NCBI GenBank assembly: GCA_029243145.1
Contig: JAQWSQ010000211.1
Coordinates: forward strand, 1 to 64,000
Reading direction: 5' to 3'
DNA from: Planctomycetaceae bacterium
GTDB taxonomy: Bacteria > Planctomycetota > Planctomycetia > Planctomycetales > Planctomycetaceae
Length of the DNA: 64,000 nt
Of this stretch, positions 1 through 64,000 are shown in pieces (position 1 is the stretch's first letter; each line of letters opens with the position of its first letter). The notes under the pieces are model-generated. The model searched no databases and had not been told where the DNA came from. It worked only from the letters and a program-made list of their open reading frames with translations. The position numbers were made by a program, and so were the translations under genes.

Positions 1-947
1 GAGTCACCAATCAAAAAATTCGCGAATACTACGTCACGCAAGTCGATGAACTCAACCACAGCATCACTCGACTCGACCTGGTCTTTACCAGCGATCCTTT
101 TTCGAGAGATAGTATCGCCAACTTCAATCTCTTCCGAGAGAGGATGGAGCAATACGCTGCAGAGTTTGACATTGCGATCCAAGAACTTCACGACGAAGAA
201 ATTCTTGCTCTCAAAGAAGAGCTTGAAGAGCCAGGATTAGAGAACGATGAAATCTCCGAACTTCAAGAGGCGCTGAAAGACGTACAAAGTCACACAATCC
301 TTCCGACCGAACTTTCGTTTCTCGGACCAACAGCCAGTATCGCCGACCTGAAAGCCGTCACTGATCGCGATCAAATCAGGATCGAAGTGTTGGTGCTCAC
401 AGCCGTCTTTCTCATTTTAGTCATGCTATTGCGACGAGTGATGATCTCCTTCTACTTGTTGATGAGCGTATTTTTCACCTTCTTTGTGTCATTAGGGGCT
501 GCCGCTTTGCTGTTTTACAGTTTGGATCCGTCAGGCTTCGCGGGACTTGATTGGAAGGTTCCCGTCTTTTTGTTCACAATTCTGATTGCGGTTGGAGAAG
601 ACTACAACATCCTGCTGATGACCCGAATTGGAGAGGAACAGAAGGAACATGGTCTCGTCGAAGGCACATTGCAAGCCTTGCAGAAAACGGGCAGTATTAT
701 CTCCAGTTGTGGAGTAATCATGGCGGGAACATTCTCGTCGCTTCTGTTTGGCACGCTTCTCGGCATGCAACAGCTAGGGTTTGCTCTGGCATTTGGAGTG
801 CTTATAGACACGTTCATTGTGAGGCCAATTCTCGTACCGGCTTGGTTGGTCATGTTGTATCGAGGGTATTTTGGTCCTTTGGGAAGATTTTTGGGAGCTC
901 CCCGTTCTGAGCCAAATGAACCTGAGCCAACCTCTTCGAAGACTTAG
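1..947 (+). CDS. MMPL/RND-superfamily transporter, C-terminal part (5' truncated)
   Basis: The reading frame is open from base 3, so the gene begins before the window; about 314 residues are visible. The first 110 or so are soluble and acidic, like the periplasmic loop of RND/MMPL proteins. At least five hydrophobic helices follow, from about base 380 to 880. The motif GEDYNILL lies in the second half and matches the GxDYxxxL proton-relay motif of MMPL permeases; ILVPAWLVML near the end is also typical. By family it should be an inner-membrane, proton-driven exporter of lipids or hydrophobic compounds. The substrate cannot be told from this fragment. A PfkB kinase follows 36 bases downstream on the same strand. 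Confidence 0.85.
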   Translation, partial: VTNQKIREYYVTQVDELNHSITRLDLVFTSDPFSRDSIANFNLFRERMEQYAAEFDIAIQELHDEEILALKEELEEPGLENDEISELQEALKDVQSHTILPTELSFLGPTASIADLKAVTDRDQIRIEVLVLTAVFLILVMLLRRVMISFYLLMSVFFTFFVSLGAAALLFYSLDPSGFAGLDWKVPVFLFTILIAVGEDYNILLMTRIGEEQKEHGLVEGTLQALQKTGSIISSCGVIMAGTFSSLLFGTLLGMQQLGFALAFGVLIDTFIVRPILVPAWLVMLYRGYFGPLGRFLGAPRSEPNEPEPTSSKT

Positions 948-983
948 GCTTCCGCTGAGTGATTCACAATCTGAGAGTGTTCC

Positions 984-1895
984 ATGGTGAGTCGGAAAAT
1001 ATTTGGGTTAGGAACCATTGTCGTCGATCACCAATTGTTCGTTGATCATTTTCCGGTCGTGGATACCAAAATTGAAGCGACAGAATCACGTTTACAGGTG
1101 GGAGGACCAGCCCCTACAGCTCTCGTGTTTCTCTCTCGACTGGGTCACGACTGCACGTTTGCCGGCTTATGGGGAGACGATCACTTTGGGACAATCATCG
1201 AAGAAGATCTGCAGCACGAACGGGTAAATTTTTTCCCAGCATCCCGACAACAGGGAATCGAAACTGGGACCGCCCACGTCTGGGTCGAGCAGTCAACGGG
1301 AAGCCGTACCATTGTGTGTAACCGAGTCACCGAGAATGCCAAGCCACTCGAGGAACTCGCCACTCATCTCCCGCAAGCGGGTGTTCTGCATCTCGACGGA
1401 TGGCCTGCTGAGACCTCCTTTAGATTCGCACAATCGGCCAAATCAAATGGATGCACCGTGTTCCTCGATACGGGCTCTCCCAAAGGTCGAACCGATGAAC
1501 TCTTACAATTTGTTGATGTGGTCAACGCACCGCGCCGATTTTTGACGCAGTTCTTTCAGGATGATGATATTGAAAGTGGAGCTCGACGATTGCTGGAATC
1601 AGGGCCAAAAATGGTCACGATCACAGACGGCGTTCAAGGTGCCTGGGTATTCACTCAGCAGGAGACGAACTACCGACCCGCCTTCACCATCGTCACGAAA
1701 GATTCAACGGGAGCCGGCGACATTTTTTCGGGCGCGTTGATTCATGCCTGCTTGCAACAATGGACTCCCGAGCGAATTCTTGAATTCGCCTCGGCATCTG
1801 CCGCTCTCAAGTGCCAACAACAGGGAAATCGGGAGGCTCTCCCCACATTGGCACAAATCGAACAATTGATTGCCTCCAATCGTGAGAGCGTGTGA
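984..1895 (+). CDS. PfkB-family carbohydrate/nucleoside kinase
   Basis: The 303-residue protein has the usual ribokinase/PfkB layout and length. An N-terminal glycine motif, VGGPAPTA, lies near residues 39-46, and the second PfkB signature DSTGAGDIFSGA begins at residue 240 and carries the catalytic Asp of the GAGD anion hole. Members transfer phosphate from ATP to a sugar, sugar acid or nucleoside in the cytoplasm. The exact substrate is not visible. The ATG at 984 is the first start in frame. It ends 6 bases from the stop of the convergent LRR gene, with no obvious terminator between them. Confidence 0.85.
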   Translation: MVSRKIFGLGTIVVDHQLFVDHFPVVDTKIEATESRLQVGGPAPTALVFLSRLGHDCTFAGLWGDDHFGTIIEEDLQHERVNFFPASRQQGIETGTAHVWVEQSTGSRTIVCNRVTENAKPLEELATHLPQAGVLHLDGWPAETSFRFAQSAKSNGCTVFLDTGSPKGRTDELLQFVDVVNAPRRFLTQFFQDDDIESGARRLLESGPKMVTITDGVQGAWVFTQQETNYRPAFTIVTKDSTGAGDIFSGALIHACLQQWTPERILEFASASAALKCQQQGNREALPTLAQIEQLIASNRESV

Positions 1896-1901
1896 AAATG
1901 G

Positions 1902-3206
1902 TCAGTCGGTCACAATTTTGAGATTCGGAATCGCGGCTTTCAAAGCATTCAGAGTTTCTTCCGATGGCCCCACGTAACGCAATCGAAGTTCTTTCAACGA
2001 TTTCAATGCGGTCAGTTTCGCGAGACCTGCGTCCGTCACGCCGGTTCCATTGAGAACTAATACTTCCAATTTCGGGAGTTGAACAATCGTATTGATCGCT
2101 TCATCAGTAATGAATGAATCTTCCAAGTCGAGTGTTTTGAGATGACTTAAACCGACCAAGCCGGCGATGTTGGTGTCATCGGTGGGAGTTTGCCGGAGAT
2201 TGAGTGTCTCCAATGTGGTCAACTGGCCCACTGCTGCAAGCCCTTCCTCACCGAGAAAGTTCTCGAAAAGATTGAGTTCTACAATCGCGGGCAACTTGGA
2301 AAGGGTAACCAAACCTGAGTCGCCGACGGGAGTACCGCGAAGATTCAATGTTTTTAATTTCTCCAACCCGGCCAACGACTTCATTCCTTCATCACCAATG
2401 CCGTTCACTCGCATGAGACTGATGAATTCAAGATTCTTGAGGTCTGCCAAGTATTTCAATCCTTCGTCAGTCACTTGCGTGTCATCCAGTTCAATCGCTT
2501 TCAATTTGGGAAACTGGTGTGCTGCCTCCAGAACAGCATCATTAAAGGAAGGCCCCCAAACATTGATTCGTTCCAGATCTTTGATAGGGGCAAGCTGCTT
2601 GATGAAATCAGGAGAGGCAGAGGTGCCTTGAATCTTCACACTTCTCAAATGAGGCATCGTGGCCAGATACTTGGCTCCGGAATCATCGACTCCCGTGAAA
2701 CGAATGTCGGCTTCTTTGAGTGAGGCTAACGGTTGAAGATATTTCAAGTCGTCGCCAGTAATATTCGTTCGTCGAAGATAGATGGCTTTCAGATTACTAA
2801 GGGTGGAAAGTTGTTTGAGCCCTTCTCCTGTCAAATTGGTATTGTCTAATCCCAAGATATTCAATGAGGTGAGATTGCCGACAAGCTTCATACCTTCATC
2901 AGAGATTTTAGGGCCAGACAATCTGAGATCGACGAGATTGGGAAGACCCTCGATGTGAACTAATTCGTCATCTCCGATGGGATAATCGAGAGCGTACATT
3001 TTTGTAATGTAGCCGTCGTCATCAGCGACCAAGCGAACATTCAGTTCTTTGAGAGCGTCGATTGACTCCGCAGAATCTTCGAGTCGCGATGATTCAGCCG
3101 GCTCCGCGGGCTGTTGGGTGTTTGAGGCATCTGGTGCGGATGGCTGAGGGCAACCCGTGATGACCAAAGAGGAAATCGCGCAAGAAAGGAAAAGAAGTCG
3201 ATTCAT
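1902..3206 (-). CDS. Leucine-rich-repeat lipoprotein
   Basis: A secreted protein of 434 residues. I take the ATG at 3206 rather than the upstream TTG at 3218. The N-terminus is a lipoprotein leader ending in VITGC, with the lipidated Cys at residue 19. A Ser/Glu/Ala/Pro-rich linker follows, then roughly a dozen LRRs of about 24 residues with the cysteine-free consensus L..L..L.L..T.ITD.GL..L. This repeat style is common in planctomycete surface proteins, where the curved solenoid is thought to bind other proteins. No enzymatic domain is present. The partner is unknown. Confidence 0.85.
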   Translation of the reverse strand: MNRLLFLSCAISSLVITGCPQPSAPDASNTQQPAEPAESSRLEDSAESIDALKELNVRLVADDDGYITKMYALDYPIGDDELVHIEGLPNLVDLRLSGPKISDEGMKLVGNLTSLNILGLDNTNLTGEGLKQLSTLSNLKAIYLRRTNITGDDLKYLQPLASLKEADIRFTGVDDSGAKYLATMPHLRSVKIQGTSASPDFIKQLAPIKDLERINVWGPSFNDAVLEAAHQFPKLKAIELDDTQVTDEGLKYLADLKNLEFISLMRVNGIGDEGMKSLAGLEKLKTLNLRGTPVGDSGLVTLSKLPAIVELNLFENFLGEEGLAAVGQLTTLETLNLRQTPTDDTNIAGLVGLSHLKTLDLEDSFITDEAINTIVQLPKLEVLVLNGTGVTDAGLAKLTALKSLKELRLRYVGPSEETLNALKAAIPNLKIVTD

Positions 3207-3341
3207 GGGAGGACTCAAATTCTACATGCTGAAACAGAATTATCAAAATGAGCACGCAGCTCATTTCCTGTTCATGCAGAATAATGGTCCTGAAGTGGAT
3301 TGGCAATTCACGACTTGATTTGAACTTTTTGAGAACGGGCT

Positions 3342-4061
3342 CTACTGTTGCGGCTGCTCTTCGCCGGCAAGACGGATGCGAGCTGTGGTATCGTCGTAAG
3401 CTCCGCCTGCCCCCGAAGAATAAGAAGGTAGAAATGCCACCTGTCGGGGCATTTTGCGATTGGGTGTGTACGAAGCCTGTTGGACGGAATCTGCGATTTC
3501 TTTCTTGAGGGATCCATTTTCATACGGACCGATTCCCAACACATACCAGTTGTTGCGATCAGATTGCGCCAATGAAACTCCACCATCACCCAAAATTTGA
3601 CCCGATTTTGTGTGATACGCGACGATCCCCAGTTTGGCGGCGGCGTTTTGAGATTCTTTCGACACGAATCGCAATTCGGGGAGCGTCACCATTCCCGGAA
3701 TGGCCACTTCTGGAATTCCCAAAAACATTTTGGAGGAATCTGTTCCGACACCACCACTGCGAAGTTCCAGGCAGATATCAGAATTCTCTTTTTTATCCAC
3801 AATCGAAACCCCTTGCATCATCAAACGATGGCGAATCGATCCGATGGTGTAATTTTTATCGACCGATTCCATGTACTTCTCTTCAAGGAAGACGTTATGT
3901 CCCGCGAAAGCGCCGAAATCGACGTTCGAGAGCGAATCATCGATGGCGTTTGAAATGAGCAATTGCTCTGTCGCTGTACGCGCGGTGTTGGAAGTCGCTG
4001 TGGATGTACAACCTGTGATTGCTGTTGCACAAACGAGCAGGCAAAACAGAAGAGCTCTCAT
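3342..4061 (-). CDS. Putative lipoprotein of unknown function
   Basis: The open frame extends upstream to 4196, but the ATG at 4061 gives a clean lipoprotein signal ending in AITGC (Cys 18), so I start there (239 residues). The mature part is rich in Thr/Asn/Ser with no motif I can name. It contains a GGVGTDSS stretch and a Gly-Pro-Tyr region, and ends in a polar tail. It may be one of the planctomycete-only DUF families (DUF6655 is a guess). Probably anchored in the outer or cytoplasmic membrane. It lies 135 bases upstream of the LRR lipoprotein on the same strand, so the two could be cotranscribed. Confidence 0.6.
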   Translation of the reverse strand: MRALLFCLLVCATAITGCTSTATSNTARTATEQLLISNAIDDSLSNVDFGAFAGHNVFLEEKYMESVDKNYTIGSIRHRLMMQGVSIVDKKENSDICLELRSGGVGTDSSKMFLGIPEVAIPGMVTLPELRFVSKESQNAAAKLGIVAYHTKSGQILGDGGVSLAQSDRNNWYVLGIGPYENGSLKKEIADSVQQASYTPNRKMPRQVAFLPSYSSGAGGAYDDTTARIRLAGEEQPQQ

Positions 4062-4353
4062 GAGAACACCTGAATTCGGAATTGAGGTAATTGATAATTG
4101 AGGTTCAGACGGAACGTCTGCAAAGGTGGGGGTAAGGATCGAAGTTGATCCTTTGGAAGGGCCAGAGTGATATGTTTTTTGAGTAATTTCTGTCAAGACG
4201 GATCCCCAAACCCCTCACTCGTAAAGTACCGAAACTACCAATTCTTTGTAGACAGGAAGCCTGCACAGCATGGAGAACCGAGCGGGACTCTTTATGATAG
4301 GTCGAAGAGTCAAAAGTGAGAAAACACAACCGACGTGCGGAAGAGAATGACAT

Positions 4354-6063
4354 ATGAATAACGAGCGGATCGCCTCACACTTTGATGAACTTGCCGATCT
4401 TCTGGAAATCCAGGGCGCCAACCCGTTTCGCATTCGTGCCTACCGTAACGCTTCGCGAACTCTGGAAGGGATGACCGACTCAGCCGCATCACTTCTGGAT
4501 GAGGACGCCGATCTGACGGAGCTACCAGGAATCGGTAAAGACCTGGCTGCGAAAATCGCTGAGCTGGTCGAATCGGGAACTCTCGAACAACTGGAAGAGT
4601 TGAAAGCCGAAGTTCCTCCCGGTGTCCTCGACATCATGCGCCTTCCCGGTGTCGGTCCTAAAAAAGCGGCCTCTCTCTTCAAAGAATTGAACATCACCAG
4701 CCTCGACGAGTTGAAAGCCGCTGCTCAGGCGGGAGAGATCCAAAAACTGAAAGGCTTCGCCAAGAAAACCGAAGACTCGATTCTGGCCAACATTGATCAA
4801 GCCGCAAAATCGAAAGAACGAACCTTCTTTGCAACGGCAGAACCGCTGGTCGAACAAATTGTGGAAACTCTCATCACGCTACCCTCCACTCAACAGGTCA
4901 CACCTGCGGGAAGTTTCCGCAGACGCAAAGAAACCGTCGGCGATCTCGATATTCTCGTCACTTCCGAGGATGTCAATGAAGTGATGGACGCACTTGCCAA
5001 CCATGAGTTAGTCGAAGACGTGCTACAACGAGGAGAAACTAAGCAACGAGTCCGCCTCATCAAAGGACTCGAGATGGATTTGCGTGTCGTTCCGGAAAAG
5101 TCTTACGGAGCCGCAATGCAGTACTTCACCGGTTCTAAAGAACACAACATCGTGATGCGGAAACGGGCACAAAAACAAGATCTCGAGTTAAATGAGTACG
5201 GCTTGTTTTCGGGAGAGAAATCCATCGCGGGGAAAACCGAGGAAGAAGTCTACGAAGCTCTCGGCTTAGCATGGGTGCCTCCCGAGTTACGAGAAGACCG
5301 GGGAGAATTTGAACTCGCTGAAAATGATCAGCTTCCCGAGCTTGTCACGCTCGACGATATTCGTGGTGACTTGCACATGCACACAACCGCGACAGACGGC
5401 ACAGCCACTATCGAAGAAATGATTGAAGCTGCCAAAAAACGTGGCCGGAAATACATTGCGATCACCGATCATTCAAAACGAGTCACGATGGCCAACGGAC
5501 TCGATGCAGATCGGCTGCGCAACCATTGGGAGAAGATTCGCAAAGTCGCCGAGCAGACCAAAGGCATTCAGGTCATGTGTGGCATTGAATGCGACATCCT
5601 CGAAGATGCAACTCTGGACCTCCCGGACGATGTGTTGGAGGAAGCCGATTGGGTACTGGCTGTTTTGCACTATGGATTGAAGCAAGACAAACAGCAAATT
5701 CATAAAAGATTGATGACGGCCATCAAAAATCCCCACGTCGATATCATCGGCCATCCCACGGGACGAATCATCGGGAAGCGTCCAGGAGCCGAGATGGAGA
5801 TGTCCGAAATCCTCAAAGCGGCCGCCGATCATGAAATCATGATGGAAATCAATGCCCATCCAAGTCGGCTCGATTTGCATGCCCAGCATGCGGCTGCCGC
5901 GAAAGATCTTGGGATCCCGATTGTCATCAGCACAGATGCCCACTCGACCGGAGGTATGGATGTCATGCGATATGGTGTCTTCCAGGCACGCCGGGCGGGA
6001 TTAACGGCTGAAGATGTGGCCAATTCTCGAACTTGGTCACAATTCAAAAAGCTAATGAAATAA
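4354..6063 (+). CDS. polX: DNA polymerase X with PHP 3'-5' exonuclease domain
   Basis: The 569-residue protein has the full bacterial PolX plan. Residues 1-80 form the helix-hairpin-helix 8-kDa domain, including [12 protein letters not shown] and [13 protein letters not shown]. Next comes the nucleotidyltransferase core with [17 protein letters not shown], whose DLD supplies metal-binding aspartates. From about residue 340 there is a PHP domain with [23 protein letters not shown] and STDAHSTGG, whose His/Asp residues bind metals. Known PolX enzymes fill short gaps in base-excision repair and proofread through PHP. GGAAGAG lies upstream of the ATG. It is monocistronic as far as can be seen, divergent from the lipoprotein gene. 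Confidence 0.95.
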
Positions 6064-6188
6064 GCACTTCAGGAGACAGCCCCGTCTCACAATAGACTGT
6101 TAATATTCTAAGAGATTTGCAAATCTGTTGATCACTCTCAACAATGGTAATACGAATTCAATCATGTTCTCCCTGAAAGGAGTTTTTT

Positions 6189-6743
6189 ATGTTCCGTAAA
6201 ACAATCTCGATGCTGACATGCCTGGCGGCACTCGCAATCACTGGAATGTTGTCAGCCGATGATGTGAAAATTAAAGCAATCACTTTGGATGTCCCCAAGA
6301 GCTGGGAACAACAACCGGCAAGCAACCGGCTGCGACTGGCAGAATTCAAAATCAAGCCGGCTGAGGGAGAGACCGATGCGGAAATCGTGGTCTATTCGTT
6401 CGGCGGAGGCGGAGGCGGAGTGGCTGCGAACATCAGCCGATGGGTGAAGCAGTTTGAAGCGGAAGGCCGAGAGGTGAGCGTGACCGAAGGAAAATCCAAA
6501 GCAGGCGAGTATGTACTTGTGGATGTTTCGGGAACTTATAACAAACCAATCGGACCACCGATTCGGCAACAAACGGAAAAGACACCCAACTCGCGGATTC
6601 TGGCTGCCATCATCAATGTCGGCGAAGAAGGAAACTACTTCCTGAAATTAACCGGTGGAAAGAAAACGATTGAAACAGAGGTCGAGAGTTTCCGTAAATC
6701 GTTTGGAGCCGATAAATCGTCTGAGAAACCATTTGAGCAATGA
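6189..6743 (+). CDS. Secreted protein of unknown function
   Basis: This 184-residue protein has a Sec signal peptide (residues 1-23, cleavage probably after MLSA). The start is set by a strong Shine-Dalgarno, AAAGGAG, just upstream of the ATG. The mature part begins with a beta-rich stretch (ITLDVPKSWEQQPASNRLR), has a six-glycine run near residue 75, and ends in a helical segment resembling domains of the PsbP/DUF1795 kind, where a threshold line 'FRKSFG' closes the fold. That resemblance is by eye only. Probably periplasmic; function unknown. A bidirectional terminator follows. Confidence 0.7.
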   Translation: MFRKTISMLTCLAALAITGMLSADDVKIKAITLDVPKSWEQQPASNRLRLAEFKIKPAEGETDAEIVVYSFGGGGGGVAANISRWVKQFEAEGREVSVTEGKSKAGEYVLVDVSGTYNKPIGPPIRQQTEKTPNSRILAAIINVGEEGNYFLKLTGGKKTIETEVESFRKSFGADKSSEKPFEQ

Positions 6744-6765
6744 TTGCCCGTTTCATCGCGCAAGC

Positions 6766-6800
6766 AAAAAGCCCGGCGAATTCTCGTCGGGCTGTTTTTA
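6766..6800. terminator. Bidirectional rho-independent terminator
   Basis: A 10-base stem (AGCCCGGCGA paired with TCGTCGGGCT, one mismatch) is flanked by an A-run on the left and TGTTTTTA on the right. It can stop transcription in both directions. It sits between the convergent secreted-protein gene and the small zinc-ribbon gene, as expected for a shared terminator. Confidence 0.8.
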
Positions 6801-6821
6801 TGGCTGCCGCTTTGTCAAAAG

Positions 6822-6941
6822 TTAGCGCAAGACTTTGTGACAGGTTTTGCAGCGTTTTTTCATCGCTGCCAGTTTGCCACATTTGGGACAGCGGGCATTT
6901 CTGCGGGCTTTTTTCAGTTTTGTTCGAGGACGTAGGACCAT
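6822..6941 (-). CDS. 39-residue zinc-ribbon-like basic protein
   Basis: A small frame too short for usual gene callers runs from an ATG at 6941 to a TAA at 6822. The product begins MVLRPRTKLKKARRNARCPK and carries two Cys pairs, CPKCGK and CKTCHK, 15 residues apart: a complete four-Cys zinc knuckle. About a third of the residues are Lys or Arg. It is bounded by a terminator shared with the convergent gene. The cysteine spacing and charge suggest an RNA- or ribosome-associated protein. It does not match bL36, bL33 or bL32 in order of motifs, so I give no name. Coding status is inferred from composition and context. Confidence 0.6.
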   Translation of the reverse strand: MVLRPRTKLKKARRNARCPKCGKLAAMKKRCKTCHKVLR

Positions 6942-7065
6942 GGTTCTGTTTCCGAAAATCGAATCTGTGAAAGTTTCTGCGAATCTCTAGTGTAGATCTT
7001 GCGGGAAAAAATCACAAACGACTCAGTCTCGCAATCTGACGAATTTTCTGACAGGGTGTCCAGAA

Positions 7066-8367
7066 GTGACGAACTACCCCAATCAGCAAGCAGATTCTGA
7101 CCAATTGCGACAGTTATACGGCTTGCAATTTCTCGTGGCGTTGTTTGCCCTGGCTCAAATTGGCACCTCCTATCAACTCTGGTTGCCTCAGTCCCAATTT
7201 CCGCAAGTCCCTGTGATACATGGGTTTGTCTGGCCCGGAGCTTTGGCCTGGACACTGCTGGGTGTTATGGTTCTGGGGCTTTTGGGTCAATTGATTGATT
7301 CGTTGCGAGGACAACTCTCGAAGCGGTTCTCTCTGCTCTTTCTACTCTCTGCGGGCAGCTTATTGCTGGAAGATCAGCACCGCGCGCAACCCTGGATGAT
7401 CCATTATTTATGGATCTCGCTTTGGATTTTGATCGGCCCGCCCCGCAGAACATTGACGTTAGTCCTCGTTTTAACCACCAGCCTTTATGCCTATTCCGCG
7501 ATCTCCAAAGCCAATTTCATGTTTCTCGAACAACATGGACAGGTGATTCTGTCGGGCTTGTTCCGTTCACTCAGTCTCGATTTGAACCGCATTCCCGAAA
7601 CGATTCGCCGGTTGCTGATCGCCATATTTCCTGTGGGTGAGTTTCTGCTCGCAATTGGACTACTTATTCCGGGAACACGCCGACTGGCGGCATGCCTGTC
7701 GCTGATCATGCACGGCCTACTGATCCTCACATTTAGTTCACGCGGATTGAATCACGAGTGGAGTGTCTTGTTGTGGAACGGTTTTTTTCTGTTCCAGGCC
7801 TTCTGGCTGTGGTGCTTACCAAAACAAGTCCTGCAATTAAAGAATGATGTTCCCGAGTCTTCTCAACTCCGATACGACAAGCTGCTCATTTGTTGGATTG
7901 TCTTTTTCTGGAGTTTTCCCCTGCTCCGACTCACGGGACATCTTGACCAGTGGCTGGGATGGTCTCTCTACAGTCCACGAGCAGTTGTGGTTCGAGTTCT
8001 ATTGGCGAAACCTCCCACGCAGATTGCCGATAATTTCCCACCATTTACAAATGATCCCTATCGCTGGATCGAAGGAGATGCAGGACCATTGGTGTTCGTC
8101 TCTGATCGCTGGTCGATCAACCAGCTTCATGTGCCCTTGAACCCGGAGCCTCGATTGGAAATTGCGGTCGCGTGGGCCTTGTGCGAAAAATACAACTGTT
8201 GGGAAGACTTGATCGTTGTTGTCGAGCAACGGAACCTAATGTCACCCACAGATCGCAAAGCGGAACAGTTTACCGGTCAGACAGAGCTGAAAGAATTACG
8301 CCGACAATTTCTGCTTCCAACTCAGTCGAATCATCGATTCCTCGACAATAACGGCCAACACCAATAA
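7066..8367 (+). CDS. Polytopic membrane protein, DoxX/HTTM-like
   Basis: A GTG-started protein of 433 residues. About eight hydrophobic helices occupy residues 20-260, followed by one further helix near 275 and a soluble C-terminal half of about 130 residues. The pattern of short helices, a YSAISKANFMF segment and a central GEFLLAIGLLIPGTRRLA helix resembles DoxX/MauE and vitamin K-dependent carboxylase-like HTTM membrane proteins. The match is by eye, and no catalytic residues are identified. It is monocistronic, closed by a clear terminator directly after the stop. Confidence 0.6.
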   Translation: MTNYPNQQADSDQLRQLYGLQFLVALFALAQIGTSYQLWLPQSQFPQVPVIHGFVWPGALAWTLLGVMVLGLLGQLIDSLRGQLSKRFSLLFLLSAGSLLLEDQHRAQPWMIHYLWISLWILIGPPRRTLTLVLVLTTSLYAYSAISKANFMFLEQHGQVILSGLFRSLSLDLNRIPETIRRLLIAIFPVGEFLLAIGLLIPGTRRLAACLSLIMHGLLILTFSSRGLNHEWSVLLWNGFFLFQAFWLWCLPKQVLQLKNDVPESSQLRYDKLLICWIVFFWSFPLLRLTGHLDQWLGWSLYSPRAVVVRVLLAKPPTQIADNFPPFTNDPYRWIEGDAGPLVFVSDRWSINQLHVPLNPEPRLEIAVAWALCEKYNCWEDLIVVVEQRNLMSPTDRKAEQFTGQTELKELRRQFLLPTQSNHRFLDNNGQHQ

Positions 8368-8398
8368 AAAAACACTCCAAAATATGGAGTGTTTTTTC
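8366..8398. terminator. Bidirectional rho-independent terminator
   Basis: A perfect 8-base stem (ACACTCCA/TGGAGTGT) around AAATA is flanked by seven A on the left and six T on the right. It serves both the plus-strand membrane gene and the minus-strand fliA, which converge here. Confidence 0.9.
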
Positions 8399-8422
8399 TA
8401 GATGAGCTGCGACTCGATAGTC

Positions 8423-9199
8423 TCAATCGAATTCCGGACGACGCATGCCGAGTTGTTCTTTCAATCGGTTGACAATGCTAGAATGCATTTGGCTGACACG
8501 CGATTCGGAAAGACCCAGCGTGGTACCGACTTCCTTCATCGTCAATTCTTCGTAGTAATAGAGAATGATAATGAGTCGTTCATTACGGTTGAGGCCCTTC
8601 GTCACCAGCTTCATGATGTCGAGTTTTTGGATGCTGGTTGTCGGGTCTTCCCCTTTTGCATCTTGGATAATATCAATCTCCCGGACATCTTTGTAGCTAT
8701 CGGTTTCGTACCATTTCTTATTCAGGCTGACGATACCCACTGCATTGGCATCGTTCTTCAGCTTCTCGTATTCTTCGAGAGGAAGTTCGAGTTTTTGAGC
8801 GACTGACGCATCACTCGGAGGTCCACCTGCTTCGGCTTCGGCTTGCTTGCGAGCCGCTTCCAACTTGCTGGCTTTACTGCGAACAAGTCGTGGAACCCAG
8901 TCCATTGTTCTTAGCTCATCGAGCATTGCTCCACGAATACGTGGCACACAATAGGTTTCAAATTTCACACCGCGTTCGAGATCGAATGCTTCGATGGCAT
9001 CCATCAGCCCAAACACGCCGGCAGACATCAAATCGTTCATATCAACGCCATCGGGCAACTTGGCCCACACACGTTCGGCGTTATAACGAACCAATGGCAG
9101 GTATTTTTCAATCAGGCGATTTCGTAAACCCTGATCGGTTTGGTCCTGTTTGAATATTGTCCAAAGCTGTAATGTGGCGTCATCGACCTTCGTTGCCAT
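8423..9199 (-). CDS. fliA: Flagellar/WhiG-type sigma factor (sigma-28)
   Basis: The frame is open to 9322, but the ATG at 9199 follows GGAGAG and starts the conserved region, giving 258 residues. Region 2 is clear (YLPLVRYNAERVWAKLPDGV, then DLMSAGVFGLMDAIEAFD), as are the region 3 link and a region 4 helix-turn-helix (LTMKEVGTTLGLSESRVSQM). Sigma-28 directs RNA polymerase to late flagellar and chemotaxis promoters and is normally held by FlgM. Its position after flhG in the flhA-flhF-flhG cluster supports FliA over a general-stress sigma. A 256-base gap upstream leaves room for its own promoter. Confidence 0.9.
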   Translation of the reverse strand: MATKVDDATLQLWTIFKQDQTDQGLRNRLIEKYLPLVRYNAERVWAKLPDGVDMNDLMSAGVFGLMDAIEAFDLERGVKFETYCVPRIRGAMLDELRTMDWVPRLVRSKASKLEAARKQAEAEAGGPPSDASVAQKLELPLEEYEKLKNDANAVGIVSLNKKWYETDSYKDVREIDIIQDAKGEDPTTSIQKLDIMKLVTKGLNRNERLIIILYYYEELTMKEVGTTLGLSESRVSQMHSSIVNRLKEQLGMRRPEFD

Positions 9200-9350
9200 G
9201 GAACTCTCCGTCAGTTTTATAGTTTGTCTGTCGATCGTTGTGATTTGTTTGCGACCGAAATCGAACGCTTCGGTGCGAGGTGGTTTCGTGAATCTCCTGA
9301 AGAGATTCACTGCTCTCAACACGTTTCATAGAAGACGCATTGAAGGCCTA

Positions 9351-9379
9351 TATTTACTATCGGTCGTTACAATCGTCAA
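9351..9379 (-). promoter_or_regulatory. Candidate sigma-70-like promoter for fliA
   Basis: On the minus strand TTGACG is followed after 17 bases by TAAATA, about 150 bases before the fliA start. The -35 box is good and the -10 box is poor. The site lies in the only non-coding gap of the flagellar block. Confidence 0.3.
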
Positions 9380-9455
9380 ATTGAATAAAATCCTCATAAT
9401 CCTAAATTTCTTTTCAATCATAATACTCGACTCAGCTTACGTACTTCGCCAAAGG

Positions 9456-10331
9456 CTATGCCGCCCGTGTCTCTTCCCAATCGGCTGTCGCCAGACGACC
9501 AAAACGATCCACAAAACTGCTCTCCTCATTCGAAACATCGAAGTTCAAAAGCCAGCGACTCGCCAATCCATCAACGGTTGACTGCACGGACTCGGAAAAC
9601 CTCCATTGCTCTGACTGATTCAAGGAACGATCTTGCGGCACGAACCCGGCCGCGGAAATCGAACTTTGCAGAAATAATTTTGTGGTTTGTTGTAGGCGAT
9701 CAATGACATCGAATGCTTCTTCAGAAGAATCGACTTGATTCACCATGATCGATGTTCGGGACAATAAATTGGGCGATTGCTTGATGAATGTATAAGTGGC
9801 TGCGACTGCGGTTGGTTCCGACGTACAAACAAGCCAAGAGGAATCACAGCTTGAAATCAGTGACTGAACTTCTCCGCCAACCGTTCCGGGGAGGTCGAGA
9901 ATCAGAACATTAAATTTTCTCTGCCAGCTATTGATGGCCGACTGAAGTACTTGAGATTGACCGCTAAGTGCCGTTGTTAAGTTACTCACACCATTTCCCA
10001 GCAAAAACTGGATACCGTCAGGCCCCGGTGTCATAACTTCCTCGGCACTGCGAGCGCCCGTCAACAGATGAGAGAGAGTCCACGAATGCTGAAAGCCGGA
10101 GAGTAAATCATGAGAGGCGTTTCCATTCACGTCCCACACGCAGACTTTGTAACCGGCTTTGACAAATGCCCTTGCGGTTTGAATGGCCAACGTCGTTTTC
10201 CCAACACCACCTTTGGCGCTGGTGACTCCCAGAACTTTTGCCAACGGAGATTTGTCGCCAGCGATCTGTAAGTAGGAAGTCGAACGCCGTTGTTCCATCA
10301 GTGTTCGGAGGGCTTGTGCCTGATCGGCCAT
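9456..10331 (-). CDS. flhG: MinD/ParA-like flagellar number regulator FlhG
   Basis: I start at the ATG at 10331, where the product begins MADQAQALRTLMEQ. This avoids an unsupported overlap with flhF and gives 291 residues. The N-terminal helix resembles the FlhG/YlxH activation helix (the DQA.LR motif) that stimulates FlhF GTPase. A deviant Walker A, SAKGGVGKTT, follows near residue 36, then VLILDLPGTVGG as Walker B. FlhG ATPases limit flagellar number and work with FlhF at the pole. The usual DADLGLAN after the first strand reads DVNGNASH here, a mild divergence. It lies 46 bases downstream of flhF. Confidence 0.88.
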   Translation of the reverse strand: MADQAQALRTLMEQRRSTSYLQIAGDKSPLAKVLGVTSAKGGVGKTTLAIQTARAFVKAGYKVCVWDVNGNASHDLLSGFQHSWTLSHLLTGARSAEEVMTPGPDGIQFLLGNGVSNLTTALSGQSQVLQSAINSWQRKFNVLILDLPGTVGGEVQSLISSCDSSWLVCTSEPTAVAATYTFIKQSPNLLSRTSIMVNQVDSSEEAFDVIDRLQQTTKLFLQSSISAAGFVPQDRSLNQSEQWRFSESVQSTVDGLASRWLLNFDVSNEESSFVDRFGRLATADWEETRAA

Positions 10332-10377
10332 TTGAATTACCGGTTTCAACAAGGAAATATGGATGTGGAATTTATTT

Positions 10378-11586
10378 TTAGTGCAGAATGTCTCGACCGA
10401 GAATCCGTCGGGCGAGACGGTCGTAAAGGGCTGGTTCGATATCATCGGGGACATTTTGTCCCGTCGTCAGATAGCTAACCGGGAGGTCCAGTTCTCGATT
10501 CAACGAGAGAACAGCCCCCAAACTATCCGCCTCATCAAGCTTGGTGAGGATGAGTGAAGTCACATCGGCAGTGGCGAAGTTTCGGGCTGTTGATAAAAGA
10601 CTTTTCACACTTGCTGTGAGACTCATGACCAAGTGAACTTCATCGACGTTGGCAGCCGCGAGGAGTTGTTTCAATTCCTTGATCTTCAGTTCGTCTTTCG
10701 GGCTACGCCCTGCCGTATCGATCAGCACCAAATCCATGTCCGATAGTTCTTCCATTGCTTGTTGCATTTCTTGTGAATTCGTGACGACTTTCATCGGCAG
10801 ATCGATAATTTCTGCATAGGTACGAAGTTGTTCGACGGCCGCGATGCGATAGGTATCAACCGTCACGAGACCCATCTTGATTCCGTCGCGAAGACGAAAA
10901 TTTGCAGCAAGCTTGGCGATGGTGGTCGTTTTCCCAACACCGGTTGGACCGACCAAAGCCACCACTTTTTGCTGTTGAGCAACAATTTGAATCGGCCCAC
11001 TGCAATTGAGTTCTCGTTCCACCATGCCAGTCAACAAGTGACGGGCTCGCTTCGGGTTTTCAGAAATCAAAGCACCCGCTTCCTGTCGCAAGCGAAAAAT
11101 TAAATCACGAGCCAGACTTTCATCCAAATCGACATCAATCAATTCGGCATACAAGTCAAAGAGTTCCACGGGAACATCGACAGAAGAACTGACGATTTGT
11201 TGCTGGCCAATTTGTTCGAGCATCGATTGAATGGAGTTCAACCGTTCCTCGAGTGCGGAAAGTCGCGTGGGCTGTTGTGTCTCTTCTTCACGAATGGAGT
11301 CTGTCGCAACGGGCTCTCTCTGTTTCGATGGTGAATTCAACGGTTGCTCGTCGAATGATTCCAGATCGAAACCGGCAGAATTTGAAAAATCGATGGCAGC
11401 ACGTTCCCAGCGGGATCCAACACCGGCAGTCACTTCGATCTCCGTCTTGGTTTTGAACCACGCCAACAAACGATTTTGTGCGACTTCACGACTTTGCAGA
11501 ATCACGGCCTCATCGCCGATATCTTGTCGGACAAGATCCATCGCGGCTTCTAAAGACGCAGCTCGAAATGTTCTAATTTCAGACAT
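10378..11586 (-). CDS. flhF: Flagellar SRP-type GTPase FlhF
   Basis: The 402-residue protein has the N-terminal B domain (EIRTFRAASLEAAMDLVRQD), a variable Gln/Glu-rich linker of about 70 residues, a helical N domain, and the SRP G domain. The G domain shows GPTGVGKTTTIAKLAA (P-loop), DTYRIAAVEQLRTYA, LIDTAGRSPKD and LTKLDEADSLG. FlhF recruits early flagellar components, usually to the cell pole, as a GTP-dependent dimer switched off by FlhG. It is 18 bases downstream of flhA, so the two are probably cotranscribed. Confidence 0.93.
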   Translation of the reverse strand: MSEIRTFRAASLEAAMDLVRQDIGDEAVILQSREVAQNRLLAWFKTKTEIEVTAGVGSRWERAAIDFSNSAGFDLESFDEQPLNSPSKQREPVATDSIREEETQQPTRLSALEERLNSIQSMLEQIGQQQIVSSSVDVPVELFDLYAELIDVDLDESLARDLIFRLRQEAGALISENPKRARHLLTGMVERELNCSGPIQIVAQQQKVVALVGPTGVGKTTTIAKLAANFRLRDGIKMGLVTVDTYRIAAVEQLRTYAEIIDLPMKVVTNSQEMQQAMEELSDMDLVLIDTAGRSPKDELKIKELKQLLAAANVDEVHLVMSLTASVKSLLSTARNFATADVTSLILTKLDEADSLGAVLSLNRELDLPVSYLTTGQNVPDDIEPALYDRLARRILGRDILH

Positions 11587-11604
11587 AAATAGATCCTGAG
11601 TCTC

Positions 11605-13752
11605 TTATGTGACCGTTTCGGCCACTGTCGTTTGTAAGGTATTTTGTGATATTATATTTTGGCCGAAGATCTGTTTGTAGATATGAATTTCAGTATCACG
11701 ACCGATTTCCTGACGCGCTAAAACTCCCAGCCGTGGTAAGCGATTTCGAGTTAAACGCTTGAGTGCCGGGCGAAGTTCCGCATCGCAGATGAGGACTGGA
11801 GAAAAACCATCGGTAATCATTTGCCCGACCCGTTGATTCAACTCAATCAGCAGTAACTGTTCGCGTTCGCGTGTGATTCGCAAGAAGGGAGTGTTGTCAT
11901 CCCAAGCGACCAGAGGCAGTAACGATTCCTCAAGCTGAGTGCCTAGTTCGAGTGCCGTTAATCGACGATTTTCATCGCGATAATATTCGGTAATACTGCC
12001 GGCCAGTCTTCTGCGAACCAACTCAGCGAGAGGGCCCGACTGATGGACTCGCGTGCTGTAATCTCCCATCGTTTGCAAAATGGTTTCCAAATCGCGAATG
12101 GGAACACGTTCTTCCAATAGCGAAGTCAGCACCTGATGTATTTTGACAGTATTGATAACATTCGGAACCAGTTCTTCCACCATTCGTGGTGCTTTTTTCT
12201 TCAGGCGATCGAGCAGTTCGTGAACTTGCTGACGAGTGAGCAGTTCTGCGGCATGATCATGGACAACTTCGGCAAAGTGAATGATGAGGGCTGTCGAAGG
12301 TTCAACCACACGATACCCGTATGATCTTGCCGTCTCTGACTGGCGAGACTCGATCCATTTTGCCCGTAACAAATCGCTACTGGTCTGCAATTCGATCCCA
12401 GCGATTTGGCGAGTGGTTTGAGGCGTTTCGAGTGCGAGAAAACCATCGGGATATGCGGTCCCTCGTGCGAACTCCACCCCTTTGATGCGAATCCGGTATT
12501 CATGTCGGTCGAGACTCAGATCGTCTCGAATCTGAACGCGGGGAACGATGAGCCCCAACTCTTCCGCGATTTGCTGCCTTAGATTTGCCAGACTTTTCAA
12601 CAAATCGCCGTGCTCTTGTTTTGTTAGTTTCAGCAATCCCAGACCTAACGACAGTACCAGCGGTTCCACATGCAGCCGATCAAAGAGATCCGATTTCGGT
12701 TCGACTGTAGGGTTCGTAGAGCCTTCTGGTGTCGATGGATTCGCCTCAGAATCATTGGATGTCTCTGCCTGTGGAGTTTTGATGAAGTTTGCCATCAACA
12801 AGCATCCTCCCGCCAAGCTCAGTAGTGGAATCATGGGAAGTCCCGTGAATGCTAAACCACCTAGCAAAACGGCAGAATAATTGAGAGCTGCTGGAGATTG
12901 CAGCAGTTGTGAGGAGACGTTCTGCGAGAGATTCGAATCGGCAGAACTGCGAGTGATCAGAAATCCGGTCGCCAAGGCAATCAGAAATGCCGGAATCTGT
13001 GAAACCAGTCCATCGCCGATTGTCAGAGTTGTAAAGATTTCTGCCGCTTCCGAAATCCCCATCGAATTCTGGACAAGCCCGATATACAAGCCACCAAGAA
13101 CATTAACGACAGTGATCGCCATTCCCGCCAGTGCATCGCCGGTCACGAATTTTCCGGCACCATCCATGGCTCCGTAAAAGTCAGCCTGCTCGGAGAGTTC
13201 TTCGCGACGACGATGAGCTTCCTGCTGATCAATCAGACCGGCATTCAAATCGGCGTCGATGGCGAGTTGTTTACCGGGAAGTCCATCGAGAGTAAATCGG
13301 GCGGCCACTTCACTGATTCGTGACGCCCCCCGAGTGATGACCAGAAATTGAATCAGGAGGAGGATCATGAAAATGACCATCCCGATCACCAGATTTCCGC
13401 CCGCCACAAAATCACCGAACGAGCGAATCATTCCACCCGCTGCGTCCAGACGTTCCGTGGCTCCATGCGTCAAAATCAAACGTGTCGAAGCGATGTTGAG
13501 GACCAGTCGAGTGAGCGTTGTTCCCAGCAGCAAAACAGGAAATACATTGAAGTCGAGCGGCTTGCGGACATGAATTGCGGTCAGCAGAATCATCACGGCT
13601 GCGGTCATATTTCCCACCAGCAACAAGTCCATCAGGACTGTTGGGATCGGGATCACCAAGAGGCCAATGGCCATGATGATCATTACAGGAAATAGGACGC
13701 CCAGATGCTCCAATCGTTTTGACGGAACGTGGGACGACGCAACGGATGGCAT
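11605..13752 (-). CDS. flhA: Flagellar type III export gate protein FlhA
   Basis: The frame is open to 13893, but the ATG at 13752 follows GGAGG at 6 bases and begins the conserved part, giving 715 residues, normal for FlhA. About eight membrane helices fill residues 20-330. Between them is the conserved cytoplasmic FHIPEP-type loop (ARFTLDGLPGKQLAIDADLN and DFYGAMDGAGKFV). A linker of about 40 residues rich in Ser/Glu/Pro leads to the soluble C-terminal domain that docks chaperone-substrate complexes. FlhA is the proton-coupled export gate at the flagellar base. It is the first gene of flhA-flhF-flhG-fliA. Confidence 0.95.
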   Translation of the reverse strand: MPSVASSHVPSKRLEHLGVLFPVMIIMAIGLLVIPIPTVLMDLLLVGNMTAAVMILLTAIHVRKPLDFNVFPVLLLGTTLTRLVLNIASTRLILTHGATERLDAAGGMIRSFGDFVAGGNLVIGMVIFMILLLIQFLVITRGASRISEVAARFTLDGLPGKQLAIDADLNAGLIDQQEAHRRREELSEQADFYGAMDGAGKFVTGDALAGMAITVVNVLGGLYIGLVQNSMGISEAAEIFTTLTIGDGLVSQIPAFLIALATGFLITRSSADSNLSQNVSSQLLQSPAALNYSAVLLGGLAFTGLPMIPLLSLAGGCLLMANFIKTPQAETSNDSEANPSTPEGSTNPTVEPKSDLFDRLHVEPLVLSLGLGLLKLTKQEHGDLLKSLANLRQQIAEELGLIVPRVQIRDDLSLDRHEYRIRIKGVEFARGTAYPDGFLALETPQTTRQIAGIELQTSSDLLRAKWIESRQSETARSYGYRVVEPSTALIIHFAEVVHDHAAELLTRQQVHELLDRLKKKAPRMVEELVPNVINTVKIHQVLTSLLEERVPIRDLETILQTMGDYSTRVHQSGPLAELVRRRLAGSITEYYRDENRRLTALELGTQLEESLLPLVAWDDNTPFLRITREREQLLLIELNQRVGQMITDGFSPVLICDAELRPALKRLTRNRLPRLGVLARQEIGRDTEIHIYKQIFGQNIISQNTLQTTVAETVT

Positions 13753-13981
13753 CCGTGCCTCCGAACTTAAAAAAGGGAAGGATTGTCGATGTTTAAAGTG
13801 TTTTGAGATCAGGACGATCTCAATGAGGTGAGGGCTGACTTGTATGGCATCGTGAAAACCCTGTCTATATTTGTCAGGCTGTTTTCGCTTCACTGTTCAA
13901 GGGATTAAAAATATTACAAACTGTGGCCTCTCTTTCACTTAACGACTCTGTTTCTTCCGCCAGGCTTCCCGCGAATTTCCG

Positions 13982-14848
13982 ATGAATCAACCATCTTCAA
14001 AGCCTCCTAATCATTCGAACAATGATTCGAATCACATTCTTCGACAGACGCTAATCAGTCTTGCGAATTGTCTCAAAGTGGGAACCTCATGTGACTTACC
14101 GAGACAAGAGTTATCGAGGATTTCAGCGGGGAGAAAATGGGACCGTGCTCAATTCACAATCTGGGTCAATGACACACAATTGGCAAACGAAGAGATCTGG
14201 GAGTTTTCCGAGGGAGAAGTTGTCACGCTGGAATTGATTGTGAACAAGTCGTCCGAGAGCCAGAGTGTGTCGATCACTGTTCCAGTGGGACAAATTGAAC
14301 CGAAACAAGTGGATCAATTGAGAAAGCTTTGGTCTCCATCTCGACTCAATCACGAAGGTACGAATTTCATTCTCATCGGGATGCCGGGAACCGGAAAATC
14401 GACCATCGGGAAGAGACTGGCAAAACGCCTATCACGACCATTTTATGACTTGGATGACCTGATTCAGTCAGATTCAAAAAAGTCGCTGGAAGAGATGATT
14501 CAACAGGTCGGATTCGAGCAGTTTCTCGATCAGGAAGCAGAAGCCGCGATGAACTTCACACAACATAATTCCATCTTGGCAACGGGCGGAAGTGTTGTTT
14601 ACCGACCAGCGGCGATGCTGTCACTTCAAGATCGAGGAACAATCATCTACTTACATACGCCAATTCCTGAGCTAAGAAACCGACTTTCTGATCTGAAGCA
14701 ACGGGGAGTCGTCTTGGAGGATTCGCAATCTTTGGAGCAACTCTACCAGCAGCGCGAACCCTTTTATGAATGCTATTACGACATCAAAATCGAAACCTCC
14801 CAAATGACTCTTGACCAAACTGTGGATCGGATCATTCGCGAGATTTAA
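13982..14848 (+). CDS. aroK: Shikimate kinase with N-terminal extension
   Basis: The C-terminal 165 residues are a complete shikimate kinase: P-loop GMPGTGKSTIGKRLA near residue 135, DLDDLI for magnesium and shikimate, and ATGGSVVYRP as the glycine-rich shikimate site, followed by an LQQREPFYE-type Arg lid segment. It phosphorylates shikimate at the 3-OH in the chorismate pathway. The first 120 residues are extra: a Ser/Asn-rich start, then a region with FTIWVNDTQLANEEIWEFSE that could be a small beta domain. Family members are usually 160-190 residues, so this one is clearly longer. The frame is continuous. Divergent from flhA. Confidence 0.85.
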   Translation: MNQPSSKPPNHSNNDSNHILRQTLISLANCLKVGTSCDLPRQELSRISAGRKWDRAQFTIWVNDTQLANEEIWEFSEGEVVTLELIVNKSSESQSVSITVPVGQIEPKQVDQLRKLWSPSRLNHEGTNFILIGMPGTGKSTIGKRLAKRLSRPFYDLDDLIQSDSKKSLEEMIQQVGFEQFLDQEAEAAMNFTQHNSILATGGSVVYRPAAMLSLQDRGTIIYLHTPIPELRNRLSDLKQRGVVLEDSQSLEQLYQQREPFYECYYDIKIETSQMTLDQTVDRIIREI

Positions 14849-14862
14849 CAAACTGAACTGAA

Positions 14863-17800
14863 TTATTGTTGGTGGTCTTGTAACGACCGTAGATACGACA
14901 ACAGATGGCGCAGTTCGTCCGACGACAGTTGTTTGTGGATCCCTTGAGGCATCACAGACACGGGAGATTGTTTGAGCAATTCGACTTCGGATCGAGAAAT
15001 ACGAATCGTTCGACGATCTGTGGTGATCAGGATAATTTCAGTCGCTGTCTCTGATTGAATCACGCCGCTATAACTACGGCCTGAGTCGGTGACGATCGTG
15101 TACGCTTCGTAACCGCGTGCGAAACTCGCGCTCGGAAAGACAATCGCCTCTAAAAGATCTCGCTCGCTGCGAATGCGACCAATTTGCGATAAATCAGGGC
15201 CAACTTGACCACCCTCGTTTTCGATCCGATGACATCCAGAACAAGCCGCCTTTCGGCTGAAGAAAATTCGTTTTCCATGTCCGGGTTCTCCCTCATTAAG
15301 TTGCGGCAGCATGGACGTCAACGTTTGCTGACGTTCTTTGATCACTGTCTCCCGACTGGCGATCACATCGGCTATCAATTCCTTGACTCGAATTATCGAA
15401 GACTGTTTATTCCAATCTGCAAGTTCGCCCTCAGAAAACCGATCAGACGCGATTTGCTTGAGAATGCTTTTCAGGTAAGACACTTGGAGTTTTGACGAAG
15501 AGGATGTCATCAACGGCTTAAAAGCAGGAAGAGTATGAGCCGGCGCTGCTGGCAATTTCGAGGAGAGAATTTCAATTTGATGATCAGACAGTTTCGGGAA
15601 ACTCACGAGAGTTTCGGCAGCAGCCAGCGAAGAAAGCGTTTGCTCGTGATCGACTAAAAGTCGCAACAGAAATTCCAGGCAAGAGTCAGGAACGGGATCC
15701 AAACGGGGTGCGATGGCAGTCAGCGCAGCGAGACCGATTTGCTCATCGGATTGATACGCCTGAAAGATCTCAAGAATTTTTTGGTCAAAGTCTGGCGAAT
15801 TGGTTTTTCGGATCAAACGCATTGTCTGCAAGAGAATGTCTTCAGATGAATCATCAAGCCCTGGATTCAAGGCGGTGGACCAAGTTTTGTCAAGTTGATT
15901 GAGTGCGACGAAGTCGAGAGTTTCTAACAAAAAGCGACGGACATCATCTGAAGTGGACGGTTGTTCCAATACGTCTTTCACTGTCGAAGAAACTTCCTGT
16001 CGATCGAACGTCGCTGGCAAGAAACCACGCAGTAGATCTTGCTGATCCTTCGACAAGTCAGGTTGCGAAAACCATTCAGAGAGTTGGTCACGCGTTGCCG
16101 CAATCCACTCTGGATGTTGCTCGATGACCCGCAAGGCTTCTTTCTGTAGCAATTGATCACTCGAAGAGAGCAGCGTAAAGACATCGGCAGAAGTGAGTGT
16201 CGCATTCGCTCGTTGGGAAAGAACGATCAGCGAGGCTCGTCGAATCGCGGGGCTCTCGTGATTTAAACCGAACTGAAGCGACTCTCGATGTCCGACTTTC
16301 AACAGGGCATGCACAACCGTATGTTCGAGGTGACGATCAACCTGCGGGTTTTCCAAAGCTTTGAGCAAAGAGAGGGTCAAATCCCGTTTGGCTGAGTCTG
16401 AGAATGTTTTTTTGCTTTTCACCAATATATCTTCGATACTTCGAGCGGCAACTCGTTGAACATGATGATTTGGAGAAGACAACAGAGGCACAATCAAATC
16501 GAGCGATTCAATATCAGAAGAAAGATCGGCGAGCACTTTTAGCGCGACCTGACGAACCGATTCTGATTCGTCCTGCAGGAAATCCATCATGTAAGCGGAT
16601 TCATACGCTGTGAAAACATCGGCACTGATCCGTGAAATTCCCCAAAGATAATTGCGACGAAATGTTTCTGACTGCTTCGACCAGGAAATCGACTTAGCAA
16701 AGCTTAATGCACGGCCACGATCCCCGCCAAAATGAAGTGCCAACTTGTCAATCGCCAGTTCGCGAACTGCTGGACGAGAGTCGTCGAGATAGTTAGCCAA
16801 CTCAGTTGTACTCAATTCCTTCCAGTCGATGGATTGACCGCGAGGGTCGGCAATTTGATGAGCACCAGTTTTGCGGATGCGGTAGATGGCACCTTTCAAA
16901 TCGGGTTTGGCGATTTGCGACTCCGGGCAGCCAATTCGAAACCACCCCCCCGTATCAATGACCAACAAACTTCCGTCAGCATCTTCGATGACATCAGTCG
17001 GGTGAAAGTCGGGATTCGCTGAAACGAGGAAATCCTCTTCTGTTGATGTCCAGGTACTTCCGGCCGGCGTCAGAATTGATCGAACAATTCGCTGTGTATT
17101 AAAAACCGAAATGAAATAGTTGTCCTGATATTCATCTCCGAATTGTGTGGACCGATATCGCGTGGTCCCCGAGACGGCCACATGGCCGAGTGACGAAATC
17201 GGCGAAAGCAGTGACCCGGTGTGATCGAACTCTGCCACGCAATCACCTTGGTCTTCTCGCGGATAAACTCCGTCAGGCAACCAATGAACGAGAGCATCGA
17301 CGCGCGGACGACCGAACAGAATATTAACCGTCCCAACCACTTCACCCGTCTCAGAGAAATCGACTTCGACGGGATTATCCATGCCGCCGCCACAAAATGT
17401 TTTCAGATCGCTGCCGTCGGGTCGGCAGGAAAAGATTCGAGCCGCTTTCCCTTTGCTGAGAATCTGTCCCGTCTCATCCTGAAACTCGTGACCATGACGA
17501 CCATCGCACCAGAAAATCCGACCGCTTGGAGACAGAAAACAGCCATGAACGCTGGCGGCATTGCCACTGAAACCAAATGTACCCGCCAAGATCTCTCGGA
17601 CATCGGCGACGCCATCGTCATCGGTATCCTGCAATCTCCAGATGTAAGGAGGACTGGCAACGTACAGAGAATCGCGGTACCACAGAGCGCCCATCGGCAG
17701 CGTCATTTTGTCTGCAAAGATCGTGCTTCGATCAAACTTGCCATCACCGTTGGTGTCTTCCAGACACCGGATCATGTTGGGTGGTGTTTCCAATAAATCA

Positions 17801-18006
17801 TCGGCACGAAGATTGAGCCCGGCACTTTCTGCAATATAGAGTCGCCCTCGGTGATCGAATCCCCCCATCATTGGATGTTCGACCAAAGGAGACTCCGCGA
17901 CGACCTCAATCTCGAATCCTGAAGGAACGCGTGGAAGCGAATTCTGGGCATCTCCCACTGAAAGCGCAGGTAGAGACAACACTAACGTCAGTAACAAATA
18001 TCGCAC
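14863..18006 (-). CDS. PVC-type secreted heme-binding CxxCH protein with propeller and HEAT repeats
   Basis: I choose the GTG at 18006. It has a GGAG Shine-Dalgarno 7 bases upstream and puts a Sec signal peptide (VRYLLLTLVLSLPALSVGDA) at the N-terminus, whereas the longer frame from 18126 would overlap ispH. The protein is 1047 residues. Residues 25-400 are an NHL/sorbosone-dehydrogenase-like beta-propeller, 420-850 an array of HEAT-like helical repeats, and the C-terminus a cytochrome c domain with CSGCH and a later Met ligand region. This layout is a planctomycete hallmark. It probably acts as a periplasmic dehydrogenase passing electrons to its own heme; the substrate is unknown. Confidence 0.9.
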   Translation of the reverse strand: MRYLLLTLVLSLPALSVGDAQNSLPRVPSGFEIEVVAESPLVEHPMMGGFDHRGRLYIAESAGLNLRADDLLETPPNMIRCLEDTNGDGKFDRSTIFADKMTLPMGALWYRDSLYVASPPYIWRLQDTDDDGVADVREILAGTFGFSGNAASVHGCFLSPSGRIFWCDGRHGHEFQDETGQILSKGKAARIFSCRPDGSDLKTFCGGGMDNPVEVDFSETGEVVGTVNILFGRPRVDALVHWLPDGVYPREDQGDCVAEFDHTGSLLSPISSLGHVAVSGTTRYRSTQFGDEYQDNYFISVFNTQRIVRSILTPAGSTWTSTEEDFLVSANPDFHPTDVIEDADGSLLVIDTGGWFRIGCPESQIAKPDLKGAIYRIRKTGAHQIADPRGQSIDWKELSTTELANYLDDSRPAVRELAIDKLALHFGGDRGRALSFAKSISWSKQSETFRRNYLWGISRISADVFTAYESAYMMDFLQDESESVRQVALKVLADLSSDIESLDLIVPLLSSPNHHVQRVAARSIEDILVKSKKTFSDSAKRDLTLSLLKALENPQVDRHLEHTVVHALLKVGHRESLQFGLNHESPAIRRASLIVLSQRANATLTSADVFTLLSSSDQLLQKEALRVIEQHPEWIAATRDQLSEWFSQPDLSKDQQDLLRGFLPATFDRQEVSSTVKDVLEQPSTSDDVRRFLLETLDFVALNQLDKTWSTALNPGLDDSSEDILLQTMRLIRKTNSPDFDQKILEIFQAYQSDEQIGLAALTAIAPRLDPVPDSCLEFLLRLLVDHEQTLSSLAAAETLVSFPKLSDHQIEILSSKLPAAPAHTLPAFKPLMTSSSSKLQVSYLKSILKQIASDRFSEGELADWNKQSSIIRVKELIADVIASRETVIKERQQTLTSMLPQLNEGEPGHGKRIFFSRKAACSGCHRIENEGGQVGPDLSQIGRIRSERDLLEAIVFPSASFARGYEAYTIVTDSGRSYSGVIQSETATEIILITTDRRTIRISRSEVELLKQSPVSVMPQGIHKQLSSDELRHLLSYLRSLQDHQQ

Positions 18007-18073
18007 GGCGGACTCCGTGATCGCAGGTTGGATTCGTCGCTCATCAAGTCGAGCGGGCGACGTTGACAGTCTG

Positions 18074-19015
18074 TCAACTACCAGTTTGCAGTATCCGCAG
18101 CTCTTTCGGAAGCGGAAAATTGACATTCTCTTCTCGAAGCACTTCTTCGCGAATTGTGGCCGAGTATTCGTTCACGAGATGATCGACCACTTCTTGGACG
18201 ACTATTTCAGGAGCGCTTGCTCCTGCCGTGATCAGAACGGTCTCAATTCCCTCGAACCATTCCGCTTTAAGTTCATTTTTACCATCAATCAAATAAGCCG
18301 GCTTAGCGAGCGTCTTGCCAATTTCCATCAATCTGCGGGAATTGGAACTGTTTTGACTACCGAGCACCAGTAATAAGTCAGTTTTCGGGACCAGTTGATC
18401 GACTGCATGTTGCCGATTTGTGGTTGCGTAACAAATGTCTTCTTTGGGGGGAGAGACGATTTGAGGATAGCGATTTCTCAGAGCTTCAATCACCTGACTC
18501 GCTTCTTCGACACTCAATGTGGTTTGAGTGAGATAAGCCAATTTGTCATCGGGACCGAACGGTAAGTCATTCACTTCTTCGGGAGTTTCCACGAGTGTGA
18601 TCGATTCGGACGCTTCTCCCATCGTGCCGATCACTTCATCGTGCCCTTCATGCCCGATCAAAATAATGTTGTAGTGCTCCCGCGCATATTTGACGGCCTC
18701 CAAATGAACCTTGGTCACTAATGGACAAGTGGCATCAATGGTTTGCAGATTCCTCTCTTTTGAAATTTTTCGAATTTCTGGAGAAACACCATGCGCACTA
18801 AACAGCAATATCGAGCCTTCGGGAACTTCTTCGACGGTATCGACAAAAACGACACCTTGATCGATAAAACGCTCGACCACGTATTTGTTATGCACAATTT
18901 CGTGATACACGTAAATCCCGTCACCAAACAACTTCAGAGCTTGGTCGAGACACTCGATTGCCATGTTGACGCCGGCACAAAAGCCGCGCGGATTCGCCAG
19001 AATAATTTCCATCAA
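18074..19015 (-). CDS. ispH: 4-hydroxy-3-methylbut-2-enyl diphosphate reductase (LytB)
   Basis: The 313-residue protein starts MMEIILANPRGFCAGVNMAI, the classic IspH N-terminus with the first cluster Cys. The other conserved cysteines appear in DATCPLVTKVH and DICYATTNRQ, and SQNSSNSRRL and TAGASAPEIVVQ are family motifs. It reduces HMBPP to IPP and DMAPP with a [4Fe-4S] cluster, the last step of the MEP pathway. Full length. It lies 67 bases upstream of the heme-protein GTG on the same strand, and 92 bases after the stop of the disrupted glmS. Confidence 0.96.
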   Translation of the reverse strand: MMEIILANPRGFCAGVNMAIECLDQALKLFGDGIYVYHEIVHNKYVVERFIDQGVVFVDTVEEVPEGSILLFSAHGVSPEIRKISKERNLQTIDATCPLVTKVHLEAVKYAREHYNIILIGHEGHDEVIGTMGEASESITLVETPEEVNDLPFGPDDKLAYLTQTTLSVEEASQVIEALRNRYPQIVSPPKEDICYATTNRQHAVDQLVPKTDLLLVLGSQNSSNSRRLMEIGKTLAKPAYLIDGKNELKAEWFEGIETVLITAGASAPEIVVQEVVDHLVNEYSATIREEVLREENVNFPLPKELRILQTGS

Positions 19016-19107
19016 ATTCTCGTGTTGAGACGGGGACCGTACAAACCTGATAATTTATTCTAGTCCGCTCGACCACAACTCGAAAGTCCATGCTATAGAG
19101 TTTGGGC

Positions 19108-20968
19108 TTATTCGACAGTAACGCTTTTGGCCAGATTTCGAGGACGGTCGACTTCACAACCACGCAATACGGCGATTTGATAGGCCAATAGTTGCAGAGG
19201 GATAGACGTCACTAACGGCTGTAAATGCTCCTCGACATCGGGGACTTCAATCACATGATCGGCCAATTGTTTCACGCGATCATCTCCTTTACAGGCAATG
19301 GCGATGACGGGCCCTTTTCTGGCTTTGATCTCTTCAAGATTACTGATCACTTTCGGGTAGATGCTGCCACGAGGAACGACAAACACGCTCGGCGTACGCT
19401 CTTCGACCAGCGCAATCGGGCCATGTTTCATCTCGGCAGCCGGGTATCCTTCGGCGTGGATGTAACTAATTTCTTTCAGCTTCAAGGCCCCTTCGAGTGC
19501 CACGGGGAAATTGTAAAGCCGACCGAGATAAAGAAAGTTATTGAAGTCGTAATATTTCTGGGCAATGTCTTTCACTTGATCAAAACATTTCAGCGTGTCG
19601 GCAATTTGTTCCGGCATTTGCTGAAGACTGTTGATCATTTTTTGACCGGCCGGATGAGACATGTGCCGCATCCGACCCAGATAGAGTGCCAGTAAAGTCA
19701 GAACAGTCACTTGAGAAGTAAATGCTTTGGTGGAAGCGACACCAACTTCGGTTCCCGCGCAGATAGATGCCTCCATCCGCTTCACGCGCAATGGTTGATC
19801 CCACTACATTACAGATGGCCAGCGAAGAATGTCCTTTGCGCTGTGTTTCTCTCATGGCGGCGAGAGTATGTGCGGTCTCCCCCGATTGTGTGATGGCAAA
19901 CAGCATCGTGTTTCGACCCATCTGTGGATTGCGATAACGCAACTCACTCGCATATTCGACCTCAGTCGGAATGCGGGCGAATTCCTCCAGTAAATATTCC
20001 CCCACGAGCCCTGCGTGCCAACTTGTTCCACATGCAGTCAGAACAATTCGATCGATTTTGCGGAGTTGTTGAGGATCGAGATTCAAGCCGCCGAAGACAG
20101 CCGTCGCCTCATCTTCATCGAGACGACCTCTGATTGCATTTTCGACAGACATTGGCTGTTCAAATATTTCTTTGAGCATAAAGTGCTCGTAATGCCCCTT
20201 CTCAACTTCTGCTGAGACTTGATCGAGAGTTTGGATACTTAGATCCTGCCTACCATTGTCTCGATGAGAAATCTCAACGCCATCAGGTGTTAGAAATGCT
20301 AACTCGTGATCCGAGAGATAAACCACCTTACTGATATGTCCCGACAGCGGCATGGCATCACTGGCGATGAAGTTTTCACCCTCTCCCAGCCCAATCACCA
20401 AGGGACTTCCCACGCGTGCGGCCAACATGGACTCGGGAAGATCACGAAAGACAATCCCCAAACCATAGGCGCCTTTGAGTTTTGCTAAGGTCAATTCGAC
20501 GGCATTAATGGCGGTCCGCTTGTGAGGCCAGGAAGCACCGTTTTTCTGTTGTTCCTGAAGATGATAGGCAATCAAATGCGCGACGACTTCGGTATTGGTT
20601 TGAGAATAAAAACGATACCCGAGAGTTTCGAGCTACGATTTCAACTGTTCATGATTTTCGATGACGCCGTTGTGAACAATGACAACATCTCGCTCGCCAC
20701 CAAAATGAGGGTGTGAATTGATATCTGTCGGAGGACCGTGAGTGGCCCATCGTGTATGACCGAGACCGACCTGTCCCGAGACGGGGTCTTTTGCAATCAA
20801 TTTTCGCAACTCACTCACTTGTCCCGTGGTTTTTCTCATCGACAGCGTTTGAGACGTTTGGACGGCGAGACCGGCCGAATCGTAACCGCGATATTCAAGA
20901 CGGGTGAGTCCATCCAAGATCAGCGGAACGGCGTTCCGAAAACCGATATATCCAACGATGCCACACAT
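19108..20968 (-). pseudogene. glmS: Glutamine-fructose-6-phosphate aminotransferase, disrupted by a stop and a frameshift
   Basis: All parts of GlmS are present in order: the glutaminase start MCGIVGYIGFRNAVPLI (Cys2 nucleophile), the two SIS domains (ITQSGETAHTLAAMRETQ, then VGVASTKAFTSQVTVL), and the C-terminal RPRNLAKSVTVE. AAAGGA precedes the ATG at 20968. Two lesions break it. TAG at 20633-20635 replaces what is usually a Glu codon in QLKS-E-LETLGY. Near 19754-19762 the frame shifts: adding two bases back to a GC dinucleotide run restores GIYLRAGTEVGVAS. Repaired, it would be 620 residues, normal length. It would make glucosamine-6-phosphate for peptidoglycan and LPS. Either a true pseudogene or a sequence error. 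Confidence 0.85.
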
Positions 20969-20988
20969 AACGAATCCTTTCGTGTCTG

Positions 20989-22704
20989 TTATTGTCTCTT
21001 TGCTGTGTTCGGTGGCGTTTCCATTTGCAGAGAATGACGGGGGATCAATTCCCAACAAGCAGGTTGCTTGGACTTCTCGGTTTTGTGGTATTTTTCGTCC
21101 TCGTTCGCCTTCATGATCGGTGTGATCGTTCCGTACTGTTTGAGTTCCTGTACCTGGTCATTTTTAACCACCACGATCACGGAATGTTTACCGGCGATTT
21201 GTTCCCGGAAGTCCTTGGGGGACATTCTTTGAGAGAAATCCCAGTAATGCGGTCCGAGATAGTAGCTCCCAACAACACCCATCTTGTATCCAATGATGTC
21301 CTCTTCGGGAAATTTTTCTCTGACCTGTTGATTGAAAGTGACTTCATTTCGCTTGGGATCTCGCAGAGGCTGAATTTCGCCAAAGAAGATTATCACGAAT
21401 GCCGTGTAACAAACTAGCAGACTCAACACTCCCGCTTTCTGACGTTGCAACCGGAATAGCCAAGCAACCGTTGAGCATCCAACCCCGACGACCATCACAG
21501 AAAATATCGCCGTCCATCTCGCTTCCGGCCATTGCTTGAGAACCAAAACGCTGAGAGTAATACCGCCGAAGACGTTCAAAATTGTGAGGCTGACCGCTTG
21601 TCGCGTCGACCATTGAAACGACAGCCAGCGATCTTGTACAAGACACGCCGATAATCTTCGTCCCGCAAGAATGGAGAGCACTGGTACGAACGTCATGGCA
21701 TAATTGGTGTGTTTGTCAGGCTGCAATGTGACCACAATCAAAGGCACCACAAACCAGACCCAGAGGAATCGTTCGCGAGCATCGTTTTCGTTCCAGGCAC
21801 TGCGCCAACTATTTTTGAGCTCCAGTAGCCAAAGCGGCGTCCAGGGAAGTGTGATGAAGGGGATGTCGAGAACGTAAAACCAAAGCGGTGTTGAGCCGAA
21901 AACTCCCAGCGCCCGGCCAATCGTTTCCTGTTGCCAGACTTCCCAGGCATTGGGACGTTTTGTGGAGACAACCCACGCCCAGATTCCGAAGGGCGCTAAC
22001 CACAGAATCCAACCGACGGGATTGATCGTGTGAACGACGTCTTTCCAGCGTCCTTGAATCAACCAGAAAACACCAGCAATGGCAAAAACAAATGCCGGGC
22101 CATAATAAAACTTCGCCAACGTCGAAAGACCCATCAAACTGAAGATCATTGTCCAACGGAGAAAACCCTGCTTCCACGTTTGACGAACTGGTTGTGTGGC
22201 GATGAGGTACAGCGCGGCAACATTCAGCAACGTCAAACACATATCCACTTCCGCTTTACGCGACCACAAGATGGCGTAATAGCATGTGGCTTGTACAAAA
22301 GCAGTCAAGTATCCAACACTTCTGCCGTACCATTTTCCGGCCCACAGTCCCATCAAAGCGGACAATAAAACTGCGCAGACCGCTGAGGGAAACCGGGCGG
22401 AGAACTCGTTAAACTCTCCCATCAAGTGAGCGCTGCCCGAGATCATCCAATAAATGAGGGGCGGTTTCCGCAACCTGGGATGTCCGGCGTGGTACGGAAC
22501 CACATGATCTCCTGTGAGATACATCTGACGCGCGGTTGAACTGGCAAACACTTCGTGCATCACGAATGACCGGTATTCGCTGATGCCGTAAAATAGGCAG
22601 ATCAAAGCCATCAGACACAAAGCGATGATCACATTCCGTGAAAGGAACGGCTGTTCCTTCAATAGCGTGACTTCAGCGTTCGGATTTGAAACGGAGTCGT
22701 CCAT
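20989..22704 (-). CDS. Glycosyltransferase family 39 / ArnT-like membrane protein
   Basis: A 571-residue integral membrane protein with about eleven hydrophobic helices. A short cytoplasmic N-terminus is followed by a first periplasmic loop containing YRSFVMHEVFASSTARQMYL, the place where PMT/ArnT enzymes carry their acidic catalytic residue. RLRKPPLIYW is the matching conserved KPPLxYW motif. Family members move a sugar from a polyprenyl-phosphate donor to lipid A, protein or another acceptor on the outer face of the membrane. The glmS start lies 20 bases downstream and a GT2 glycosyltransferase lies upstream on the same strand, so the three look like an envelope-sugar operon. Confidence 0.85.
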   Translation of the reverse strand: MDDSVSNPNAEVTLLKEQPFLSRNVIIALCLMALICLFYGISEYRSFVMHEVFASSTARQMYLTGDHVVPYHAGHPRLRKPPLIYWMISGSAHLMGEFNEFSARFPSAVCAVLLSALMGLWAGKWYGRSVGYLTAFVQATCYYAILWSRKAEVDMCLTLLNVAALYLIATQPVRQTWKQGFLRWTMIFSLMGLSTLAKFYYGPAFVFAIAGVFWLIQGRWKDVVHTINPVGWILWLAPFGIWAWVVSTKRPNAWEVWQQETIGRALGVFGSTPLWFYVLDIPFITLPWTPLWLLELKNSWRSAWNENDARERFLWVWFVVPLIVVTLQPDKHTNYAMTFVPVLSILAGRRLSACLVQDRWLSFQWSTRQAVSLTILNVFGGITLSVLVLKQWPEARWTAIFSVMVVGVGCSTVAWLFRLQRQKAGVLSLLVCYTAFVIIFFGEIQPLRDPKRNEVTFNQQVREKFPEEDIIGYKMGVVGSYYLGPHYWDFSQRMSPKDFREQIAGKHSVIVVVKNDQVQELKQYGTITPIMKANEDEKYHKTEKSKQPACWELIPRHSLQMETPPNTAKRQ

Positions 22705-22761
22705 GAGTTTGACTTGAATCAGGCGGGCATCGAATCTGCATTGACGACCAATAAGAAATGA

Positions 22762-23757
22762 CTATGCGGCTTTGTGAAAAGTCTGTGGGAACGTCTCGGT
22801 GGATGCTGAGTCGAAGTTCACAGTGTTACGGATGGCAAACGGTGGCCTGACATCATTGGAGAAATAGATTCTGGCTCCCATTTCTCCCAGCATTCCCAGA
22901 ACGAAAAATTGAACCGAAACCATGCCGGAGAAAACCGCCAAGGTAAACAGCGGATTCCCGGTCATGTCGGCTTGTTGAATCAATTTCATTCCGATGGTGG
23001 TGAGTCCCGACAGACCACTCACAATCAGGCATGCCAGTCCAGCGGTTCCAAACAAACGCATTGGGCTAATCATATATTGAATCAGGAATTTGACAGTGAT
23101 CAGATCTAATAGCACACGAAAGACACGTCCGATCCCATATTTACTGACTCCAAATCGCCGAGGATGGTGATGCGTCACAACTTCGACGCACTTCGCACCG
23201 CGCCAGGCTGCAAGAATAGGTATGAAGCGATGCATTTCGCCATACAGTTCGATTTCTTTCGCCACTTCACTACGAATCGCTTTCAGCGTGCAGCCAAGAT
23301 CGCGAACCGGAAAACCGGTCACTTTTGAAATCAACCAGTTCGCACATTTCGAAGGGAGTTTGCGATTGATGAATGTGTCCTGACGATGCTTTCGCCAACC
23401 ATGCACCAGGTCATAGCCTTCTTCGATTTTCGCCAACATCATCGGAATGTCGGTGGGATCATTCTGTAAGTCGCCATCCATTGTGATAATGACATCTTTC
23501 GAGGCATATTGAATCCCGGCTCCCATTGCGGCCGATTGACCGAAATTGCCACGAAACTGAACAATCTTGACGGCATGATCTTTTTCAGCCAGTTGATTCA
23601 GTTTGGTCAACGAATGATCGGTGGAACCATCATCCACAAAGATGATTTCGTAGTCCCGTTCGGTCGGAGGTAAGACACGATCCAACGCCTCATACATTAA
23701 AGGGACATTTTCTTCTTCGTTGTAAATAGGGACAACGACCGAGACGCTTAACGACAT
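22762..23757 (-). CDS. Family 2 glycosyltransferase (polyprenyl-phosphate glycosyltransferase, ArnC/DPM1-like)
   Basis: I use the ATG at 23757, preceded by AAAGGA at 8 bases (331 residues), rather than the longer frame from 23790. The GT-A domain has [29 protein letters not shown] and MDGDLQNDP, whose DxD binds the metal-nucleotide sugar. Two hydrophobic helices in the C-terminal third fit the membrane-anchored polyprenyl-phosphate GT group. It would load a sugar onto undecaprenyl phosphate at the inner face. The downstream GT39 enzyme is the natural user of such a donor. Confidence 0.9.
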
Positions 23758-23980
23758 TTGAGGAATCCTTTCCTCCGGGAAAAACCGCACTTCTGCGGTA
23801 CTGGTGATTGATCAGGTGCGGAAGTTTCCCAGATTATTGTCAATTCGTCTAGACAGAATCCGACTCTTTTTCTGATTTCATATAAGCTATAAACCACAAC
23901 AACTAAACAGCTTACGACATAACAACTCGCGATGACCATCTATCCTTTCCCTCTCTGCGTAGAATCGGCAAGATAATGGC

Positions 23981-24922
23981 ATGAGCACAAATTTCACCAC
24001 TCGGCTGCACGCCGCCATCAAACATAAGAAAACGCCAGCATTAGTTGGCATTGATCCCCGGTTTGAATTTCTCCCTGACGAGTTGCAAGAAAAGGCAATT
24101 TCCTCGGGCAAAGACCCGTGGACTGCCAAAGCCGAGGCGTTTGCGGAGTTTGGTTGCCGCTTGATTGATGTCGTGGCACCCCTCGTCCCTGCAGTCAAAC
24201 CCCAAGCCGCGTTTTTTGAAGAACTCGGCCCCGCGGGAACAACGGCATTAGCAGAAGTGATGCAACATGCTCGGAAGTCCGGCTTAATTGTGATTTGCGA
24301 CGGCAAACGAGGAGATATCGGTTCGACAGCCGAAGCCTATGCCCGCGCTTATCTCGCCGGTGCGGATGCATCAGCGGCTCCTTGGGGGGCCGATTGCCTG
24401 ACCGTCAATCCGTATCTGGGAGCCGACACTCTCGAACCGTTCGTCAAAGTGTGTCAGGAACGCGGTGCGGGGATTTATGTTCTGGTCCGCACAAGCAATC
24501 CTGGATCGGGCGAATTTCAGGATCGAGAATCAGGCGGAAAAAAATTGTTCGAACATGTCGCCAAAGTCGTTGAAGATTTGGCGCAACGTACCTGCGACAA
24601 TGATTGGGGGGCTGTCGGTGCGGTTGTGGGAGCCACATATCCTGAAGAGCTCGAACAGTTAAGAGCCGCCATGCCTCATACACCTTTGTTAGTTCCGGGA
24701 TACGGTTCGCAAGGTGGTACGGCTGCCGATGTTGCTGCGGCATTTGATTCCGACGGATTAGGGGCGGTCGTGAACAGTTCTCGCGGCATCAACTTTGCAT
24801 TTCGATCCGACAACTACAAAGATCAATTTGCTCCGCACGAATGGGAACGGGCGATTGAACAGGCGACTCACGATATGATTGCAGATCTTGCCCAACACAC
24901 TCCCGCCGGCAAACTTCAATAA
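23981..24922 (+). CDS. pyrF: Orotidine 5'-phosphate decarboxylase (type 2)
   Basis: The 313-residue length fits the long type-2 PyrF. Motifs in order are [27 protein letters not shown], the catalytic [18 protein letters not shown] with the Asp-Lys-Asp charge network, and [15 protein letters not shown] for phosphate binding. It makes UMP from OMP, the last step of pyrimidine synthesis. aroE follows 30 bases later on the same strand, so the two are probably cotranscribed although they belong to different pathways. Confidence 0.95.
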
Positions 24923-24952
24923 CACTCGCTCGACTCGATTCAGGAATCACTC

Positions 24953-25813
24953 ATGGCAGAACTTAATTTCCAACAGGAACTGACTGGCTGTTTTGGTCAA
25001 CCAGTTTCCGAAAATCCCACTCAGGTCATGATTGAAGCCGCCTATCGCCATCACAATCTTGATTGGCGATACCTGACAATCGAAGTCGCACCCGAAAATT
25101 TGCAAGCCGCCGTGGAAGGCGCAAAAGCCATGGGATTCAAAGGCTTCAATTGCACGATCCCGCATAAGGTGGCCGTGATTCAATATCTCGATGGGTTGGG
25201 AGAGTCGGCATCGGTCATGGAAGCCGTGAATTGTGTGGTTCGCCGTGACGGACAATTGATCGGCGAAAATACAGACGGCAAGGGATTTGTGGAATCGCTT
25301 TCTGAATTGACTGACCCTAAAGGGAAAAACATTGTGATGTTCGGAGCTGGCGGTGCAGCACGAGCGATCGGAGTGGAAGTCGCGCTAGCGGGAGCCTCAA
25401 CAGTCACGGTCGTCAATCGGTCCACGGAACGTGGAGAAGGTCTCGTCAACTTGCTCAACGAACGAACCGATATGAAAGCGTCATTCGTCCCTTGGGACGG
25501 CCCCTTTTCTATTCCCGCTGGAACAGACGTTGTGATTAACGCGACCTCGATTGGTTTGTTCCCTGATGTTGATGCACGGCTTGAAATCAATTTCGACACG
25601 CTAACCTCTGCAATGGTGGTTGCCGATGTGATCCCCAATCCCCCGGAAACGCATTTGGTGAAAACAGCTCGCGACTTGGGTTGCCCCACTATCGATGGAC
25701 TCGGAATGCTCGTGAATCAGGGTGTCATCGGGATCAAATACTGGACCGGTGTTGATCCTGACCCCTCCGTGATGCGAGCCGCATTAGAAGCCGTCTTTTC
25801 GGATTTGGAATAA
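24953..25813 (+). CDS. aroE: Shikimate dehydrogenase
   Basis: The 286-residue protein has the AroE order: a catalytic N-terminal domain with FNCTIPHKVAVIQYLD (the Lys of NxTxPxK), GENTDGKGFVESL, and a Rossmann domain with FGAGGAARAIGVEVALAGA. NATSIGLFPD and GLGMLVNQG are further family motifs. It reduces 3-dehydroshikimate with NADPH. A start variation, FGQPVSENPTQVM where many have GxPVxHSxSP, is a common one. AGGA precedes the ATG. It sits in the same genome segment as the shikimate kinase at 13982 but is not cotranscribed with it. Confidence 0.94.
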   Translation: MAELNFQQELTGCFGQPVSENPTQVMIEAAYRHHNLDWRYLTIEVAPENLQAAVEGAKAMGFKGFNCTIPHKVAVIQYLDGLGESASVMEAVNCVVRRDGQLIGENTDGKGFVESLSELTDPKGKNIVMFGAGGAARAIGVEVALAGASTVTVVNRSTERGEGLVNLLNERTDMKASFVPWDGPFSIPAGTDVVINATSIGLFPDVDARLEINFDTLTSAMVVADVIPNPPETHLVKTARDLGCPTIDGLGMLVNQGVIGIKYWTGVDPDPSVMRAALEAVFSDLE

Positions 25814-25968
25814 TCGAACTCGCGAAGAACTCTCTTCACTCAAGTTCAACGACTTTCCCATTCGATGACTGTTTCTCGGTACGGCAGCTTCTATAATCAA
25901 TTTCACGAGGCTGACGATTTTTCAAGCCGTCCATCAAATCCCATCCTTTCAACAAACGGCGTCTCCCG

Positions 25969-27381
25969 TTGCCGGATGCGACCAAAACAACCCGAACGAC
26001 TGATCCACTCCAATGGGAATTGGCGGCGGAATCGATCACGGTCCGCATTCGCTGGTTTGGCTTGTGTGTGGGATATGTGTTGGTCAACTTTGCGGGACGA
26101 GAAACGAATCAACCGTACCTGAACAGCATTTTGACACTGGGCGCGATCTTCGCTCTGCTCGATTCTTGGTGGAGTGTTCGAGGTCGGGTGTTCCTGAAAG
26201 AGTGGCCGTTGCTCATTTCCGGGATGGAAGCGGTCTTCATTTCGCTGTTGTGTTATTTCGATGATGGTCTGAATAGCCCGTTTCGATTCTATTATTTTCT
26301 CTCGGTGCTCGTTTGTGCGATGCGTCATTCTGCGTGGATTACTTACTCCACGCTGTCGTTGCATGCCATCGGGTACACCGTCTTGGTTTTGAATTACGCC
26401 TCGCTCACGGGCAATCATCTCAGTTCGTTTGTACTCACACAAGTTTTTCTCATCTGGGTGACGTGGGCGAGTACGGAACTTGCCAATCTTGTGAAAACAG
26501 CCACCAAAAGACTTTCCGAATTAAACCTCGAACTCCAAAAGAATCAGGCGACGCTCGAAGAACGTATTGATGAGAGAACGCAAGAACTTCAAGAGTCACA
26601 AGCGTTTCTCGTGCAACAAGAAAAACAAGCCGCGTTCGGACTCCTTGCCGCCGGCATCGCGCATGAAGTTGGTAATCCCTTAGCAGCCATCAGTTCTCTC
26701 GTACAGTTGCTCAATCGCCGAGAGCTGGATGAAGAGACGCGAGAGAAGCTTTCTCTGGTGGACGATCAGCTCCGACGCATTCAAAGAACGCTACGCGAAC
26801 TGGTCGATTTCAGCCGTCCGGCGAATCTCGAACGACAAAAGTGCGATGTCCATGAAATGATCAATGCGGCATTGAACATTGCAAAATACTACAAACGCCG
26901 TAAAGGGAAACTCATTGAAACCCATTACGCTGAAGATCTCCCTCAATTGATGACGATCCGCGATCAATTGATTCAGGTCTTCTTGAATCTAATACTAAAT
27001 GCCTTGGAAGCCACGGAGGAAGGCACCACCTTTTCCATCACCACAGATCTCACCGAACAGCAGGAAATTCGCATTGTGTTTCAGGATGAGGGACACGGTA
27101 TCGATCCTGAGAATGTTGAAAAATTATTCAAACCGTATTTCACGACGAAAGAGACCGGAACGGGTTTGGGGTTATTTGTTTGCCAGAATATCATTTCTGA
27201 AACCTGTCATGGACGGCTCGAACTGACTGAATCGAATCCGGCAGGGACGTGTTTCACGGTTTATTTACCGGTGAATATGAAATCAATGAATGCGGAACAG
27301 GCCAACTCCCTTGAGGAATCCGCAGCCACGGATGACAATATCGACTCTCAATCCCAATCTGGTTCCTCACGATCACTATGA
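25969..27381 (+). CDS. Membrane sensor histidine kinase
   Basis: The frame is closed by a stop at 25909, and the first usable start after it is the TTG at 25969; a later internal TTG cannot be excluded. Residues 25-165 carry about five hydrophobic helices with short loops, so sensing is probably in or at the membrane. A coiled coil (180-220) leads to a HisKA domain with GIAHEVGNPLAAIS (His232), and an HATPase with NLILNALEAT, DEGHGIDPENV and TTKETGTGLGLFV. The stop overlaps the response-regulator start by 4 bases (ATGA), so the two are translationally coupled partners. Confidence 0.9.
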   Translation: MPDATKTTRTTDPLQWELAAESITVRIRWFGLCVGYVLVNFAGRETNQPYLNSILTLGAIFALLDSWWSVRGRVFLKEWPLLISGMEAVFISLLCYFDDGLNSPFRFYYFLSVLVCAMRHSAWITYSTLSLHAIGYTVLVLNYASLTGNHLSSFVLTQVFLIWVTWASTELANLVKTATKRLSELNLELQKNQATLEERIDERTQELQESQAFLVQQEKQAAFGLLAAGIAHEVGNPLAAISSLVQLLNRRELDEETREKLSLVDDQLRRIQRTLRELVDFSRPANLERQKCDVHEMINAALNIAKYYKRRKGKLIETHYAEDLPQLMTIRDQLIQVFLNLILNALEATEEGTTFSITTDLTEQQEIRIVFQDEGHGIDPENVEKLFKPYFTTKETGTGLGLFVCQNIISETCHGRLELTESNPAGTCFTVYLPVNMKSMNAEQANSLEESAATDDNIDSQSQSGSSRSL

Positions 27382-28724
27382 CACGCTCTATCCTCCTCGT
27401 CGAAGACGAAGAAATTATTCGCAAGTCGCTCTCTGAATATCTCAGTGGAGAGGGTTACTTTCTGACCTCGGCCGGAACCGTGGAAGAGGCTCTCGAACTC
27501 GCCCGCAAACAGGATTTTGATGTCGCCATTTGTGACGTCCAACTTCCCGATGGGGACGGCGTGCAACTACTCACACGCATGCGACAAATCAACTCCGGGA
27601 TGTTCGGCTTGATCATCACGGCCTATGCAACGGTCGAAAATGCGGTCGAAGCCTTCAAAGCCGGCGCGTTCGATTATCTCGTCAAACCGGTCATCTTTGA
27701 AGACCTACATAATAAACTCGAACGAATGTTCGAATACAAAAACCTGGCTCGCGAAAATATTCAACTCCGTCGCGAACTGACCGTCCGAGAAGACTTCGAT
27801 AAAATCGTGGGCTCCTCAAAAACGATCAAAGATCTGCAAACGATGATCCACAAGGTCGCCGCCACCAATTCCAACATTTTGCTCGACGGTGAGACCGGCA
27901 CCGGAAAAGAACTTGCCGCGCGTGCCGTTCATCTGGCCGGTCCTAAAAAGAACGAACGCTTCCTCGCCGCCAATTGTGGCTCGCGACCCATTGAGTTTCT
28001 GGAAACGCAACTCTTTGGTTCGGTCTCGGTCGGCGCGAATGGAGAGACCCAGGTTCAACCGGGCATCTTCCGCAATGTGGGCGAAGGGACCGTCTTTCTC
28101 GATGAGATTTCGGAACTGCCGACGGGAATCCAAGCCGAACTTCTTCGCGCCATCGAATATCAGGAAATCATTCCCGTGGGTGGCAGCGAAGCCGTCCAGG
28201 TCAAAGCGAGGATCATCGCCTCGACCACCAAAGATTTAATGCGAGAAGTGGCCGACGGACGATTCCAGGAAGACCTCTTCTATCGACTGGATGGCGTCAA
28301 AATTCGTATCCCGCCGTTACGCGAACGTTTGGATGATATCCCCGAATTGGTGGAGTTCTTCGTCTCCAAACATTCACAAGCGATGGGCAAACGAGTGAGC
28401 GCGGCTTCCTCCGAAACGGTTCGCATTCTGATGTCGGCCCAATGGAAAGGGAATGTCAGGCAACTCGACAATGCGATCGAACGTGCCGTCATGATGTGTG
28501 AAGAAGACCAGATTCAACCGAACGATCTGCCGCCCGACTTGCTCGGCGTCTCTCAACCACTTCCCGACACCGACGACCTGCGATCAGCCTTGCGACATTA
28601 CGAGCGGTTACACATTCAGCGAGTCTTACGGCAATGGCCCGATAAACGAGAAGCCGCCAAGCGTCTCAAGATGGGCCTCTCCAGTTTGTATCGGAAAATC
28701 GAAGAACTCGGCTTGGATCTTTGA
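27378..28724 (+). CDS. NtrC-family response regulator lacking the GAFTGA motif
   Basis: The 448-residue protein has a receiver domain (Asp53 in ICDVQLPDGDG, Lys103), an AAA+ domain with Walker A GETGTGKE at 171-178 and Walker B GTVFLDEI near 237-244, arginine-finger and sensor II regions (FYRLDGVKIRIPPLRERLDD, WKGNVRQLDNAIERAV), and a Fis-type helix-turn-helix at the C-terminus (KREAAKRLKMGLSSLYRKIE). Where family members have GAFTGA, which contacts sigma-54, it has LFGSVSVGANGETQVQPG. ATP use may persist, but sigma-54 activation by the normal loop is unlikely. Coupled to the histidine kinase directly upstream. Confidence 0.92.
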   Translation: MTRSILLVEDEEIIRKSLSEYLSGEGYFLTSAGTVEEALELARKQDFDVAICDVQLPDGDGVQLLTRMRQINSGMFGLIITAYATVENAVEAFKAGAFDYLVKPVIFEDLHNKLERMFEYKNLARENIQLRRELTVREDFDKIVGSSKTIKDLQTMIHKVAATNSNILLDGETGTGKELAARAVHLAGPKKNERFLAANCGSRPIEFLETQLFGSVSVGANGETQVQPGIFRNVGEGTVFLDEISELPTGIQAELLRAIEYQEIIPVGGSEAVQVKARIIASTTKDLMREVADGRFQEDLFYRLDGVKIRIPPLRERLDDIPELVEFFVSKHSQAMGKRVSAASSETVRILMSAQWKGNVRQLDNAIERAVMMCEEDQIQPNDLPPDLLGVSQPLPDTDDLRSALRHYERLHIQRVLRQWPDKREAAKRLKMGLSSLYRKIEELGLDL

Positions 28725-28746
28725 TTTCATTCATCTCAAACTCAAA

Positions 28747-29150
28747 CACTCAACGCCCTTTTCAAGATGTCAAGATTCGGTGAATGGGGGACACACCTCG
28801 ACCGAATCTTGACCAAATGTTGAATCAAATCTTCCCGAATCTTGATTCCGAATCTTCCATACTCTTGAGCAAGTTGTTGGCTCTCATTGGTTTACGCTGA
28901 TGACCTTGTTTTAGAGAGACATCGCTTTTTCTATGGACTGATTTTCCACGTCACGCAAGATCGCCTCCTTTCTCACGTTGCAGCGGTCGTCATTCTTCAA
29001 CACGCGATTCGTTTTTTGAGCCGCTTGTGAGCATGCTCACCCCGCTTTGCGGTGAGAGCATTGCACTCAACTCTCATAAACCGGTTGTCATGACGTTCAA
29101 ATTGCCAAAGATCGAGTCGCCTGTCGGCGAACTACGAACGCTAACTCTGG
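28747..29150 (+). repeat. Dispersed intergenic repeat, copy 1 (inverted copy at 48637-49181)
   Basis: The stretch starts with CACTCAACGCCC and contains short repeats of CAAGAT and GAATCTTGA, a GGGGGACACAC block, CTTCCATACTCTTGAGCAAG, a 36-base block at 28959-28994 that is identical in the other copy, and an end block at 29087-29150 with GTTCAAATTGCC and CTAACTCTGG. The inverted copy has the same blocks in the same order. Open reading frames here do not show codon-type substitution, so it is not coding. The GGGGACAC-type core resembles REP sequences handled by IS200-like transposases, which is an inference. Confidence 0.75.
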
Positions 29151-29207
29151 TAGCGCTAGTTTGGCAAGACGAGTTTGAGAGATCAATAATGAAACGCAAA
29201 GCCGTAA

Positions 29208-29243
29208 GTCGGATTAGCCGAGCAAAGCGAGCCGTAACCCGAC
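29208..29243. repeat. Imperfect palindrome with AGCAAAGCGA centre
   Basis: GTCGGATTAGCCGAGC can pair with GCGAGCCGTAACCCGAC across an AAA loop. It sits at the edge of the dispersed repeat and resembles other palindromic repeats in the same nest. No U-run follows, so it is not a convincing terminator. Confidence 0.5.
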
Positions 29244-29491
29244 AACTCAGTTCGATGTTCATTTGCTTGTGACATCCATCGAACAATTCCTACCGAAACA
29301 GCAATCCGGGCGCTGGCGAGTCGGAAGACGCGTTTCGTAGGTCATGCTCCCGCAAGACTTCCTGTTGAGAACTCAGCCACAATAAACACGAGAAGACACG
29401 AGAAAATCCCTTTCTGATTTCTGGTGCTTCTTGTGGCCATCAAAAAGAGAACCGCGGATCACGCTGATGTCGCGGAGAAATTTCAATATGA

Positions 29492-29693
29492 GTGGCTGGG
29501 GCTCTCACAGCCTGTCAATTCAGAATGACGTTCGATTGAGCATCGGGCGACCAATGAAGTCTGACCACCCATAGCCCCAGAAGCTCCGGCGAGAACCTCT
29601 TTCATCTGGGGCTATGTTCGTGTTCAAGTGAAACATAGACAACACAAAAGACCTAATTATTCTGGACTGTCACTCTGATAACGCCCCAGCCAC
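29492..29693. repeat. 202-bp nested-palindrome element, full copy 1
   Basis: It is bounded by GTGGCTGGGGC and its exact inverse GCCCCAGCCAC. Inside, CATAGCCCCAG (29570-29580) and its inverse CTGGGGCTATG (29606-29616) form a second inverted pair, so the element can fold into two arms. A second full copy of the same 202 bp length lies at 59473-59674 and two half copies at 36083 and 36525. Confidence 0.75.
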
Positions 29694-29888
29694 CCAACAC
29701 GTTTCTCACAAATCCTCTTGCTGCATTCCTAATCATCTCATCGATCACATTTCGGCGATCTTTTCCCTGTATTTCGAGCTCTTTTGATGATTGTGGCGTT
29801 TTTTCTCAGAAGTCCTGTAACAGTGCTCGCGTTCTCTCGCTGGGGAGGGTGTTCAACAACCCTCACCCACTTTTATGAAAAGAGAACG

Positions 29889-30179
29889 ATGAAAAACACA
29901 ACCAAAGCCCTTGTCGCCCTGACTTTCGCCGCTTGCCTCGCCCTGACCGGAGTTGCCGAAGCCGGCAATCATCGTGGCAACCACGGCGGTCATCATGGTG
30001 GAAACCACGGCCATCACAACAATCACGGTGGACATTACAACCACGGCCATAACCACGGTCATTGGAACCACTACCGCAACAACTACCGATCAAACTACTA
30101 CGGTTACGGTCAACGTCGCGGATACAACTACGGCTACTCGAACGGCCATTACAACTTTGGATGGAGGACTGGGCGATAA
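29889..30179 (+). CDS. Small His/Gly/Asn-rich secreted protein
   Basis: I start at the ATG at 29889 (after AAAAGAGAACG), where a signal peptide begins MKNTTKALVALTFAACLA and cleaves near VAEA. The upstream part of the frame is unlikely. The 96-residue product has a mature part of repeating N-H-G-G-H-N-H-G units, then an Asn/Tyr/Arg-rich end. About a quarter of the mature residues are His, which suggests Zn, Ni or Cu binding in the periplasm or on the surface. It stands alone inside a repeat nest, with its own terminator. Low complexity makes family assignment unsafe. Confidence 0.7.
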   Translation: MKNTTKALVALTFAACLALTGVAEAGNHRGNHGGHHGGNHGHHNNHGGHYNHGHNHGHWNHYRNNYRSNYYGYGQRRGYNYGYSNGHYNFGWRTGR

Positions 30180-30209
30180 GAAAAAACCTCTGCGTCTTTG
30201 AACTCCCTG

Positions 30210-30248
30210 CAGCCGCCCGGTGATTGTCCCCACCGGTCGGCTGTTTTT
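30210..30248 (+). terminator. Rho-independent terminator of the His-rich gene
   Basis: A 13-base stem, CAGCCGCCCGGTG with CACCGGTCGGCTG, surrounds ATTGTCCC and is followed by TTTTT. It lies 30 bases after the stop codon. Confidence 0.9.
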
Positions 30249-30274
30249 ATGCGCGTAGAATTGTCGATAAAGTT

Positions 30275-30432
30275 GTAGGTCAGGCTGTGCCTGACATCAA
30301 AAAGGTTGAGGTTCTTTTCCATTACATATCGCAATTGTGAAAACAATTTTCATCAGCTATTCCCATCTCGCTCGATCACGGGTGATTAACATAAACGCTA
30401 TTTGGAAGCTTGTCAGGCACAGCCTGACCTAC
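30275..30432. repeat. 158-bp element with 21-bp hairpin inverted ends
   Basis: The left end (30275-30295) starts GTAGG and continues as a palindrome built on TCAGGC/GCCTGA. The right end (30412-30432) is its exact reverse complement over 21 bases. The interior is AT-rich with no gene. An element of the same design with different arm sequence lies at 59068-59263, and a lone arm at 48590-48611. Confidence 0.7.
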
Positions 30433-30690
30433 CTGAGAAATATCAATTTAATCTTTCGTGCTGAGAGCGGGTTTCCATGCCCTCGCTTGCGTGGGCATGT
30501 GAGTGAAACGTTGGTCAGCACGGCATTGATCGAGGAAGTCATGCGGGAGCATGACCGACAAAAATTCATTGCCACTTGTGGCTGCGCTACTCCGGTTGAC
30601 GAACAACTGGGGCTACCCAAGACTGTTTTATCCTGTGCGATTCTTCGCGTCTCGGCGGCTTTGCGTCATACTTGTGTTCGTCTCGGCGAT
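30433..30690. other. Gene-free stretch with short palindromes
   Basis: It holds a hairpin at about 30477-30500 (CATGCCC...GGGCATG with a CGCTTGCG loop) and a copy of the short block GGAAGTCATGCGGGAGCATG, which also occurs inverted near 29340-29365. Nothing coding is seen. Confidence 0.5.
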
Positions 30691-31269
30691 TCACTCTTTC
30701 TCTTTCCACAGGCCGCCGTTGCCGCGGACGAGATGTAGATCAAGATCGGACATCATCAGGTCGGTGATATGCCAGCGATTGTCTTTGCGTTCGGCAATGT
30801 AACTGACTTGGCCGGCGTACATACCGGGAACTTTGAACGAGACGACGCCGGTGGCTTTGTTGCCATCGACCTTGCAGGTCACTTTGGTGATGCGGTCCTG
30901 TTGAATCGCTGAGACGGGTGCGGTCGCGATGCGAAGCGGATAATTTCCGAAACCCCGATTAGTTTCTGCTACCAGTTCGCTCGGTGGAAATGGATCGTTG
31001 GTCAGAAGCTTTAACTGATCGGTTTGTGTGTCAAATTTGTAAGTGAATAAAAGCAGTGTTAACGAATAATCCTCGAATTGGTCCGGGTCGGGGAGAGAGT
31101 TCATCTGAGCAATACGCTCAAGGTCAGCGCGACGCATCGCGGCAGCCGGGGTGATGAGCTTTCGGATCTGTTGCGCAGCGGGATTCTCTTGTGCCGAGAG
31201 AGGAGAGACTTGTATTGAGATGCTGACGAAGAAGAGTGTGAGAATGAGACGAGCGACGGAAGGCTGCAT
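30691..31269 (-). CDS. Secreted protein of unknown function
   Basis: I use the ATG at 31269, preceded by GAAAGG, which gives a Sec signal peptide ending near PLSA and a 192-residue protein. The longer frame from 31407 would overlap the cyclo-ligase gene. The mature part has a helical start rich in Arg/Ala and a C-terminal half of alternating strands (TKVTCKVDGNKATGVVSFKV, SYIAERKDNRWHITDLM), which looks like an NTF2/SnoaL-like or lipoprotein-carrier cone. That is a guess. It lies 11 bases downstream of the cyclo-ligase and is probably cotranscribed. Confidence 0.65.
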   Translation of the reverse strand: MQPSVARLILTLFFVSISIQVSPLSAQENPAAQQIRKLITPAAAMRRADLERIAQMNSLPDPDQFEDYSLTLLLFTYKFDTQTDQLKLLTNDPFPPSELVAETNRGFGNYPLRIATAPVSAIQQDRITKVTCKVDGNKATGVVSFKVPGMYAGQVSYIAERKDNRWHITDLMMSDLDLHLVRGNGGLWKEKE

Positions 31270-31280
31270 GCGGTGACCTT

Positions 31281-31871
31281 TCAAGAAGAAGCGGAGCGAC
31301 GATAAAGATCTGATTCTGTGACGAGAATATTCAGCCGAACATCGTGAGGTTCTGTGGGAACCTCTTCGACAAGTTGAACATCGAATGCTAACCCGATCAA
31401 GGTGCATTTTGGGGAGACATCGGCCAGCAACCGGTCGTAATAACCTTTCCCCTGTCCCAATCGTCCCCCCTGACGATCAAAGGCAATGCCCGGCAAAACA
31501 ACGACATCCAATTCGGCAGGCGTTCCTTGCCTGTCTCTTATGACTCGCAACTCGTCTGTCGGTTCGGGGATTCCGAATGCGCCGGGTTGTAAATCGTCCA
31601 ACGATTCTAATCGAAACAGGCGAAGCTCATCGTTATCACACCAAGGGACAAGCACCGTTTTTTGTGCGCTGAGCAAGTGGCTGATCAAGGGCACCGTCGA
31701 GACTTCAGATCGATATCCGACATAAACCATCACCCGTTGGGCTGACTGCAACTCTGCTAGTGAAATCGTATTGCCGTGGATTTTCAGACTGCGCGCTTCT
31801 TTGTCGCTCAATGCGACACGGCGTTGCCGTATTTCAGTGCGAAGAAGCTGTTTTTGGGTCTGAAAATTCAT
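31281..31871 (-). CDS. 5-formyltetrahydrofolate cyclo-ligase
   Basis: The ATG at 31871 begins the conserved part (MNFQTQKQLLRTEIRQRRVA) and gives 196 residues, normal for the family. The N-terminal basic helix is followed by VMVYVGYRSEVST, a central PGAFGIPEP, and the key DVVVLPGIAFDRQGGRLGQGKGYYDRLL, which binds ATP and substrate. It converts 5-formyl-THF to 5,10-methenyl-THF using ATP, in one-carbon metabolism. No 6S RNA signature was found next to it. First gene of a two-gene unit with the secreted protein. Confidence 0.9.
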   Translation of the reverse strand: MNFQTQKQLLRTEIRQRRVALSDKEARSLKIHGNTISLAELQSAQRVMVYVGYRSEVSTVPLISHLLSAQKTVLVPWCDNDELRLFRLESLDDLQPGAFGIPEPTDELRVIRDRQGTPAELDVVVLPGIAFDRQGGRLGQGKGYYDRLLADVSPKCTLIGLAFDVQLVEEVPTEPHDVRLNILVTESDLYRRSASS

Positions 31872-32083
31872 CTGTCCACAATGACCGAGAATGTGCGATT
31901 TTGGAATGGCCTGACAAAAAACATCATGAAACACGACTGGATATCAAAAACGGTGGGGGGATTCCCGATCCGGTCGTGTGACTTCGCTGTTTCAGTACGA
32001 TATACTGCTCGACTCGGGTCTTTGTACCCAAGACTCCAATATTCACCACACAATCATCGACTTAATACAGAGAAGGATTCGCT

Positions 32084-33007
32084 ATGGCAGCTCCTGAGAT
32101 CAAACCGGGAGAGACGAAAATCGGTTGGATTGGCACCGGCGTGATGGGGCAGAGCATGGTGGGCCATTTGATGGACGCCGGCTTTGAAGCGACTGTTTAT
32201 AGTCGAACCAAATCCAAAGCCGAGGGCTTGATCGAGAAGGGGGCCACTTGGGCTGATTCTCCGAAAGCCGTCGCCGAAGCCTCGGATGTGATTTTCACCA
32301 TCGTCGGATTTCCCGCCGATGTCCGTGAAGTCATGCTGGGTGAAGAGGGTGCCTTGGCCGGTTGCAAGGCCGGTAATGTTCTTGTCGATATGACGACCAG
32401 CGAACCGTCACTGGCGATTGAAATTTCTGAAGCCGCCAATAAGAAAGGTGTCGCTTCAGTTGATGCACCCGTTTCGGGAGGCGATGTGGGCGCTAAGAAC
32501 GGCACATTGTCGATCATGATTGGCGGAGAGAAAGAGATTGTCGACGCGTTGCTGCCTTGTTGGGATGCGATGGGGCAAACCATCGTGCATCAAGGAGGCG
32601 CGGGAGCCGGTCAGCACACGAAAATGGTCAATCAAACCTTGATCGCGACGAACATGATTGGTGTCTGCGAATCGCTCTTATATGCACACAAAGCAGGACT
32701 CGATTTGCCGACCGTGATGCAGTCGGTCAGCAGTGGGGCGGCGGGAAGCTGGTCGCTGTCGAATCTGGGGCCGCGTATCATGGACAACAACTTCGATCCC
32801 GGTTTCTTTGTCGAACACTTCATCAAAGATATGGGAATTGCCCTCTCCGAAGGAAAAAATCTCGGATTGTCATTGCCCGGCTTGGCGCTTTCCCATCAAC
32901 TGTATCTCGCCTTGCAAGCTCAAGGACACGGTCGCGATGGCACACACGCGTTGCAACATGTGTTCGCCAATATGTCGGGAGTCGATTGGGAAAATCGAGA
33001 TCAGTAG
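32084..33007 (+). CDS. 3-hydroxyisobutyrate dehydrogenase-family NAD(P)-dependent reductase
   Basis: The 307-residue protein opens its Rossmann domain with [20 protein letters not shown], then shows [17 protein letters not shown] (substrate site) and HTKMVNQT with the catalytic Lys. The C-terminal all-helical domain is complete. This group includes 3-hydroxyisobutyrate dehydrogenase, tartronate semialdehyde reductase and related beta-hydroxyacid enzymes; the sequence alone does not separate them. AAGGA precedes the ATG. dapA follows 70 bases later, but no shared pathway is evident. Confidence 0.88.
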
Positions 33008-33077
33008 TAGTTGCGAGCTGACGAGTCCATTGAATCACTATTAATCAGCCCTTTGTGGGCATAGAGGAATTAAGAGA

Positions 33078-33968
33078 ATGTCTGAGACCAAAGGTGAAAT
33101 GTTTGCCGGTCTGACCGTGGCGATTATCACACCCTTCAAAGATGGTGAAGTCGACGAGACGGCCCTCCGCAATCTGGTTGACTGGCACGCGGAACAGGGA
33201 ACGCATTGTTTGGCACCGGTTGGAACCACGGGTGAAAGCCCGACTCTATCGCACGCGGAACACGAACGCGTGGTCGAAATCGTGTGCGAACAAGCCGCCG
33301 GAAAAATCAAAGTGATGGCCGGTGCAGGGAGTAATAGCACGAAGGAAGCCGTGCGTCTGTCGAAACATGCGAAAGCTGCTGGCGCGGATGGAGTGTTGAT
33401 TGTTGCCCCTTATTACAACAAGCCGACACAAGAAGGCTTCTACCAGCATTACATCTCCATCGCCGATGCGGCCGACCTTCCGGTGGTCGTCTATAACATT
33501 CCCGGACGTTCCGCGAAAAATATTGAACCGGAAACGATCGTTCGCATGGCCGAACATCCACAAATTGTGGCCGTGAAAGAGGCGACCGGATCCATGGATC
33601 AGGCATCGTCCATCATCGCCGATTGCAATTTGACGGTTCTTTCCGGTGACGATTCACTCACATTGCCGTTGATGGCGCTGGGTGGTAAAGGATCGGTCTC
33701 GGTCGTCGGAAATATCGTTCCCAAAGATGTGATTGCGATGATCGATGCGTTCAACGCGGGCAACCTGGCCGAAGCGCAAGAGCGACATTATCGACTGTTC
33801 CGTATGTGTCGAAGTTTGCTTGGCTTGTCGACCAATCCGATTCCGATCAAAGCGGCCATGAAGTTGCTCGGTCGGGACACGGGAGATTTACGTCTGCCGA
33901 TGACACCCCTTTCGAGTGAGCAAGAAAGTCAGTTGAAGCAGACGCTGACCGATTACGGGTTGTTGTAA
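33078..33968 (+). CDS. dapA: 4-hydroxy-tetrahydrodipicolinate synthase
   Basis: The 296-residue TIM-barrel protein has the DapA markers: [32 protein letters not shown] with the catalytic Tyr, [11 protein letters not shown] with the Arg that binds the pyruvate-aspartate semialdehyde carboxylate, and [11 protein letters not shown] with the Schiff-base Lys. That set favours true DapA over N-acetylneuraminate lyase or KDG aldolase. It condenses pyruvate and aspartate semialdehyde for lysine and diaminopimelate. GAGGAAT precedes the ATG. Confidence 0.94.
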
Positions 33969-34100
33969 TTTTTGGCTTTATATTTTTGGACAGTATGAGT
34001 AGTTAACAAACATCGCGTCGGGTGACGGCAAGGATGACGGCCCCGATCTGAAACATTCAGACGACCTTGGTCTTATTGACCGCTGGTGTGGAGCCGACAC

Positions 34101-35408
34101 GTGATATTCGGGTTTGGAAAAAAGAAGCAGCAAGACGACGATGATCACGATGAAGATCTCGAGTTGATCAGCTTTCAAGGGCCCGTCAGTGGGCCACCTC
34201 CGAATCTCAACGAGAACCCGGGACTGGTCCGCGCAGGGTTGATCCCCGCCAAAGAGATTGTTTCAGACGCAGTCTCGCGCGATGCCTCGATGTTGCGACT
34301 CGACCCGAAAGGGGCCGGCTACATAGGGATGCTGATGGTTGACGGCATGAAGTATCCCGGTCCGCGTTTGCAAAAACAGCAGGGAACTGCGATCACGCAG
34401 ATTCTGAAAATGATGGCCGGGCTCAGTATTCAAGAGCGGAAGAAACCTCAACGAGGTTCCATCAAGGCTGATTATGAAGGTCAGCCCTACGAAATCACCA
34501 TCGACATCACTCCGACTCCCGAAGGCGAACGTCTTAATATCTATCTCGCCAATCTGAAAACTCGTCCCAATCAGCCGGATGAAATCGGAATCTCTGAAAC
34601 TCTGAAAGAGAAAATTCGCGAGATAGCCGCGACGAGGGAAGGTTTCATCGGAGTTTGCGGCGGTCCTCGAAACGGACTGACGACCTCTACGGTTGGTGTG
34701 GTCCGATCGGTGGATGCCTATGTTTATGGCGTCTATAAGGTTTTCGACACGGGGACTTGGGATATCCCCTATGTGACCGACTTTGAACGTGAAGAAGGAC
34801 ACGACCTCGAAACCACCATCACTCGCGCCCAGCGGTCTGAAGCGGAGGTGATTTATGTTCCTCCTATTACCTCAGATGAAGAAGCCAAGGTGCTCATCAA
34901 GGCGGCCGCCAAGTCGGGGATCATCGCCGAGTATCCTGCGAAAGATGCCGTCAGCGGTTTATTACAACTTATCAAGTGGATTGGTGATGAGGAACTTGTG
35001 GCCTCCAACGTCAAAGCAATTATTACTTCAAAACTGATTCGCAAGCTTTGTCCGAGTTGTAAGCAGGCTTATGCTCCGAACCCAAAACTTCTGGCCAAAA
35101 TTGGTTTATCGAAAGAAACCAAGGCGCTCTATCGTCATCGCGTGCAACCTCAAGAGTTGCAGAAAGGCGAGACTTGGGATTCGTGCCCCAAATGTCACGA
35201 CATTGGTTATCAGGGGCAAATTGCGATGTTTGAACTTCTGGAAATGACCGAGGGGATGCAAGAGGTGGTGCGTGCCAAACCAAGTCCGGATGCGATTCGT
35301 GCACAGGTGAAAAAAGATGGCGGACTAACATTGCAGAAAGATGGTTTGCATCTGGTCTCGAACGGCACCACATCGCTCGAAGAGTTACAAAGAACCTTCA
35401 AATCCTGA
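34101..35408 (+). CDS. GspE/PilB-family protein with degenerate ATPase motifs
   Basis: I choose the GTG at 34101, with GGAG 7 bases upstream, giving 435 residues (start V/M-IFGFGKKKQ). The fold order of type II secretion/type IV pilus ATPases is kept: an N-terminal domain, the central NTPase region, and a zinc ribbon with CPSCKQAY and CPKCHDIGYQGQIAMFELLEM. The nucleotide site is damaged. Walker A reads GGPRNGLTTS (34659-34688), Leu in place of the Lys. The Walker B zone reads EVIYVPPITSDEEA instead of the usual DPDxIMxGEIRD. So it is probably a structural or regulatory paralogue. A SET gene follows 28 bases later. Confidence 0.85.
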   Translation: MIFGFGKKKQQDDDDHDEDLELISFQGPVSGPPPNLNENPGLVRAGLIPAKEIVSDAVSRDASMLRLDPKGAGYIGMLMVDGMKYPGPRLQKQQGTAITQILKMMAGLSIQERKKPQRGSIKADYEGQPYEITIDITPTPEGERLNIYLANLKTRPNQPDEIGISETLKEKIREIAATREGFIGVCGGPRNGLTTSTVGVVRSVDAYVYGVYKVFDTGTWDIPYVTDFEREEGHDLETTITRAQRSEAEVIYVPPITSDEEAKVLIKAAAKSGIIAEYPAKDAVSGLLQLIKWIGDEELVASNVKAIITSKLIRKLCPSCKQAYAPNPKLLAKIGLSKETKALYRHRVQPQELQKGETWDSCPKCHDIGYQGQIAMFELLEMTEGMQEVVRAKPSPDAIRAQVKKDGGLTLQKDGLHLVSNGTTSLEELQRTFKS

Positions 35409-35436
35409 GACTGTTTTTGATTTTCGCAGGACTCCC

Positions 35437-35814
35437 ATGCCCATCGTTCCTTCTGAATTGATTGAAGTGAGGCGTATTTCTGGTAAGGGCCGGGGTGTCT
35501 TTGCGAGGCAACTGATTCCCGCAGGGACGGTGATCGAAATCGCTCCGGTGCTGGTGATTTCCGAAGACGATATGGAGTCCACCGAACTTGCCGGCCATTG
35601 CTTCTTATGGTCAAAAGGGAAAGTCGGCCTGCCACTCGGTTACGGCGCACTCTATAATCATTCTTACGAACCGAACGCCGAGTATCTCGACCGAGCACCA
35701 CAGACAAAGGTTTATCGCGCCATTCGCAATATTGTGGCCGGCGAAGAGATTACCATCAATTACAACGGCACACCCAATGATCGCTCACCCGTCGGCTTTG
35801 ACGTACGGGAATAA
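35437..35814 (+). CDS. SET-domain protein
   Basis: The ATG at 35437, with AGGA 7 bases upstream, gives a 125-residue single-domain protein. It shows the SET core: ISGKGRGVFARQLIPAGTVIE at the N-terminus, NHSYEPNAEY (the NHS.xPN cofactor motif) and AGEEITINYN near the end. Such proteins transfer a methyl group from SAM to lysine. Bacterial stand-alone SET proteins of this size are reported, and their targets are mostly unknown. Ends in a short polar tail with no post-SET cysteines. Confidence 0.85.
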   Translation: MPIVPSELIEVRRISGKGRGVFARQLIPAGTVIEIAPVLVISEDDMESTELAGHCFLWSKGKVGLPLGYGALYNHSYEPNAEYLDRAPQTKVYRAIRNIVAGEEITINYNGTPNDRSPVGFDVRE

Positions 35815-36082
35815 CGATTCTTGGAGTTGGCGATTGATCGCATGAAATGCCGTAGGGCAGAATCCCGCCGCCTGCCTTCCTAATGAGATCTCTGTCACAA
35901 AAAAGAGAACCGCGGATCACGCCGATTTCACGGATGAAACTCACATGCTCACGCGAGCGAGAGTATGGCACCCGTCAACACGAGATCTGGTAGCGTGCGT
36001 TGTGCGTACGGACCGGGAGGGCGAGGCTCCCGCGGAGCCTTTTTCTTAAACCGCAGAGTTCGCTGAGAATTGACACTGTTGT

Positions 36083-36171
36083 GTGGCTGGGGCTCTTCAA
36101 AGTTTGCAAAGAAGACTGAACTCTGAATCCCCAGACAGCTTTCGCATTTCGAAACACACGCATAGCCCCAG
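36083..36171 (+). repeat. Half copy of the 202-bp element (a)
   Basis: It has GTGGCTGGGGC and CATAGCCCCAG with starts 78 bases apart, the spacing seen in the left half of the full element at 29492. The right half is absent. Confidence 0.7.
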
Positions 36172-36338
36172 GTGAAAGAAGTGAACTCACGCAGAGGCGC
36201 TGAGACGCAGAGGAAAAACAAATTGGGTAGAACCGATCGCTTGACTATCGGTGTGCCGTTGGCATCGAAAGTTGAATCGTTGTAATTCTGCCCGGTTTGC
36301 TCGCGCAAGCGTCTCGTTTGCTCATCAATTCGGGTGGC

Positions 36339-36366
36339 GGGGGCGCTCCGTGAAACGGAAGCCCCC
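36339..36366. repeat. GC-rich hairpin
   Basis: GGGGGC and TCCG pair with CGGA and GCCCCC around TGAAA. The CCCGGTGATTGTCC that follows also occurs in the terminator at 30210. No T-run follows. Confidence 0.45.
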
Positions 36367-36524
36367 GGTGATTGTCCGTAAAACATTGAACCGCAGATCA
36401 CTCGGATGATACTCACATGCTCACACCAGCGAGAGCATGGCACACGGCTTAAACCGGTAGAGTTCGCTGAGGACGCCGAGAAAAATGAGCTAATGAATGT
36501 GTTGTCGTAGGGCAACACTGTTGT

Positions 36525-36613
36525 GTGGCTGGGGCTCTTCAAAGTTTGCAAAGAAAACTGAACTCTGAATTTCCATCCAGTTTTCGTATTTCTAAACGCA
36601 AACATAGCCCCAG
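36525..36613 (+). repeat. Half copy of the 202-bp element (b)
   Basis: GTGGCTGGGGC and CATAGCCCCAG again start 78 bases apart. The interior is close to half copy a (shared CTTCAAAGTTTGCAAAGAA). Confidence 0.7.
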
Positions 36614-36756
36614 ATGAAAGAAGTTGACTCACGCAGTGGCGCGGCGGCGCAGAGATAAACAATAAGCGGCTTGGTCTGGTAGCACCGGTCCAGCGCATGA
36701 TAAAACGCCCCGTCGAAATGATGAGGCGTGTGGAGATTCAAACGAACGTGTTGCCG

Positions 36757-36963
36757 TTAGTTGGTCTGAGATTGTGCATCGACCTGTAAATCGGATCGAG
36801 GAACTTCCCAGGTCTTGGGTCTCATGCCGGCACGTTTTTCAAACTCGCGTTCGTCCCATTGTTCCTGCATCTTTTCACATGCAGCACGAATTTCTTCGCG
36901 GGTGGGATTCGGTTTGCGATTGTGGGGCAAATTGTTTTGTGGGGTTTTATTAGATGCGACCAT
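36757..36963 (-). CDS. Small charged protein of unknown function
   Basis: The ATG at 36963 follows AAGGAG at 8 bases, which decides the start over the longer frame to 37068. The 68-residue product (MVASNKTPQNNLPHNRKPN at the start) is highly charged, with a predicted helix TREEIRAACEKMQEQWDERE and no cysteine pair or membrane segment. I do not recognise it. The upstream 330 bases are non-coding, and a repeat nest lies downstream. Confidence 0.5.
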   Translation of the reverse strand: MVASNKTPQNNLPHNRKPNPTREEIRAACEKMQEQWDEREFEKRAGMRPKTWEVPRSDLQVDAQSQTN

Positions 36964-37295
36964 CTGGTGAACTCCTTCCGGCTCAAGGTGTGTCAATTTA
37001 CGGCGGCCCGCTGTCAAAATTGTAGCGATGATTGGGAAATCGTCGAATTTCGGTGCTTCGAGCCCCAACCATGTCTCGCAGTATGAGATGCCGCCTGGTT
37101 TCTCTAAGTTTCTCCAAAATCAGTAGATAAGTCGTTTTTTCTCCGATTTCAAATCTCAATCTGAATTTTGCATCCACTAAGTGTCCAACTGACAGGCCAC
37201 AATTTGCATCCCGCTTCACGAACCCCTCTAATGCGGGGCAGGCTTTTATCGGCCTTCAAAAATACGATTTCCCATTGCTGCACGAGGCCACACTT
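36964..37295. other. Divergent intergenic stretch
   Basis: Between the small charged gene and the sulfatase gene there is AT-rich sequence with a weak hairpin (CCCCTCTAATGCGGGG near 37226). It must hold both promoters, but none could be chosen with confidence. Confidence 0.4.
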
Positions 37296-38651
37296 ATGAC
37301 ACGCTGCCTGATGTTTCTACTGACCTGCGGATTATTCCTCTGCTGCTCATTCGCGACGACTTCCGCCGAGGATGCTCCCAACGTCATTGTGATTCTTGCG
37401 GACGACTTGGGGTATGGCGATCTGTCTTCATACGGTGCGACCGATTTGAAGTCGCCGCATGTCGACAAGCTGGTCGAACGAGGGATGAAGTTTACCAATT
37501 TTTATGCCAACTGCCCGGTCTGTTCTCCGACACGAGCCGCGTTGCTCTCGGGACGGTATCAGGACATGGTGGGAGTGCAGGGTGTGATTCGCACACACGC
37601 CGAAAACAATTGGGGATACCTGGCTGAAGATGCGGTGTTGATGCCAGAACTGCTGAAGCATGCCGGCTATCACTCGGCGATCATTGGTAAGTGGCATCTG
37701 GGTTTGGAGAGTCCTAATACGCCCATCGAACGGGGCTTCGATCATTTCCACGGTTTTTTGGGTGACATGATGGACGACTATTACAATCATCGTCGTCACG
37801 GCATCAATTACATGTATCACGATCTGAAAGAGATCGATCCCCCCGGACACGCGACCGATCTCTTCACAGACTGGTCGATTGATTACATCAAGTCGCGACA
37901 GGACAAAAAGCAGCCGTTCTTTTTGTATCTCGCGTACAACGCACCTCACACGCCGATTCAACCGCCGGAAGAATGGTTCCAGAAAGTCAAAGCGCGCGAA
38001 CCGGGTATCACCGATCAACGGGCCAAACTGGTCGCACTCATTGAACACATGGATGATGGCATCGGCAAAGTGATGGCGGCTTTGAAAGAGACCGGTATGG
38101 ACGAGAATACGCTCGTCATCTTCACGTCAGATAATGGTGGTCAATTAAGTGCCGGTGCGAATAACGGTCCTCTCCGTGATGGCAAGCAGTCCGTCTATGA
38201 AGGGGGACTGAGAGTTCCAGGAGCGGCGGTCTGGCCGGGTAAAATTAAAGCGGGTAGCGAAACTGATCTGCGTGTGCTCTCGATGGACATTTACGCCACC
38301 ATTGCCGATATCGCCGAATTGCCTCAACCAGAAGAAAATGAAGCCGTCAGCTTCCTACCGACGTTAATGGGGAAGACGCAAACGCCTCTGCGCAAGTTGT
38401 GGTTTTTCCGTCGTCGTGAAGGAGGAACCAAGTACGGCGGTAAAACCATCGAAGCGGTCATCTCGGGTGACTGGAAGTTATTGCAGAACACTCCGTTCGA
38501 GCCACAGGAACTCTACAATCTCAAAGCCGATCCACAGGAACAGAACAACCTGGCACAGAAGAATCGCAAGATGTTCAACGAGCTAACCGCTGCACAACGC
38601 CGGCAACTCCAGAAGTACGGCACCGTCCCCTGGCAAAAACCGGCAGAATAA
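37296..38651 (+). CDS. Secreted Cys-type sulfatase
   Basis: I start at the ATG at 37296 (GAGG upstream), which begins a Sec signal peptide (MTRCLMFLLTCGLFLCCSFA); 451 residues. The sulfatase motif PVCSPTRAALLSGR supplies the Cys that a maturase turns into formylglycine. Metal and substrate motifs are VILADDLGYGD, GKWHLGLE and a later TSDNGG. Arylsulfatase-type enzymes remove sulfate esters from polysaccharides, and planctomycetes carry many for algal polymers. The substrate cannot be read from sequence. A DUF1501 gene follows on the same strand. Confidence 0.92.
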   Translation: MTRCLMFLLTCGLFLCCSFATTSAEDAPNVIVILADDLGYGDLSSYGATDLKSPHVDKLVERGMKFTNFYANCPVCSPTRAALLSGRYQDMVGVQGVIRTHAENNWGYLAEDAVLMPELLKHAGYHSAIIGKWHLGLESPNTPIERGFDHFHGFLGDMMDDYYNHRRHGINYMYHDLKEIDPPGHATDLFTDWSIDYIKSRQDKKQPFFLYLAYNAPHTPIQPPEEWFQKVKAREPGITDQRAKLVALIEHMDDGIGKVMAALKETGMDENTLVIFTSDNGGQLSAGANNGPLRDGKQSVYEGGLRVPGAAVWPGKIKAGSETDLRVLSMDIYATIADIAELPQPEENEAVSFLPTLMGKTQTPLRKLWFFRRREGGTKYGGKTIEAVISGDWKLLQNTPFEPQELYNLKADPQEQNNLAQKNRKMFNELTAAQRRQLQKYGTVPWQKPAE

Positions 38652-38750
38652 CCCATAAGCGGATGCAGATGCCTCTTGTAGTGTGTCGATATCGGATCTA
38701 GCATGGAGGCTTAGGGGATCAGTGGGCCGCCATCTCTATCGGGATCTGTA

Positions 38751-40250
38751 ATGCTGAAAGTTCTCAGCCAGCATCGGAACGTCTGTTCGGCGATCACTCG
38801 ACGTGATCTGTTGCAAGTCGGAGGTCTCGGAGCCATCGGCCTGAGTCTTGACTCCTTGTTGTCTCAACCCGCGATTGCTGAAGACGTCGATCAGTCGACC
38901 GCTCCCGGGTTCGGTCAGGCGAAAAATTGCATTCTGCTGTTTTTGTATGGCTCGCCGAGTCAGCTTGAAACGTTCGACATGAAGCCGGACGCACCCATTG
39001 AGATTCGTGGCCCGATGCAGCCAATTGCTTCTTCGCTGCCCGGCATGGATGTTTGTGAGTTGTTGCCAGAGACGGCAAAAGTGATGGATAAGACGACCAT
39101 CATCCGGTCGATGACGCATCCTTACCCTATACACGGCGTTTCTTACGCGACGACCGGAGTTCCCGCCATTGATGTGGCGATGGAACTTGCGCCGAACGAT
39201 TTGCGACATCACCCGTACTTCGGCAGCGCGGTTGAGTATTTTGATCGCAAGAAGCGATCGGTTGTCGAAAGTTTCCCGCAGAATGTGGCGTTGCCATTTC
39301 ATATGAGTTCCGAGCGAACCGGGGAAGTCTATCGCGCCGGGCCGTATGCCGCGTTCTTGGGGTCAACCTACAATCCCATTTGGACGGAATACATCGGCAA
39401 AGCAACCAGGTCGGTCGAAAAAACACTCCGCGATGAAATTCTGGATTGCTGGGATCCTTATGTTGCCTGTGACAAGGAAAGTCATTTCCAATTGTCGGCC
39501 GCCAATCGTCCTGAAGACATTACCGTGGATCGATTGATTCGCCGTCGTTCACTGGTCGAGCAATTCGACCAAAACCGACGACACCTCGAACAATCGCAAG
39601 CAGGGAAATCGTTATCCCGCATGCAAGAGTTGGCGTATTCGTTGATCAGTTCCGACAAAGTGGGTGAAGCCCTCGACCCACGTCACGAATCAACCACGAC
39701 TCAGGACCGTTACGGTCGAACCCTTTTCGGTCAATCCTGCTTGACGGCTCGACGCATGGTCGAATCGGGGACACGGTTGGTTTCGGTCTTCTGGGACGAG
39801 TACGGACTGGCCGGTGATGCCTGGGACACTCACTGGAATCACTTTCCGCGGATGAACGACCAATTGATGCCCGGTTTGGACAAAGGGTTCGCCGGTTTGA
39901 TCGGTGATCTTGATGACCGCGGGATGCTCGACGAAACATTGGTCGTTTGTTTGAGCGAACATGGCCGCACGCCGAAACTGAAAACCGGTCGCGGAGGTGG
40001 ACGTGATCACTGGTCGCGAGCTTATTCGGTGGCGTTAGCGGGGGGAGGAATTGCCCGCGGCAAAGTGATCGGCAAAACTGATCAGCACGCCGGCGACGTA
40101 GCCGATAATCCGATTTCGCCCAAAGATGTTCTGGCGACCATGTACCATCTACTCGGCATCAATCCCTACCAAACTCTCCCCGATAAAACGGGCCGCCAGA
40201 TGCCCCTCTTGCCAGAAGAAACTCGCGTCATCGAAGAAGCTTTGGCATAA
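38751..40250 (+). CDS. DUF1501-family secreted protein (Tat leader)
   Basis: The 499-residue protein carries a twin-Arg leader (TRRDLLQVGGLGAIGLSL near residues 16-33), so folded export is likely. The body shows the DUF1501 pattern related to alkaline phosphatase/sulfatase folds: FLYGSPSQLETFDMKPDAP, SMTHPYPIHG, VSVFWDEYG and VVCLSEHGRTPK. The biochemical role is not known. In planctomycetes it is often next to secreted heme or DUF1553 proteins; here a sulfatase precedes and an esterase follows 46 bases later. Confidence 0.92.
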   Translation: MLKVLSQHRNVCSAITRRDLLQVGGLGAIGLSLDSLLSQPAIAEDVDQSTAPGFGQAKNCILLFLYGSPSQLETFDMKPDAPIEIRGPMQPIASSLPGMDVCELLPETAKVMDKTTIIRSMTHPYPIHGVSYATTGVPAIDVAMELAPNDLRHHPYFGSAVEYFDRKKRSVVESFPQNVALPFHMSSERTGEVYRAGPYAAFLGSTYNPIWTEYIGKATRSVEKTLRDEILDCWDPYVACDKESHFQLSAANRPEDITVDRLIRRRSLVEQFDQNRRHLEQSQAGKSLSRMQELAYSLISSDKVGEALDPRHESTTTQDRYGRTLFGQSCLTARRMVESGTRLVSVFWDEYGLAGDAWDTHWNHFPRMNDQLMPGLDKGFAGLIGDLDDRGMLDETLVVCLSEHGRTPKLKTGRGGGRDHWSRAYSVALAGGGIARGKVIGKTDQHAGDVADNPISPKDVLATMYHLLGINPYQTLPDKTGRQMPLLPEETRVIEEALA

Positions 40251-40296
40251 TTGAAGGACACTGACTTTCTTCGAGTTTTCTGAAAGGGTACACCTG

Positions 40297-41367
40297 ATGT
40301 CTGGAACCTATCTGCGCTCCTGTTCCCTTCTAGCGGTTGTTCTGTCGTTGATTGCCACGCAACTTCCCGCACAGACACAGGAGGAGCAACTGAAAGTCTG
40401 GCTGAAGAAATTCCCGGCAGCCGACACCAACAAAGACGGCGTCCTCACCCGCGAAGAAGCGGTCAAATATCGAGACACCGTTCTCAAGAAACAACAAGCG
40501 AAACGCAAGCCGCAGCGAGTCGTGCCGACTCACGCGAATGTCAAATACGGCGAACATGATCGCAACGTCTTCGATCTCTGGTTACCCGAGAATATAGAGA
40601 GCACCTCGAAAGACGGCTATCCGCTGTTTGTCTATTTTCATGGTGGTGGATTTGTCGCGGGGGACAAATCGGGTTTCGATCCATCGCCCTATCTGGAAAA
40701 AGGTCTCGCGGTTGTTTCGGCCAATTATCGATTTGTAGATGGTAAAGAGACACTCAGCCCCACGCCGATGCTCGACTCGGCTCGTGTGATTCAATTCCTC
40801 AGGCTTCATCATAAGAAATGGAACCTCGACCCGAACCGGATCGCATTGAGCGGAGGCTCCGCCGGCGTGGTGATCACATTATGGATCGGCTATCACGACG
40901 ATCTAGCCGACGCAACGAGTGACGACCCCGTATTGCGGCAATCAACTCGCGTGCAATGTTTAGTGCCTATCAACGGCCCGACCAATCTCGATCCGCATTG
41001 GATTACGGCAAACATGGGTGGACCAAAGCACGTCCACGGCAGCTTTCCCAAAATGTTTGGCGCTCCGATTACAGATAATCTGCCTTCCGAGATGGTCGAA
41101 CGCATCAAGGAAAGCTCACCGATTGAACATGTCTCAAAAGACGATCCGCCGACACTTTTAATTTACGGCGGACAACTCGAAGGCATCCCCTTACCGGAAA
41201 CTGCCTCGACGGGCCTGCTGATTCATCATCCCTATTTCGGCAAGGTGCTGAAAGAAAAACTCGACGCCCTTAAGATACCGAACGACTTTTCTCACAAGTC
41301 AGATCCACGACGAGGCAGCGGATTGGATCTAACGCTCAATTGGCTGGATGAACACTTGTTGAAATAA
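40297..41367 (+). CDS. Secreted alpha/beta-hydrolase esterase with EF-hand
   Basis: Residues 1-25 are a signal peptide, then an EF-hand-like loop (DTNKDGVLTREE, residues 45-56) that may bind calcium, then a hormone-sensitive-lipase-type hydrolase: YFHGGGFVAGD supplies the oxyanion hole and LSGGSAG the nucleophile Ser (GGSAG variant of GxSxG). The C-terminal His region includes FSHKSDPRRGSG. 356 residues. It probably hydrolyses an ester such as acetyl groups on polysaccharides, which would suit the neighbouring sulfatase. The last 39 bases overlap the end of the convergent fusion gene. Confidence 0.85.
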   Translation: MSGTYLRSCSLLAVVLSLIATQLPAQTQEEQLKVWLKKFPAADTNKDGVLTREEAVKYRDTVLKKQQAKRKPQRVVPTHANVKYGEHDRNVFDLWLPENIESTSKDGYPLFVYFHGGGFVAGDKSGFDPSPYLEKGLAVVSANYRFVDGKETLSPTPMLDSARVIQFLRLHHKKWNLDPNRIALSGGSAGVVITLWIGYHDDLADATSDDPVLRQSTRVQCLVPINGPTNLDPHWITANMGGPKHVHGSFPKMFGAPITDNLPSEMVERIKESSPIEHVSKDDPPTLLIYGGQLEGIPLPETASTGLLIHHPYFGKVLKEKLDALKIPNDFSHKSDPRRGSGLDLTLNWLDEHLLK

Positions 41368-43407
41368 ATCGGCAATCAACAACTCCTTCAGCCTTACGTC
41401 GGCTTCTTTTTCGGCGGCGGTCATCACGTCTTTGATCATGACCGGTTTGCCGCCTTGGCGTTTACTTTCGTCGGCAGCCGACATGAAGGCGTAGATATCG
41501 AGCGTTTCTTCCGCTTCCACGGGGACTTTTCCCGACTTGAAGAACTTGACGACTTCTATCAGTAACGGTTCGTAGCCGGCGAATCCACCGATCTGATCGA
41601 CCCCTTTTTCACCGAATGCCGTGCCGCCGTATCCTTTACCGCCTGCACGAATTCCGCGGAAGGTGCCGATGCGTTTGTCGTTCCAGACTCCCGTGACAAC
41701 ATCAAAATCGGGAGTCGCCGAACGAGTGACCGATTCAATGCCCGGCCCCATGACGGTGAAGAGTGTTTCGACGCCGTGAATACCGTACCAGTATAGATCG
41801 GGATGCGTCTCTTCCAACGAGCAGGGGGAATACGCATCGCAACCGGTGATTTTTCCGATTTTCTCTCCACTCCGAAGTGCCTGAGCGTTGGGAGTGAATC
41901 GCAACGAAGAAGACGAGAAGACGGGAACATCAAACTTCTCAGCCGCTTTGAAGATCGCAATGGCGTCAGAGAGAGAACCGGCAATCGGCTTGTCAATGAA
42001 GACCGGCTTGCCCGCTTTGAGACACGGGATGAGTTGTTCGAGGTGTGGGCGACCATCGTTTGTTTCCAACAGCACGGCATCTACCTTGGTCAACATTTCT
42101 TCGATGCTGGGAACAATTTCGACACCCATGCCCGAAAGTGTTTTGACGTAACCTTCCACTCGGCTGGTACTCGATTCAATATCGGGAGAGCCTTTGGGGT
42201 ACGCGGCGACGATGCGGCAATTGGCGAATTCCGGTTTGGGGTTTTCCGTGTTGATCGATTTTGTGAACGCGATGACGTGAGAGGTATCAAGACCAATGAT
42301 GCCGATGTTGAGCATGTCCACTTTCTTTTCTTCTTTGGGTTCGTCGGCCATGGCAAGTGCTCCCGCGACCGCGCTAAGCGGGCCAGAGAGATTCCAGACG
42401 GAGAGGGTTTCATCGCTGCTACCCACTGCCAGCGTTTTACCATCGGGATGAAGAGACACAGAATTGATTTTGTCTTCGTGGGCTTCAATGCGACCGATTT
42501 CGTCCCCTGAATCTCGTAGCCAGATCGAGACATCATTCTTCCCCTTGGCACGTCCACCTCCACCACTGATGGCGACCGCACCGTTATCAATCATGATAAC
42601 GCTATTCACGGGACGAGCTTGTCCCGCGTAAAAACCGAGTGCCTTGTGTGTGGCAACATCGTAGACGTTTACTTTTTCATCCAGTCCACCGGTCAACAGA
42701 TACTTACCATTTTTGGAAAACGTCGCCGTGAAGGCGGCGCGTTCGTGATCGACGAGGTCGGCGAGTAACTCTCCCGACTCGGCATTCCAAAGTTTAACTT
42801 CTCCCGGTCGGGTGATTCGGTTTTCATCACCGGCCACAGACGCCAGATATTTTCCGTCAGCAGAGACGGCCACTCCATGAACGGGATAGCCGTGACCTTT
42901 CAAAGTGCGAATGAGTTTCTGATCGGGCAAGGCGACTTGATGAATGTTTTCTCCTTCGGTCGAACCGACAATCCATTGTCCCTCTGGATGAAAAGCAATT
43001 CCCGTGACATAGCCGAGCGGTTTTCCGGGCAGCACGGTCGGTTTGAGATCGGGGATCGAATAAATGGCCCAGTCCTGATAGTAGCCGACGGCGAGTTCTG
43101 GTTTCTGGGGATGCCAGGCGAATGATTTGACATCACCGGCGGGGATGGCGACTTTTTTGATCAGCTCATAATTTGTCGTCTCATACAAATGCAGTTCTTC
43201 ATAAGAACCGGCGGCTAAATATTTGCCATCAGGCGAATAGGCGACGCTCATGACGGCGTAGGGGAAACCGGTCAGTTTGGCGATTTGTTTGGCGGGAAGT
43301 TTTTTAACATCAGGGCCTTGAGCCGTCCCGGCTGTCGTGAAGACAACCAGTAAAGTACAGGCGGCCAGAGTCAGTGGGAGAGATCGAGTCATCATATTTC
43401 GTAACAT
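41329..43407 (-). CDS. WD40-repeat / Gfo-Idh-MocA oxidoreductase fusion
   Basis: A single 692-residue frame. Residues 1-29 are a signal peptide, and 45-340 form a WD40 beta-propeller of about seven blades (SVAYSPDGKYLAAGS, SVSLHPDGKTLAVGSSDETL). From about residue 366 there is a Gfo/Idh/MocA domain with NIGIIGLDTSHVIAF as dinucleotide site, the catalytic-lysine motif KPVFIDKPIAG, and a C-terminal dimer domain. The linker 341-364 includes PLSAVAGALAMADEP, which looks like a signal-peptide end. Possibly two genes merged; the encoded product would be periplasmic. Overlaps the convergent esterase by 39 bases. Confidence 0.85.
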   Translation of the reverse strand: MLRNMMTRSLPLTLAACTLLVVFTTAGTAQGPDVKKLPAKQIAKLTGFPYAVMSVAYSPDGKYLAAGSYEELHLYETTNYELIKKVAIPAGDVKSFAWHPQKPELAVGYYQDWAIYSIPDLKPTVLPGKPLGYVTGIAFHPEGQWIVGSTEGENIHQVALPDQKLIRTLKGHGYPVHGVAVSADGKYLASVAGDENRITRPGEVKLWNAESGELLADLVDHERAAFTATFSKNGKYLLTGGLDEKVNVYDVATHKALGFYAGQARPVNSVIMIDNGAVAISGGGGRAKGKNDVSIWLRDSGDEIGRIEAHEDKINSVSLHPDGKTLAVGSSDETLSVWNLSGPLSAVAGALAMADEPKEEKKVDMLNIGIIGLDTSHVIAFTKSINTENPKPEFANCRIVAAYPKGSPDIESSTSRVEGYVKTLSGMGVEIVPSIEEMLTKVDAVLLETNDGRPHLEQLIPCLKAGKPVFIDKPIAGSLSDAIAIFKAAEKFDVPVFSSSSLRFTPNAQALRSGEKIGKITGCDAYSPCSLEETHPDLYWYGIHGVETLFTVMGPGIESVTRSATPDFDVVTGVWNDKRIGTFRGIRAGGKGYGGTAFGEKGVDQIGGFAGYEPLLIEVVKFFKSGKVPVEAEETLDIYAFMSAADESKRQGGKPVMIKDVMTAAEKEADVRLKELLIADLFQQVFIQPIER

Positions 43408-43800
43408 AAGTCACTTTCTGAGTTTTCAGTACAACAGGCTGCTCATTGAGTGTCTCACTTAGATGAGAGCTTATCTGGCTGTTTGTAAATTCTTTGGAGT
43501 GATTTTGTTCCAGTAATCCCTCTCCTCCCGAGGAGGAGAGGGTGGCATGCAGGTTGCCAAGATTTTCAATACTGATCGAATTTTCCAAAGCCGCGGACTA
43601 CTGAAATAAGCCTCTAAAAAACGCGACACGACACTAATTTGATTATCAGACCCGGCGGTCGATATTGCAACTACTGATTCGTAGAAGTGAACGCTTTCTT
43701 TCAGGTCGTCAGTTCTGGAAATGCGGCGACTTTCGGGTTACGCTGGTAGGATGCAGAAATGCGTGTTCAAAATATCCTTCCTCTATGATTCCTACCATAT
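43408..43800. other. Divergent intergenic stretch with a perfect hairpin
   Basis: Between the fusion gene and the CstA gene. It contains a perfect hairpin at 43518-43542 with an 11-base stem CCCTCTCCTCC and a CGA loop. No T-run follows, so it is not a clear terminator, and it may be a dispersed palindrome. The stretch must hold both promoters, but none could be chosen. Confidence 0.5.
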
Positions 43801-45690
43801 ATGACCACCTTGCTCATTGCCGTCGGTGCGTTCGTCGGATATCTGGTCGCCTACCACACTTACGGGCGATGGCTATCTCAGAAGATCTTCAACCTCGATC
43901 CCGAGGCGGAAGTTCCCAGTCATCAATTACGCGATAACGTCGATTTCGTGCCGACAAAAAAAGAAGTCATCTTCGGGCATCATTTTACTTCCATTGCCGG
44001 CACGGGGCCGATAGTTGGTCCGGCGATTGCCGTCTTCTGGGGATGGTTGCCGGCCCTGTTGTGGGTGCTGTTCGGTTCGATCTTCATTGGCGCGGTTCAC
44101 GACTTTGGAGCTTTGGTGGTCTCTTTGAGAAATCGGGGGCAGACGGTCGGCGAAGTGGCGGGACGATTGATCAACCCCCGTGCGCGGTTGCTGTTTTTGT
44201 TAATTCTCTTTTTCGCCCTCACGATCGTGCTGGCGATTTTCGGCTTGGTGATCGCAACCATTTTCGCCATTTATCCTCAATCGGTCTTGTCGGTTTGGAT
44301 CGAGATTCCCATCGCGGTCATCATCGGATACTGGGTGTACCGGAAAGGGGGCGGCTTGTTGATCCCGTCCATCATTGCCCTCGCTTTGATGTATGGAGCG
44401 ATCTGGCTGGGCGCTTATCACTTGCCGATCAGCTTGCCCGAAGCTTGGGGGAATCCGATTGTCATCTGGACGGTGGCTTTATTAGCCTATTGTTTCATTG
44501 CGTCGGTGCTGCCGGTTTGGGTCTTGTTGCAACCACGCGATTACATTAACAGTCACCAACTGGTGCTGGCCCTCGGCCTGTTGATGTTGGGCGTTGTGAT
44601 CGCAGGACTGACGGGAAGTGCCGACTTGGTCGGTAGTGCTCCGGCGATTGCCGAGAGTTCACCTGCCGGGGCTCCGCCGATCTGGCCGTTCCTGTTTATC
44701 ACGATTGCTTGTGGTGCGTGCAGCGGTTTTCATTGTCTGGTGAGTAGCGGCACGACCAGCAAACAACTCGAAAATGAGCAAGACGCTCAGTATGTCGCGT
44801 ACGGCTCGATGCTTCTCGAAGGAGGACTTGCAGTCCTCGTGATTCTCGCCTGTTGTGCGGGAGTCGGTATGGGAAAATTTGACCGGATTGACTCCGGGGA
44901 ATACGTGGCGGCGATGTCGACCGCTGGAGAACCACTAGTTGGTCGCGAAGCCTGGAACACCCGCTACGACCTGACAAAAGGTTGGGGAGCATTCGGATTG
45001 GGTGCGAAAGTGGGAGCCTTCATCGAAGGAGGAGCCAATTTTCTGTCGAGCATCGGTATCCCGTTACGATTGGGGATCGGCATCATTGCGGTGTTAGTGG
45101 CGAGTTTTGCCGCCACGACATTAGATACCGCAACGCGATTACAGCGTTACGTTGTTCAGGAGCTGGGGCAGACCCTCAGAATCAAGCCTCTAACCAACAA
45201 ATTTGTCGCGACAGGCTTCGCCGTTTTTCTCGGTGGAGCTCTGGCCATGATGCCCGCTCCGGGAAAAGGGGCCGGCACGGGAGGACTAATTCTTTGGCCG
45301 CTGTTTGGGGCCACGAATCAATTACTGGCCGGTTTAGCATTTATGGTGATTGTCTTTTATCTCTGGCGTCGCGGGAAACCGATCTGGTTTGCCGCGATCC
45401 CGATGGTGGCCATGTTGATCATGCCGGCCTGGGCGCTGGGCTGGCAACTCTTTAATGCAAACTCTGGTTGGGCGTGGCCATTAGTGGCAATGCTGAAAGG
45501 AGATCAGGAGTGGGCCTGGCAACAGACTCATTTGCTGTTTGCCATCGGCATCGGCACACTGGCTCTGCAAGCCTGGATGATCGTGGAGGGATTGCTTATC
45601 TGGTCGAAAGTCAAAGGAGTCATTGAAGAACCATTGCCGCCACTCACTGCAAAACCCGCGACAGCATCAACCGAATCGATGCCTTGCTGA
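43801..45690 (+). CDS. CstA-family peptide/pyruvate transporter
   Basis: A 629-residue membrane protein with about sixteen helices, in the length range of short CstA homologues. The family motifs HHFTSIAGTGPIVGPAIA near residue 60 and SGFHCLVSSGTTSKQLENE near residue 312 are clear. CstA proteins import pyruvate or peptides, mostly under carbon starvation. No two-component regulator is adjacent. ThuA and ligase genes follow on the same strand (55 and 16 base gaps), so a catabolic unit is possible. Confidence 0.9.
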   Translation: MTTLLIAVGAFVGYLVAYHTYGRWLSQKIFNLDPEAEVPSHQLRDNVDFVPTKKEVIFGHHFTSIAGTGPIVGPAIAVFWGWLPALLWVLFGSIFIGAVHDFGALVVSLRNRGQTVGEVAGRLINPRARLLFLLILFFALTIVLAIFGLVIATIFAIYPQSVLSVWIEIPIAVIIGYWVYRKGGGLLIPSIIALALMYGAIWLGAYHLPISLPEAWGNPIVIWTVALLAYCFIASVLPVWVLLQPRDYINSHQLVLALGLLMLGVVIAGLTGSADLVGSAPAIAESSPAGAPPIWPFLFITIACGACSGFHCLVSSGTTSKQLENEQDAQYVAYGSMLLEGGLAVLVILACCAGVGMGKFDRIDSGEYVAAMSTAGEPLVGREAWNTRYDLTKGWGAFGLGAKVGAFIEGGANFLSSIGIPLRLGIGIIAVLVASFAATTLDTATRLQRYVVQELGQTLRIKPLTNKFVATGFAVFLGGALAMMPAPGKGAGTGGLILWPLFGATNQLLAGLAFMVIVFYLWRRGKPIWFAAIPMVAMLIMPAWALGWQLFNANSGWAWPLVAMLKGDQEWAWQQTHLLFAIGIGTLALQAWMIVEGLLIWSKVKGVIEEPLPPLTAKPATASTESMPC

Positions 45691-45745
45691 CGAATATCAT
45701 TTTCAGACACACACATTATAATGCCCAAGTAGAAGGGGATTACTC

Positions 45746-46633
45746 ATGAAACATTTCCTGCTGACTCTCGCTGTCGGACTGTCGTTGTTGGCGTCCCAAA
45801 CAGTCAATGCTGCCGAGAAACTGAAGTTGTTGATTGTGGATGGTCAGAACAATCATAAATGGCAAGCTACGTCGCCCATCTTGAAACAGTTCCTTTCAGA
45901 CACGGGACGTTTTGATGTGTCTGTGGCGACCAGTCCTGCGAAGGGGTCACCCGCCGAAGCTTGGGACAAATTCGCTCCCGAGTTTTCTGCGTACGATGTC
46001 GTTCTCAGTAATTACAACGGCGAAGAATGGCCGATGCGTGTGAAGACCGACCTTGAACAGTATGTCGCCGGAGGCGGCGCGCTGGTCATTGTCCATGCCG
46101 CCAATAACGCATTCCCCAATTGGCCCGCTTGGAATCAGATGATCGGCCTCGGCTGGAGAAACAATAAATTTGGAAATCGTGTGATTGTGGACGAAGAGGG
46201 TGAAAAAGTGGTCGTGCCGGCAGGTGAAGGACCGGGAGCCGGACATGGCAGCCAGCACGAGTTTGCGGTTCGCGTGCGCGATACCGAACATCCCGTCACT
46301 CAAGGGATGGCGGCCGAATGGATGCACTCCAAAGACGAACTGTATCACGGTCAACGCGGACCGGCACAAAGCATGAATATTCTGGCGACAGCCTTTTCAG
46401 ACACGGACCCTGAGAAACGTGGGACGGGTGCTCACGAACCGATGATCTGGTGGATCCCTTACGGCAAAGGCCGCGTGTTTACAACACTTCTGGGTCATGC
46501 CGATTACTCGATGAAATGTGTTGGTTTCCAATCAGTCGTTGCGCGGGGCAGTGAATGGGCGGCAACCGGCGAAGTGACCTTGCCGATTCCTGACAATTTT
46601 CCGACTGCCGAAAAAACGTCTTCTGTCGAGTAA
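45746..46633 (+). CDS. Secreted ThuA-domain protein
   Basis: The 295-residue product starts with a signal peptide (MKHFLLTLAVGLSLLASQTV), then the ThuA fold, a class I glutamine amidotransferase-like domain without the Cys nucleophile. VDGQNNHKWQATSPIL, YDVVLSNYNGEEWP, GGGALVIVHAANNAFP and GAHEPMIWWIPYGKGRVF are typical. Family members are linked to trehalose or keto-sugar handling, but the reaction is not established. Planctomycetes have many secreted copies. GAAGGGG precedes the ATG. Confidence 0.9.
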   Translation: MKHFLLTLAVGLSLLASQTVNAAEKLKLLIVDGQNNHKWQATSPILKQFLSDTGRFDVSVATSPAKGSPAEAWDKFAPEFSAYDVVLSNYNGEEWPMRVKTDLEQYVAGGGALVIVHAANNAFPNWPAWNQMIGLGWRNNKFGNRVIVDEEGEKVVVPAGEGPGAGHGSQHEFAVRVRDTEHPVTQGMAAEWMHSKDELYHGQRGPAQSMNILATAFSDTDPEKRGTGAHEPMIWWIPYGKGRVFTTLLGHADYSMKCVGFQSVVARGSEWAATGEVTLPIPDNFPTAEKTSSVE

Positions 46634-46649
46634 GCGATAAATTGATCTC

Positions 46650-47957
46650 ATGAACGATACCGATGTGGTCTTTCCAGCCGATCGCGAGAGCCTCCGACGC
46701 ATCCAGTTACAAAAATTGACTGGCATGTGTCGCGAGCTGTCTCATGCGAATCCTTTCTGGACGCAACGTCTGGAAAGTGTTGGTCTGGATGCGGCTGCCA
46801 TCGATAGTTGGGACGCGTTCGCGCAAATTCCGTTGTTACAAAAGAGCGATTTGGTCGCCTGTCATGCGGCCAATCCTCCCTACTCCTCCAACTTGACCTA
46901 CCCTTTGGTGCGGTACTCGCGACTGCATCAAACTTCGGGAACGACCGGTAAACCACTCCGCTGGCTGGATACTCCCGCCAGTTGGGACTGGCTGATGGAA
47001 TGCTGGAAACAGATCTATCACCTCGTCGGCCTCACGCCCGAAGATCGAGTTGCGTTTCCGTTTTCCTTTGGGCCATTCATTGGTTTTTGGGCCGCGTTCG
47101 AAGGCGCACAGCGGCTGGGAAACCTCTGTCTCTCCGGGGGCGGAATGAGTAGTCAAGCGCGACTTCGGATGATTCTCGATAACGAAGCGACCTTCCTTTG
47201 TTGCACGCCGACTTATGCCCTTCGCCTTGCCGTGGTAGCCGAGGAAGAGGGAATCAACATGGCCGACTCGGCAGTTCGCGGCATCATTGTCGCGGGAGAA
47301 CCGGGCGGCAACATTCCCGCCATCCGCAAACAGATTGAAACGGCGTTCGGAGCGCGCGTCTTCGATCATTGGGGAATGACGGAAATCGGCGCGTTGGGAG
47401 TGGAATCTGTTGACTACGCGGACGGTCTATATCTCTTGGAAACAGAATGCATCGCCGAGATTATTGATTCAGAAACGGGCCAGTCGGTGGAAGCGGGCGA
47501 GACGGGCGAGTTGGTGATCACCAATCTAGGTCGCTGGGGGAGTCCCGTGATTCGTTATCGAACGGGCGATCTTGTCCAAGAAGACGTTTCAGGTTCCCCT
47601 GATGGCTTGTGTCTGAAACGTCTCAAAGGTGGTGTCCTCGGGCGTGCCGACGACATGATGACGATCCGCGGTAATAACGTGTTTCCGTCCAGCATCGACG
47701 CGATTGTGCGCGAGTTCGACAGTGTGGTCGAGTACCGAATGCACTTCACGACCAAACGAGAAATGAATCATCTGAAGATCGAGATCGAACCAATCGCGTC
47801 TCTTGCCGGTTCGGACGATGAGCAACAACTTCTCACCGATATCAATCGAGCCATCAAAGACCGTTTGAATTTTCAGGCAGAGATCGTGGCTGTTGAGCCG
47901 GAGTCATTGCCAAGGTTCGAACTCAAAGGCCGCCGCTTCAGCAAAGATGGCGAGTGA
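46650..47957 (+). CDS. Phenylacetate-CoA ligase-like adenylate-forming enzyme
   Basis: The 435-residue length and motif order fit the PaaK group of AMP-forming ligases. The phosphate loop is QTSGTTGKPL, then HWGMTEIGALG, RYRTGDLV, and the C-terminal GRADDMMTIRGNNVFPSSIDAIV that closes over the adenylate. It should activate a carboxylic acid with ATP to an acyl-AMP and then a CoA thioester. The acid is unknown, and no ring-oxygenase genes are near, so the phenylacetate name is only a family label. It starts 16 bases after the ThuA stop. Confidence 0.87.
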   Translation: MNDTDVVFPADRESLRRIQLQKLTGMCRELSHANPFWTQRLESVGLDAAAIDSWDAFAQIPLLQKSDLVACHAANPPYSSNLTYPLVRYSRLHQTSGTTGKPLRWLDTPASWDWLMECWKQIYHLVGLTPEDRVAFPFSFGPFIGFWAAFEGAQRLGNLCLSGGGMSSQARLRMILDNEATFLCCTPTYALRLAVVAEEEGINMADSAVRGIIVAGEPGGNIPAIRKQIETAFGARVFDHWGMTEIGALGVESVDYADGLYLLETECIAEIIDSETGQSVEAGETGELVITNLGRWGSPVIRYRTGDLVQEDVSGSPDGLCLKRLKGGVLGRADDMMTIRGNNVFPSSIDAIVREFDSVVEYRMHFTTKREMNHLKIEIEPIASLAGSDDEQQLLTDINRAIKDRLNFQAEIVAVEPESLPRFELKGRRFSKDGE

Positions 47958-47970
47958 AAGGGGCTCATCG

Positions 47971-48549
47971 ATGATTAAGCTCCGCGACGAAATCGCTCGC
48001 ACTCGCTGGGGTTGTATTTGCTTTGTCGTGCTTGGAGGTCCGTTGATCATGATGCTTTTGTGCTCCGGTTGGCCTCATATTGATCACACCACCGAACAAG
48101 ATGCGAAGAACCGTTATACGGAATGGACGGGACTTCCTTGGCCACAATCGGGCAAGATCATTGGCTTTGGAGACGATCATGGTATTTTTCACCTGAGTAG
48201 TGAAGGAGATTTTTTCCTTGTCTTTGAAGTTGATGACGAAGCACTCGAAGAGATTCTTAAGAGACAACCCGAGTCGCCAAGTCCTGAAGAGTGGTTATTT
48301 TCTGATTGGCAATCGGGTCCGGTGCCGGGAGTAATTGGCTCCCATCGCCGGTTCTCGACACTCGCGACTTTTTCGACGCATGCCTATAGCTCTGTGAACG
48401 AACAAGATATTTCGGAAGCTTTCAACAGCGAAGAGATTTTCTACAGTGCATCCGAACGATGCTGCGAAGGTCTCGCCTGGCATAACGGGACGTTAATTAT
48501 TGTCGTTCCAAGTGAGAATCGCGTTTGGGTTTGCGACTGGGACTATTGA
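47971..48549 (+). CDS. Single-pass membrane protein of unknown function
   Basis: I use the ATG at 47971, 13 bases after the ligase stop and behind AAGGGG, which gives 192 residues. The upstream frame overlapping the ligase lacks support. One hydrophobic helix (CICFVVLGGPLIMMLLCSGW) near residues 15-35 is followed by a soluble domain with FHLSSEGDFFLVFEVDDEAL and a C-terminal TLIIVVPSENRVWVCDWDY. I do not recognise the family. It would face the periplasm if the N-terminus is cytoplasmic. Confidence 0.65.
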   Translation: MIKLRDEIARTRWGCICFVVLGGPLIMMLLCSGWPHIDHTTEQDAKNRYTEWTGLPWPQSGKIIGFGDDHGIFHLSSEGDFFLVFEVDDEALEEILKRQPESPSPEEWLFSDWQSGPVPGVIGSHRRFSTLATFSTHAYSSVNEQDISEAFNSEEIFYSASERCCEGLAWHNGTLIIVVPSENRVWVCDWDY

Positions 48550-48589
48550 GTGAGCAAGTCCATCACTGCTCAATCGTATTCAGTAAAAA

Positions 48590-48611
48590 GCTGGGACTCG
48601 TCCCAGCCTAC
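48590..48611. repeat. Lone GTAGG-hairpin arm
   Basis: Read on the minus strand it is GTAGG followed by the palindrome CTGGGACGAGTCCCAG. It has the same design as the arms of the elements at 30275 and 59068, but no partner arm was found nearby. Confidence 0.55.
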
Positions 48612-48636
48612 GAAACTGGATTGACGCAAAGCCGTA

Positions 48637-49181
48637 CCAGAGTTAGCGTTCGTGATTCGCCGACAGGCGATTCTATCTTTGACAATTTGAACGTCATTAC
48701 AACTCGCAGACCCCCGCGGCTTGCGCCGCAGGGCTATCAGAAAACGCGCCTCTAACAACATAGCCCATAGCCCCACTGCGCAAGCAGTTGGGGCCGGTTC
48801 AAATGTCATTGCGTGTCGAAGGTCATCTGTACGAGCCCGCGGAGCTTGCGATCCTCGGCTATGCCTCTTGTGCCGGGCCATAGCCATTGTGCAAGCACAA
48901 CGGCTGGGTTCGAGCGCCATAGATTGTTCAACAATGACGACCGCTGCAACGTGAGAAAGGAGGCGATCTCGCGTGACGTAGAAGGTACGTCCACAGAAAA
49001 AGCGGCATCTCTCCAAATCGAACTGATCCGCGCAAACCGATGAGAGTCAACAACTTGCTCAAGAGTATGGAAGATGCCGGGCCAAGGGTATGGAACAGTA
49101 TCCGTCAAGAATCTTCAAGAGTATGACCAGGTGTGTCCCCGAATCTTGACATCTTGACATCTTGAAACGGGTGTTGAGTGT
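48637..49181 (-). repeat. Dispersed intergenic repeat, copy 2 (inverse of 28747-29150)
   Basis: It contains, in reverse order and orientation, the blocks of copy 1: CCAGAGTTAGCG to AACGTCATT (48637-48697), a 36-base identical block inside 48933-48969, CTTGCTCAAGAGTATGGAAG, GTGTGTCCCC and repeats of CATCTTGA, ending in GTTGAGTG. Between the first and second blocks there are about 235 bases of hairpin-rich sequence against about 95 in copy 1. A 148-residue minus-strand frame here is not conserved as protein. Confidence 0.75.
48711..48906. repeat. Cluster of hairpins with GCAAGC/GCTTGC loops
   Basis: Several short palindromes follow each other: CCGCGGCTTGCGCCGC, GCCCCACTGC paired with GCAGTTGGGGC, GCCCGCGGAGCTTGCG, and AGCCATTGTGC paired with GCACAACGGCT. 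Stems differ while the loop sequence stays almost the same. No T-runs. Confidence 0.5.
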
Positions 49182-49263
49182 TCAGGAAATTATTAAGAAT
49201 GAATGATTCTCAACCACCGTGCCTGTAAGCTGATATCTCTCTCTGACCGGAAATACTGAATCT

Positions 49264-50265
49264 ATGACTGAATCATTGAAAACATTAATCATCGGCGGCG
49301 GGTCTATCGGCGAACGACACCTGCGCTGCTTCCAACAGACGGGACGAACTGATGTCCTACTCTGTGAGATCAATGACCAGTTACGACAAACGCTTAAAGA
49401 TCGCTACCAACTCGAACATGTGTTTAGCGATCTGTCAGAAGCCATCAATCAAGATCCCGATCTCGCCGTCATCTGCACGCCGGCTCATCTGCATATTCCC
49501 ATCGCGCTCCAGCTTTCCAAACAGGGCATTGATTTGTTGATCGAAAAACCGGTCAGCACATCATTGGACGGTCTTACTAAACTGATTGATCTCGTCGAAC
49601 AGAATTCACTGATGACGGGTGTCGCCTATGTGCATCGATCCAATCCCGTCCTGGAGAGCATGCGACATGCTATTCGGGAAAACCAACTCGGCAAACCGGT
49701 GCAAATCAATTGTGTCTCGGGGCAACACTTTCCGTACTACCGACCCGCGTATCGAGACATCTATTACACACAACACTCCACCGGAGGCGGTGCCGTCCAG
49801 GATGCATTGACCCATCTCATCAATCTGGGTGAATGGTTTGTCGGACCGGTCACGAGTCTGGTTGCGGATGCCGAGCACTGTGTCCTCGCAGGAGTCGAAG
49901 TCGAAGACAGCGTGAATGTGATGGCCCGACATGGACAAGTGATGGCATCGTACACGCTCAATCAGCACCAAGCCGCCAATGAAACGGTTGTGTCGGTGAT
50001 CTGCGAAAATGGGATTGCCCGCTTCACAGGACACGAGGGCCAGTGGTCGTTTATGACCGAACCGGAAACCGATTGGCAATTCGGTCAACAAATTACGTTC
50101 GAGCGCGATACACTATTCCTCAATCAAGCCCAAGCCTTTCTCGATTGTGTTCAAAATCGGACTTCGCCCCTTTGCACATTAGAAGAAGGAGTTCACACCT
50201 TGCGAGTGGCTCTGGCCATACTGGACTCCGTCGCGACACGCGAATGGAAAACGATTGACGCCTGA
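49264..50265 (+). CDS. Gfo/Idh/MocA-family oxidoreductase
   Basis: The 333-residue protein has the N-terminal dinucleotide domain (LIIGGGSIGERHLRCFQQTG), the LIEKPVS motif with the catalytic Lys (EKP), and GGGAVQDALTHLINLGEW, where the HxxD/H-type acid-base pair lies. Family members oxidise or reduce sugars and inositols with NAD(P). It is the first gene of a tight unit with the SDR (18-base gap), the symporter and the aldolase. The inverted repeat nest lies just upstream. Substrate unknown, probably a sugar acid or polyol given the operon. Confidence 0.9.
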   Translation: MTESLKTLIIGGGSIGERHLRCFQQTGRTDVLLCEINDQLRQTLKDRYQLEHVFSDLSEAINQDPDLAVICTPAHLHIPIALQLSKQGIDLLIEKPVSTSLDGLTKLIDLVEQNSLMTGVAYVHRSNPVLESMRHAIRENQLGKPVQINCVSGQHFPYYRPAYRDIYYTQHSTGGGAVQDALTHLINLGEWFVGPVTSLVADAEHCVLAGVEVEDSVNVMARHGQVMASYTLNQHQAANETVVSVICENGIARFTGHEGQWSFMTEPETDWQFGQQITFERDTLFLNQAQAFLDCVQNRTSPLCTLEEGVHTLRVALAILDSVATREWKTIDA

Positions 50266-50283
50266 AACAGAAGTAAAACCCTG

Positions 50284-51078
50284 ATGACAGAACCAACCAT
50301 CAATCAGCTTTTCGATCTCTCGGGCCGCGTTGCGCTGGTCACGGGAGGAGCCGGCTATCTCGGCTCGTCAATGTGTGGTGCTCTGGCGGAAGCGGGAGCC
50401 TCGGTTGTGATCTCCAGTCGCGATTTAGAACGAGCGAAATCCGCTGCCAGCGAATTACCGATTGTCGGTGAGGCTCGTCACTTCGGCGTTGTCCTCGATC
50501 ATACAGACGAAGACAGCTTGAAATCAGGATTCAATGCCGCGATTGACCAAGCCGGGCAAATCGACATTCTCGTCAATAATGGACAAGGAGGGCCAGCGAA
50601 AGATTGGACCGCTGTGACGGGAGAAGAGTTCGAGCAACAACTCCGTAATGCGAGCGGATATTTTCTGCTGTCGCGATGTTTACGCGATCACGTGACTGCT
50701 CGCTCTGCTGCTGGCTCGATTGTGATGATTGGATCAATGTACGGCGTGGTCGGTTCTTATCCCGAAGCATATGCAGATGTCTGTTCCGCCAGCCCGGTCG
50801 CGTATCATGCACTCAAAGGGGGCATTATCCAAATGACTCGGCATCTCGCCGTCTATTGGGCGTCCGATAATATTCGTGTGAATTGTCTCAGCCCCGGCCC
50901 ATTCCCCAACGACAATGCACCGGTCGAGATGGTGACTCGCCTCAAAGACAAAAGTCCGATGCGGAGAATGGGCGAGCCTCACGAGCTGAAAGGAGCCTTG
51001 CTACTTTTGACGAGTGACGCGGGCAGTTATCTTACGGGACAAAATCTCGTTGTCGATGGAGGCTGGACCGCCTGGTAA
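50284..51078 (+). CDS. Short-chain dehydrogenase/reductase
   Basis: Classical SDR of 264 residues: cofactor motif VTGGAGYLGSSM, the usual NNAG appearing here as NNGQGG, catalytic Ser in VMIGSMYGVVG and the Tyr/Lys pair in VAYHALKGG (YxxxK). The C-terminal LVVDGGWTAW is standard. It should be a NAD(P)-dependent alcohol dehydrogenase, likely the second oxidation in this operon. The symporter starts 6 bases after its stop, so translation is probably coupled. Confidence 0.92.
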   Translation: MTEPTINQLFDLSGRVALVTGGAGYLGSSMCGALAEAGASVVISSRDLERAKSAASELPIVGEARHFGVVLDHTDEDSLKSGFNAAIDQAGQIDILVNNGQGGPAKDWTAVTGEEFEQQLRNASGYFLLSRCLRDHVTARSAAGSIVMIGSMYGVVGSYPEAYADVCSASPVAYHALKGGIIQMTRHLAVYWASDNIRVNCLSPGPFPNDNAPVEMVTRLKDKSPMRRMGEPHELKGALLLLTSDAGSYLTGQNLVVDGGWTAW

Positions 51079-51084
51079 ATCATC

Positions 51085-52656
51085 ATGAACACACCCTTGA
51101 TACTCGCCAATTCGATCAAGACTGTCACCGAATCTTCTGGTCTCACGGCCATTGATATTGGCATCATCGTACTTTATGCCCTCGGCACCATCGCACTTGG
51201 TTGGTATTACGGACGCAATCAGAAAACAACGTCCGAATACTTTACCGGCAGCGGCAACATGAATCCGGTGTTGATCGGCGTTTCTCTCTTTGCGACGCTG
51301 CTCAGTACCATTACTTACCTTTCGTCACCGGGCGAAGTGATCGGTAAAGGCCCCGGCATTCTGGCCAACTATCTGGGTTTGCCCATTGTTTATATTGTAG
51401 TCGCTTATGTTCTCTTGCCGGTTTATATGAAGCATAAGGTCACGAGTGCTTACGAACTTTTAGAAGTGAAACTCGGCTTGGGAATTCGTTTGCTGGGAGC
51501 ATCGATGTTCCTCGTCCTGCGGCTTTTTTGGATGTCGCTGCTGTTGTTCCTCACTGCCAAAGCACTCACGTTGATGTTGGGGCTTGATCCAAAATACATT
51601 CCCGCCGTTGTCGCGGTGACCGGAGTGGTCGCCATCACTTACACATCACTGGGGGGGTTGCGAGCGGTTGTCATTACCGACTTGATGCAGACCATTTTGT
51701 TGTTCGGCGGTGCATTGTTGGTGATCGGGACGGTCAGTTGGCAGATGGGAGGATTCGGCTGGTTTCCCACAGAATGGGATCCCAACTGGGACACTCAACC
51801 CCTCTTCAGTTTCGACCCCAGTACCCGGATCACTTTTGTGGGATCTTTGCTCTCGATGTCTTTGTGGTACATCGCCACTTCGGGAGGAGACCAGGTCTCC
51901 GTACAACGCTTTATGTCGACCACCGATGTGAAAGCCGCACGCCGCTCGTTTGCTGTCCAACTTTGTGTCTCGGTCACGGTCGGCGTCACGCTGGCGTTTG
52001 TTGGTTTCTCTTTGTTGGGATACTTCCAGGCATTCCCGGAAGCTCTGCCGGCAGAGATGGATTTGAAAAAGAACGCCGACGATATCTTTCCGCACATGAT
52101 TTCTTATCATCTACCTGTCGGAATTTCAGGACTGGTCGTCTCGGCAATGTTTGCAGCGGCGATGTCGAGTATTGACTCAGGCGTCAATTCGATCACCGCC
52201 GTGGTTCTGACTGATTTCCTCGACCGCTTTGACCGAGCACCACAATCGGATAAGTCGCATATGATGTTTGCCCGCTGTTTGGCGATTGCCATCGGATTGA
52301 TTGTCGTCTTCTTCAGTTCTTTCATGGGAGCCATCGAAGGGAATATCACGACTGTCACCGCCAAGACAACCAACTTACTCACGACGCCGATCTTCTGCCT
52401 ATTCGTCTTCGCCTTGTTCATTCCGTTTTCAAAACCATTAGGAGTCTGGATCGGTTCTGCCTGCGGCGTGACGACGGCGGTTCTCATCGCGTTTTCGGGA
52501 GAAATTTTTGGATTCCTGGATCCAGTGGAAAAGACCATTGCTCCCGTTACCTTTCAGTGGATTGCCCCCTGTGCCATGTTTGTCACACTCACCATCGGCA
52601 GCCTCATCAGTTACATCGAAACTCAACTGGACCGGGCCGATGAAACTAATCATTAA
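51085..52656 (+). CDS. Sodium/solute symporter (SSS family)
   Basis: A 523-residue permease with about thirteen helices. SSS marks include GWYYGRNQKTTSEYFTG after helix 1, the SLFATLLSTITYLSSPGE helix for sodium binding, and TSLGGLRAVVITDLMQ in helix 5. SAMFAAAMSSIDSGVNSIT is the conserved late motif. It imports a small solute with sodium across the inner membrane. Being between the dehydrogenases and an aldolase, it probably brings in their substrate, a sugar acid, polyol or carboxylate. Confidence 0.93.
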   Translation: MNTPLILANSIKTVTESSGLTAIDIGIIVLYALGTIALGWYYGRNQKTTSEYFTGSGNMNPVLIGVSLFATLLSTITYLSSPGEVIGKGPGILANYLGLPIVYIVVAYVLLPVYMKHKVTSAYELLEVKLGLGIRLLGASMFLVLRLFWMSLLLFLTAKALTLMLGLDPKYIPAVVAVTGVVAITYTSLGGLRAVVITDLMQTILLFGGALLVIGTVSWQMGGFGWFPTEWDPNWDTQPLFSFDPSTRITFVGSLLSMSLWYIATSGGDQVSVQRFMSTTDVKAARRSFAVQLCVSVTVGVTLAFVGFSLLGYFQAFPEALPAEMDLKKNADDIFPHMISYHLPVGISGLVVSAMFAAAMSSIDSGVNSITAVVLTDFLDRFDRAPQSDKSHMMFARCLAIAIGLIVVFFSSFMGAIEGNITTVTAKTTNLLTTPIFCLFVFALFIPFSKPLGVWIGSACGVTTAVLIAFSGEIFGFLDPVEKTIAPVTFQWIAPCAMFVTLTIGSLISYIETQLDRADETNH

Positions 52657-52685
52657 AAATATTTCACTCCTAGAATGACATCCTC

Positions 52686-53453
52686 ATGAGAACCAGCAAA
52701 CTGCTGTCCAAGATTCGCTCCGGCAAGGTCGCTCAGGTTTGCGCCCTTGGACATTTTATCCCGTCGTATGTTTGCCATGCGGCCCATTTCGGTTTCGATG
52801 CCATCTGGCTCGATTGCGAACACCGCGCTTGGTCGGATCGCGAACTCCAATCGATGTTGGCGTATTTTCATCAATATGACATCGATTGCATGTTGCGGAC
52901 TCCGACGCTCGAAAAAGCGAAGCTCTATCGATACCTCGAAGATGGTGCCACCGGCTTGATGATTCCCCACGTTTCGACTCCCGAACGGGCCCGCGAACTG
53001 GTTCAAGCGGTCAAGTTCCCGCCGATTGGTGACCGCGGTCTCGATGGCTCGGGGCTCGACAGTGAATTTCATCTCTCTGGAGGCGACAGCTACACCGACG
53101 ACGCCAACCGCGAAACATTTTTGGTGGTCCAGATAGAAACTCCCGAAGCGATGGAGAACGTCGAAGCTATTGCCGCCGTTGAAGGAGTTGATGGATTATT
53201 TATGGGTCCGGGAGATCTTGGCTTACGAATCAAAAAACTGAATCCCGGCTTCACCTTGGATGAAGCCCGTACGAAGTTGGCCGCGGCCTGCAAAAAACAT
53301 GGCAAAGCGTGGGGATTACCGGCCGCCGATGAAGCTCACTTGAAACAATTTGCCGAGGAAGGCGCTCAGATACTCGCTCAAGGCGGCGAATTCATGGCAC
53401 TCAAAGAGATGCTGGAGAACGTCTCGCAACGGTTTGATCGGGCAGTCGAATAA
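52686..53453 (+). CDS. HpcH/HpaI-type aldolase
   Basis: The 255-residue TIM-barrel protein has LDCEHRAWSDRE (catalytic His region), LRTPTLEKAKLYRYLEDGATGLMIPHV, QIETPEAMENV (metal-binding Glu) and the GPGDLGLR motif (metal Asp). Class II aldolases of this kind split 2-keto-3-deoxy acids into pyruvate and an aldehyde. As last gene of the operon it is the natural end point for a product made by the two dehydrogenases. The segment after the His region, DRGLDGSGLDSEF, differs from the usual GxRG.G and may reflect the substrate. Confidence 0.9.
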   Translation: MRTSKLLSKIRSGKVAQVCALGHFIPSYVCHAAHFGFDAIWLDCEHRAWSDRELQSMLAYFHQYDIDCMLRTPTLEKAKLYRYLEDGATGLMIPHVSTPERARELVQAVKFPPIGDRGLDGSGLDSEFHLSGGDSYTDDANRETFLVVQIETPEAMENVEAIAAVEGVDGLFMGPGDLGLRIKKLNPGFTLDEARTKLAAACKKHGKAWGLPAADEAHLKQFAEEGAQILAQGGEFMALKEMLENVSQRFDRAVE

Positions 53454-53484
53454 GTTGGCATGATTGAGTTCAGATGCGAACTTA

Positions 53485-54618
53485 TCATGTCCGCCGTTTC
53501 TTACGACCATTCACGAAACTGTCAATCACGACCGACCCCAAGTTGTCGGCTTTGCAATGTGCGGAAATACCGCCAGTCACCATCGCCATTTTTTCAACGA
53601 AGTTCATCAGTTCGAGATAGAAGTAGTCTTCAATGAGTGCAAAGCTAGAGACGTTAATCCCTTCCTGAGCGCAACGTTTGGCTTCGGCAAGAGTGATCGC
53701 TTCGGTCTGTTGCGAAGGGGGATAGATCAACATGATGTCGCGACCTTCGATGTGTGCCGTCGGCTCCCCATCGGTGATCACGATGATTTGTTTGTTTTGT
53801 GCCGGTTGACGTTTGAGAGTTCGTCGCGCAAATTGCAGACCGGCATGAATATTGGTGAAGTGTTCGGGAACAAACGCGGGCGGGTTATCGATATTGATTC
53901 GCAAACGAACACGCGGATCGAACAGGCTGACTTGCTTGGGAGCCGAGTTCATCAACTGTTTTTCCGAGAGTGCTGCCGCGTACGTGTAGAAGCCCACAAT
54001 TTGTAAGAAGTCACCTTGATACCGTCCACGCACGAGCGATTGCAGAGCAAACGCCACTTTTTTCGCTTGAGCATACTTGCCCCAACGTCCCATCGATCCT
54101 GACATATCCACGAGCAAAACGGTCGCACAATTTGACTGATATTCAGATTCGTGGACAACCAAATCATCTTCGGCAATTTGCACCGGCGACCCACCACCTT
54201 GCCGCATGATGGCATTCTTCAACGTCTCGTGCATGTTGAGATCGGAAATCGGGTCGCCATATTCGTAAGGCTTCGATTCTTCGTGTCGCGTTTCACCCGC
54301 ACCACGAAATTCGGTGTCGTGCTTTCCGATTTGTCCTTTGCGGCCAACATTGAACAATTCTTCGAGAGATTTCATCTCGACACGCTTGATCCCTTTCGGC
54401 GTGACCACATATTTGCCTTCCGAGTCCTTGTCGATCAAGCCCTGTTTCATCAGCATTTCGAGGACTTCAGGATTGGTCTCTTCCCAGTCTTCCAATTGAT
54501 CGAGAACTTCATCGCCATACTGCATCATGTATTCGGTCAATTGATCGAATAGTTCATCGGCCGATTGCGGCGAGAATTGTTCGGATTCATCAAACTTCGA
54601 GAAACGATATTCGGGCAT
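53485..54618 (-). CDS. VWA-domain protein
   Basis: The ATG at 54618 begins the conserved part (MPEYRFSKFDESEQF) and gives 377 residues. The upstream frame overlaps the next gene. The N-terminal 150 residues are charged and helical; the von Willebrand A domain follows with the complete MIDAS DMSGS at residues 171-175 and VITDGEPTAH. Such cytoplasmic VWA proteins in bacteria often pair with MoxR-type AAA ATPases as chaperones, but no MoxR gene is in view. It starts 7 bases after the stop of the small membrane gene. Confidence 0.85.
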   Translation of the reverse strand: MPEYRFSKFDESEQFSPQSADELFDQLTEYMMQYGDEVLDQLEDWEETNPEVLEMLMKQGLIDKDSEGKYVVTPKGIKRVEMKSLEELFNVGRKGQIGKHDTEFRGAGETRHEESKPYEYGDPISDLNMHETLKNAIMRQGGGSPVQIAEDDLVVHESEYQSNCATVLLVDMSGSMGRWGKYAQAKKVAFALQSLVRGRYQGDFLQIVGFYTYAAALSEKQLMNSAPKQVSLFDPRVRLRINIDNPPAFVPEHFTNIHAGLQFARRTLKRQPAQNKQIIVITDGEPTAHIEGRDIMLIYPPSQQTEAITLAEAKRCAQEGINVSSFALIEDYFYLELMNFVEKMAMVTGGISAHCKADNLGSVVIDSFVNGRKKRRT

Positions 54619-54625
54619 GCGTGAT

Positions 54626-54916
54626 TCAATGGTCTGTGGAGGGTTGCGAATCATCCGTAGATGGGGAGGTCTCTTTGGGTTTCGGCCAAGCGGCTCCGAC
54701 AACAATACCGAGGCCGATTCCTGCGAGAATGATCTTCCCCCAGCGCCGAGTAGATGCCGGCCCCATTTCAACCGCTTCTTCGGGAGGTGCGATTCCGATC
54801 CAAATCAGTCCTGCCAGCATCCCCAAAGCAAAACCGAACATCGCTCCCTTTTTGATGCAATTGGCGCGCGAGAATTGATCATAGTCAGAAGTAGTACCTG
54901 GACCGCCGGTATTCAT
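54626..54916 (-). CDS. Small membrane protein of unknown function
   Basis: The ATG at 54916 (MNTGGPGTTSDYDQFSRANC) gives 96 residues; the earlier start at 54973 lacks a Shine-Dalgarno. Two hydrophobic helices, GAMFGFALGMLAGLIWIGIA and IILAGIGLGIVVGAAW, each hold small-residue repeats, and a Ser/Thr/Pro tail follows. Its stop lies 7 bases before the VWA start, so the two are coexpressed. Function unknown. Confidence 0.6.
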   Translation of the reverse strand: MNTGGPGTTSDYDQFSRANCIKKGAMFGFALGMLAGLIWIGIAPPEEAVEMGPASTRRWGKIILAGIGLGIVVGAAWPKPKETSPSTDDSQPSTDH

Positions 54917-55133
54917 GAAACGCTCAAAATCGAAAGATATTTGTGAAATGTTGACATTCGATTCTAAGGTCATCGGATAAGCTGACCAGACGCAAAGCGG
55001 GATTTCTTCCCGGTTTTCTCAAGACAACACCTTTGTTTCTGCTCAAAATAGGAAGAGTCGGTCGGTTTGTCGCGAAGTCGACACTGACTTATACTGAAAT
55101 GACGAATTGCCGTTTTTCCAACTGAATGTCCCC

Positions 55134-55742
55134 ATGAACGAATCTCTTCCCAAAATCCAATCCTCTGGCAAAGAGTTTACGCTGATTTTGATCGCAGCCG
55201 TGATATTAAGTTTTGCCTTCGTTCAATGGTTCAAGTCTCCTCAGAATTCCTCTGCTGTTGGCGGTGGATTGGAGATCGGAAAAGAAGCACCCGAACTTCT
55301 TGCCGACATCTGGGTCAAGGGGGAACGCCCCGATCAGAATCAATTGGAAGGCGACGTTTATGTCGTGGTGGCTTGGGCGACCTGGTGTCTACCCTGTTAC
55401 GAGGCGGCTCCCGAGTTAGTTGAAACGCAGGAGAAATTTGCGACCGAAGGAGTCCGTTTTTTCGGACTGACGGCAGCAGGCCCGCAAGATGAACAGAAGA
55501 TTGTCGAGTGGCTGGATGATCGAAAAATCACTTGGCCAAACGGATTCGGAATGTCAGCCGTTGATACATTGATGGCATTCGAAGGAAACTATCTACCAGG
55601 GCTATGGGTCATTGGGCGCGATGGCAAAGTCTGGTGGAATCGCAGCATGATCGATGACGAATCACTCGAAGAGGCATTATCCCGAACTCTGGCAGAATCG
55701 AAGGCCACCGTGTCTAGTCCCGCAGATGAGAGCGGGGCCTAA
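55134..55742 (+). CDS. Membrane-anchored thioredoxin-like protein (TlpA/ResA type)
   Basis: I use the ATG at 55134 in preference to an earlier TTG; 202 residues. Residues 10-30 form one hydrophobic anchor (FTLILIAAVILSFAFVQWF). The thioredoxin fold follows with WATWCLPCYEAAPELV as the CxxC redox centre near residue 88. Such proteins reduce apocytochrome or copper-site cysteines in the periplasm. The ABC-permease gene starts only 2 bases after its stop, which is unusual company. Confidence 0.85.
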   Translation: MNESLPKIQSSGKEFTLILIAAVILSFAFVQWFKSPQNSSAVGGGLEIGKEAPELLADIWVKGERPDQNQLEGDVYVVVAWATWCLPCYEAAPELVETQEKFATEGVRFFGLTAAGPQDEQKIVEWLDDRKITWPNGFGMSAVDTLMAFEGNYLPGLWVIGRDGKVWWNRSMIDDESLEEALSRTLAESKATVSSPADESGA

Positions 55743-55744
55743 AT

Positions 55745-57148
55745 ATGTTCTCCGAATTTCTAGAGCTCGCATCCGACTGGGACTTTCGCGATACCTGGAT
55801 GGCAACAACGGCTGCTCTCGCCGCGATGGCGTGTGCGATTCCGGGAACATTTCTGGTCCTTCGCCGACAAAGCTTAATGGGCGATGCACTCAGTCATACT
55901 TCGCTGTTGGGAATTATTGGTGCCATTTTATTTGCTAATGCGTTACGAGTGAGCGGCTGGATCGATGACGAAACTTATCACGCCACCCGGCATGCATTCA
56001 TGTTTGGCGGCGCAATGATCATTGGAGTCTTTTCAGCCGTTCTGACTGAGTGGATTCAAAAACTCGGACGAGTCGAAGCCAGCGCAGCGCTGGGTGTGGT
56101 TTTCACGTCGCTGTTTGCTCTTGGGCTGTTGTTGATACGCTTGGCTCCCAGCGGTTTGCACATTGATCCCGATTGTGTCTTTTATGGAACCATCGAAACG
56201 ACCGCCATTTCCGCCAATGGCGAACCGCCGCCTCCCGCAATCACCAATGGAATTATGCTGCTGATCAATCTCATCTTAGTGATCGTGTTTGCCAAAGAAC
56301 TCAAAATCAGCACGTTCGACCCGGAACTTTCCACCACGATGGGCATCAACTCCCGAGCCATGCATTACGGTTTAATGGCGGCAACCGCAGCCACACTGGT
56401 CGCGGCATTTGAAAGTGTGGGAAATATACTGGTCATTGCCTTATTAATCGTTCCGGCGGCAACCGCCCATTTATTGACAGACCGATATGCTCTACTAATT
56501 GTGATTTCTATGGTTGTCGCAGCGATATCCGCTTTTTTGGGTCATCTTTTTGCCATTACGCTTCCCGCAATGATCTTTCCACGTCTGGGGTTTGAGAATG
56601 TGCGAGATGCCTCGACCGCAGGCATGATGGCGGGAACTTGCGGCATGTTATTCCTGATGGCCGTCTTCTTCAGCCCTCGATACGGAATTGTGAGTCAGTT
56701 TTTTGAAAGAGCGCGACTTTCGGTAAAAATTGCCGGAGATGACCTGTTGGGCCTGCTCTACCGGATCGAAGAATCGCATCTGGAAGAACGCCAGATCGGT
56801 GCCACCCAACTTGTCCGTCGACATCTCGGATTGGGATGGCTCATGTCGCGTCTGGCAGTGATCAGATTGAGTTATGACCGCCAGATCGTCTCTGACCCAA
56901 GTGGTTATCATTTAACGGATAACGGTCGTATCACCGCTCGTAAACTAGTGCGATCTCACCGTCTTTGGGAAGCCTACATGGCGAAACATTTTCAGCTCCC
57001 CGATACGCACCTCCATGCCACCGCAGCACGGGTCGAACATTACTTGAATCCCGAACTTCGGTCTCAACTTGAGGACGAGTTGGAAACACCCGACGCCGAT
57101 CCACATGGCCGTGATATTCCTCAAGAACAACGCCCCTCCGACGACTGA
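55745..57148 (+). CDS. Metal ABC-3 permease fused to a DtxR/MntR-like domain
   Basis: The first 310 residues form about nine helices of the zinc/manganese/iron ABC-3 permease family (RRQSLMGDALSHTSLLGIIGA; ESVGNILVIALLIVPAATAH). From about 320 to 450 there is a soluble domain with a winged-helix core (IRLSYDRQIVSDPSGYHLTDN) and ARKLVRSHRLWEAYMAKHF, then HLHATAARVEHYL, which is the DtxR/MntR dimer and metal-site pattern. The tail is acidic. It may let cytoplasmic metal control the transporter directly. No matching ATPase or solute-binding gene is adjacent, which is odd for an ABC permease. Confidence 0.88.
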   Translation: MFSEFLELASDWDFRDTWMATTAALAAMACAIPGTFLVLRRQSLMGDALSHTSLLGIIGAILFANALRVSGWIDDETYHATRHAFMFGGAMIIGVFSAVLTEWIQKLGRVEASAALGVVFTSLFALGLLLIRLAPSGLHIDPDCVFYGTIETTAISANGEPPPPAITNGIMLLINLILVIVFAKELKISTFDPELSTTMGINSRAMHYGLMAATAATLVAAFESVGNILVIALLIVPAATAHLLTDRYALLIVISMVVAAISAFLGHLFAITLPAMIFPRLGFENVRDASTAGMMAGTCGMLFLMAVFFSPRYGIVSQFFERARLSVKIAGDDLLGLLYRIEESHLEERQIGATQLVRRHLGLGWLMSRLAVIRLSYDRQIVSDPSGYHLTDNGRITARKLVRSHRLWEAYMAKHFQLPDTHLHATAARVEHYLNPELRSQLEDELETPDADPHGRDIPQEQRPSDD

Positions 57149-57339
57149 TTGAATGAATCATTCAATTTTTGGAGCCCGGCGCGCCGATTGCTCTAGATAC
57201 GGATGTTGAAATTGACTTAACATTCACGCCGCACCAATGACCGACTTCTGAGAGATCGAGCGTCACCCTGCATACACACTGTTCATGATGAACGGTTGCA
57301 GGATGTCACGATGACCTTGCAAGGAAGGCGAGGTGTGTC

Positions 57340-58992
57340 ATGAAGCATTGTGCGCAATTGTCTCTCATGAGCACGGCACTGCTAGCCGTTTGGCTCACTC
57401 TCCAGGCTCAAGAGCCTCCCACCTCTCCGGGACCGCTCTACATCGAAGCCCTGCACGATCATGGTCTTTCCACAGACCTGGATGATCTGCTGCAATACAT
57501 CGGCAGGCTTCATCCCAACCATCAAGATCAGCAACATGTGCAACAGCTCATCGATCAATTGGGAGCGGAGAAGTTTCATGATCGGCGTGAAGCGATGTTC
57601 GCGCTCAGCGAAGCGCCCGAACTGACGCAAGTCAAACTCGCGCTTGCCGAGGTTCATACGGACCAGGAAATTCGCCGGCGTGCGCGATCACTTCGCAAGA
57701 AAAAACGTGCCGAAGGAGACTTTGTGCTCTTTGCAACGCTCCGAGCATTACGTCTACATGCGTCGCCCCGGTCGGTTCCGATGTTGATGCCTCTCATTCC
57801 TCAACTCAATGACGATTATCTGAGACAAGAGGCACGAGAAGCATTACTGGCCAGCGTCGATTCGACCGTCGAGCACGAATTACAAACGGCTTCCGACTCA
57901 CAAGATGTTTCCATCCGCGAAGTGGCTCTGGTCGCATTGGGAAGAATCGACTCTCCCGCATCAGAACCATTGCTCGAAAATTGCCTGCGCCTCGCCAATG
58001 ACCGACTCGCACTGGCTGCCGCGGAAGGACTCGCCTGGTCTGATCCAGGAAAGTCGTTGCCAACATTGATACGACTCCTCAATTCACCATCCTTCTCGAT
58101 ACGTCATCAATCTGCCACGTTATTACAAACCATCACCTCACAACAGTTCGGCTATGCCCCCTACGCAAACATCGAACAACGCCAAGAAGCAAGAGAGCTA
58201 TGGAACAACTGGCTGGTGGCTGATACCGACACTCATCAGCAACTGATTCCTTTGCAACAACGCAAGCAACGAACCGGACGAATTCTGTTGTGCCTGTTCC
58301 GTCCATTTACCGTGGCAGAGATTGATGAGTCGGGCAATTTTGTCTTTGAATCGGACCTCACACGGGCGGCATGTGGCGGTGAAGCCTGCCTGACGAACGG
58401 ACATCGTGTATTTGCTGACTGGGAACGAAAATCACTCTTGGAACTCGACGCTTATGGCCAATTGGTGCGCGAACATAAATTGCCGGGAATTCCCAACTCC
58501 TTGCACCTCTTAGATAACGGTCACATGTTGACCAGTTTGTACAATCGCAACTGCGTCTGTGAAATCTCGACCGACGGCACACTGATCTGGGAAGCCAGCG
58601 TCGATGGGCAACCCTCCGATGCACGACGACTCAGTAACGGCAACACGTTAGTCGCCGTCAACAATCGACACCATGTCTTGGAAATCAATACCGACGGTGA
58701 AACGGTCTGGGAGCTGACCGGCGATCAGGTCCGATGCCCCGAATCTGCCCGTCGTCTGGAAAATGGCAACACGTTAGTCGCCTGTGGAAGAGATGGTTGT
58801 GTGAAAGAGTATAGCCCACGAGGAGACGTTGTCTGGCAAGCCGACAAACTGCCGATGGCATACGATGCCATTCAATTAGACAACGGGCATTTATTGATCG
58901 GCTATCAATCGGGATTACGAGAACTTGATCGTGGAGGAAATATCATCCGCGATTTGAAAGTAGGCGTCGTCCGCCGTATGCACCGCTATTGA
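57340..58992 (+). CDS. Secreted HEAT-repeat plus PQQ-like beta-propeller protein
   Basis: The 550-residue protein begins with a signal peptide (residues 1-23) after GAGG at 7 bases. Residues 55-290 are HEAT-like helical repeats rich in Ala/Arg/Glu (EVALVALGRIDSPASEPLLENC). Residues 305-545 repeat an ARRLSNGNTLVAVNN-type strand unit, the arylsulfotransferase/PQQ-like propeller pattern of about six blades. Likely periplasmic and a binding or scaffold protein; no catalytic residues are clear. The upstream 190 bases and the region after its stop hold no gene. Confidence 0.8.
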   Translation: MKHCAQLSLMSTALLAVWLTLQAQEPPTSPGPLYIEALHDHGLSTDLDDLLQYIGRLHPNHQDQQHVQQLIDQLGAEKFHDRREAMFALSEAPELTQVKLALAEVHTDQEIRRRARSLRKKKRAEGDFVLFATLRALRLHASPRSVPMLMPLIPQLNDDYLRQEAREALLASVDSTVEHELQTASDSQDVSIREVALVALGRIDSPASEPLLENCLRLANDRLALAAAEGLAWSDPGKSLPTLIRLLNSPSFSIRHQSATLLQTITSQQFGYAPYANIEQRQEARELWNNWLVADTDTHQQLIPLQQRKQRTGRILLCLFRPFTVAEIDESGNFVFESDLTRAACGGEACLTNGHRVFADWERKSLLELDAYGQLVREHKLPGIPNSLHLLDNGHMLTSLYNRNCVCEISTDGTLIWEASVDGQPSDARRLSNGNTLVAVNNRHHVLEINTDGETVWELTGDQVRCPESARRLENGNTLVACGRDGCVKEYSPRGDVVWQADKLPMAYDAIQLDNGHLLIGYQSGLRELDRGGNIIRDLKVGVVRRMHRY

Positions 58993-59067
58993 GTGGACCG
59001 ATTCGTTCTCCAAGCACCGTAGATCATCATGCGTGTTGAGTGACATTGCCTCACGGAAACTAGCCAA

Positions 59068-59263
59068 GTAGGGTCCGCTTTGCGGACCGTGGAGAGGCCG
59101 ATGAACGCCTCTCCCACAAACCCACTGATGAGTGCGGACGAACTCTTGATTGCCTGACGAGTGGTCCCAGGCATTCTCAAACACTGACTCATACTCAACA
59201 TTTCCATTCCAATACTCAAAAAATATTGCACATCGAACAGACGATCCGCACAGCGGACCCTAC
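59068..59263. repeat. 196-bp element with hairpin inverted ends
   Basis: The left arm (59068-59088) is GTAGG followed by GTCCGC/GCGGAC, and the right arm (59243-59263) is its reverse complement with two mismatches in 21. Inside is a second hairpin GAGAGGC...GCCTCTC. Same design as the element at 30275. Confidence 0.7.
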
Positions 59264-59472
59264 ACAGAGATTACTCTTGGCTAACCCCTTACCATCAGAG
59301 TTGCCATTCGGAGTCATTCACCACGCCGCTCATGTGAGATTTATCTGCGACATCGGCGTGATCCGCGGTTTCATTTTCAAGATTTCTCTATCTTCTCTGC
59401 GCCGCCGCGCCGCCGCGTGAGTTCATTTTTCACTGTCGGCAATTGCAGCTATGTGAGTAAGAAACGTGTGGT
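59264..59472. repeat. Repeat-derived filler
   Basis: Near 59345-59425 the GATCCGCGGTT and CTGCGCCGCCGCGCCGCCGCG blocks are inverted relatives of the cassettes at 35895-36665. No gene is seen. Confidence 0.55.
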
Positions 59473-59674
59473 GTGGCTGAGGCGTGCTCCAGTTTGCAGT
59501 CCAGAATAAGCGGATTTTCTGGATACGCGGCGGTCTGCCTGATCACGTACATGGCCCCAGATGCAAGAGATTCTCACTGGGAATACTGGGGCTATGGGCG
59601 ATGAAACTTCCTCCGTCGTTCGAGCTAGAATTGAAAGCCATTCTCTGATGATTGACGTTTACGGCCCCAGCCAC
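59473..59674. repeat. 202-bp nested-palindrome element, full copy 2
   Basis: Ends GTGGCTGAGGC and GCCCCAGCCAC (one mismatch), with an inner pair CATGGCCCCAG (59550) and CTGGGGCTATG (59586). The length and the positions of all four blocks agree with copy 1 at 29492 to within one base. Confidence 0.75.
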
Positions 59675-59823
59675 CCTTTACATTGTCCCTACTTGCTCTT
59701 TTTATCAGTGTTCTCTGCGAACTCGGGGGCTGAAATTTCATCGAAGTTCTCGGCCAGTGAAGGGAGATGCGTCTTCTATCGCAATCGCCCTTCGTCTGAA
59801 TTCTTGCGAATCCAGCTACCCCT

Positions 59824-61026
59824 TCACAGGCCGATATCCCGTTCGTTCTGAGCGCGTTTGCGGAAGCGGCCGGGCGTTTCATCGGTCTCTCGCTTGAAGA
59901 CGACACTCATGTATTCCGGGTGCTCGAAGCCGGTCAGCTCGGCAATCCGGTCGAGCGCTAAATCGGTCTCCATCAACAGTTCTTTGATGCGTTTAATCTG
60001 CTGATTACGAATCTCACTCTGTGGAGAACGCTTAATGTACTTGCGAAATCTTCGTTCCAGCACGCTGCGAGAAAGTGGTATCTCGCGTAGCAAATCCTTG
60101 ACCGTAATGCCGTGACACGCATGCTGACGGATGAAGCGAACTGCGCTGGCAATTTGGGGATCTTCAATCGCCAGCACATCGGTGGATTGCCGAGTCGTAA
60201 TGCCGAGGGGAGGAATGATTTGTTCGTACGGCAACGCGGCCCCACCTTGCATCTGACGGTCGAGCAGCGCGGCGGCTTCGTAACCGATCTTACGAGGGTT
60301 TGGCATCACTGAGGATAAGGGAGGTTCACACATCCCACAGACGAGATCATCATCATCGACTCCAATGACGGCAATCTCTTCCGGGACCGAGGCATTGATT
60401 CGTCGGCAGGCATCGAGGACATGCTGCCCGCGCATGTCATTACAGGTAAAGACACCCAACGGACGCGGCAACCGGGACAGCCACTCGGTGATGGTGCGCT
60501 GCTGATCTTCCCACGATTCCGTTTGTGTCGCCTCCCAAGGAGATTCTAAAACATCCACCGTACAATCGGCTTCTCGCAATGCCTCACGAAAACCAGCCAG
60601 TCGACGCGCGGCCCAATCGTGACCGGTGAAGCTGCAATATCCAAAATGGCGAAAGCCACGTTCGAGCAAATGAGTGGCCGCCAGTTCTCCCACTTTTCGG
60701 TTATCAGTCCAGATATGAGGAAGACCCACGTCGCCGTAGATATCGGTGAGGTCCACGGTCGGAATTTTCAGCTTTTGCAATCGCTTGGCGAGTTCGGGAG
60801 TGGTGGAACGGCTGATGATGCCATCGCCTTTCCACTGATCAATCCATTTCGGCGGCTCAATAATGAGTTCCCTCAAATCGACATACATCGACCACGGACG
60901 ATGTTCGACGACGTAATCAGAGATTCCCCGCAGCACTTCTCGCCCATAAGCCAGAGAGGTCTCGACGATGAGCATGACATGGGGAGGGGATGAATTCCGT
61001 GATTCCACCGTGGAAGTCTTTCGCAA
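59824..61026 (-). CDS. XylR-like AraC-family sugar-responsive regulator
   Basis: The 400-residue protein has the XylR plan: residues 15-280 form a periplasmic-binding-type sensor (LIVETSLAYGREVLRGISDYV, ERGFRHFGYCSFTGHDWAARR, VIGVDDDDLVCGMCEPPLSSV), and residues 290-390 hold two AraC helix-turn-helix units (ITVKDLLREIPLSRSVLERR; RIAELTGFEHPEYMSVVFKR). It should bind a sugar and activate nearby genes. Divergent from the SDR-ABC block by 296 bases, which makes that block a probable target. The sugar is not proven to be xylose. Confidence 0.9.
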   Translation of the reverse strand: MRKTSTVESRNSSPPHVMLIVETSLAYGREVLRGISDYVVEHRPWSMYVDLRELIIEPPKWIDQWKGDGIISRSTTPELAKRLQKLKIPTVDLTDIYGDVGLPHIWTDNRKVGELAATHLLERGFRHFGYCSFTGHDWAARRLAGFREALREADCTVDVLESPWEATQTESWEDQQRTITEWLSRLPRPLGVFTCNDMRGQHVLDACRRINASVPEEIAVIGVDDDDLVCGMCEPPLSSVMPNPRKIGYEAAALLDRQMQGGAALPYEQIIPPLGITTRQSTDVLAIEDPQIASAVRFIRQHACHGITVKDLLREIPLSRSVLERRFRKYIKRSPQSEIRNQQIKRIKELLMETDLALDRIAELTGFEHPEYMSVVFKRETDETPGRFRKRAQNERDIGL

Positions 61027-61104
61027 TATTTCTCAGGACCATGATTTCAGAAGGACGAATCCTGCATTATATGATGAACTAATAGCAGATTACCAGCGAA
61101 ATAT

Positions 61105-61116
61105 ATCTCAAGAGAT
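61105..61116. promoter_or_regulatory. Candidate operator between xylR-like gene and SDR
   Basis: A perfect 12-base palindrome ATCTCAAGAGAT lies in the 296-base divergent gap, about 210 bases before the SDR start and 80 bases before the regulator start. No second matching half-site was found. Confidence 0.25.
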
Positions 61117-61322
61117 GTACGTTCCAGAGCCTTGTTTGAGGAGACTTGCAAAGTCACAATTGTCGTAAATCATGGCAAATTGCGCAGGCCACACCGCTGC
61201 AGACAGGCGGAATGCCGGGCGATTTTCGATTCCCGTCAATCGATGGTTTCAGTTACGGTTCGGTCCGCGTAAACTGAGGCCACGTCAAGAGAACGACCGA
61301 TTCCATTCCTCGGGAGACAAAC

Positions 61323-62075
61323 GTGTTTTCATTAGACGGCCGGGTGGCCCTGGTCACCGGAAGCAGCACGGGCCTCGGAAAAGCCATTGCCATCGCACTC
61401 GGAAAAGCGGGGGCGACGGTGGCGATGAACTATTACAACAACGACGAACGTGCGGCCGACGCCTTACAAGAGTTCCGCGACGCGGGCGGTCAGGGTGACA
61501 TGTTCCGAGGCAATGTCATCGATCCCGATGATGTGAATCGGCTGTATGACGAGATCAAAGAAAAGCTGGGTCCGGTTGATATTCTGGTCTGTAATGCAAC
61601 TCCCGACCAACCGCAAAAACCGATCGAAGAATACGATTGGGACTTCTACCAATCGATGCTCGACTTCTTCATCAAAAGCCCCTATCTGTTAAGTCTGGCC
61701 TGCCTTCCTCATATGAAAGAACAAAAGTGGGGAAGGATCATCAACATCACTTCGGAAGTTTTTCAGCAAGGCGTTTCGCCCTTCACGGCTTATGTCGCGG
61801 CTAAGGGAGGCCAGACTGGATTTTGCCGTTCATTGGCGCGAGAAGTTGCACCGCATCAGGTGACTGTCAACATGGTCGCACCGGGTTGGATTCCTGTCGA
61901 ACGACACGAAGACGACCCGCAAGAACTCAAAGATGGCTATTTCGCCAACATCCCCATGCAGCGTTGGGGAGTCCCCGCAGACATCGGAGCCACCGTCTGT
62001 TTTTACGCCAGCGACGAAGCCGCATTCATCACGGGACAAACCGTCTCGGTCAACGGCGGCATGACGGTCAATTAG
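61323..62075 (+). CDS. Short-chain dehydrogenase/reductase (FabG-like)
   Basis: GTG-started, 250 residues, behind GGGAGA. The classical SDR sites are [30 protein letters not shown] (NNAG replaced by CNAT), [11 protein letters not shown] for the Ser, and TAYVAAKGG for Tyr/Lys. [10 protein letters not shown]-type end is present as VNGGMTVN. Probably oxidises the sugar or alcohol brought in by the ABC importer that follows; an FabG role in fatty acid synthesis is less likely here. Confidence 0.88.
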
Positions 62076-62133
62076 AAACACGAACCACACCACACACACT
62101 GACATATTGAATTCCACGACGAGGATCGAACTT

Positions 62134-63180
62134 ATGAAACATTTATTACTGATTACTGGACTGGCCTGTCTTATTGGTATGCCTGGCTGCAATGGAGATA
62201 AGGCAGACAGCGATAAACCAACGGTGGCCTTCGTCACCAACGGTATCGCGTCCTTTTGGGTCGTTGCCGAAGCCGGAGTGAATGCTGCCGGTGAAGATTT
62301 GGACGTGAATGCGATTGTCAAGATGCCGGCTGAAGGAGTCGTCGATCAAAAACGAATTCTGGAAGACCTGCTGACGCAAGGTGTGGACGGAATCGCCGTT
62401 TCCCCCATCGATCCGGAAGGACAGCAAGACCTTCTCAATCAAGTGGGAGACGCGACGAAATACATCACGCATGATTCCGATGCCCCTGACTCGAATCGCC
62501 TGTGTTATATCGGCATGGACAATTACGATGCGGGACGCATGGCGGGTGAGTTAGTCAAAGAAGCGATTCCCGATGGTGGTGAAGTGATGATTTTTGTGGG
62601 CCGGCTCGAACAGCTCAATGCCAAACTACGACGACAAGGAGTCATTGATGTCCTGATGGATCGAGACTCTGATTCTTCGCGCTATGATGAACCTGGCAAA
62701 CCGATCGAGGGCGAAAAATACACCATTCTCGACACTCGCACGGATGGCTTCGATTTCGCCAAAGCGAAAGCACAAGCACAAGACGCCATCAATAAATACC
62801 CCAACCTCAAATGCATGGTGGGCTTGTTTGCTTACAATCCCCCCTTGATGTTGGAAGCTGTCAAAGAAGCCAAAAAAACGGAGACCATCGAAATTGTTGC
62901 CTTCGATGAAGAAGACGGAACGCTTCTGGGAATTCAAGAGGGAACGATTCACGGCACGGTCGTTCAGAATCCTTATCAATACGGATACAAATCGGTCCAA
63001 CTTCTCACTGCTCTGGCAAAGGGTGACACATCCATGATCCCCGAGGATAAATTCATCAACATCCCGGCTCGTCAAATTCGTCAGGACAACGTGCTGGATT
63101 TCTGGACCGAACTGAACAAGCTCCTGAAAAAAGATCCGCCCGCCAGTGCGAAGACATCGACAGAGGTAGAAGGGAAATGA
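62134..63180 (+). CDS. Sugar ABC transporter substrate-binding lipoprotein
   Basis: The ATG at 62134 (GAGGA upstream) starts a lipoprotein signal ending in MPGC (Cys19), giving 348 residues. The mature part is a periplasmic-binding-protein type 1 fold: [73 protein letters not shown] and [18 protein letters not shown] are the ribose/xylose-type motifs. It delivers a sugar to the importer encoded next. Its stop overlaps the ATPase start by 4 bases (ATGA). Confidence 0.92.
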
Positions 63181-64000
63181 ACTATCCATTGCTGGAAGTT
63201 CGGATCGTCACCAAATACTTTCCCGGTGTCGTTGCGCTCAAACAGGTCAGCCTGACTCTCGAAGAAGGAGAAGTGCTGGCACTGATTGGCGAAAACGGAG
63301 CCGGGAAAAGTACGTTGATGAAGATTTTGGCCGGCATCCAGCAACCCGATCTTGGCAAGATTTTCTGGAACGGAAAAGAAGCGAACATCGATTCGGTCGA
63401 AGCCGCCATGAAGCTCGGTATCGCCCTCATTCACCAGGAATTAAATCTCGCCGACAATCTCGATATCGGCAGCAACATTTTCTTAGGCCGAGAACCTCGC
63501 AACAAACTCGGGATCATCGACCGTCGCAAGATTCGCGAGGAATCTTTGAAAGTATTGGAGCGAGTCGGTCTCGATTTTGATCCCCGCACCAGCCTAACGC
63601 GACTTTCCATCGGTCAACAACAGCTCGTCGAAATCGCCAAGGCACTTTCGATGAATGCGAAGATATTGATCATGGACGAACCGACGTCGTCGCTCTCCTC
63701 CAAAGAGACGGCCCGTCTGTTTGAAGTTGTGAAAGATTTGAAGCAACAAGGCGTCAGCGTCATTTATATTTCCCACCGTCTGGGGGAAGTGAAAGAATTG
63801 GCCGACCGTGTGGTGGTTTTTCGCGATGGTCAAAACTCGGGAGAACTGGGCAAAGAGGAAATCACGCACGAGCGCATGGTGCAATTGATGGTTGGTAGAG
63901 ATGTCTCACAACTTTACGAACGGACTCCTCATCAACCGGGGGACGAAGTTCTCAAAGTGACCGATCTGGTGACGCCCGCGTTTCCCGGCAAAAAAAACAG
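63177..64000 (+). CDS. Sugar ABC transporter ATP-binding protein (3' truncated)
   Basis: The ATG at 63177 overlaps the TGA of the substrate-binding gene. The 274 visible residues hold the first ATPase domain: Walker [15 protein letters not shown]-loop [10 protein letters not shown], signature [15 protein letters not shown], Walker [13 protein letters not shown] and the switch His in [14 protein letters not shown]. The usual RbsA/XylG-type protein has a second ATPase half, which lies beyond the window. The frame is open to the end. Confidence 0.93.

Follow-up and report, generated by a model that had tools for sequence, protein, structure and literature searches.

The inverted repeat pair of the window (the whole stretch of 64,000 nucleotides that was analyzed, from a Planctomycetaceae bacterium) belongs to a family of dispersed, non-coding repeats that carry hairpins and are restricted to one genus; the old sites of this family have probably been homogenized by gene conversion among the copies, as judged from two short-read MAGs. 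The two window sequences, copy 1 and copy 2, are members of a family of about 50–70 copies per genome. The original prediction of an inverted pair of dispersed repeats was borne out, both copies being present in the window, mutually inverted, and aligned along three arms that are 79–89% alike: 28832–29002/48925–49095 (171 nt, 82%), 29084–29157/48630–48703 (74 nt, 89%), and 28745–28812/49115–49182 (68 nt, 79%). A 36-base block had been described as identical in both copies amid changed flanks, and the alignment confirmed this, the core being far more conserved than the flanking sequence. The left end of copy 1 lies 21 bp past the stop codon of a sigma-54 response-regulator gene (27378–28724), and copy 2 is flanked by a gene that ends at 48549 and by a GFO/IDH/MocA oxidoreductase gene that starts at 49264. 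Copy 2 is the longer of the two because of its internal linker (~230 vs. ~90 nt in copy 1). The features of both copies are collected in Table 1.

Table 1. Coordinates of the two window copies, their parts and the adjoining palindrome.
Feature	Position in the window	Strand	Sequence or basis
Copy 1	28745 to ~29200	+	Corrected bounds; sharp left end common to ~53 aligned copies; family BLAST
Left hairpin, copy 1	28769–28813	+	Stem GTCAAGATTCGGT / ACCGAATCTTGAC, loop with GGGGACACACC at 28787–28797
Degenerate 11-nt units	28801–28880	+	Type ACCGAATCTTG; sequence; inter-copy deletions of 11, 35 and 46 nt
Conserved core, copy 1	28959–28994	+	AGATCGCCTCCTTTCTCACGTTGCAGCGGTCGTCATT; 36 bases, identical in copy 2
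Hypervariable linker, copy 1	28995–29089	+	Discrete lengths elsewhere
Right block, copy 1	29098–29175	+	CAAATTGCCAAAGATCGA, TCGCC/GGCGA hairpin, CGAACGCTAACTCTGGTAG (29135–29153), GTTTGGCAAGA
Separate GTAG-type REP-like palindrome	29204–29243	+	GTAAGTCGGATTAGCC...GCCGTAACCCGAC; adjoins copy 1 on the right
Copy 2	49182 down to ~48630	-	Corrected bounds; alignment
Right-block motif, copy 2	48634–48652	-	CGAACGCTAACTCTGGTAC
Core, copy 2	48933–48968	-	Identical to the copy 1 core
GGGGACACACC of copy 2	49130–49140	-	Left hairpin of copy 2 is a different subtype

The size of the family was established in the window genome (G000, a 5.2-Mb MAG), which was compared with two congeners, G001 and G002. 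The 30-mer core gave 48 matches in G000 at ≤3 mismatches and the reversed control gave none, while 51 core matches at ≤2 mismatches were counted in the genome-wide comparison search, 66 matches were obtained by BLAST with copy 1 as the query, and the right-block 19-mer was matched 65 times. Since the core was matched 48 times against no control match, and the right block 65 times, the repeat is neither a chance similarity nor a mere pair, and the possibility of a two-copy family that had been raised beforehand was discarded.

For the alignment, 53 G000 copies were retrieved with their flanks. The element is ~430–620 bp long, and the 53 copies begin sharply at a common left boundary, TTYYYR|AACACTCAAC; the hexamer before this boundary is degenerate, with A or G always as its last base. 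The right end is fuzzy, so that only the left one is precise. A typical copy consists, from left to right, of a hairpin (10–13-bp stem, GGGGACACACC in the loop), 11-nt units, a middle part, the core, a linker and the right block. The linker has discrete but highly variable lengths among sites, mostly given as ~18 to ~310 nt, with a maximum of ~345 nt; no longer versions with a transposase between the blocks were found. The TCGCC/GGCGA hairpin of the right block sometimes holds inserts, and many copies have a short stem and a T-run past the right block. Last in a typical copy comes a REP-like repeat, which belongs to one of several unrelated kinds. At some right-block loci the left part is of another sort, with an equal plan and a different stem, CAAGAGTATG/CATACTCTTG. 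Five loci (L110, L115, L120, L123, and L124) form a second subfamily of equal plan, which lacks the core and has the left stem TCAAGAGTATG/CATACTCTTGA. The linker of copy 2 (48704–48926) is built of several REP-like palindromes, such as CCCCAACTGCTTGCGCAGTGGGG, which suggests nested insertions. Another REP-like palindrome, GCTGGGACTCGTCCCAGC (48589–48617), adjoins the right end of copy 2 and is present in G002 without a neighboring copy.

At ≤2 mismatches, 44 matches to the core were detected in G002, and none in G001 and 167 other genomes of the order; the repeat family is restricted to the genus. Conservation of the core in relatives was thus found in G002, with its 44 copies, but did not extend to the whole genus, the core being absent from G001. 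The right-block 14-mer was found 45 times in G000, 19 times in G001 and 26 times in G002, and 0–2 times in the other searched genomes of the taxonomic family. In G001 the right-block motif accompanies different repeats with hairpins of their own, and a related right-block motif locus lies directly after the gene that precedes copy 1. No match to the repeat was obtained in the viral contigs or in the plasmids searched.

The comparison of G000 with G002 carries the main finding. About 40 G002 copies were retrieved, and the orthology of their sites with those of G000 was established by matching the flanks. Approximately 23–25 G000 copies, window copy 1 included, have a G002 copy at the orthologous site, so that a shared site was demonstrated for only about half of the copies. 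The genes flanking the shared sites are 82–90% identical between the two genomes, and many of the repeat sites are older than the split of the two species. The copies at these sites behaved differently from what simple inheritance predicts, namely that orthologs are closest relatives. Their mean identity was 0.773, vs. 0.771 in permuted cross-species pairs (23 usable pairs, p = 0.35); the ortholog was the nearest neighbor in none of 46 tests, and 80 of 87 copies had their nearest neighbor in their own genome. Moreover, the majority base differs between G000 and G002 in 18 alignment columns, linker lengths differ at orthologous sites, and the maximum-likelihood tree required 7 genome-label changes vs. 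27 in shuffles, a value as low as this being reached in none of 500 shuffles. Therefore, the copies were not simply inherited. Orthologs at one site resemble each other less than paralogs within a genome do, the pattern by which concerted evolution is recognized, and the family evolves in concert, the sites persisting while their content is overwritten by within-genome variants. A chimeric MAG assembly could scramble sites, but the clustering of the copies by genome could not result from it.

The copies are also internally mosaic. In G000 the pairwise distances of the left and right thirds of the element were uncorrelated (r = -0.01), vs. r = 0.62 (sd 0.08) for random column sets of equal size, and in G002 the corresponding values were r = 0.47 and r = 0.76 (sd 0.05). 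This decoupling was also observed within the main hairpin subtype, and the linker class was unrelated to left-block similarity. Transposition of whole elements predicts one history for all of their parts; the decoupled thirds therefore indicate recombination inside the elements. Repeated re-insertion at old sites would also cluster the copies by genome, but would not by itself produce mosaics. Taken together, the alignments point to gene conversion as the main homogenizer of the copies.

Mobilization by a RAYT/REP-type system, in which a TnpA-REP (Y1) transposase would recognize the left hairpin with GGGGACAC and move the unit, the sites being re-insertion hot spots, is unlikely. Such a reading would fit the hairpin near the left end and the conserved, degenerate hexamer TTYYYR directly before it, and the search for RAYT genes that had been recommended did detect seven Y1/RAYT-like genes in G000. 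However, only one of them, an N-terminally truncated Y1_Tnp gene, abuts a copy, namely the one on contig C60 at its right end, none of the seven is flanked by paired copies, and GGGGACAC near RAYT-like genes was found only inside two ordinary copies of the family. The unit of 430–620 bp also far exceeds the length of a REP, about half of the sites are old, and the mosaic structure of the copies argues against this reading as well. No transposase tied to the family was found in these searches. The suggested relation to the REPs of IS200-like transposases held in that GTAG-type REP-like material adjoins copy 1, a palindrome that several other copies also have on their right; this palindrome is a good REP candidate, but a neighbor of copy 1 and not its body. 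The main body is not supported as a RAYT-associated REP or REPIN, for which a 20–40-bp palindrome tagged by GTAG/CGTC, or an inverted pair of these, would be expected: its left hairpin is preceded by AACACTCAAC..., and the GTAG-like REP is just a separate neighbor.

The copies occupy intergenic DNA. The left-hand gene is on the same strand as the copy for 38 of 52 G000 copies (38:14, p = 0.001) and for 24 of 33 in G002 (24:9), with genes called by a simple longest-ORF rule and with many sites common to both species, so that the two counts are not independent. The median distance from the stop codon to the left end of the copy is 65 bp in G000 and 49 bp in G002. Copies are therefore preferentially sense-oriented just downstream of genes, which suggests a role, or tolerance, in that position. 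Terminators before the left end were found in 5 of 53 flanks (1.8 expected), a weak excess that was not repeated in G002.

This sense bias would agree with a structured RNA module in many copies, either a small RNA or part of the 3'-UTR, co-read with the upstream gene, whose hairpin stabilizes the mRNA and whose right end carries a terminator-like hairpin and T-run. The left part of the element offers some support for this reading: the first 100 nt have structure z-scores of about -3.0 and -2.3 in the two species, the left stem has a mean of 10.5 bp vs. 6.5 in shuffled sequences, and its hairpin stems show compensatory variants; the T-run after short stems in many copies points in the same direction. 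By contrast, the next 130 nt, core included, gave no structure signal (z about -0.35 and -0.45), no compensatory pairs appeared in the right-block consensus fold, a consensus scan of copy 1 for intrinsic terminators was negative, and no Rfam covariance model matched at the gathering threshold, only tRNAs appearing at a relaxed one. As a whole, the RNA module is quite unlikely. A dedicated tRNA/tmRNA search was negative. A fully structured RNA is not claimed, since neither the whole-element nor the right-block consensus fold had convincing covariation, and the impressive single-sequence fold of the consensus was unsupported by the alignment. Retention of the left hairpin and of the right block may perhaps reflect an action in DNA or RNA, for instance protein binding or service as a hairpin of the 3'-UTR. 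Both the core and CGAACGCTAACTCTGGTAG are strongly conserved, which suggests putative binding sites or recombination seeds. A gene-conversion network that actively homogenizes fixed 3'-of-gene sites throughout the genome, for chromosome organization or coordinated 3'-UTR regulation, and that uses the core and the right block as dedicated sites of recombination or protein binding, is rather improbable.

Separate expansions of an ordinary non-autonomous MITE family in the two species since their split, with sites shared by chance or target preference, are very unlikely: they would explain the clustering of copies by genome and the site that is empty in G002, but with a degenerate target ~23 shared sites among ~50 copies greatly exceed what chance would give, a related right-block motif is present at the copy-1 site in G001 too, and the mosaics are left unexplained. 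Inspection of the aligned copies by eye revealed no inverted partner of the left hairpin at the right end.

Differences between the two genomes were also found at single sites. At one of them (L039), G002 is without a 952-bp stretch that holds the copy and includes other material; from this presence/absence difference it follows that sites can be gained or lost. At another (L070), the flanks are split between two G002 contigs and each has a copy next to it, the arrangement expected after a crossover between copies. Repeat-mediated rearrangement in general is plausible. Within the window, synteny with G002 breaks in repeat-rich spacers at 29.0–29.5, 30.4–30.6, and 35.9–36.7 kb. In G002, copy 1 is still with its gene, and contigs end near both flanks of copy 2, the homology on one side ending at the left end of the element. 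Recombination between the two window copies had been proposed to invert the 20 kb between them; copies of the family can recombine and others lie at synteny breakpoints, but the inversion itself was not seen, the G002 contigs ending at copy 2.

Near the copy-2 site, the contig ends at L136 and L138 belong to C93 and C35 of G002; the end of C93 resembles, by eye, a fragment of a transposase gene, which may have broken the assembly. Another dispersed repeat, AAAAAGAGAACCGCGGATCACGC..., is present at 29442–29485, 35900–35943, and 59335–59377 in direct and inverted orientation (~84% alike), and two of these three window copies are in spacers near synteny breaks. The spacer at 36073–36659, itself a synteny breakpoint vs. 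G002, contains a 145-nt direct repeat pair (86%) and a nearby 55-nt pair.

Homogenization by gene conversion would operate on sites seeded earlier. The original copies may have arrived by non-autonomous (MITE/REP-like) insertion, which we infer from the presence of one or more empty sites in the sister species. Through homologous recombination of the RecA type (RecA being our assumption for the enzyme), gene conversion among the dispersed copies would then repeatedly overwrite the old sites, whereby the whole family would evolve in concert, and occasional crossovers between copies would lead to rearrangements.

Gene conversion vs. slow transposition alone has been debated since 1988 for bacterial intergenic palindromic repeats. 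Gene conversion was raised as a question for the evolution of REPs by Higgins, McLaren and Newbury (1988, as cited in PMC2267715 and PMC3116915). Here, ~23 shared sites in two related genomes indicate a site-by-site replacement of content by within-genome variants, with persisting sites and mosaic copies, which is unusually clear evidence for concerted evolution at fixed sites. Such repeats can also break MAG contigs and drive rearrangements.

No description of the family or of its homogenization was found in the open-access literature that the search covered; the family is undescribed, but of a known kind. Intergenic repeats of the ERIC, NEMIS, and MITE types are likewise non-coding, short, dispersed and hairpin-forming, with a narrow taxonomic range. 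The present family differs from them in that neither terminal inverted repeats nor a target duplication was identified and only its left end is precise. GTAG-type REPs have been reported also in Planctomycetes (PMC3733652), and a palindrome of GTAG-like type directly adjoins copy 1 as well as several others, but the main body lacks the GTAG-plus-stem-loop anatomy, the REP being a mosaic neighbor. With REPINs (PMC3116915, PMC8049555) the family shares a within-genome repeat population and a long vertical persistence; REPINs consist of two inverted REPs spread by a RAYT, whereas this unit is asymmetric, large and recombining. The enterobacterial REP/BIME elements, with their RAYT/TnpA-REP, are also intergenic, palindromic, dispersed, often 3' of genes and mosaic-building. 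The present repeats exceed them about tenfold in length and differ in having a single sharp end, a core that is conserved but unstructured, and linkers that vary; no cognate RAYT was found for them, and their homogenization at shared sites is shown by the comparison of orthologs.
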